24,528 nt of DNA from a virus: positions 1 through 24,528 of the IMG/VR virus record IMGVR_UViG_3300047319_000775; one strand, 5' to 3'. Positions 1 to 24,528 of this stretch are shown here, one piece after another. How positions within the stretch are numbered: the first letter of the stretch is position 1; each line of letters opens with the position of its first letter. The notes below the pieces were generated by a model. That model was not told the origin of the DNA, did not search any database, and saw nothing but the letters and a program-made list of their open reading frames with translations. Position numbers and translations under genes: made by a program.

Positions 1-127
1 TCAAAAAAGTATCAGATTTGCATTGCTAAGGGTTTCGCTTAGGCGTATTTCGGTTACCCGAAGTGGCATCATCTTCGGATCAAACGCTCGTTAGTCCCGC
101 CGCCGGCCAGCGTTTGCCTGGCTTGAG
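1..127. repeat. Terminal direct repeat, left copy (circular overlap)
   Basis: These 127 bases are identical to 24402-24528 at the other end. Ends that repeat over exactly one common assembler k-mer length usually mean a circular or circularly permuted molecule, giving a unit of 24,401 bp. The segment holds the last arm-type integrase repeat (AAAAAAGTATCA begins just across the junction), two small hairpins (CTAAG/CTTAG at 26-42 and TTCGG/CCGAA at 49-62), and the start of the small terminase gene. A weak sigma70-like pair (TTGCTA at 23-28, TATTTC at 46-51, spacer 17) precedes that gene. Confidence 0.95.
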
Positions 128-578
128 CAGAACAACCAAATGGACGCGGTCCGTTCGCGGATTGGTTGAGCGAACGGGAAAGTCGGCGGCGCAGGCGCGC
201 GAGTATAACGAAAACATCACGCCCGATCACCAGGAGTCTTTTTATCTGGCGGGCATGAATGCGCTGGCCGAGAAGTTTTGGACCCTCGCGCGCAATAAGA
301 CTTCCGATCCGCAGGAAATCAGGACGTACGCGGATCTGCTCCTGCGGCACTTCGAGCAGAAGCATAAGGAGAAAAAGACCGCCATCATGGAACGCCAGCT
401 CGCGCTGCTGGAGGAAAAGGCAAAGGCGCTCCGCGCGGCAGTAAGCGATCGCTCGCTCACCGATACCGAATTTTACAGCAAAATTAGAGAGATTTGCTTC
501 CCAGCAAATTATGGTCGCCCAGGCCCCGAAATCAAAGCAGCCAAACTCCTCCACAACGGAAACGGTTTCGCCTCTTAA
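63..578 (+). CDS. Probable phage terminase small subunit
   Basis: This 171-aa protein probably binds the packaging start site and recruits the large terminase. The assignment rests mainly on position, because its 3' end overlaps the large terminase gene by 68 nt. The protein is charged and mostly helical: a basic N-terminal part (residues 20-50) and a long Lys/Glu-rich helical stretch (about 95-130), as in many small terminases. I recognise no diagnostic motif. The GTG start at 63 lies directly after a TTCGG/CCGAA hairpin and has no clear Shine-Dalgarno sequence. An in-frame ATG at 258 would remove the basic region, so GTG is preferred but uncertain. A long antisense ORF across the same bases looks like a shadow. 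Confidence 0.6.
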   Translation: MASSSDQTLVSPAAGQRLPGLSRTTKWTRSVRGLVERTGKSAAQAREYNENITPDHQESFYLAGMNALAEKFWTLARNKTSDPQEIRTYADLLLRHFEQKHKEKKTAIMERQLALLEEKAKALRAAVSDRSLTDTEFYSKIREICFPANYGRPGPEIKAAKLLHNGNGFAS

Positions 579-1992
579 TCTCCTGCTGCCTTATCAGCGG
601 CAGTGGGTTGACGATCGATCGCGCTTTAAGCTCGCCGTTCAAGCCAGGCAGACGGGTAAATCGTTTCAGACTGCGTGCGAAGCGGCGCGCGATGCGCTCA
701 CTGATCCGGGGGCGCAATGGACTTGCCTTTCTTCCGGTGAGCGCCAGGCGCTGGAATGGATGGAAAAGGCCAAGGAATGGAGTGAAGCGTTCCGGCTTGC
801 GATTGAGAATTACACTGAGGACCGCAAGATCAGTGAAGCGCTGGTGCGCGTGGCGGAAATCCGTTTCGCCAATAAGTCGGTGATCCGCGCGATCCCTGGC
901 AACCCGTTCACGGCGCGCGGCTACTCGGCAAACGTGATCCTGGATGAGTTCGCTTATCACGAGGACCCGGACGCGGTGTGGGCGGCCATGTTCCCGTCAA
1001 TCACCAGCCCGGTCGCCGGCACCTTTGTTCCGAAGGTCCGTGCCATGTATGCCGGCAAAAAGATGGATCTCTCGCGGGAACTGAAATTGCGCGTGGTTTC
1101 AACCTTTAACGGGCGCGAAAACAAGTTCTTCCATCTGTGGGAGAACGCGGAAAAGAACGGTTACAGCGTACACAAGATCACGATTCACGATGCCATCGCG
1201 CAAGGGCTGAAACTGAACGCCGATGAACTTCGCCAGGGCCTGGATGACTCCGACATCTGGGCGCAGGAATACGAGTGCGAACCGATCGATACCAGTAACG
1301 TCCTCTTACCCTACGATCTGATCGCGCAGGCGGAAACGATCAGCGCCAGCGAAATAATCGAGCCTGAGTTTTTTGAGTCGCGCCGGGAAATCTTTTGCGG
1401 AATCGATTTCGGGCGTTCGAATGATCCCACGGTTTGCTGGTCGCTCGAGCTCGTCGGCGACACGCTCTGGACGCGCGAAGTGCTCGTCCTCGACAAGATG
1501 AGCACGCCGGAGCAGAACAACATTCTTTCGCAGCGCATCAAAGCTTCGCGGCGCACGGCGCTGGATTACACGGGGCCAGGGATCGGGTTTGGCGATTACG
1601 CGGTGAAGGATGCCGGGATGAGTGAGTGGAAACCGGAAGAGCATCATTTTGGGAAGGTGGAACTTTTCACGTTCACGCCGAAATCGAAGCGGCTTTTGTT
1701 TCCTACTTTGCGCCGGCGGTTTGAAGCGCCTTGCAGGATTCGCGTGCCGGTTTCGCGGAAGGTGCGGGAAGACCTGCACGCGATGCAGCAAGTGGTGAAC
1801 AAGGGAGAATATTCCTATTGGGCGCCGCGGACGCAGGAAGGGCATAGCGATCGTTGCACGGCGCTGGCGTTGGCGGTGCGCGCGGCGGCGGAAAGCACCG
1901 CGGGCGCGATTCGTGATCCGAAGGTTATTCGTTTTGGGCGGCCGGCTGTGAGCAGGTTTGGACAATTTCAACCGATGAGGCTGGCCTCTTGA
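511..1992 (+). CDS. terL: Phage terminase large subunit (Mu gp28-like)
   Basis: This is the packaging motor ATPase and nuclease, 493 aa, a normal length. Visible motifs in order: a deviant Walker A (ARQTGKS, residues 45-51); Walker B with catalytic acids (VILDEFAY, D145/E146); a coupling-type STFNG segment near 197; then an RNase H-like nuclease domain with GIDFGRS (D299), LDYTGPG (D352) and a C-terminal HSDR (D447). The order and the Mu-type portal downstream point to the Mu gp28 family of terminases. The ATG at 511 starts inside the small terminase gene. The stop codon TGA (1990-1992) is followed four bases later by the methyltransferase ATG. Confidence 0.93.
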   Translation: MVAQAPKSKQPNSSTTETVSPLNLLLPYQRQWVDDRSRFKLAVQARQTGKSFQTACEAARDALTDPGAQWTCLSSGERQALEWMEKAKEWSEAFRLAIENYTEDRKISEALVRVAEIRFANKSVIRAIPGNPFTARGYSANVILDEFAYHEDPDAVWAAMFPSITSPVAGTFVPKVRAMYAGKKMDLSRELKLRVVSTFNGRENKFFHLWENAEKNGYSVHKITIHDAIAQGLKLNADELRQGLDDSDIWAQEYECEPIDTSNVLLPYDLIAQAETISASEIIEPEFFESRREIFCGIDFGRSNDPTVCWSLELVGDTLWTREVLVLDKMSTPEQNNILSQRIKASRRTALDYTGPGIGFGDYAVKDAGMSEWKPEEHHFGKVELFTFTPKSKRLLFPTLRRRFEAPCRIRVPVSRKVREDLHAMQQVVNKGEYSYWAPRTQEGHSDRCTALALAVRAAAESTAGAIRDPKVIRFGRPAVSRFGQFQPMRLAS

Positions 1993-2711
1993 AGACATGG
2001 ACGCAGCCCCAACTCACCTGGATTTATTTTCTGGCATTGGCGGATTCGCCCTCGCCGCGCGATGGGCAGGATTCAGGACAATCGGCTTCTGTGAAATTGA
2101 CGCATTCCCCGCCGCCGTCTTGCGCCGACATTGGCCCGGAATTCCAAACTTCGGCGATGTTCGAAACATCACGTCTGGGAGTGCAGACATTATCACCGGC
2201 GGATTCCCGTGCCAGGACATTAGCTGCGCCGGTTCCGGTCTTGGATTGGAAGGAGAACGCTCAGGATTGTGGCGAGAATTCCACCGAATTATACGCGACA
2301 TACGACCGCGATTCGCGCTGGTGGAAAACGTCGCAGCTTTATCTGTTCGAGGACTTCTCGAAATCCTTAGAGATTTGTCCGAAATCGGGTTCGATGCGGA
2401 ATGGTCAAATATTTCTGCGTGCGCCGTGGGTGCGACACACATGCGCCGACGAATGTTCATTGTGGCCTACCCCCACGGCTTCGATGGATGGCAGAGGCTT
2501 CGGGATTCCACTCCACAACAGAACGGGAAGGTTCAGACAGTCGATAGTTTTGCGAGTGCAAGAGCTGGTTGGAAAGCACGGATGGCGAATCCATCCGCAC
2601 TTTACCGAGACTCTTATGGGCTTCCCAACCGGATGGAGCGAAATCGAGCCATCGGTAACAGCGTCTGTCCGCAGGTTGCCTACGAAATCCTGCGAGAAAT
2701 CAGGAAGCTGA
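1989..2711 (+). CDS. Candidate overlapping gene embedded in the methyltransferase gene
   Basis: This 240-codon open frame covers nearly the whole methyltransferase gene in a different frame. A TTG at 1989 overlaps the terL stop; the first ATG in frame is at 2157 and would give 185 aa. From memory of phage annotations its sequence resembles a recurrent phage protein group: LSPADSRARTL (68-78), WWKTSQLYLFEDF (111-123), PKSGSMRNG (131-139), LWPTPTAS (159-166) and LMGFPTGWSEIEPS (209-222). That group is often found beside phage cytosine methyltransferases. It may be the alternative frame of those genes everywhere, either translated or consistently misannotated. No convincing ribosome binding site is seen. 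Function unknown. Confidence 0.35.
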   Translation: MKTWTQPQLTWIYFLALADSPSPRDGQDSGQSASVKLTHSPPPSCADIGPEFQTSAMFETSRLGVQTLSPADSRARTLAAPVPVLDWKENAQDCGENSTELYATYDRDSRWWKTSQLYLFEDFSKSLEICPKSGSMRNGQIFLRAPWVRHTCADECSLWPTPTASMDGRGFGIPLHNRTGRFRQSIVLRVQELVGKHGWRIHPHFTETLMGFPTGWSEIEPSVTASVRRLPTKSCEKSGS

Positions 2712-2716
2712 TATGA
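1997..2716 (+). CDS. Orphan DNA cytosine-C5 methyltransferase
   Basis: The enzyme transfers a methyl group from SAM to C5 of cytosine in duplex DNA. At 239 aa all core motifs are present: motif I DLFSGIGG (9-16), motif IV GGFPCQDIS (68-76) with catalytic Cys72, motif VI ENV (110-112), motif VIII RRRMFIVA (150-157), and motif IX/X RAIGNSVCPQVA (217-228). The target-recognition region between VIII and X is only about 55-60 residues, very short compared with cellular Dcm enzymes. No restriction endonuclease is nearby, so the likely role is protecting phage DNA from host restriction or marking it. It starts 4 nt after terL, and its stop overlaps the next ATG (ATGA). A second ORF of almost the same extent lies in another frame. 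Confidence 0.93.
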   Translation: MDAAPTHLDLFSGIGGFALAARWAGFRTIGFCEIDAFPAAVLRRHWPGIPNFGDVRNITSGSADIITGGFPCQDISCAGSGLGLEGERSGLWREFHRIIRDIRPRFALVENVAALSVRGLLEILRDLSEIGFDAEWSNISACAVGATHMRRRMFIVAYPHGFDGWQRLRDSTPQQNGKVQTVDSFASARAGWKARMANPSALYRDSYGLPNRMERNRAIGNSVCPQVAYEILREIRKLI

Positions 2717-2946
2717 AAGCGTTCGAAGAAAGAGCGGTGCTCGAGCAGACGGAGCTTGCGAAGAGGCTTGGCAAATTGGCGGAGTTTAATCGCAGCGAAG
2801 ATTTTAAGGCGCTGGATTCCGCGGAGCAGATGCACCTGCAGATGCAGGAGCACGCGATGTATCTACACCTCTATTTTCTTGCGGCGCGAATTAATAATTT
2901 CGGGAATGCAGGCGACACGCCTGCCGCTACAGAGGAGGCTTCTTGA
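2713..2946 (+). CDS. Small helical phage protein, unknown function
   Basis: This 77-aa acidic, almost fully helical protein has repeated Glu/Leu/Lys heptad-like spacing (residues 1-45) and a Met/His-rich centre. Its ATG overlaps the methyltransferase stop (ATGA), and its own TGA overlaps the TTG of the portal gene, so translation of the three is probably coupled. Similar small helical proteins occur beside packaging genes in other phages, but I cannot name the family. A packaging accessory or internal head protein is a guess from position. Confidence 0.7.
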   Translation: MKAFEERAVLEQTELAKRLGKLAEFNRSEDFKALDSAEQMHLQMQEHAMYLHLYFLAARINNFGNAGDTPAATEEAS

Positions 2947-4682
2947 AGCGCATCACGGCGGCACGCAAGCGCACGAAGACGGTGAAGCTTCGCAAGAATG
3001 GGAAGCACGCGATCGATGCGGCTTCTACGTTGCGCGTGCCGCTGAGCACTATGCGCTCGATTCTGCGGCCGCAGGTGAACCGCTCATGGATGATGCCTTA
3101 CGTGGCGTCTTATACGCCGGTAATGGTGGAGTCGATTCTGCGCGGGGCGCTATCGGGCGTGATGGTGCAGCAGTGGGAATTGTTTCGGCTGATGCTGGAT
3201 ACCTGGCCGGCGCTGGCGGCTTGCAAGGAGGAATTGCTTTACGGAATCAGCCGGCGCGAATTGCAGTTTGATCCTTACGCGGAGGAAGATGAGAAGCCGA
3301 CGCCGAACGCGATCGATCGCGAAAAGCTGGTCACGGAAGCGTTGCGCAATATGCAGCCGCGCGCGGAAGCGGATGAGAACGGGCTGGATGGCACGATCGA
3401 GGACCTCATGGATGCGTGGTTTCGCGGGATCAGCGTGTGCGAGGTGCTTTGGTTTACCACCGACACGGTTAACCAGGGGCTGATCACGGCGCCGCGGGCG
3501 ACGAAGTTTGCGCATCCGTGCAATTACGCATTCGGCGATGACGGCGTTTTAGGGCTTACTGATGACGCCAGTTATGCGGATACCACGGCTGGCTTTCGCA
3601 GGAACGAGGTGCGGCCGTTTCCGCCTTACAAGTTTCTTACCGCGATTCACAAGGCACAATCCGGGAGTCCAATTGGCGGTGCATTGCTTCGACCTTTAGC
3701 GTGGTGGTGGTGCGCCGCCAATTTTTCAAGCGATTGGTTGCTAAACCTCGCGCAAATTTTTGGCCTTCCATTCCGGTGGGCAAACTATGCTGCTTCTGCG
3801 CCAGACGAAACGGTTTCGGCCGTTTGCAATATGTTGCAGAACATGGGTAGCGCCGGATGGGCGGCGTTCCCTGAAGGCACTTCGCTGGAATTGAAGGAAG
3901 CGGCGCACGGCAGCGACCGGACGCCGCAAGGAGATTTGCTCGACCGCGCCGACGCATACGTGCGTTTGCTTATTCTCGGTCAGACCATGACCGGCAACAC
4001 CCTCGCAAGTGGGCGCGGCGGGCAAAGCTTTGGGACTGTGGAAGCGCAGTTAAAGCAGGACCGGCTCGATGCGGCTTCGTTTTTCATTTCCAACATTTTC
4101 AACCGGCAACTCATTCCTTACATCCTTCAGCTCAATTACGGCGATACGATGGAAGCGCCGAAGTGCCGGTTCCTAAAGGAAACGGAAGGGAACTATCAGG
4201 ACGCGCAGCGGGACCAGATTCTTACCACGATGGGGCTGGACATTCCGCTAAGCTATTTGCGTCACAAGTATTCCGTCCCATCAGCTACCAACGATGAGCC
4301 GGTAACAACGCCGCCGCCGAAACCGATCGCGCCTTCGAGCGTGAGCGCCGGGCCGAAGGGAACGCGGCCGCTGGGTGAACCTTCGCGCAATGGGACGCCG
4401 AACCCGAAGGAAATGGCTGCGAAGCTTGAAAAAATTTCAGCGATTGAAGACGAAGAGATTTTCGCAATCGAGTTGAACCGATTGGCCGATGACGTTGAAG
4501 CGGCAGCTGCACCGGCGCCGGCAGCACCGACGCCGAGGCGAGCGGGCAAAAGCTGGCACGCGCGGCCGTTCATCACGAAAAACGCGGCGGACGATTTCGC
4601 ATCGAAACACCCTGGGACTTGGGTCGAAGAAGCAATGACCGGCGGCAAGCCGAACGGCTGGGCCGTTAAGTTTGATGCATGA
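2943..4682 (+). CDS. Phage portal protein (DUF935, Mu gp29-like)
   Basis: The dodecameric portal forms the DNA channel at one head vertex. This 579-aa protein has DUF935 features: an N-terminal helical stretch with LALxSG-like spacing (ILRGALSGV, about 65-73), a WPALAACKEELLYGIS segment, the GISVCEVLWF segment, the FAHPCNYAFGDDG turn, and the WWWCAANFSSDWL block followed by IFGLPFRW. The last 110 residues are an Ala/Pro-rich linker and a short basic domain, longer than in Mu. The TTG start is supported by a strong AGGAGG at 2932-2937, five bases upstream, and by the TTGA overlap with the previous stop. It sits between terminase and capsid genes, as expected. Confidence 0.88.
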   Translation: MKRITAARKRTKTVKLRKNGKHAIDAASTLRVPLSTMRSILRPQVNRSWMMPYVASYTPVMVESILRGALSGVMVQQWELFRLMLDTWPALAACKEELLYGISRRELQFDPYAEEDEKPTPNAIDREKLVTEALRNMQPRAEADENGLDGTIEDLMDAWFRGISVCEVLWFTTDTVNQGLITAPRATKFAHPCNYAFGDDGVLGLTDDASYADTTAGFRRNEVRPFPPYKFLTAIHKAQSGSPIGGALLRPLAWWWCAANFSSDWLLNLAQIFGLPFRWANYAASAPDETVSAVCNMLQNMGSAGWAAFPEGTSLELKEAAHGSDRTPQGDLLDRADAYVRLLILGQTMTGNTLASGRGGQSFGTVEAQLKQDRLDAASFFISNIFNRQLIPYILQLNYGDTMEAPKCRFLKETEGNYQDAQRDQILTTMGLDIPLSYLRHKYSVPSATNDEPVTTPPPKPIAPSSVSAGPKGTRPLGEPSRNGTPNPKEMAAKLEKISAIEDEEIFAIELNRLADDVEAAAAPAPAAPTPRRAGKSWHARPFITKNAADDFASKHPGTWVEEAMTGGKPNGWAVKFDA

Positions 4683-4885
4683 CTATGAAAAAGAAAATCG
4701 CAGTCAAAAAGCAGAAAGCAGTGAAACGCAAGCCGGTCAAAGCGAAATCGAAAAATGGAAAGGAACCTGAATTTATCTCGAAAGCGAAGGAACCGGAATT
4801 TGTCGGCAAGGCCAGTAGCGGGAAACCGTTAACCAGGACTCAGGACAAAGAATACCGCAGGCAAATGGGGTGGCCCGCAAGATGA
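4679..4885 (+). CDS. Small Lys-rich protein between portal and capsid genes
   Basis: This 68-aa protein is extremely basic: the first 30 residues are largely Lys with Val, Ala and Arg. A repeated element follows (KEPEFISKA then KEPEFVGKA, about 29-45). Its ATG overlaps the portal stop (ATGA), and its TGA at 4883-4885 overlaps an ATG of the capsid gene (ATGA). The composition suggests a nucleic-acid-binding or scaffold-interacting head protein, but no family is recognised. Confidence 0.65.
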   Translation: MTMKKKIAVKKQKAVKRKPVKAKSKNGKEPEFISKAKEPEFVGKASSGKPLTRTQDKEYRRQMGWPAR

Positions 4886-6975
4886 ACGAAGAACTAGAAC
4901 CCATTGAATGCCGCGCGGCGGTGGAGATTTCAGCTACGTCGCGGAATGAAGTTTTGTTTTTGCCGATCGGGCTTCACTCGATCACGCCTGTCGCCGGTGG
5001 CATCGGGCGGCCCATCAAAGTTAAGGTTGATGCGAGCACCGCCGATGCCATCGAGCAGCAACGCAAAATCATGGCCGGCAAAGGGAAACGGCCGTATTTC
5101 GATTTCGATCACGAAGATGGCGCGGCGAGTTTTTGGCCGGAAGGTTTCGCCTGGCGCAGTGGTGAGGGCGTAATTGCGAAAGGCGAATGGACCGCGCGCG
5201 GGCGCAAAGCGGTGGAAGGCAAAGACTATCGGGCCTTCTCGCCAGTGTTCCACGTGGATAACAAACGCAGCGATCCGGCCAAGGTGATTTGCATGGAACA
5301 CGCTGCACCGAACATGGGCGGGCTGGTTAACAATCCCGCATTCAATTTGCCCTTGTGGGCAAAAAACGCCGGAGATTCGGCGACATCAACAAACAACCCT
5401 GTGGCGGCGAGGCTAGAGGGAACCAACAAAGAGGAAAACAAAATGACGACAGAAGACCTCGCCGCGCTCCGGGCGAAAGATCAGGAGCTTGAAAGAGATG
5501 AGCAGGATGAATCCACCGCAACCAAACGTGCGGCGTTGCATTCCGAAATCAGGGCCGGCGAACTGGAAATCGAGATGAGCGAGATCAAAGCCCGCAACGA
5601 GGAGTTGCAGGGCAAGGTTCGCAAACGCCAGCTCGATGACGCGCGCCTGGCGGTGCGTGAAGCGGTAAAGCGCGGGGCGATCGCAGCGCGTGATTTGCCG
5701 AAACAAAAGATGTGGGAAACCCGCATCGCGGCGGATCCGAGGGACAAGGAAATTTTGGATTCGATTCCCGGCAACATGCCGCAACTCAGCGGCGCAATCA
5801 TCAGCAGCGGCCGTGTGACGATTAGCGATGACGATCCTTCGCGGATCTTCGGCGAACTGGCGCGGGTTAGTTCGCTTTCAACCCACGCTTCGCAACCGGA
5901 GCAGCGCAGGATGTTGAGCCGGGAGTTTGCGGCGATCTACGCTCGCGAATTCAAAGGATCGAACAAGGAACGGATGCTGTCATTTCCGGTTTCGGAATTT
6001 GAAACGGCGATCATGGGCGCGGATGTCACCGACACGAATCTGAAAACGCTTTCCGGTTCACTGGTGACTCAGCGCACGCTGGAGCTTCTCAGATTCACGT
6101 TTCCATCCCTCACGATGTTCACCACGGATTTCAGCGATCAGGCTGCGCAATTCAATCAGACGGTGATCACGCGCACGGTGACGATTCCAAACGTAACGTC
6201 CTACAACACTACAACGGGATGGGCCGATTCAACGGCAGCCACCGCGGATGTGCCGGTTACGATCAACCAGCACCGGGGCGTTAATATCACGTTCAACGAG
6301 CAGATTCTGGCCTCAACAGTGCGGCGGTTGTTCGATGAATTCGCGCCGGCGGCGGCTTACGCCTTGTCCAAGGACATGGTGGATAATCTTTATGCCAACA
6401 TCACGGATGCCAACTTCACGAATAACACCGTGCAGGCCACTTCGGGCTTCGTGCGAACAAGTGTGATAGCCATCGGCACGCAGCTTACAATCCGCGGCGT
6501 TCCGCTGGCGCTGGGGCAGCGCACGTTGTTGCTTTATCCAACCGTGTTTTCGGCCCTTGTCGGTGACACGGCGTTGATCACGTTCGCGGCATATCAGAAG
6601 CCGGAATTGATCACAGCGCCGCAGAGTGGCGCCGGGCTGGTGATCCCGGTTGATACGTTCCAGGTAGTCAACGCGCCGAACCTGCCGACGAACAACGGAA
6701 ATGTCACAGGATTCGGTTGCAGCAAATCCGCGCTGGTGATTGCCACGCGCCTGCCGAATGATTACACCAGCGCCAATCCTGGCGCGAATTACGGCAGTGT
6801 GCAGGTGATGACCGAACCGGATATAGGGATTTCGGTGATGCTCACGCAATACGTCAATCATCAGCTCGCGGCCGCAACGTCGCGGATTTCGCTGATGTAT
6901 GGCACGGCCGCGGGTCAAACCAACGCCGGGCAATTGCTGAAAGCTGCCGCCGGATCGGGTTCCAGCAGAACATAA
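4882..6975 (+). CDS. Fused prohead protease, scaffold and major capsid protein
   Basis: This single 697-aa frame joins three head functions. Residues 1-170 match Mu gpI-type proteases: a PYFDFDHED segment with a candidate catalytic His, then GEWTARGRKAV, YRAFSPVF with a candidate catalytic Ser, and the VNNPAF end signature. Residues about 188-300 are a charged coiled coil followed by ARLAVREAVKRGAI, typical of gpI scaffold tails and delta domains. Residues about 325-697 form an HK97-like capsid protein (VPVTINQHRGVNITFNEQ; the end is beta-rich with repeated 'DIGISVMLTQYVNHQ'-like strands). ATG 4882 is preferred over GTG 4870 because it makes an ATGA overlap with the previous gene. A strong internal start at 5443 would give a separate 510-aa scaffold-capsid product. 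Confidence 0.85.
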   Translation: MNEELEPIECRAAVEISATSRNEVLFLPIGLHSITPVAGGIGRPIKVKVDASTADAIEQQRKIMAGKGKRPYFDFDHEDGAASFWPEGFAWRSGEGVIAKGEWTARGRKAVEGKDYRAFSPVFHVDNKRSDPAKVICMEHAAPNMGGLVNNPAFNLPLWAKNAGDSATSTNNPVAARLEGTNKEENKMTTEDLAALRAKDQELERDEQDESTATKRAALHSEIRAGELEIEMSEIKARNEELQGKVRKRQLDDARLAVREAVKRGAIAARDLPKQKMWETRIAADPRDKEILDSIPGNMPQLSGAIISSGRVTISDDDPSRIFGELARVSSLSTHASQPEQRRMLSREFAAIYAREFKGSNKERMLSFPVSEFETAIMGADVTDTNLKTLSGSLVTQRTLELLRFTFPSLTMFTTDFSDQAAQFNQTVITRTVTIPNVTSYNTTTGWADSTAATADVPVTINQHRGVNITFNEQILASTVRRLFDEFAPAAAYALSKDMVDNLYANITDANFTNNTVQATSGFVRTSVIAIGTQLTIRGVPLALGQRTLLLYPTVFSALVGDTALITFAAYQKPELITAPQSGAGLVIPVDTFQVVNAPNLPTNNGNVTGFGCSKSALVIATRLPNDYTSANPGANYGSVQVMTEPDIGISVMLTQYVNHQLAAATSRISLMYGTAAGQTNAGQLLKAAAGSGSSRT
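5431..5445 (+). promoter_or_regulatory. Internal ribosome binding site and start codon in the capsid fusion gene
   Basis: GAGGAAAACAAAATG places a GAGGA Shine-Dalgarno seven bases before an in-frame ATG at 5443. The start falls exactly at the junction between the protease part and the coiled-coil/capsid part, so it probably produces the capsid precursor in excess over the full fusion. This parallels the nested scaffold starts inside protease genes of lambda and Mu. Confidence 0.65.
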
Positions 6976-6989
6976 TTCATGTGGTCCAT

Positions 6990-7019
6990 CTGCCCTTCCG
7001 CCGGAAGGCGGGAGGGCAG
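6990..7019 (+). other. Stable GNRA-tetraloop hairpin after the capsid gene
   Basis: Bases 6990-7002 and 7007-7019 form a 13-bp stem (one G-T wobble) closed by a GGAA tetraloop. A further 5-bp pairing (TGGTC/GACCA) may extend it past a small internal loop. No T-run follows, so it is not a classic intrinsic terminator. Its 3' arm contains GGGAGGG, the only Shine-Dalgarno-like sequence for the glycosyltransferase start, so folding could hide that site and lower expression after the highly expressed capsid gene. Confidence 0.7.
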
Positions 7020-7029
7020 TCATGACCAA

Positions 7030-7851
7030 ATGAAAATCGACGCTGAAACCGGCTGGTTTAAAGGTGTGGGTGACATTGTTTGCTATGCCTGGATCGGGCA
7101 AGGCATACGTGCGCAAGGCGGCGATGTCACCTTTTACTGTAACGGCTGGCGCCGTGAGCTTTTCGAGGTGCTTAATATGACGAGCACCGACGATCCGACA
7201 GGCGCGGTTGTGACGCATGAAGGTCACGAGCAGGCTGTGGGCGAAGGTTCGCCGCTGAATTATCTGGAATGGATTGCCGCCAAGCTGGGCGTCAAAGAAA
7301 AGCCGCAGCGGCCGCTGCTTAATATGGTCCCGATGGATCGCGAGATGGGGCGCCGGGCATCGGCTAACGTGCTGATCTTCCCTCACTGCGTATGGCCGAC
7401 GCGGACCTGGCCGAAGACGTATTTCATCGAACTGGCGCTGTTACTGCAGAAAGCGGGGCTGACTGTAAAGATGGTTACTGAAGAGCGCGATTACCAGCTT
7501 CTATCCTTCCACGGCATTTACAAAAAGAGCTGGTCATATATCGCCGGGGCCATTCAGTGGGCGGATTTAGTTATCGGGAACGATAGCGGCCCGGCGCACC
7601 TTGCCGGCACGATCGGCACGCGCGCCCTTGCGATCCACGGGCCGACGCAGGAACGGATTTACGGTTACTTGCCGGAAGTAACATCGTTCCGCAAAAAGGT
7701 GCTTCCATGCGCGGGTTGCCATTGCCTCGGGGATTTCCCACGCGGCGGCGCTTGCGAACTGGGATGCTCAGAGCTTTATCGCACGTTTCCCGAAGACGTT
7801 TACGCGACGGCCGCGCAAATCCTTCACCTGGAGGATCGCAAAGCCGCATGA
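7030..7851 (+). CDS. Glycosyltransferase family 9 (heptosyltransferase-like)
   Basis: GT9 enzymes transfer heptose or related sugars from nucleotide donors to lipid A or other acceptors. This 273-aa protein has a shortened N-terminal Rossmann half beginning FKGVGDIVCYAW (GxGD motif) and a C-terminal half with VLIFPHCVWPTRTWP and the family signature VIGNDSGPAHLAG (NDSGPAH about 184-190) followed by ALAIHGPTQ. A CAGCHC...C...C cluster near the end is also usual in the family. ATG 7030 is chosen over ATG 6979, which would place the start upstream of the hairpin. A three-codon ORF (ATG at 7022, stop at 7031-7033) overlaps the start. It may alter host surface glycans or decorate virions. Confidence 0.85.
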   Translation: MKIDAETGWFKGVGDIVCYAWIGQGIRAQGGDVTFYCNGWRRELFEVLNMTSTDDPTGAVVTHEGHEQAVGEGSPLNYLEWIAAKLGVKEKPQRPLLNMVPMDREMGRRASANVLIFPHCVWPTRTWPKTYFIELALLLQKAGLTVKMVTEERDYQLLSFHGIYKKSWSYIAGAIQWADLVIGNDSGPAHLAGTIGTRALAIHGPTQERIYGYLPEVTSFRKKVLPCAGCHCLGDFPRGGACELGCSELYRTFPEDVYATAAQILHLEDRKAA

Positions 7852-8417
7852 GCAACCTGGAACAACTGGCAAAACAACACGGACTGTTTCGACCTCAGCC
7901 TATGGAAGACTACCATCAACTGATCGCCAACACTGTAACCGAACATGCCCGGCGTGTTCACCGCGCCATTGATTACATCGAGGTGGGCGTGTTCACGGGT
8001 AACAGCGCGCGCGCCGTGTTACAAAGCGGCCATTGCCGCTGGGCCACGTTAATTGACAACTTTTCAAATACTCACTGCGGCGATCTTAAATCCTCGGAGC
8101 ATACAGTCAGGGAGAACTTGAAAGATTATGACGGCATCTTCGAAATCAAGGTAGGCGATTCGCACGCCGTTTTGCCAACGATCAAACGGCAATTCGACAT
8201 AGGCTTTGTGGATGGCGACCACACTATCGAGGGTTGCCGCGGCGACATGGAGTTGATGTGGCCGCTGATACGCGATGATGGCGTCATGTTCATCGATGAC
8301 ATGCAAAACTGCGGCTACATGCACATCAAAGGACTGGTCGAGCAATTCGCCGCGGACAAAGGGCTTAAATACACCTACCACCAGGTCCATGAGGGACTGG
8401 GAGAATTGCGCCGATGA
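7848..8417 (+). CDS. SAM-dependent class I methyltransferase (TylF/Methyltransf_24-like)
   Basis: This 189-aa Rossmann methyltransferase probably methylates a small molecule or sugar hydroxyl. Visible: motif I YIEVGVFTGNSA (43-54), acidic strand ends LIDNF (68-72), motif VGDS (102-105), the metal-site-like VDGDH (121-125) and DDGVMFIDDM (143-152). This pattern fits class I O-methyltransferases acting on sugars or antibiotics. ATG 7848 is chosen because it overlaps the glycosyltransferase stop (ATGA); its own stop overlaps the next start. Coupling to the glycosyltransferase suggests methylation of the transferred sugar, which is inference. Confidence 0.85.
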   Translation: MSNLEQLAKQHGLFRPQPMEDYHQLIANTVTEHARRVHRAIDYIEVGVFTGNSARAVLQSGHCRWATLIDNFSNTHCGDLKSSEHTVRENLKDYDGIFEIKVGDSHAVLPTIKRQFDIGFVDGDHTIEGCRGDMELMWPLIRDDGVMFIDDMQNCGYMHIKGLVEQFAADKGLKYTYHQVHEGLGELRR

Positions 8418-9481
8418 TTAACCCGAACCAGCTTGGCCGCAGTCCGTTTCCAGCCCACGCATCGCAATGGATGCTTGTTGGGCTTCGCGGCGGAGCTGTA
8501 GCAACGGGCTATTCGTTCACGGGCGACGTTGGCGGTTCGATTTCGGTTCCCTCCTTACCATTCACGGTCGCGCTTACGCCCGCGGGCGGCATGGTTGCCG
8601 GCACGGTGACGATCACTCCGAGCGACGGCGGCGCTGGCGGAACGTTCACGCCTTCAACCGTTGCACTAACAACCGCGGCGCCTTCAAGCACGTTCACTTA
8701 TACGCCAATTTCGACGGGCAATAAAACCATCAGCGTCACTAATGGCGGCACATTAACGGATCCAGGCAGCCTCGTTTACGCGGTTACAGCGATGCAACAT
8801 TTGCTGACTACACTGATTACCTATTGGGCACTAGATGAAGCTAGCGGAACTCGCGTTGACAGCACTGGAATAAAAAACCTCGTTCCGATAAACGCGCCTG
8901 TCGGCGCTGCCGGCAAAATTAATAACGGTTGCCAATTCGTCGCGGCCAGTAGCCAATATTTACTGGCGGGTGACAGTGCTACATTACGGGTCACATCAAG
9001 TTTCACGTTTTCTGCGTGGGCGAAACTGGCAAGTAATACCGGAGGGGCAGAGCTTGTGCTTGCCAAGGATGAAGGATCAACAAGCGGAGGGCTTAGGGAT
9101 TATTCGATCTTTCATCATCCGACTGCTGGCTATGTTTTCAGCGTAAACGATCCGGCCACCATAGCCGTTGCCGTTGGCACGCCTGCTTCTACCGGGGTTT
9201 GGACGCACATCGTCGTGTGGTGGGATTCGGCGGACAGCAAGCTGCGGATACGGATCAACGATACCACTACCTATGTTAGCACCATGACGGGCGCGCTTAC
9301 CCAAACTGCTGCAAACTTTTACATGGGTGTTTACGGGAATAATGCAGGCGGTGCTACTGCGGCAACCTACTTTGACGGGATCATTGACGAGGTTGGTTTC
9401 TGGAAACGGTTACTTACGGCCTCAGAAATCACTGTGCTTTACAATGGCGGAAACGGCACGCCGTATTCCCTCTTTTCGTAA
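8414..9481 (+). CDS. Ig-like plus LamG/ConA-like virion surface protein
   Basis: This 355-aa protein has two recognisable parts. Residues 32-125 resemble the Ig-like decoration domain common on phage capsids and fibres (GTVTITPSDGGAGGTFTP, then STFTYTPISTGNKTISVTN). Residues 136-350 are a LamG/concanavalin-like jelly roll: YWALDEASGT, NGCQFVAASSQYL, FTFSAWAKL, GVWTHIVVWWD, FDGIIDEVGFWKRLLTASEI. Such domains bind carbohydrates. Its ATG overlaps the methyltransferase stop (ATGA). It could be a head decoration or a receptor-binding protein. Its place beside glycosylation genes and away from tail genes favours head decoration, weakly. Confidence 0.82.
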   Translation: MINPNQLGRSPFPAHASQWMLVGLRGGAVATGYSFTGDVGGSISVPSLPFTVALTPAGGMVAGTVTITPSDGGAGGTFTPSTVALTTAAPSSTFTYTPISTGNKTISVTNGGTLTDPGSLVYAVTAMQHLLTTLITYWALDEASGTRVDSTGIKNLVPINAPVGAAGKINNGCQFVAASSQYLLAGDSATLRVTSSFTFSAWAKLASNTGGAELVLAKDEGSTSGGLRDYSIFHHPTAGYVFSVNDPATIAVAVGTPASTGVWTHIVVWWDSADSKLRIRINDTTTYVSTMTGALTQTAANFYMGVYGNNAGGATAATYFDGIIDEVGFWKRLLTASEITVLYNGGNGTPYSLFS

Positions 9482-9485
9482 TGAC

Positions 9486-9773
9486 ATGCCAGAAAGAAAT
9501 CAAATGTGGATTGGGCTTGCCAGAACGGCCGTGTCTGGAGTTATCGCTGCAATCGCTGTCATTTTTTTCTTCGGCGGGCGCGAAGCGAAGATTAATGACC
9601 TGCTCTCATGGAAAGCTGATACCGCGCCAAAGATTCAACGCATGGACACAACCGGCACGTTATCTTTTGAACTGTTTCATAAGGAATATGAGCGCACACA
9701 ACAGCGCCAGGAAGAAAAGATAAAAGAACTGGAAAAGGAAATAAGAGCACTTGAACGAGCTTCTAACAATTGA
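9486..9773 (+). CDS. Membrane-anchored coiled-coil protein, holin or spanin candidate
   Basis: This 95-aa protein has one N-terminal membrane segment (about 10-30, ARTAVSGVIAAIAVIFFF) and a charged coiled coil (about 60-93, KEYERTQQRQEEKIKELEKE). That layout matches inner-membrane spanins and some small holin-type lysis proteins. It directly precedes and overlaps the GH75-like hydrolase gene, which supports a lysis role. ATG 9486 follows the LamG stop by four bases; the overlapping ATG at 9481 lies in another frame. No second (outer-membrane) spanin was found. Confidence 0.7.
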   Translation: MPERNQMWIGLARTAVSGVIAAIAVIFFFGGREAKINDLLSWKADTAPKIQRMDTTGTLSFELFHKEYERTQQRQEEKIKELEKEIRALERASNN

Positions 9774-10218
9774 GCCGGTAACGATCTATGAGTTACTCGA
9801 TATGCGCTATGTGCGCTTCGTGAGTAACCTCGACGTTTGCAACGATGGGAGCGGACCGGATTACGATGATCCGTATCATCAGGCGCAGACCGCTTACTAT
9901 AACGGCGGCAACTTTTTGAATGCTGATGTCGATCGTTACATGGTCGTGCCGCCGCAGATTCGTTCCATGGTTCCCGGCGTGGTGATGGGATGCCAGGCGC
10001 GCGTCACTAATCTCACCACCGGCCAATGGAGCGCCGCGGTCGTGGGCGACATCGGGCCGGATGATAAGACCGGCGAAACCGCCTATTGCCTGGCGAAGAT
10101 TCTTAACCCTGACATCGGCCATAACGATGGTGATTCAGCCTACGTCTATCTCTACGAGCTGTGGCCGGACATCCCGGCCAAAGTAAACGGCAAAACTTAC
10201 AAACTGGAACCTGCATAA
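9751..10218 (+). CDS. GH75 chitosanase-like hydrolase, probable endolysin
   Basis: This 155-aa protein resembles the core of glycoside hydrolase family 75: MVVPPQIRSMVPGVVMGC, then WSAAVVGDIGPDDKTGE, followed by a helical AYCLAKIL. In the characterised Aspergillus fumigatus GH75 enzyme the essential residues are, as I recall, Asp160 and Glu169, nine apart; here D100 and E109 in GDIGP...GE have the same spacing. A double-psi barrel fold is likely. Position after a membrane/coiled-coil protein suggests it degrades the cell wall at lysis. TTG 9751 has AAGGAAATAA upstream; ATG 9802 is the alternative. No signal peptide is seen. Confidence 0.65.
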   Translation: MNELLTIEPVTIYELLDMRYVRFVSNLDVCNDGSGPDYDDPYHQAQTAYYNGGNFLNADVDRYMVVPPQIRSMVPGVVMGCQARVTNLTTGQWSAAVVGDIGPDDKTGETAYCLAKILNPDIGHNDGDSAYVYLYELWPDIPAKVNGKTYKLEPA

Positions 10219-10749
10219 ATGGCTTGGGTAGCATTCACATCTTCTCACGTTCTAAGCGAGTTTACGCCGAACGAAGCGGCGTCGATTCGTAACATGCAGG
10301 GCAGCGGATCTGGCAGTGGTCCACCGTTTGTTAATGTCGATGTCATCACCGCGCGAACGGTTGATGAGGTGCGCGGGTTTATTCTGGCCGGCGATTACGC
10401 GATTGATGACGCGAACAATAACACGCTACCCAAGGGACTTTTTGCTGACGCCATAGCGATCGCGCGCTGGCGGTTACTGATTGCAGTGCCGCAACTGAAG
10501 CAACTACAAACCGCTGAGCGCCAAAAAGCATACGAAGACGCGCTGGCGAAGATGAACAAGATCTCGGATCAGCAATTCAACGTTGAACCGCCGATCCCGC
10601 CGGCCACAGACATCAGCGCCGGCAATTGGAACAGCGAAAACAAACTGATCATGCGCACGCATCCGGTGATCAGACCAGGGCCGCAGGGCACCGACGATTA
10701 CGCCAATCCCGCCGGTCCGCAAGACGCCGAACCTACTCCGATCCCATGA
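10219..10749 (+). CDS. Head-tail connector protein (Mu gp36/DUF1320-like)
   Basis: This 176-aa protein has a helical core, GLFADAIAIARWRLL...LKQLQTAERQKAYEDALAKM (about 73-115), that resembles DUF1320/Mu gp36-type adaptors (helix with conserved Ala-Arg-Tyr/Trp-Arg, then a 'YxDALxxL' helix). An acidic, Pro-rich tail follows (about 145-176). The preceding gene ends with TAA immediately before this ATG. Its stop overlaps the gpF-like start (ATGA). Neighbouring head-completion genes support a connector role. The N-terminal 40 residues are not explained by the family. Confidence 0.65.
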   Translation: MAWVAFTSSHVLSEFTPNEAASIRNMQGSGSGSGPPFVNVDVITARTVDEVRGFILAGDYAIDDANNNTLPKGLFADAIAIARWRLLIAVPQLKQLQTAERQKAYEDALAKMNKISDQQFNVEPPIPPATDISAGNWNSENKLIMRTHPVIRPGPQGTDDYANPAGPQDAEPTPIP

Positions 10750-11663
10750 CTGATTTCGAACGCATTGTTGATGAGATCGATGGGAAACGGCAAATCGATT
10801 TTGCCCGGATATTCCGCGCGGCCGCGCGGATGAAGGATTACGGCAAGGCGCGCAACCTTATCAACGCGGTCACTGCCGCGGCGAGCAAGCCGCCCAGTAT
10901 GTCAAATCTCACGGATAAGACATACGCGCAGCATTACAAAAAGCGCAAAGCCGACATCGACCATCTGCACAGCGAAATCACAAGCGAAATGCGCATGGCC
11001 CAAGGCGATTGCCAGCGCAAGCTCCGAAACCATTTCGCGCACGCCGACATCAAATCGGCTGAAGGCGATGATTTCATGTTTGATCCTGATGCGCTGGCCT
11101 CAGACCTCGGCGACGTTCTTAAAGCATCGCTGCCGCAAATGCTGATCGACGCCGGGCAGGACGTGCTCGAAGGCTTTCTGCCGCCGCCGGATGAAGCGAA
11201 GGCGTTCATTGACGGGCGCGAAAACCTGATGTCCAACGTCGCCCAGGAAACTTTCGATTCAGTGAAGGCTGAGCTGCAGGACGGCCTCGACAAAGGCGAA
11301 AGCTACCGGGAGCTAAGTAAACGGCTTAGCGACAAGTTTGCCGAGATAACCGAAGGCCGCGCGCAGACCGTCGCCAGCACCGAAGTGGCCAGCGCCTACG
11401 GCTACGCGCGAAACGAAGCGATGAAACAAAGCGGCGCTACTCACAAGCTATGGCTTGGCAGTGGCCGGCCGCCAGGGACTTTGCACGGGATGCGTCCCGC
11501 GCACGCCGCCGCCCATTACGAGCAACAAACTCGCGCCATCGACGAACCGTTTGTAGTGGGTGGTGAGCCTTTGATGTTTCCGACAGATAGCAGCCTGGGC
11601 GCCGGACCGGAAATGACTATCAACTGTCATTGCGTGGCCTTACCAGCGGAGGCGCCCAAATAA
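10746..11663 (+). CDS. Phage head morphogenesis protein (Mu gpF / SPP1 gp7-like)
   Basis: This minor head protein probably attaches to the portal and takes part in assembly or DNA injection. It is 305 aa. Its C-terminal third carries the family pattern: GRAQTVASTEVASAYGYARNEAM, then LWLGSG, H at the turn 'RPAHAAAHYEQ', the segment EPFVVGGEPLMFPTD, and the ending GAGPEMTINCHC typical of gpF domains. ATG 10746 overlaps the previous stop (ATGA). In Mu the F gene directly follows the portal gene; here it lies about 6 kb downstream, past capsid, glycan and lysis genes, an unusual order. Confidence 0.88.
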   Translation: MTDFERIVDEIDGKRQIDFARIFRAAARMKDYGKARNLINAVTAAASKPPSMSNLTDKTYAQHYKKRKADIDHLHSEITSEMRMAQGDCQRKLRNHFAHADIKSAEGDDFMFDPDALASDLGDVLKASLPQMLIDAGQDVLEGFLPPPDEAKAFIDGRENLMSNVAQETFDSVKAELQDGLDKGESYRELSKRLSDKFAEITEGRAQTVASTEVASAYGYARNEAMKQSGATHKLWLGSGRPPGTLHGMRPAHAAAHYEQQTRAIDEPFVVGGEPLMFPTDSSLGAGPEMTINCHCVALPAEAPK

Positions 11664-12208
11664 TGCCAGCGCCGATTGTCATCGAACTAACACCGCAAGC
11701 GCAAGCGGTCATCGTGAAGCTTCGCAATTTCCCGCAGGAAATGGGGCAAGCTATTAAGCGCGGCATGGATGACGCAGGGAATACCGCCTGGCGCGAGATA
11801 ACCATCCAACGTTTCCGCGGGCTGGGCAAAAAGCCGTATCCAGTCGAGGAACATCGCCTCCGCAATATCAGCGATCGATTGCAGACCTCGTTATTCTGGC
11901 GCAACGCGAAAGTGGAAACCGCTGGCAATAGCGTGTCGGTGACGGGCACGATGGGCAGCGAAGGCGTCTGGTATTTTCCACTGCACGAATATGGCGGCAC
12001 CATCACGATAAAGCCGTTTTTTCGCAAGAACCGAAAGAGCAGTAAGAAAAACCCGAAGCCGCAAATCGCGGTGAAATCTCACACCCGCACCTATCCCGAA
12101 CGCGCGCCGATGCGCACCGGGATCGCGGAGCATAAGATACTTTTCCAGCAGAAGATTCAGGCCGAACTCGAAAAGACGCTGGCTGCGAAGGGACCATATC
12201 AACCATGA
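11663..12208 (+). CDS. Phage virion morphogenesis protein (Mu gpG-like, tail completion)
   Basis: This 181-aa basic protein resembles phage virion morphogenesis/gpG-type neck proteins: an N-terminal helix (PQEMGQAIKRGMDDAGNTAW), a beta region SLFWRNAKVETAGNSVSVTG, HEYGGTITIKP, and the C-terminal TYPERAPMRTGI, a usual signature near the end of the family. It likely helps join or complete the tail. The ATG shares one base with the previous stop (TAATG) and has GGAGG about nine bases upstream. The next gene overlaps by ATGA. Confidence 0.75.
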   Translation: MPAPIVIELTPQAQAVIVKLRNFPQEMGQAIKRGMDDAGNTAWREITIQRFRGLGKKPYPVEEHRLRNISDRLQTSLFWRNAKVETAGNSVSVTGTMGSEGVWYFPLHEYGGTITIKPFFRKNRKSSKKNPKPQIAVKSHTRTYPERAPMRTGIAEHKILFQQKIQAELEKTLAAKGPYQP

Positions 12209-12711
12209 TTGTGGACGCCGACAACGTTTTCGAAACCCTGCAAAACGACATCGCCGCGGAGATAGCGAGCAAGGCGTTATTTCAGGGCATCGAGCTGCCC
12301 GATGGCACTCCCTGGCAAGTGCTCACGGAGGATGAAGGCGATATCGAATATATGTTCACGCAGATGATTTCGGCATGCGGGCTCAGTGTTATCGTGCAGT
12401 CGCCAACCGCGCACACCGCCTCCGGCACTAAGCCCGTCCCCGAAGTGCAATTCGATCCGTTATCGGTGGCGGTTTCGATTAGCGAAGCGATCATTTTTAA
12501 TCGCGGCGCCGAAGGAACCGGCGTGCGACTGATGCGCGCCACGAAGGAAATCATCAGCGCATTGCACACGTTCAAGCCGCCATCGCTTAACAAGCCTTTG
12601 TCATTCACCGAAATGCTAAAGGACCGCGATACGCACCCGGAAACGGGTCAGCTCGTGGCCTCACGAATTTGCCTGTTCGAAGTAAGACCTTACTTCCTAG
12701 TCGTCCGATGA
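12205..12711 (+). CDS. Probable neck or tail-terminator protein
   Basis: This 168-aa protein is not recognised with certainty. It alternates strands and helices: an N-terminal helix (VDADNVFETLQNDIAAEI), a beta core (LSVIVQSPTA, EVQFDPLSVAVSISEAIIFNR), a helix (GVRLMRATKEIISALHTF) and a final strand (RICLFEVRPYFLVV). That arrangement and its place between the gpG-like gene and the tube candidate are what one expects of a tail terminator or Mu gp37-type connector. ATG 12205 overlaps the previous stop (ATGA). A gap of 34 nt follows before the next gene, which has its own ribosome binding site. Confidence 0.6.
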   Translation: MIVDADNVFETLQNDIAAEIASKALFQGIELPDGTPWQVLTEDEGDIEYMFTQMISACGLSVIVQSPTAHTASGTKPVPEVQFDPLSVAVSISEAIIFNRGAEGTGVRLMRATKEIISALHTFKPPSLNKPLSFTEMLKDRDTHPETGQLVASRICLFEVRPYFLVVR

Positions 12712-12745
12712 ACCGGCCAAACAAAACAACTAACATGGAAACAAA

Positions 12746-13495
12746 ATGAACCTACAAAAACTAATCATCGGCAATCACTTGTGGTTTGGCCGGGATACCA
12801 ACGATAACTTCGTTTATCAGACCGGCACAGTGAGCGTAACAAACGGCAGCGCCACAGTAAACGGGCTGGGAACAACGTTCACCGGCACGGCGCCTGCAAC
12901 CAAACTCTCCATCGGCGGCCGCACGGTAACGGTTTCGAGCGTAACCAGCGCCACGGTCCTGGTGCTCACAACGGTCTGGTATGGACCAACCGGCTCGACG
13001 TTGCCATGGTTTAAGAACGTCGCCAACGGCATCGACGTAAACACGCCGCCATCGACAGAAAACCTTTGGACAAGCGTAGGCGACATCGAGGATGCAAATT
13101 TTAATCCTACGCGCGATGAAGTGGAAGTTTTCTCACCGTCGCCCGGTCACTACGTGATGAGCGAAAAGCTTACCAAGTTTTCGCGGCTCAGCGTGGAATT
13201 CACCTTGCAGGATATGAGCGAGCTTTTTTTCGAAATGCTGATGAGCGCCAAAGGGCCGATCGGCAGCGGTTCGAGCGGCGGCCCGTATTCGCCTTACACT
13301 GCGACCGGAGTTATCCGCGGCTGGTTCCGTTGCGCGCAATTCGGCCAGGATGATGCGCAGAATAACATCTTCGTGGCCTGGGGCCGCGCCACCGCGCAAG
13401 CCACACGCTTCTCGAACGACATCGCCAAAGGCAAAGTTACGTTCGAGCTGCTCGCGAATCCGCTCAATAGCGGCACGATGAGTTTGGAAGCGTAG
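12746..13495 (+). CDS. Probable tail tube protein with an extra N-terminal beta domain
   Basis: This 249-aa protein lies where the tube gene is expected. Residues 26-80 form an immunoglobulin-like or beta repeat module (GTVSVTNGSATVNGLGTTFTG then TVTVSSVTSATVLVLT) seen as an add-on in many phage structural proteins. Residues 105-249 look like the tube core: VGDIEDANFNPTRDEVEVFSP, LSVEFTLQDMSELFFEMLM, then VIRGWFRCAQFGQDDAQNNIFVAWGRA and KVTFELLANPL, a Ser/Asn-rich beta pattern. GGAAACAAAATG gives a good start. It stands alone after a 34-nt gap, in keeping with high independent expression. Confidence 0.6.
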   Translation: MNLQKLIIGNHLWFGRDTNDNFVYQTGTVSVTNGSATVNGLGTTFTGTAPATKLSIGGRTVTVSSVTSATVLVLTTVWYGPTGSTLPWFKNVANGIDVNTPPSTENLWTSVGDIEDANFNPTRDEVEVFSPSPGHYVMSEKLTKFSRLSVEFTLQDMSELFFEMLMSAKGPIGSGSSGGPYSPYTATGVIRGWFRCAQFGQDDAQNNIFVAWGRATAQATRFSNDIAKGKVTFELLANPLNSGTMSLEA

Positions 13496-13508
13496 AAGGG
13501 GCGCGGTA

Positions 13509-14231
13509 ATGGCGCTGATAACTGCGACGTGGCGCGTAACGCTAAAGGGCGAGGTGCTCCTGGACTGGCCCGATCTGACTGAGGGCGAGCCCAGGCTGGC
13601 TTCTTCGTTTATTAGTGACCGTTTCGCGGCTTTTAACAGTGATGGCATCGGGATGCGAGCTATAGGTCGATCAAACGTTTCTCATACTGCATCATTCGCG
13701 CGCGTCCGAATATTCGATTCAGATGTGGAAGCGCGGAACTTTATGCAACGGGCCTTTGAAGAGGCGCCTGTTGGTCCTGGTTATCTCGAAATTCAATGGC
13801 AAAACTCCGCGGGAACAACCATCACTAATTGCGCTTTGACCGGGTTTAACGCCAGGACCGAAAACAATTTTTTTATGGCGGATTACACGTTGCAAGGTGG
13901 CGTGTTAATCCCGAATTCACCTGTTGATGCCTCAGCGGCCGGCAATAGCGATGTTTTTCTATATCCACCAGGATTTCCATTTCTGGGCGTGTACGTAACG
14001 GGAGGCGCAGGCGGATTATATACGCACACCGTTTCATTGCTGGCGGGCAATAATCCGGGCGACATTGCAGATGTTTATATCAGCTTAAATGCCGTGGATG
14101 GCCCGACCATAGAAATTTACGATATAACGCCAGCGGGCACATTGCTATATTCGGTGACTGCCGCGACCTTCGATCGCACCGAAGACTTTGAGCGGTTTAC
14201 CTGGGACGGCACGGCGTGGTCACTCACCTAA
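13509..14231 (+). CDS. Unknown structural (tail) protein
   Basis: This 240-aa protein has no family I recognise. The N-terminal half (1-135) is mixed alpha/beta (TATWRVTLKGEVLLDW, SHTASFARVRIFDSDVEARNFMQRAFEE). The C-terminal half (135-240) is beta-rich, with strand pairs YTHTVSLLAG, DVYISLNAVDGPTIEIYDIT and FERFTWDGTAWSLT resembling short repeat-type fibre modules. AGAAGGGG just upstream supports ATG 13509. Its position between tube and tape-measure candidates, where tail assembly chaperones usually lie, and its size suggest a tail structural role rather than a chaperone. Confidence 0.65.
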   Translation: MALITATWRVTLKGEVLLDWPDLTEGEPRLASSFISDRFAAFNSDGIGMRAIGRSNVSHTASFARVRIFDSDVEARNFMQRAFEEAPVGPGYLEIQWQNSAGTTITNCALTGFNARTENNFFMADYTLQGGVLIPNSPVDASAAGNSDVFLYPPGFPFLGVYVTGGAGGLYTHTVSLLAGNNPGDIADVYISLNAVDGPTIEIYDITPAGTLLYSVTAATFDRTEDFERFTWDGTAWSLT

Positions 14232-14234
14232 CAC

Positions 14235-15050
14235 ATGGCTGACCAGGATTTCGATATCAACATCCGCACGCTGGCGGATACGACCGGGATCAAGCTAACT
14301 CAGGCGCAGCTCGAAGCCTTACAGAACGCGGCAAAAGAAGGTAACATCCGTGCCATAACTGCAATGAAGCAGTTAACCGACGCTCAGGCCGAAGCGCAGA
14401 GCAAGTTAGGCATCGGCCTTACGGGGAGCGCTCTTGGTCTTGGCACAATAGTGACGCTAGTCACCGCGGCGATCAATAAGTGGCGAGCATTCAACGATGA
14501 ACAGGACCGCATGGTTGACGGCATGATCCGGGCAGAGGAAAAGGCGCGCGCTTTAGGGGAGGCAATTATAGAAACGCAGGATGCAATGATTTCCGCGCAG
14601 CGTGTGGACACTGAGCCTCTAGAACAATCGTTTGTTCGATTGCAGCAGGAAATCATCAGGTTAAAGACCGAACAAAGTTTGTTAAATCTTCCCGAACAAG
14701 GCGAGGAATGGAAAAAGCTGAACGCGGAAATTCATGTTAATGAAGCTTTGCTCCACAGAGTCACATCGGCCATGCAGAAGCAGGCCGACGAAGCTGATAA
14801 ATTAGCGAAGGCCAACGCAAAAGCGCACGAAAAAGATGTGGAAGACCGGGAGAAGTTTGAGCGCAGCGCATTGGCGGCAGCAAATCCAAACGTGCAGCGT
14901 GTATTGCAAAACGAAGCGGAGGCAAGGAGAACCGGCGATCAGATGTTTCAGAAATCCGCGGAAGCATACGAGCGCGGCCTTGGGCCGGACCAACGGGCAG
15001 AGTTAGAGCAGCTCCGAGTGTTAGAACAAATCAGGGACGCCTGGCGCTAG
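14235..15050 (+). CDS. Short tape-measure-like tail protein
   Basis: This 271-aa protein is highly helical, with one hydrophobic segment (about 58-82, GIGLTGSALGLGTIVTLVTAA) and long coiled coils on both sides (80-130 and 145-270, rich in Ala, Glu, Gln, Lys). The N-terminus 'DFDINIRTLADTTGIK' resembles the start of small tape-measure proteins. If it is the tape measure, about 0.15 nm per residue predicts a tail near 40 nm, comparable to gene transfer agents and very short siphoviruses. It follows the tail genes, as expected. It could instead be a coiled-coil internal virion protein. Confidence 0.55.
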   Translation: MADQDFDINIRTLADTTGIKLTQAQLEALQNAAKEGNIRAITAMKQLTDAQAEAQSKLGIGLTGSALGLGTIVTLVTAAINKWRAFNDEQDRMVDGMIRAEEKARALGEAIIETQDAMISAQRVDTEPLEQSFVRLQQEIIRLKTEQSLLNLPEQGEEWKKLNAEIHVNEALLHRVTSAMQKQADEADKLAKANAKAHEKDVEDREKFERSALAAANPNVQRVLQNEAEARRTGDQMFQKSAEAYERGLGPDQRAELEQLRVLEQIRDAWR

Positions 15051-15055
15051 TTATT

Positions 15056-15919
15056 ATGGACCCAAGTTTTATACCCGTTCGAGTTACGCCGAGTAAAACG
15101 CCCTTCGGTTTGGATCAACTCTCGCGCGAATATAAAACCGCGCTAAGCGCCGAAGCCGCGATCGCCGCAGCGCCGGCGGTGGGCACCGCGGATGAAGTTT
15201 TCCCTAACATGTTCCTGATGCCCATCAGCACACCGGAAACCGCGGAATCGGCAACGCGCATCGATCTGCTTTACATGGGATGCCTGGCCGGCGCCGAAGG
15301 CTCGCCAACATTACCGGATCAAAAGCACGACAGCGACAATGCCGTGCAAAGCGCCAGCAGCAGCTCAGGTCCTAACGGCCCGATTCCAAGCCCTATTACA
15401 ATCCAATTTTATGCGCCTACCAGCACACTCACCTATTTCTCCTATCTGGCGCCTGGAACGACTCCAGCGGATGATCCAACTGCTCCACTGGTAATCATTA
15501 ACATAAATGCAGGCACTTCTAATTTTACGGGCGGCAGCGTGTCGAGCCTGTTGGGTTATTTCAACCCGCAAATACTTGGCGTTATGCAGGCAACCGAAAT
15601 TGTTCCCGGCAAATACTGGCAAAACGTGGCACGAAAAACGAAATCATACACGGCATTCCAGGTAAACCTCCCGCCAGGCACAGCAATCGTTTCACTTTAC
15701 AATCCGGGCATCAATTATGTTGCGGGCGACACCCTTACAATTTCAAGCGGCGGTGAAAGCGCAACGATCGATGTCATTACGGTAGGAAGCATCTTCGGCG
15801 ATGGCGGTGGTATTCTAAGCTTTAGCGTGAGTGCGAATTCATTTACGGCCAGTCATACCGCGCTTGCCGCCAGCGGTGGCAGTGGGACTACTGCCGGATT
15901 TAACGTTTCCATCTTTTAA
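15056..15919 (+). CDS. Beta-rich tail or fibre protein, unknown
   Basis: This 287-aa protein has no recognised family. The N-terminal 100 residues are mixed. The middle contains strands rich in Thr, Ser and Pro. The end (about 222-287) holds a repeat-like fibre motif, INYVAGDTLTISSGG then GGGILSFSVSANSFTASH and GGSGTTAGFNVS, common in phage tail fibre tips. It starts five bases after the tape-measure stop without a clear Shine-Dalgarno sequence. The next gene starts on the base after its stop, so the genes are probably coupled. Baseplate or receptor-binding roles are both possible. Confidence 0.65.
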   Translation: MDPSFIPVRVTPSKTPFGLDQLSREYKTALSAEAAIAAAPAVGTADEVFPNMFLMPISTPETAESATRIDLLYMGCLAGAEGSPTLPDQKHDSDNAVQSASSSSGPNGPIPSPITIQFYAPTSTLTYFSYLAPGTTPADDPTAPLVIININAGTSNFTGGSVSSLLGYFNPQILGVMQATEIVPGKYWQNVARKTKSYTAFQVNLPPGTAIVSLYNPGINYVAGDTLTISSGGESATIDVITVGSIFGDGGGILSFSVSANSFTASHTALAASGGSGTTAGFNVSIF

Positions 15920-16093
15920 GTGAACATTCCGCCGCCACCGCCATGCCCGCCAAAGCTTCGCGCTTACCTTAAGCTATTACGCGAGGCCGCCATGACCGCG
16001 CGACCTATCCAAGGCCGTAACACAAGCGTCAGCGAGCATAACGGCGAAGGCACGGTCATTAATGCCGATGATTGCGCGCCTTGTCCGCCGTGA
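15920..16093 (+). CDS. 57-aa protein, truncated duplicate of the next gene's start
   Basis: The GTG directly after the previous stop opens a 57-codon gene ending in TGA at 16091. Its N-terminus MNIP and its second half (REA, GR, S, EH, G, GTVIN, D in the same order and spacing) match the first 60 residues of the following protein. Both genes begin with the same 12 bases, GTGAACATTCCG. The 57-aa product has a Pro run (5-8) and ends CAPCPP. It overlaps the next gene by GTGA. It looks like a tandem partial duplication kept as a separate small gene, or a small tail component that the larger protein has absorbed. Confidence 0.65.
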   Translation: MNIPPPPPCPPKLRAYLKLLREAAMTARPIQGRNTSVSEHNGEGTVINADDCAPCPP

Positions 16094-17250
16094 ACATTCC
16101 GACGCCAGATGAATTTACCAAACAAGGCGGCTTCAATCCATTCCCGCCACGCTGGGAGAAATGGCTAAGCAGTGTTAGAGAAGCCATCCTAACAAGCCAG
16201 CCAACCGCCGGCCGCCATGTTAGTATTGACGAACATCCCGGCAAAGGCACTGTAATCAATGTTGACAGACGCCCGGCATCTATTTCCTCGTGCAATATTC
16301 CGGTGCGTCCTAATACCCGGCTGATTTCGGCTACAGGCTCGAAATACGGTTTCCGTAACATCACAAGTTATTGCGGCGGCAGCCTCACCGGCGGAAGATA
16401 CGTTGACGTCAATTTCGGTTGCCTTCCAGCTGATGGAGTTACCACGGGCACACCGGACTCCATGTTGCGCTTTTACCTGCAGGCCGATGGACACCTAAGC
16501 GAATGCACCGCCGCAGCGATCGGCGCCGGTAGTTGCTTCGCGCATCCCTCCAGTGGCGGCGATTGCGGATGCGGCGGCACCGGAACCATGTCCTACACGC
16601 TGCTCAGCGGCCCAAGCGCGGGCACAACCATTGATCCTTCGATCGGTGCCGGGAAGGCGGATGTTACCGCGTGCAGCGGCGCCATTCATAACGGATCGCA
16701 CAGTTATTCCTGCAGCGACTTTGACGTAAATTCGCTTTTTGATAATAGCCTGGCCTCCTATGGCGCCGGTGTAACCCTATCAACCGAATATACCACCGCG
16801 GAACTCATTGCAGATACTACCGCAACGCTGCCGGCGGATTTCAGCGGAGATTTCACACTTGGCGAGCCCTATTCACAGAGAACCCTTAGCGATGACGAAT
16901 CAAACTACGAAGTGATCAGGGGACAATATGCGCTCGTGCTCGACGTGCCGACGCCAAACGATTGCACCGTGAAATGGCGCGAACGCACCATCGCTGCCGA
17001 TGGCACCACTTGCCTCGGCGATGTTTTCAAATCCGAAGTGATCCCGGCAGGATCGCAGCAAACAACCCTCCATGAACTTTTTGAACCACCAACCAATGGA
17101 ACGATTATCGTGGTGGGCGATTGCTGCTGGTATGATGGCAGCTCATGCGATATTCTGGATCACTCCCATTGCGAGGATGAATTTCCGTTCGCCGGCACAT
17201 GGTTGGCGCCATCATGCGCAACGCCTTGTGATGATTCGGACTGCGCATGA
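16090..17250 (+). CDS. Cys-rich putative tail tip or adhesin protein
   Basis: This 386-aa protein has about 18 Cys, mostly in pairs or clusters (GGDCGCGG, GDCCWYDGSSCD, and the ending CATPCDDSDC). The N-terminal 60 residues are homologous to the preceding 57-aa protein. The centre (60-290) is beta-rich with Gly/Ser/Thr. Such Cys density suggests metal binding or disulfides in an exposed structural protein, perhaps the host-contacting tip. GTG 16090 overlaps the previous stop (GTGA) and aligns with the paralogue's start; an upstream TTG at 16072 is less likely. The next gene overlaps by ATGA. No family recognised. Confidence 0.65.
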   Translation: MNIPTPDEFTKQGGFNPFPPRWEKWLSSVREAILTSQPTAGRHVSIDEHPGKGTVINVDRRPASISSCNIPVRPNTRLISATGSKYGFRNITSYCGGSLTGGRYVDVNFGCLPADGVTTGTPDSMLRFYLQADGHLSECTAAAIGAGSCFAHPSSGGDCGCGGTGTMSYTLLSGPSAGTTIDPSIGAGKADVTACSGAIHNGSHSYSCSDFDVNSLFDNSLASYGAGVTLSTEYTTAELIADTTATLPADFSGDFTLGEPYSQRTLSDDESNYEVIRGQYALVLDVPTPNDCTVKWRERTIAADGTTCLGDVFKSEVIPAGSQQTTLHELFEPPTNGTIIVVGDCCWYDGSSCDILDHSHCEDEFPFAGTWLAPSCATPCDDSDCA

Positions 17251-17567
17251 AACCCGGCGACGCCATAGCTACAGTTGCCCAACCCATCGCGCGCGGCATC
17301 GATTACGTATTCGGCACCGATATACAAAACTGCCAGGGCTGCAAAGGACGCCAGCAGTATGTCAATTCCATTTATGACCGCTTTTTTAACAAACAAACCA
17401 AAGGAAAACCCATGCAGTTTATCATAACACGCCAAATCGCAGTCGAAGCCGAAACACCCGAAGAAGCCGTAGCCAAAATCAGCGAAGGCCAAACTGTTTC
17501 GATGTCAGTCAACCCGCGGCCCCAACCAATGCAGCAAAGGCCGCAACCCCAAACCGTAAAACCATAA
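17247..17567 (+). CDS. Small phage protein with CxxC, possible second internal start
   Basis: This 106-aa protein contains GDAIATVAQPIARGIDYVFGTDIQNCQGCKG (4-33), a pattern I have seen in small phage proteins near tail and lysis genes. Residues 56-106 are a distinct domain (MQFIITRQIAVEAETPEEAVAKI), then a Pro/Gln-rich tail. An internal ATG at 17412, with AAAGGAAAA before it, would make that 51-aa domain alone. The first ATG overlaps the previous stop (ATGA). Function unknown. Confidence 0.65.
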   Translation: MKPGDAIATVAQPIARGIDYVFGTDIQNCQGCKGRQQYVNSIYDRFFNKQTKGKPMQFIITRQIAVEAETPEEAVAKISEGQTVSMSVNPRPQPMQQRPQPQTVKP

Positions 17568-17571
17568 AACC

Positions 17572-17721
17572 ATGATTCTACAACTAATCGTCGCCGTCGT
17601 CGGACTGCTCATGTATGTCCTCGCCACTAACCCAAAAATAAACGAAATCGGCCGAATTCTATTCTGGACCGGAACGCTAACATTCCTGTTAGGCGCACAC
17701 TTCCCGATCCTCGGCCATTAA
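17572..17721 (+). CDS. 49-aa two-segment membrane protein, possible holin
   Basis: This short ORF encodes two hydrophobic segments (about 3-18, LQLIVAVVGLLMYVL; and 29-44, ILFWTGTLTFLLGAHF) joined by a polar NPKINEIGR loop. Proteins with this pattern are frequent in phage genomes and are sometimes called holin-like. It is the last gene of the plus-strand late operon, four bases after the previous stop, and only 12 bases separate it from the end of the opposing operon. Lysis genes lie elsewhere (9486-10218), so a holin role is plausible but unproven. Confidence 0.6.
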   Translation: MILQLIVAVVGLLMYVLATNPKINEIGRILFWTGTLTFLLGAHFPILGH

Positions 17722-17733
17722 AATCAACTGCCG

Positions 17734-18222
17734 CTAACTTCCCTTCACCTTTGCGAACGCGTCCTCGATTAAGAACATAACGACACTGGACGATACCGTG
17801 TATCCGTCGCGACACTTCACCCTGATCGACTTCAGCGCATCCACAAGCGGCTGCACTTTCTCCCGCTCGGCGGCGAGTTGCTTGCGGAGTTGCGTTCGTT
17901 CTCTCGCCAGTTTCACGTAGGCATCCCATTGTTCGGCGAGTGCGGCGTTGAAGTCTCGAAGAATTTCGCTACACACGGCTATCATCAGTTTTCCGTTGGA
18001 TGATTCGGGACTGAACTGCCGAGTTTCTGTTCGCGTCTCGTAACCAAATTCGGGAGCGCATCGCTCATAAATGTTGTGAAAATGTTGCGCAAGGGACAGC
18101 GGCGTCCATTCGCCTGTGGGTTTGGGTTGGTTCGGACATTTTTTGTCACTGGCAAAGTGCCGTTCACCGCAATGTTCGCATGGTTCTCTCATAGCTGTCG
18201 TGGACTTGGGTTGGTCGCTCAT
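17734..18222 (-). CDS. Zinc-knuckle-like coiled-coil early protein
   Basis: This 162-aa protein has an N-terminal metal-site-like C15-x2-C18-x3-H22-x6-C29, a central helical region and a C-terminal coiled coil (KLARERTQLRKQLAAEREKV, about 113-132). The start at 18222 (MSDQPKS) is preferred over 18243 because it overlaps the stop of the 30-aa gene upstream (ATGA). It shares the MS-x-QPK start, QLAAER segment and a 22-bp DNA repeat with the gene at 18308-18583, indicating partial paralogy. It is the last gene of the early operon. Function unknown. Confidence 0.6.
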   Translation of the reverse strand: MSDQPKSTTAMREPCEHCGERHFASDKKCPNQPKPTGEWTPLSLAQHFHNIYERCAPEFGYETRTETRQFSPESSNGKLMIAVCSEILRDFNAALAEQWDAYVKLARERTQLRKQLAAEREKVQPLVDALKSIRVKCRDGYTVSSSVVMFLIEDAFAKVKGS

Positions 18223-18311
18223 TTCATGTGGTTGGCTATCCATATAACGACTGCTAGAATTGCAATTAACATAGATGAGATGAATAGAAATTGCCCTGCG
18301 TCGAGTTTCAT
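18219..18311 (-). CDS. 30-aa single-pass membrane micro-protein
   Basis: A strong Shine-Dalgarno (AAGGAGGGGAAATG) precedes a 30-codon ORF whose product is almost all one membrane segment (LFISSMLIAILAVVIWIA). Its start overlaps the stop of the 91-aa gene and its stop overlaps the next start, both as ATGA, so it fits the operon's coupling pattern exactly. A regulatory or superinfection-related membrane peptide is possible. No family recognised. Confidence 0.6.
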   Translation of the reverse strand: MKLDAGQFLFISSMLIAILAVVIWIANHMK

Positions 18312-18583
18312 TTCCCCTCCTTCACCTTTGCCCGCTCGGCGGCGAGTTGCTTCAACGCTTCATCGAGAAACGGCTGCGCATTGCGCAGTGCTGCGTTGTG
18401 GGCGTCGGCTATCTCCTTTGCGTATTGCCCAACAAATCGGTGCATCGGCAGAAGCACACCATCATCGTCACCAGTCCATTCGTAATCTGTCATAAATTCC
18501 ATTTTGCCCCTCAAAGCATCATTCCAATGGAATGGCTTGGCTGTAGTCTGTTCGTCTTTCGTGGGTTTGGGTTGGTTGCTCAT
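18308..18583 (-). CDS. Small helical early protein, paralogue of the 17734-18222 product
   Basis: This 91-aa protein begins MSNQPKPT and ends in a helical QLAAERAKVKEGK, both shared with the 162-aa protein two genes downstream. The centre (FHWNDALRGKMEF...WTGDDDGVL) is unlike it. A 22-bp direct repeat at 17862-17883 and 18331-18352 encodes the shared helical part. It starts four bases after the stop of the 100-aa gene. Small 'ADAHNAAL'-type proteins of this kind occur in early regions of other phages, function unknown. Confidence 0.6.
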   Translation of the reverse strand: MSNQPKPTKDEQTTAKPFHWNDALRGKMEFMTDYEWTGDDDGVLLPMHRFVGQYAKEIADAHNAALRNAQPFLDEALKQLAAERAKVKEGK

Positions 18584-18586
18584 GGC

Positions 18587-18889
18587 CTAACAAGTCGTCC
18601 GGAATCTGAAAATTGATTTGTGGTACCAAGGGTGAATAAATCGGCCAGGTCGACCCTCCTCATACGCCGGCGGGATTGCTTGCGTAAGAAGTCCCTCGAA
18701 CATATGTTCAATCCGACCATCCGTTGTAAGTCGTTCAGCCTCAACACAAATGGATTTTATACTAGCTTTGTTGTCTGATGTTCTGGGGTACAAGTGGGTT
18801 GCTCTATTATACCAGTCCACTTTGATGGAATTTAATGCTTGCACACTAACGAGAAGCTTAATTAAGATTGGCACAGAAAGCGTGTTCAT
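18587..18889 (-). CDS. Unknown 100-aa protein next to the homing endonuclease
   Basis: This protein has a hydrophobic N-terminus (VPILIKLLVSVQAL, about 6-19), then polar alpha/beta sequence, with no recognised motif. Its ATG overlaps the stop of the HNH gene (ATGA). Base composition here is clearly richer in A+T than in most of the window, like the HNH gene itself, so the two were probably acquired together. Coding status rests on the coupled start and on codon layout. Confidence 0.5.
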   Translation of the reverse strand: MNTLSVPILIKLLVSVQALNSIKVDWYNRATHLYPRTSDNKASIKSICVEAERLTTDGRIEHMFEGLLTQAIPPAYEEGRPGRFIHPWYHKSIFRFRTTC

Positions 18890-19275
18890 CGTCTCGCCCT
18901 ACCCCACTTGCGCCATCTATGAAGCTGATTACTTCGTGGAGTAGCCCACTCTAGATTGCACAGTCTGTTATCGTCTCTGATAGAATTGATGTGATTCACA
19001 ATGGTATGTTTTGGAGACGGTTTGTCGAGAAATGTGGAGGCTATTAATCTGTGAACCGAACAGCACTTTACTTTACCGAAGCGAGATAGGTTGATGTAAA
19101 GATAGCCCACCCCTGGATGCTTATTGAGTCTGAGAATCTTACCTACGACACGGCGCTGCGTGCTGGTACGACGTCGCACTCGACCGCGTGAAGAACATTC
19201 ATGTTCTGGAAAATCGGGAATGATCCGCCAAATCTCATCAGAATCAGCAATAGCCCGAAGCAACAGTTTCCTCAA
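18886..19275 (-). CDS. NUMOD4-HNH homing endonuclease
   Basis: This 129-aa protein starts with a NUMOD4-type motif, EIWRIIPDFPEHECSSRGRVRR (about 14-35), then a beta region ILRLNKHPGVGYLYINLSR, and the HNH core: VHRLIASTF (His75), IVNHINSIRDDNR (His95) and NLEWATPRSNQ (Asn107). Such enzymes nick or cut DNA and spread their own genes between phages. The TTG at 19275 is a tentative start: the frame stays open upstream, with no ATG and no strong ribosome binding site. The region is A+T-richer than its surroundings and interrupts an otherwise gapless operon. Confidence 0.85.
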   Translation of the reverse strand: MRKLLLRAIADSDEIWRIIPDFPEHECSSRGRVRRRTSTQRRVVGKILRLNKHPGVGYLYINLSRFGKVKCCSVHRLIASTFLDKPSPKHTIVNHINSIRDDNRLCNLEWATPRSNQLHRWRKWGRARR

Positions 19276-19306
19276 AAAGCGATAATTGGCCCATCCAAAA
19301 AGAAAG

Positions 19307-19335
19307 TTGCGTGGTGTTGGTGAAGGGCGTATAAA
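19307..19335 (+). promoter_or_regulatory. Candidate plus-strand promoter inside the minus-strand operon
   Basis: TTGCGT (19307-19312) and TATAAA (19330-19335) are spaced by 17 bp. The -10 is close to consensus and the -35 is weak. Transcription would start a few bases before the ATG at 19345, giving a nearly leaderless mRNA opposed to the early operon. Confidence 0.35.
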
Positions 19336-19344
19336 GCGCGCCTT

Positions 19345-19473
19345 ATGGACAATACAACGAATGTCAAGCGTGAGTTGGGGTTTGTGCCTTCGATGCTGGT
19401 GGGGATGCTGGCTGGGTTGGTGGGGTGCATCTTGTTTGGTGTGGCGATGGTGGTGATTCGGCTGATGGTTTAG
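19345..19473 (+). CDS. Candidate 42-aa membrane protein on the opposite strand
   Basis: This ORF encodes a polar N-terminus (MDNTTNVKRELGF) and one strong membrane segment (about 17-42, MLVGMLAGLVGCILFGVAMV). It fills the only sizeable gap (19276-19469) in the minus-strand operon and runs against it. It has no Shine-Dalgarno sequence but does have a promoter-like element just upstream. The hydrophobic pattern looks protein-like. It could be a leaderless regulatory or superinfection-exclusion peptide, a gene carried with the HNH insert, or chance. Confidence 0.4.
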   Translation: MDNTTNVKRELGFVPSMLVGMLAGLVGCILFGVAMVVIRLMV

Positions 19474-19676
19474 GGTTGCATGGCTTCGAGCTGGTTCTGG
19501 GCCTGGCGAAGTTTGGCGCGCAAGGTGAGGATGTAGGCGTGATCGGCGTCATCGCGGGATTCCCACATTTCGAGTAGTGCTTTGAGAGTGTCGATGCGTT
19601 GGATCTTGGCGAGGAGTTTGGCTGAATGGCGCCTGCTGTGTTCAGGCGAGTCCCAGTGTAGCCATTGGCGGCTCAT
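19470..19676 (-). CDS. Small helical early protein, unknown
   Basis: This 68-aa protein is largely helical and basic (HSRRHSAKLLAKIQRI), ending in a coiled-coil-like LTLRAKLRQAQNQLEAM. Its ATG overlaps the stop of the replication gene (ATGA), so it is probably translated with it. That makes a replication accessory role (for example helicase loader helper) conceivable, but no motif supports it. Confidence 0.6.
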   Translation of the reverse strand: MSRQWLHWDSPEHSRRHSAKLLAKIQRIDTLKALLEMWESRDDADHAYILTLRAKLRQAQNQLEAMQP

Positions 19677-20410
19677 GGCATTTTGAATTTTGCCTTTAGC
19701 TCCTCGACAGCGTCACGGACGATGGGCTGCATCTTGGAGATCTCTTCGTCGGAAACTTCTCGCCCTGGCGGCAGTGGTTGGTAAGCTTCACCTTTTGGCG
19801 CCGGCTTTTTGGGGAAGTAAGGTTGGGCCTGTGATTGCTTGCGTTGACTGGGCAAATAGCCTGCTCTTTGCCAACTGAGCAATGTGGCTTTCCAATCGAG
19901 GATGGGTTTACCGCCGTTTGTCCAGCCGTTGCCTCGTCCTTTCCAGTAGAACCAGTCGGCGTCGGAGTCCTTGATCCCTTTCCCTCTTGAGAACTCCCTA
20001 ACCCTTTGAAGACCATTGTCAGTACCAATGTCAATGTCAGGGTTTTGCTCGCGCTTTGCTGCGCTTTTGCTACCGCCTTTGCTACCAGCTTCAATGCGCT
20101 TTCGCCGTATTTCCTCCTCTCGCGTCATGCGTCTGTTTATTAGTGCTCCCTTTTGGTCTCGGCTTGCTACCCCACCTTCGAGTAGACATCTCACTGCATC
20201 CGCGGTTTCCTGCTCAGTAAGTCCGAGGAGCCGGGCCAGATTTAGGTTTGAAATGGGCTTGCCATTCAAGACCAACCTGCCGCGGTCCTCGGAGCAGTGC
20301 ATAAGCATTAGCAGTTCAAGCCAAATACCTCTGTGATGATACGAGAGCGATTGAATGCCGACATCCTTGCGCCAATCACCGACGTAGAACTGGATGTGCG
20401 GCTGACTCAC
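19673..20410 (-). CDS. DUF1376/YdaU-type phage replication protein
   Basis: This 245-aa protein probably initiates phage DNA replication or organises the replisome. The N-terminal 1-90 fits the DUF1376 winged-helix pattern: FYVGDWRKDVGIQSLSYHHR, GIWLELLMLMH, ARLLGLTEQETADAVRCLLEGG. The middle (105-120) is Gly/Ser/Lys-rich with KRREE-like helices around it. The C-terminal part (150-185, GNGWTNGGKPILDWKATLLSW) resembles the DnaD-like tail of phage replisome organisers. GTG 20410 overlaps the stop of the 22-aa ORF (GTGA). Iteron-like DNA repeats lie inside the gene, at 20043-20083. Confidence 0.8.
   Translation of the reverse strand: MSQPHIQFYVGDWRKDVGIQSLSYHHRGIWLELLMLMHCSEDRGRLVLNGKPISNLNLARLLGLTEQETADAVRCLLEGGVASRDQKGALINRRMTREEEIRRKRIEAGSKGGSKSAAKREQNPDIDIGTDNGLQRVREFSRGKGIKDSDADWFYWKGRGNGWTNGGKPILDWKATLLSWQRAGYLPSQRKQSQAQPYFPKKPAPKGEAYQPLPPGREVSDEEISKMQPIVRDAVEELKAKFKMP
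20043..20083. repeat. Iteron-like phased TTTGCT repeats, candidate origin
   Basis: Four copies of TTTGCT begin at 20044, 20055, 20066 and 20078, so spacings are 11, 11 and 12 bp, about one helical turn. They lie within the replication protein gene, as origin iterons do in lambda O. Just beside them, 20015-20040 has repeated 'TGTCA' elements. The stretch encodes a GSKGGSKS segment, so codon repetition may explain part of the pattern. Confidence 0.3.
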
Positions 20411-20475
20411 TTACCATTGTCGCGTGGTGGTGGTGGTTTTGGTGGTTTAGGCTGTGGTTTTGGTTTTTCTGCCAT
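20407..20475 (-). CDS. 22-aa Lys/Pro micro-ORF ahead of the replication gene
   Basis: AAAGGAGCTCCAACATG gives a good ribosome binding site for a 22-codon ORF rich in Lys and Pro (MAEKPKPQPKPPKPP then a short Arg-Asp-Asn-Gly-Lys end). Its stop overlaps the GTG of the replication gene (GTGA), so ribosomes that translate it would be delivered to that weaker start. A translational coupler is the simplest reading; a short basic peptide with its own role is possible. Confidence 0.55.
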   Translation of the reverse strand: MAEKPKPQPKPPKPPPPRDNGK

Positions 20476-20686
20476 GTTGGAGCTCCTTTCTTTTGTTCTT
20501 TTCGATGTACTTTGCGCATTGGGCGCAAACTGCGAACGGATACGAGAAATGTTTGGTTTTGATGGTGACGACTGTTTGGGCTGTCCTGGTGCACTGGGCG
20601 CCGGTGCGATCGGGAAGCTCGCAATGTGCTCGGGTGCGAAACCTGGCCGGCGGCTTTGGAACTGGCGGTATTAGGACAGCATCCAT
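20447..20686 (-). CDS. Small putative zinc-binding early protein
   Basis: This 79-aa protein has a Pro-rich start, then C22-x9-C32-x21-C54-x2-C57, a spacing that could bind zinc as a small treble-clef-like fold, followed by a Lys-rich helix (KYIEKNKRKELQHGRKTK). It begins inside the end of the 48-aa membrane gene and ends 29 bp into the 22-aa ORF, in keeping with the operon's dense overlaps. DNA binding is likely from the basic tail, but no family is recognised. Confidence 0.6.
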   Translation of the reverse strand: MDAVLIPPVPKPPARFRTRAHCELPDRTGAQCTRTAQTVVTIKTKHFSYPFAVCAQCAKYIEKNKRKELQHGRKTKTTA

Positions 20687-20817
20687 AGGAGTGCGATGAC
20701 TGCGATGCAGAGGATGATTCCGCAGGTTAAAAGCATGGCCTTACGCTCATCGCGCGAAAGCATCTGCACCTTGTTGCGGTGGACATGGTAAAAGTATCTC
20801 GAGATGAAATGGATCAT
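20671..20817 (-). CDS. 48-aa membrane micro-protein
   Basis: The N-terminal half is basic and aromatic (ISRYFYHVHRNKVQMLSRDERK), and the C-terminal half is one membrane segment (AMLLTCGIILCIAVIALLWML). Its ATG overlaps the stop of the upstream gene (ATGA). A positively charged inside segment followed by one helix fits a cytoplasm-facing anchor protein. Function unknown. Confidence 0.6.
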   Translation of the reverse strand: MIHFISRYFYHVHRNKVQMLSRDERKAMLLTCGIILCIAVIALLWMLS

Positions 20818-21056
20818 TTGGCGTCCAGGCTTTTGACCAACTCTTCCTCCTGCTTTTCGAGAATCTTGTTGTACTCGAGCAGCCGCGGGTAATGTTCCTT
20901 TAACGAGGCGCGAATCAGTTCGTTGGCGATTTCATCGACGCTTGTGGTCCGGTGCATGCCCTGGTCGTCCAGTTTGCCGGAGCGCCAACGCGCGATGATC
21001 AGACAGGCTTTCCAGACGTCGCTGGAAAGGTATGTGGGTTCACGCCGCAGATTCAT
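20814..21056 (-). CDS. Small helical early protein, unknown
   Basis: This 80-aa protein begins MNLRREPTYLSSDVWKACLIIARWRSG and continues with 'TTSVDEIANELIRASLKEHYP', which resembles the second half of ribbon-helix-helix or related small DNA-binding folds, then a coiled coil (EYNKILEKQEEELVKS). It overlaps the zinc-ribbon gene by 17 bp upstream and the membrane gene by 4 bp downstream. A DNA-binding role is a tentative inference. Confidence 0.6.
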   Translation of the reverse strand: MNLRREPTYLSSDVWKACLIIARWRSGKLDDQGMHRTTSVDEIANELIRASLKEHYPRLLEYNKILEKQEEELVKSLDAK

Positions 21057-21285
21057 GGTCCTGTAAATGTTTGAGCATCCGTTTCATGTGTTCGTGCTGG
21101 TCATCCACAATCGAAAGCGTGGTTAAATCGTGCCATAACCCGTCGTAGAACTCGGCGTCGGGATGGATTTCCAGTTGCGTTTTGCAGTGCTGGCAGACGA
21201 CATACGCTGAAGGCGGGATCGGCACGCGAACGTCCTCTTCGCAAGATGGACATGGATACTCGTTGTAATCAGAAAGGTATGGCAT
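21040..21285 (-). CDS. Small zinc-ribbon protein
   Basis: This 81-aa protein has two CxxC knuckles (C12/C15 and C31/C34) around a short beta turn, a classic zinc ribbon, then an acidic-to-basic helical tail (VDDQHEHMKRMLKHLQDHE). The start at 21285 is preferred over the ATG at 21291, because the AGGAGG at 21292-21297 lies six bases from 21285 but directly against 21291. That AGGAGG is part of the codons for the acidic tip of the preceding gene. A role in replication or transcription is possible. Confidence 0.7.
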   Translation of the reverse strand: MPYLSDYNEYPCPSCEEDVRVPIPPSAYVVCQHCKTQLEIHPDAEFYDGLWHDLTTLSIVDDQHEHMKRMLKHLQDHESAA

Positions 21286-21964
21286 CTTCATCCTCCTCTG
21301 GTGGTCCCGCGGCTTGTACCGCTTCTTTCATCGCTTGAAATTTGGACGGCTCTTTGAGCGTGTATTCGCGGGCTTGTTTCTGTGCCGGCTGCGCGCCTTT
21401 GCGCGACCATTTGCCCTGAAATTGCACCGCGTTTTTCTCGAGCCAGTCACGCACGTATTGCGGCCGCCACACCTGCGTCCCTACCCCGAACTTCTTACAG
21501 CACCGGCGCAATGCTTCGCTCCACGCACTTTCCACGACATCGCCAAACGTCATTTTCGGATTGTTGGGAAAATACTTCGCCGTGCCAACGGCTTCGGCCA
21601 CGAAGTTGCCGCGGATCATCAGCACCAGGTCCACCGCGATCTCGTTGGCGTCATTTCGCATGAAACGTTCCCGGCATATCTCAGCCACAGCACCTGGCCC
21701 GAACACTGCCCACAACCGTTCACGCAACGCCATGTGCCCGATGTAGATGATGCCGTCATGGCCGCGGATCTCGACTTCGTTATCCGGGAAATCTTCGCGC
21801 AGCTTCTTTTGCTCGTCCTTGTTGAGCTTGAGCTGGCTCGCGCCTTTGTAGGCTTCGCCCAGGAGGGCGCCGATGTGCTCGGTGCGCAGTTGCTTGGCAT
21901 CGGCCGGCGCGTGTTCCGGCGTAACTGCCGGCGGACTTTCGGTTAAAGCTAGTTCGTCGGTCAT
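21269..21964 (-). CDS. Rad52/Mgm101-like single-strand annealing protein with SSB-type tip
   Basis: Phage annealing proteins bind ssDNA and promote strand annealing in recombination and replication. This 231-aa protein has the Rad52-type core: EVEIRGHDGIIYIGHMALRERLWAVFGPGAV (64-93), NEIAVDLVLMIRGNFVAEAVGTA (107-129) and VVESAWSEALRRCCKKFGVG (143-162). The C-terminus is a disordered linker ending in PPEEDEDAIPF, closely like the DDDIPF tip by which bacterial SSB recruits partner proteins. ATG 21964 overlaps the previous stop (ATGA) and has GGAGGG upstream; a further upstream GTG/TTG-type start is not needed. No exonuclease partner is seen. Confidence 0.75.
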   Translation of the reverse strand: MTDELALTESPPAVTPEHAPADAKQLRTEHIGALLGEAYKGASQLKLNKDEQKKLREDFPDNEVEIRGHDGIIYIGHMALRERLWAVFGPGAVAEICRERFMRNDANEIAVDLVLMIRGNFVAEAVGTAKYFPNNPKMTFGDVVESAWSEALRRCCKKFGVGTQVWRPQYVRDWLEKNAVQFQGKWSRKGAQPAQKQAREYTLKEPSKFQAMKEAVQAAGPPEEDEDAIPF

Positions 21965-22203
21965 GCCACCCTCCTGTTGAACTTGGGCCACACGGTGCGC
22001 CGTTCCTGGTAGGCTTCGACGTCAACCAGGCGAACGCTGTGGCTTTTTTTGGTGTGAATGATGACCGGGAGATTCGTCCGCACCCATTGCGGGGTTTTTT
22101 TGAGCATCTTGGCCGCATCAGGGACCGGGATCTCTTCAAGGCGCCGGATGCGTTTCACCATGTCGGTGAATTCGCGTTCGAGGTGGGTGAGAGCGGCGCT
22201 CAT
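21961..22203 (-). CDS. HTH protein, excisionase- or regulator-like
   Basis: This 80-aa protein has an N-terminal helix (1-24) and then a helix-turn-helix of the MerR/excisionase kind: IPVPDAAKMLKKTPQWVRTNL (25-45), a wing with basic residues (IIHTKKSHSVRLVDVEAYQERR). Such small proteins bend DNA at att sites or regulate early promoters. It is the second gene of the early operon, coupled to the RHH gene (ATGA) and to the annealing gene (ATGA). An excisionase would fit the integrase, but regulator is equally possible. Confidence 0.65.
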   Translation of the reverse strand: MSAALTHLEREFTDMVKRIRRLEEIPVPDAAKMLKKTPQWVRTNLPVIIHTKKSHSVRLVDVEAYQERRTVWPKFNRRVA

Positions 22204-22373
22204 TCTTTAGGCTCCTCGCCATCGCGTTGCTTCTCCTCCGCCGCGAGCCGCTCAATAAGGCGCCCAACGCTAAGGTCGCGTTTCACGGCAAGCGCAAAGA
22301 GAGTACGCTTGCTTTTCCTTTCCATGACTACGTCCAGACGCGCAGGTGATTTGAAGCGCTTTGGACGTGACAT
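22200..22373 (-). CDS. Ribbon-helix-helix regulator, first gene of the early operon
   Basis: This 57-aa basic protein fits the RHH fold of Arc/CopG/MetJ repressors: a basic arm, strand ARLDVVM (11-17), helix 1 KSKRTLFALAVKR (20-32), turn DLSVGRL (33-39) and helix 2 IERLAAEEKQ (40-49). RHH dimers insert their beta strands into the major groove of short palindromes. It is transcribed away from the operator region at 22394-22479, opposite a second RHH gene, so it likely acts there. AGAGGAA upstream supports the ATG. Its stop overlaps the next gene (ATGA). Confidence 0.65.
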   Translation of the reverse strand: MSRPKRFKSPARLDVVMERKSKRTLFALAVKRDLSVGRLIERLAAEEKQRDGEEPKE

Positions 22374-22393
22374 ATCTAAGGATTCCTCTGGCA

Positions 22394-22479
22394 GTTACAT
22401 ACGTGTTGTAACTACGCATAAAACCCGTGGGCAACGTGTGCAATTAAATTCTTGATTTTTAGAGTAACGTGTGTATAAA
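22394..22479. promoter_or_regulatory. Divergent control region with three 33-bp-phased operator-like sites
   Basis: ACGTGT occurs at 22401, 22434 and 22467, exactly 33 bp apart. Each is the centre of an imperfect palindrome: GTTACA-tacgtgt-TGTAAC (22394-22412, perfect arms), GCA-acgtg-TGC (22431-22441), and a weaker third around 22461-22475. The third sits in the spacer of the plus-strand promoter, and the second overlaps a weak minus-strand promoter (TTGCAC at 22443-22438, TATGCG at 22420-22415). This is the layout of a repressor-controlled switch. Another ACGTGT lies at 22666. Confidence 0.6.
22452..22479 (+). promoter_or_regulatory. Sigma70-like promoter for the repressor-integrase operon
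   Basis: TTGATT (22452-22457) and TATAAA (22474-22479), spacer 16 bp, lie about 20 bases before the ATG at 22500. The -10 has five of six consensus bases. The third operator-like site lies between the two boxes, so the product of this operon or its opponent could block it. Confidence 0.6.
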
Positions 22480-22499
22480 ACCCTCGAAATTGTCTCTTT

Positions 22500-22712
22500 A
22501 TGCCCTCCACCAAAGTAAGACTGGATCTGACTGTTCAGCACAGATTCAAGGAAGATGCCCGGAAGCTCGCCAGAGAACGGCGACGCTCGATTTCCGGCCT
22601 CTTCGAGGACTTAATCGAAGAGGAAAAGGTTCGCCAAAAAAAAATCTGGCAGACACACATAAAACACGTGTCCGGCGCGTTGCTTCCAGCGCTCGCTAAT
22701 TCACTCCTATGA
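22500..22712 (+). CDS. Ribbon-helix-helix regulator, first gene of the integrase operon
   Basis: This 70-aa protein also fits RHH: strand KVRLDLTV (5-12), helix 1 HRFKEDARKLARERR (14-28), turn RSISG (29-33) and helix 2 LFEDLIEEEKVRQKK (34-48), then a short C-terminal extension. It faces the other RHH gene across the operator array and heads the operon with integrase, the place of a lysogeny repressor. It has a good promoter. Its stop overlaps the next ATG (ATGA). Confidence 0.7.
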   Translation: MPSTKVRLDLTVQHRFKEDARKLARERRRSISGLFEDLIEEEKVRQKKIWQTHIKHVSGALLPALANSLL

Positions 22713-22918
22713 AACTCACCGAACTACAACCCATCCTGCAACGCGATCCATTCCGGCCTTTCGGCGTGCGTTTGAGTAACGGCACAAGCTATGAATTCAA
22801 CGAATCGCGCGACCTCGGTGCGCCGCATAAGGTGACTGATACAATCTTTTACTTCGGCGCCGAAGGCTGGGTGTTAATCGACATCGAAAACATCACGGAA
22901 GTATTCCAACGCCAGTGA
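22709..22918 (+). CDS. Small conserved-type protein, unknown
   Basis: This 69-aa protein resembles small bacterial proteins of the 'L..LLxxxPFxPFxIxLxDGxxyxV' kind: LQPILQRDPFRPFGVRLSNGTSYEFNE (6-32), a beta hairpin (KVTDTIFYFGAEGWVLIDI) and a short end. I recall such proteins being common in Verrucomicrobiota and Planctomycetota chromosomes, which fits the host guess. It is coupled to the RHH gene (ATGA) and to the next gene (GTGA). Function unknown. Confidence 0.65.
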   Translation: MKLTELQPILQRDPFRPFGVRLSNGTSYEFNESRDLGAPHKVTDTIFYFGAEGWVLIDIENITEVFQRQ

Positions 22919-23127
22919 AAACCAAAAAATTTAAGCCTCTCAGCAAAGGCGAGGGCGATCCAATCGAAAATTGGCTGGAACTGAATGAAGCAATCGCTGA
23001 TGCGGTTTCATTGGTGCGCTTTATCGCAGACCGGCGCACCATTGATGGTAAAACCATGACGCTTTCGCAGATTCAGGAAGAGGCGAAATCGTGTATCGCC
23101 GCGATTGATAAAATCCTGAGACCGTGA
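22915..23127 (+). CDS. Small helical protein upstream of integrase, unknown
   Basis: This 70-aa protein is helical, with a basic N-terminus (MKTKKFKPLSKGE) and two amphipathic helices (ENWLELNEAIADAVSLVRFI and LSQIQEEAKSCIAAIDKIL). Both ends overlap neighbours by GTGA. It may assist integrase or be a small regulator; nothing in the sequence shows which. Confidence 0.6.
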   Translation: MKTKKFKPLSKGEGDPIENWLELNEAIADAVSLVRFIADRRTIDGKTMTLSQIQEEAKSCIAAIDKILRP

Positions 23128-24254
23128 AGATCGGCCACGTAGAAATCCAGGTCCAGCAGTACGGGGACGGGCGCTGGGGCTTTGACGATTACTCCAAAGG
23201 CCCGCGCAAAATGGTGCGGCTTCTCACCAAGCAAAAAGCCTTGTCCCGCGCCACCGATGTCGCCGTTCTCATGGCCAACGGCCGCGGCGATCTGTTGCAG
23301 GTCGATGCCGGCGAGCTGGCTGAATTCCGGCAGTGGAAAAATGCGTGCACTTCCAGTCCATCATTCGCCGACGCGCGCACGGAATTTATTGCACTCAAAA
23401 GTCGCCGGAGCAGCCGGCACGTTATATCGCTCGAACGCGACCTCAAACTGTTGGAGAATTTCATCGGGCCGAGCGTAGCCATCGGCACTGTGACAGCGTT
23501 GGACATTCAGCGTTTTCTTTCTTCACGAAACGTGAGCGAGCGCCGCAAATTCAATCTGCGCGCCGAAACGATTGCCCTGTTTCGCTGGGCACGTCGGATG
23601 TCCTACCTGCCGGACCGCACCACCGAAGCGGAGAAAGTTGAACCAATCGAAAAACTGCCGGGCAAACCAAACGTTCTTACGGCCGCTCAATTACAGATCA
23701 TGCTCGATAACGTGCTCGAGGCATATCTGCCGTGGCTGGTGATCGGAGCATTCGCCGGCATTCGCACCGAAGAAATTGCGCCGGATCGCAAAAGCAAAAA
23801 GTCCCCGCTCATGTGGGAGGATTTCGACTGGCGCCACAAGGTGATCATCATTCGGGAAGAAACCAGTAAGACCAAGCACGAACGCGAAGTGCCGATCCTG
23901 CCCAATTTGGCACAATGGCTTGTGCCATATCGGAACTCAAAGGGACCGGTGATGGGTGATTGCCCGCGGCAACCAAACGACCGCGAGACCGCGCGCCTGG
24001 GCAAACTGATCGGCGGCTGGAAACACAATTGCCTCAGAGATTCCTATTGCAGCTACAGAACGCGCATCCTGCAAGACGTTCCGAGGACCAGCTACGAAAT
24101 GGGCAACAGTATCCAGATGGTCAAACGTTCCTACCACCGGCGGCAACCGATCCGCGCCGCGCGCGAGTGGTTCAATATCAAGCCGGCCAAAGATCCAAAG
24201 GTGATCGCGTTTAAGCGAGCGATAGCAAAAAAAGTATCAGAAAGTATCAAATAG
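23124..24254 (+). CDS. int: Tyrosine recombinase (phage integrase)
   Basis: This enzyme recombines attP with the host attB. At 376 aa it has a full domain set: an N-terminal arm-binding part (1-75), a SAM-like core-binding domain (80-165) and a catalytic domain (185-345). Visible residues: Arg214 (GAFAGIRTEE), Lys249 or Lys251 (TSKTK), the box II segment HNCLRDSYCSY with Arg305, and Tyr337 (KRSYHRR). The usual HxLRH is HNxLRD, and the usual LGH is MGN (Asn328), as in integrases I associate with Verrucomicrobiota and Planctomycetota. GTG 23124 overlaps the previous stop. Its last codons form two arm-type repeats of attP. Confidence 0.92.
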   Translation: MKIGHVEIQVQQYGDGRWGFDDYSKGPRKMVRLLTKQKALSRATDVAVLMANGRGDLLQVDAGELAEFRQWKNACTSSPSFADARTEFIALKSRRSSRHVISLERDLKLLENFIGPSVAIGTVTALDIQRFLSSRNVSERRKFNLRAETIALFRWARRMSYLPDRTTEAEKVEPIEKLPGKPNVLTAAQLQIMLDNVLEAYLPWLVIGAFAGIRTEEIAPDRKSKKSPLMWEDFDWRHKVIIIREETSKTKHEREVPILPNLAQWLVPYRNSKGPVMGDCPRQPNDRETARLGKLIGGWKHNCLRDSYCSYRTRILQDVPRTSYEMGNSIQMVKRSYHRRQPIRAAREWFNIKPAKDPKVIAFKRAIAKKVSESIK

Positions 24255-24415
24255 ACCCCCTCAATTCCGCATGATCGGCGCATCAATTGAACGGTTTTAC
24301 CTAGCAAACGCGATTTTAGCTACGTAGCGTTTTCGGGTTCGAATCCCGCCGGCCCGATGACGTTTTTCATAGGTAAAACAGAATCGGCGCAGAAAAAAGT
24401 ATCAAAAAAGTATCA
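24229..24415. other. Phage attachment site attP with nested symmetric repeats
   Basis: Reading outward to inward on both sides: paired AAAGTATCA repeats (left 24231-24239 and 24241-24249; right 24393-24404 and 24404-24415, about one helical turn apart), ATCGGCGCA direct repeats (24274-24282 and 24383-24391), and the perfect inverted repeat GTTTTACCTA/TAGGTAAAAC (24294-24303 and 24370-24379). They enclose a core with a tRNA-like 3' end. This is the expected layout of arm-type and core sites next to an integrase gene. No gene is seen in 24255-24463. Confidence 0.75.
24334..24357 (+). other. tRNA 3'-end-like core of attP
   Basis: CGGG-TTCGAAT-CCCG is a T-arm with the invariant TTCRA loop, followed by CGGCCCG and a discriminator A, as in the 3' part of a bacterial tRNA gene. 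No matching acceptor 5' strand or D-arm is present, so this is not a complete tRNA. Integration would rebuild the host tRNA end. The implied acceptor 5' strand, CGGGCCG, starts with C, as proline tRNAs often do, but the identity is uncertain. Confidence 0.65.
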
Positions 24416-24528
24416 GATTTGCATTGCTAAGGGTTTCGCTTAGGCGTATTTCGGTTACCCGAAGTGGCATCATCTTCGGATCAAACGCTCGTTAGTCCCG
24501 CCGCCGGCCAGCGTTTGCCTGGCTTGAG
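24402..24528. repeat. Terminal direct repeat, right copy
   Basis: This is the identical copy of bases 1-127. It continues the attP right arm into the small terminase start, showing that the integrase and terminase ends are joined in the circle. Confidence 0.95.

Follow-up and report, generated by a model that had tools for sequence, protein, structure and literature searches.

Studied phage decision switches mostly pair HTH proteins. Here we ask what two small RHH-like regulators do that are transcribed away from each other over a short gap beside a viral integrase gene, and whether the evenly spaced repeats in this gap could serve as their operators. The window, by which we denote the whole stretch of DNA analysed (24,528 bp; IMG/VR record IMGVR_UViG_3300047319_000775), is a complete-looking virus. 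Its bases 1–127 recur as a direct terminal repeat of 127 bp at 24402–24528; the assembly is probably circular and covers a complete genome. Rightward genes encode terminase, portal, capsid and tail proteins, and the leftward set forms an early block. The closest cellular relatives of the integrase were found in Prosthecobacter and in Verrucomicrobiales MAGs, with matches at E ≤ 1e-40 in 12 of 388 Verrucomicrobiota genomes, and the only two phage records matching it both infect Akkermansia. Based on these relatives, the host of this temperate virus is likely a member of the phylum Verrucomicrobiota.

The divergent gene pair and its two proposed operons

The open reading frames bear out the divergent arrangement: a 57-aa and a 70-aa protein start on either side of a 126-bp gap and are encoded in opposite directions (Table 1). 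On the rightward side, the RHH-like gene, two small ORFs and the integrase form a chain with the junctions ATGA, GTGA and GTGA, and these 4-nt overlaps support the repressor–integrase operon proposed in the initial annotation. For the excisionase-like HTH protein on the leftward side, the window copy yielded no Pfam match, and members of its family match HTH_17 (1.7e-5) and PHROG 66 (excisionase/regulator). In IMG/VR, neither the two RHH proteins nor the 69-aa ORF had direct relatives, and the annealing protein as query retrieved none either.

Table 1 Features of the gene pair, the intervening gap and the adjoining genes (positions in the window).
Feature	Position	Strand	Remarks
Mgm101/RecT-type annealing protein	21269–21991	-	Next gene leftward; Pfam PF06420, 5.7e-25
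Excisionase-like HTH protein	21961–22203	-	4-nt overlap (ATGA) with leftward RHH gene
Leftward RHH-like regulator, 57 aa	22200–22373	-	ORF; proposed Cro-like early regulator
Operator-like site 1	22393–22413		AGTTACA-N7-TGTAACT; ACGTGT 22401–22406; sole extended palindrome in gap
Proposed weak leftward promoter	22415–22443	-	TTGCAC-N17-TATGCG; by eye; below scan threshold
Operator-like site 2, AACGTGTG	22433–22440	+	ACGTGT 22434–22439; overlaps proposed leftward -35
Proposed rightward promoter	22452–22479	+	TTGATT-N16-TATAAA; by eye; below scan threshold
Operator-like site 3, AACGTGTG	22466–22473	+	ACGTGT 22467–22472; in proposed rightward promoter spacer
Rightward RHH-like regulator, 70 aa	22500–22712	+	ORF; proposed lysogenic repressor
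Fourth site ACACGTGT	22664–22671		Perfect 8-bp palindrome in rightward RHH ORF; matches on both strands (22664/22666)
Small ORF, 69 aa	22709–22918	+	4-nt overlap with rightward RHH; homologue in L003
Small ORF, 70 aa	22915–23127	+	4-nt overlap at each end
Tyrosine integrase	23124–24254	+	End of rightward chain; PHROG integrase 1.7e-16; relatives L002–L012

The designation of both proteins as RHH-type is likely from family profiles, each protein alone remaining below the curated threshold. The leftward protein by itself had no Pfam or PHROG match, and the rightward one gave sub-threshold matches to DUF6364/RHH_1 (RHH_1 0.089) and to an Arc-like PHROG (0.07); within the family, the strongest match to an Arc-like PHROG reached 1.8e-4. 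A joint profile of the window proteins and their counterparts in the viral relatives L004 and L006 (A7) matched six PDB sequences with weak E-values of 0.047–2.6, which were RHH chains only (MazE7, CopG, HP0222 and MatP, each a known RHH protein). Searching the PDB sequences with single proteins or three-member profiles gave nothing useful. The cores of both proteins align gap-free with those of Arc and Mnt, and the leftward protein aligns also with the left RHH of L004 and L006. Compared with the Arc/Mnt set, the profile of the rightward protein reached a probability of 64, and the left-trio profile A3 alone matched weakly (probability 1). Single-sequence AlphaFold models were poor, with pLDDT values of 68 and 78, and contained helices only, without an RHH fold. 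An HTH match, sought in both regulators, was not found. The profile matches suggest that both proteins are probably of the RHH type. The two share 36% identity over 42 aa without gaps, and hhalign relates the left to the right family (probability 92), suggesting an old duplication; the regulators look like paralogues.

Repeats and proposed promoters in the 126-bp gap

The perfect 33-bp period noted initially was reproduced, as the three ACGTGT copies of the gap are spaced by exactly 33 and 33 bp. When the gap was shuffled 5000 times with dinucleotides preserved, a 6-mer triple at equal spacing never arose, and the entire 24.5 kb contain three such triples only (spacing 10–60). The hexamer itself is not enriched genome-wide (7 observed, 7.9 expected), with five of the seven copies located within 22401–22671. 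The description as three palindromes could not be maintained: long arms are present only at site 1, and sites 2 and 3 are direct repeats of AACGTGTG. Arms of at least 7, as at site 1, occurred in 198 of 3000 shuffles. The perfect ACACGTGT inside the rightward ORF had been overlooked. A minus-strand terminator-like hairpin (22650–22674), also within the rightward RHH gene, overlaps this fourth site. With 10.5 bp per turn, 33 bp correspond to 3.14 turns, placing the outer sites ~100 degrees apart, so that the proposed same-face arrangement holds approximately, as roughly one face.

A sigma-70 scan found no promoter reaching its threshold in the gap, and both promoters in Table 1 are by-eye proposals. 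Within these proposals, the reported placement of one operator inside the promoter of the repressor–integrase operon agrees with site 3, and that of another over the weak early promoter with site 2; site 1 lies just downstream of the leftward promoter.

We consider it quite probable that the gap and the gene pair constitute the immunity (lysis–lysogeny) switch of the phage, with a related RHH protein on each side. Of the two, the 70-aa rightward one would most likely be the lysogenic repressor and the 57-aa leftward one its Cro-like opponent. In favour of this reading are the overlapping gene junctions, the integrase with its attP-like tRNA T-arm, and the comparisons with relatives described below. 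The repressor and the integrase would share one transcript, and the Cro-like regulator would head an early lytic transcript with the excisionase-like HTH gene and the recombination/replication block, both promoters being placed within the gap. Binding at sites 1 and 2 would turn the leftward promoter off, and binding at site 3 would do so for its rightward counterpart, the state being set by which protein favours which site. We counted against the switch reading that the 70-aa protein has no S24 domain, that the RHH matches are sub-threshold or weak, that the structure models were poor, that the promoters fall short of the scan threshold and that the ACGTGT array is lost in relatives.

Is the 33-bp array part of this circuit? 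A pattern search across IMG/VR for three ACGTGT copies at 33 bp retrieved 13 stretches, none between RHH genes; mostly these were coding repeats or unrelated, and one (L040) was intergenic with repeats of its own. The same array was also sought in related phages, and no relative of the same integrase family keeps it. The initial annotation had named such a loss as a refuting outcome. In immunity regions, however, it is expected from the joint divergence of a repressor and its operator, so that the array is refuted as a shared element and the circuit is not: the array is private to the window phage, unlike the architecture. The loss, as well as the selection of the array after it had been seen, also fits a coincidental spacing, with regulation at different positions, for example the lone 21-bp palindrome, which would be compatible with a switch. 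We regard such a coincidence as rather unlikely in view of the shuffling result and of a similar switch in a bacterial genome (G320, below), where two palindromes are centred exactly 33 bp apart.

The same locus in viral and bacterial relatives

Relatives were defined by integrase matches in IMG/VR, giving a small, integrase-linked sample of ten distinct loci, with L012 left out as a duplicate of L011 in the switch region. A divergent RHH-like pair lies upstream of the integrase in nine of the ten (L002, L003, L004, L005, L006, L008, L009, L010 and L011), where RHH assignments come from ORFs read by eye and scattered Pfam matches, several of them sub-threshold; L002 has RHH_1 above the cutoff. 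The one exception, L007, carries a C1/Cro-type HTH protein on the integrase side (HTH_26 above cutoff). The excisionase-like HTH neighbour was found in all ten. Two further candidates, L054 and L070, were rejected, the layout being absent.

Sequence identities to L002, L004 and L006 were 83, 74 and 74% for TerL, 69, 64 and 64% for the integrase and 57, 64 and 62% for the HTH protein, and the corresponding values were 21, 43 and 40% for the rightward (right-slot) and 25, 33 and 27% for the leftward regulator. Among these close relatives the two regulators thus diverge faster than their neighbours (21–43% versus 57–83%), a pattern that would be expected of an immunity region. The palindrome centres of L005 and L010 are about 40 bp apart, showing that a spacing of 33 bp is not universal. 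Overall, the relatives appear to repeat the layout, each of them with proteins and operators of different sequence.

In L003, three successive RHH-like ORFs are found on the integrase side (3317–4052), the RHH of the third being C-terminal. L004 and L006 contain a third RHH-like ORF on the opposite strand, between the rightward RHH gene and the integrase (L004:4742–4963, L006:4736–4921).

Bacterial loci were assessed by reading ORFs together with domain and pairwise matches, our home-made RHH profile giving no significant match alone (best E 0.15). In G320, an RHH and an HTH gene face a CI-like HTH_3 protein (1.9e-9) and an integrase. In G191, an RHH and an HTH gene likewise face an RHH_3 plus S24-like protein, with both domains just below the cutoff, and an integrase. 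An active peptidase was rejected for this S24-like domain, which is degenerate and has lost the GxSM serine motif (GYRM). That C1-type HTH proteins, or RHH domains joined to S24-like ones, can fill the integrase-side slot indicates that it behaves as a repressor slot.

A second prophage-like locus of G320 (contig 3), with a different integrase, sets an RHH protein against an RHH-S24 (LexA/CI-like) protein. The former shares 38% identity with the left RHH of L005 (8e-13), and the amino terminus of the latter matches the right RHH of L005 (5e-7). Its Peptidase_S24 domain is above the cutoff, and GRSM and LKE motifs of catalytic type and an AG cleavage-like motif are kept by eye. The intervening 77-bp gap contains the two palindromes mentioned above, each of 19 bp; none of 5000 shuffles contained two palindromes of this kind, and the core GTAGC is common to these and the L005/L010 palindromes. 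A broader proposal, namely an RHH/RHH switch in a group of temperate Verrucomicrobiota phages that includes a damage-sensing RHH-S24 version (G320 contig 3) and keeps about three helical turns between operators, is one that we put forward tentatively, at slightly under an even chance.

Two Verrucomicrobiota proteins (L072:1243–2061, L076:1375–2754) carry S24 above the cutoff and a sub-threshold HTH, along with RHH-like stretches by eye or, in L072, a TacA1 match.

Known systems and alternative roles of the pair

The closest precedent for the layout is immI of P22 (X01916), where the RHH genes arc and mnt likewise diverge over a short gap (90 bp) with overlapping promoters, as proposed for the window. 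The suggestion of a little-described RHH-against-RHH decision circuit is tempered by this precedent, and it gains from the recurrence of the pair in the relatives and from the slot refilled by repressors. In P22, the pair belongs to an accessory late-operon element, the "ant moron" (PMC2629481), and controls the antirepressor ant. By analogy, the window pair might be an accessory module controlling a neighbour, for example an antirepressor, with the true immunity repressor encoded elsewhere. We judge this improbable. The window pair divides the integrase chain from the excisionase/recombination block, which is not a late-operon position. No ant antirepressor was found beside the RHH genes, whose scanned neighbours are the HTH and annealing proteins on one side and the small ORFs and integrase on the other. 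Likewise, no other repressor candidate emerged from the part of the window ORFs that was scanned, and the same slot is occupied by C1-type repressors in L007 and G320.

As an immunity switch, the locus resembles lambda-type CI/Cro in its anatomy, with a divergent repressor and early regulator, a multi-site region between them and the repressor side linked to lysogeny, and relatives place C1-type HTH or S24-domain repressors in the repressor slot. Both regulators may, as in lambda, use the same operators. In contrast to CI/Cro, the window proteins are RHH-like rather than HTH, comprise only 57 and 70 aa and lack an S24 domain. A small RHH lysogeny regulator acting on repeated operator copies is known from the archaeal virus SSV1, where F55 maintains the carrier state (PMC9608457); F55 differs in being single, without a described divergent RHH opponent, in its 11-nt site ATAGATAGAGT, and in belonging to an unrelated virus. 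With the layout known from immI and the role from F55, an Arc/Mnt-like pair would, in the window, take the part that CI and Cro play in lambda. Neither RHH/RHH lysogeny switches nor RHH-S24 repressors turned up in the open-access literature searched, and, as far as this literature shows, little has been published on immunity of Verrucomicrobiota phages. If true, the switch and its relatives would provide a natural series for studying how phage immunity and the specificity of repressors evolve, with RHH proteins as both opponents, a repressor slot open to RHH, C1-type HTH or RHH plus S24-like proteins, and operators that shift along with the proteins. It would also give a route to repressors overlooked by HTH-based annotation.

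The best family matches of several relatives are antitoxins, namely TacA1, RelB/DinJ, VapB and FitA-like RHH proteins, as would suit orphan antitoxins or toxin–antitoxin modules, that is, RHH autoregulators with no part in the phage decision. Such matches are common for short RHH proteins. This role is very unlikely, as neither gene adjoins a toxin family match or a conserved toxin-like partner, and the genes following the rightward RHH vary (the 69-aa ORF in the window and L003, a zinc-ribbon-like ORF in L002), with the HTH gene and the integrase constant. Instead of repressing transcription, one or both proteins might assist the integrase as DNA-architectural proteins or recombination directionality factors, which we consider highly improbable. 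For such a role speak the close linkage to the integrase and excisionase-like HTH genes and the example of Apl from phage 186, which combines the functions of excisionase and regulator and binds repeats one helix turn apart (PMC7498355). Against it, the window repeats lie between the divergent starts with no copy found near the attP-like site, and the exchange for C1-type HTH or RHH-S24 proteins agrees with repressors.

Elsewhere in the window, a single 701-aa ORF (4870–6975) has matches to head maturation protease as well as to major head protein, corresponding to a protease–capsid fusion, and is followed within the structural gene block by a glycosyltransferase family 9 (heptosyltransferase-like) gene (6979–7851). 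The leftward block includes a homing-type NUMOD4/HNH endonuclease (18886–19275). The attP-like segment, 3' of the integrase (24294–24379), features a tRNA T-arm-like TCGGGTTCGAATCCCGCCGGCCCGA at 24333–24357, which sits between the 10-bp inverted repeat arms GTTTTACCTA and TAGGTAAAAC.
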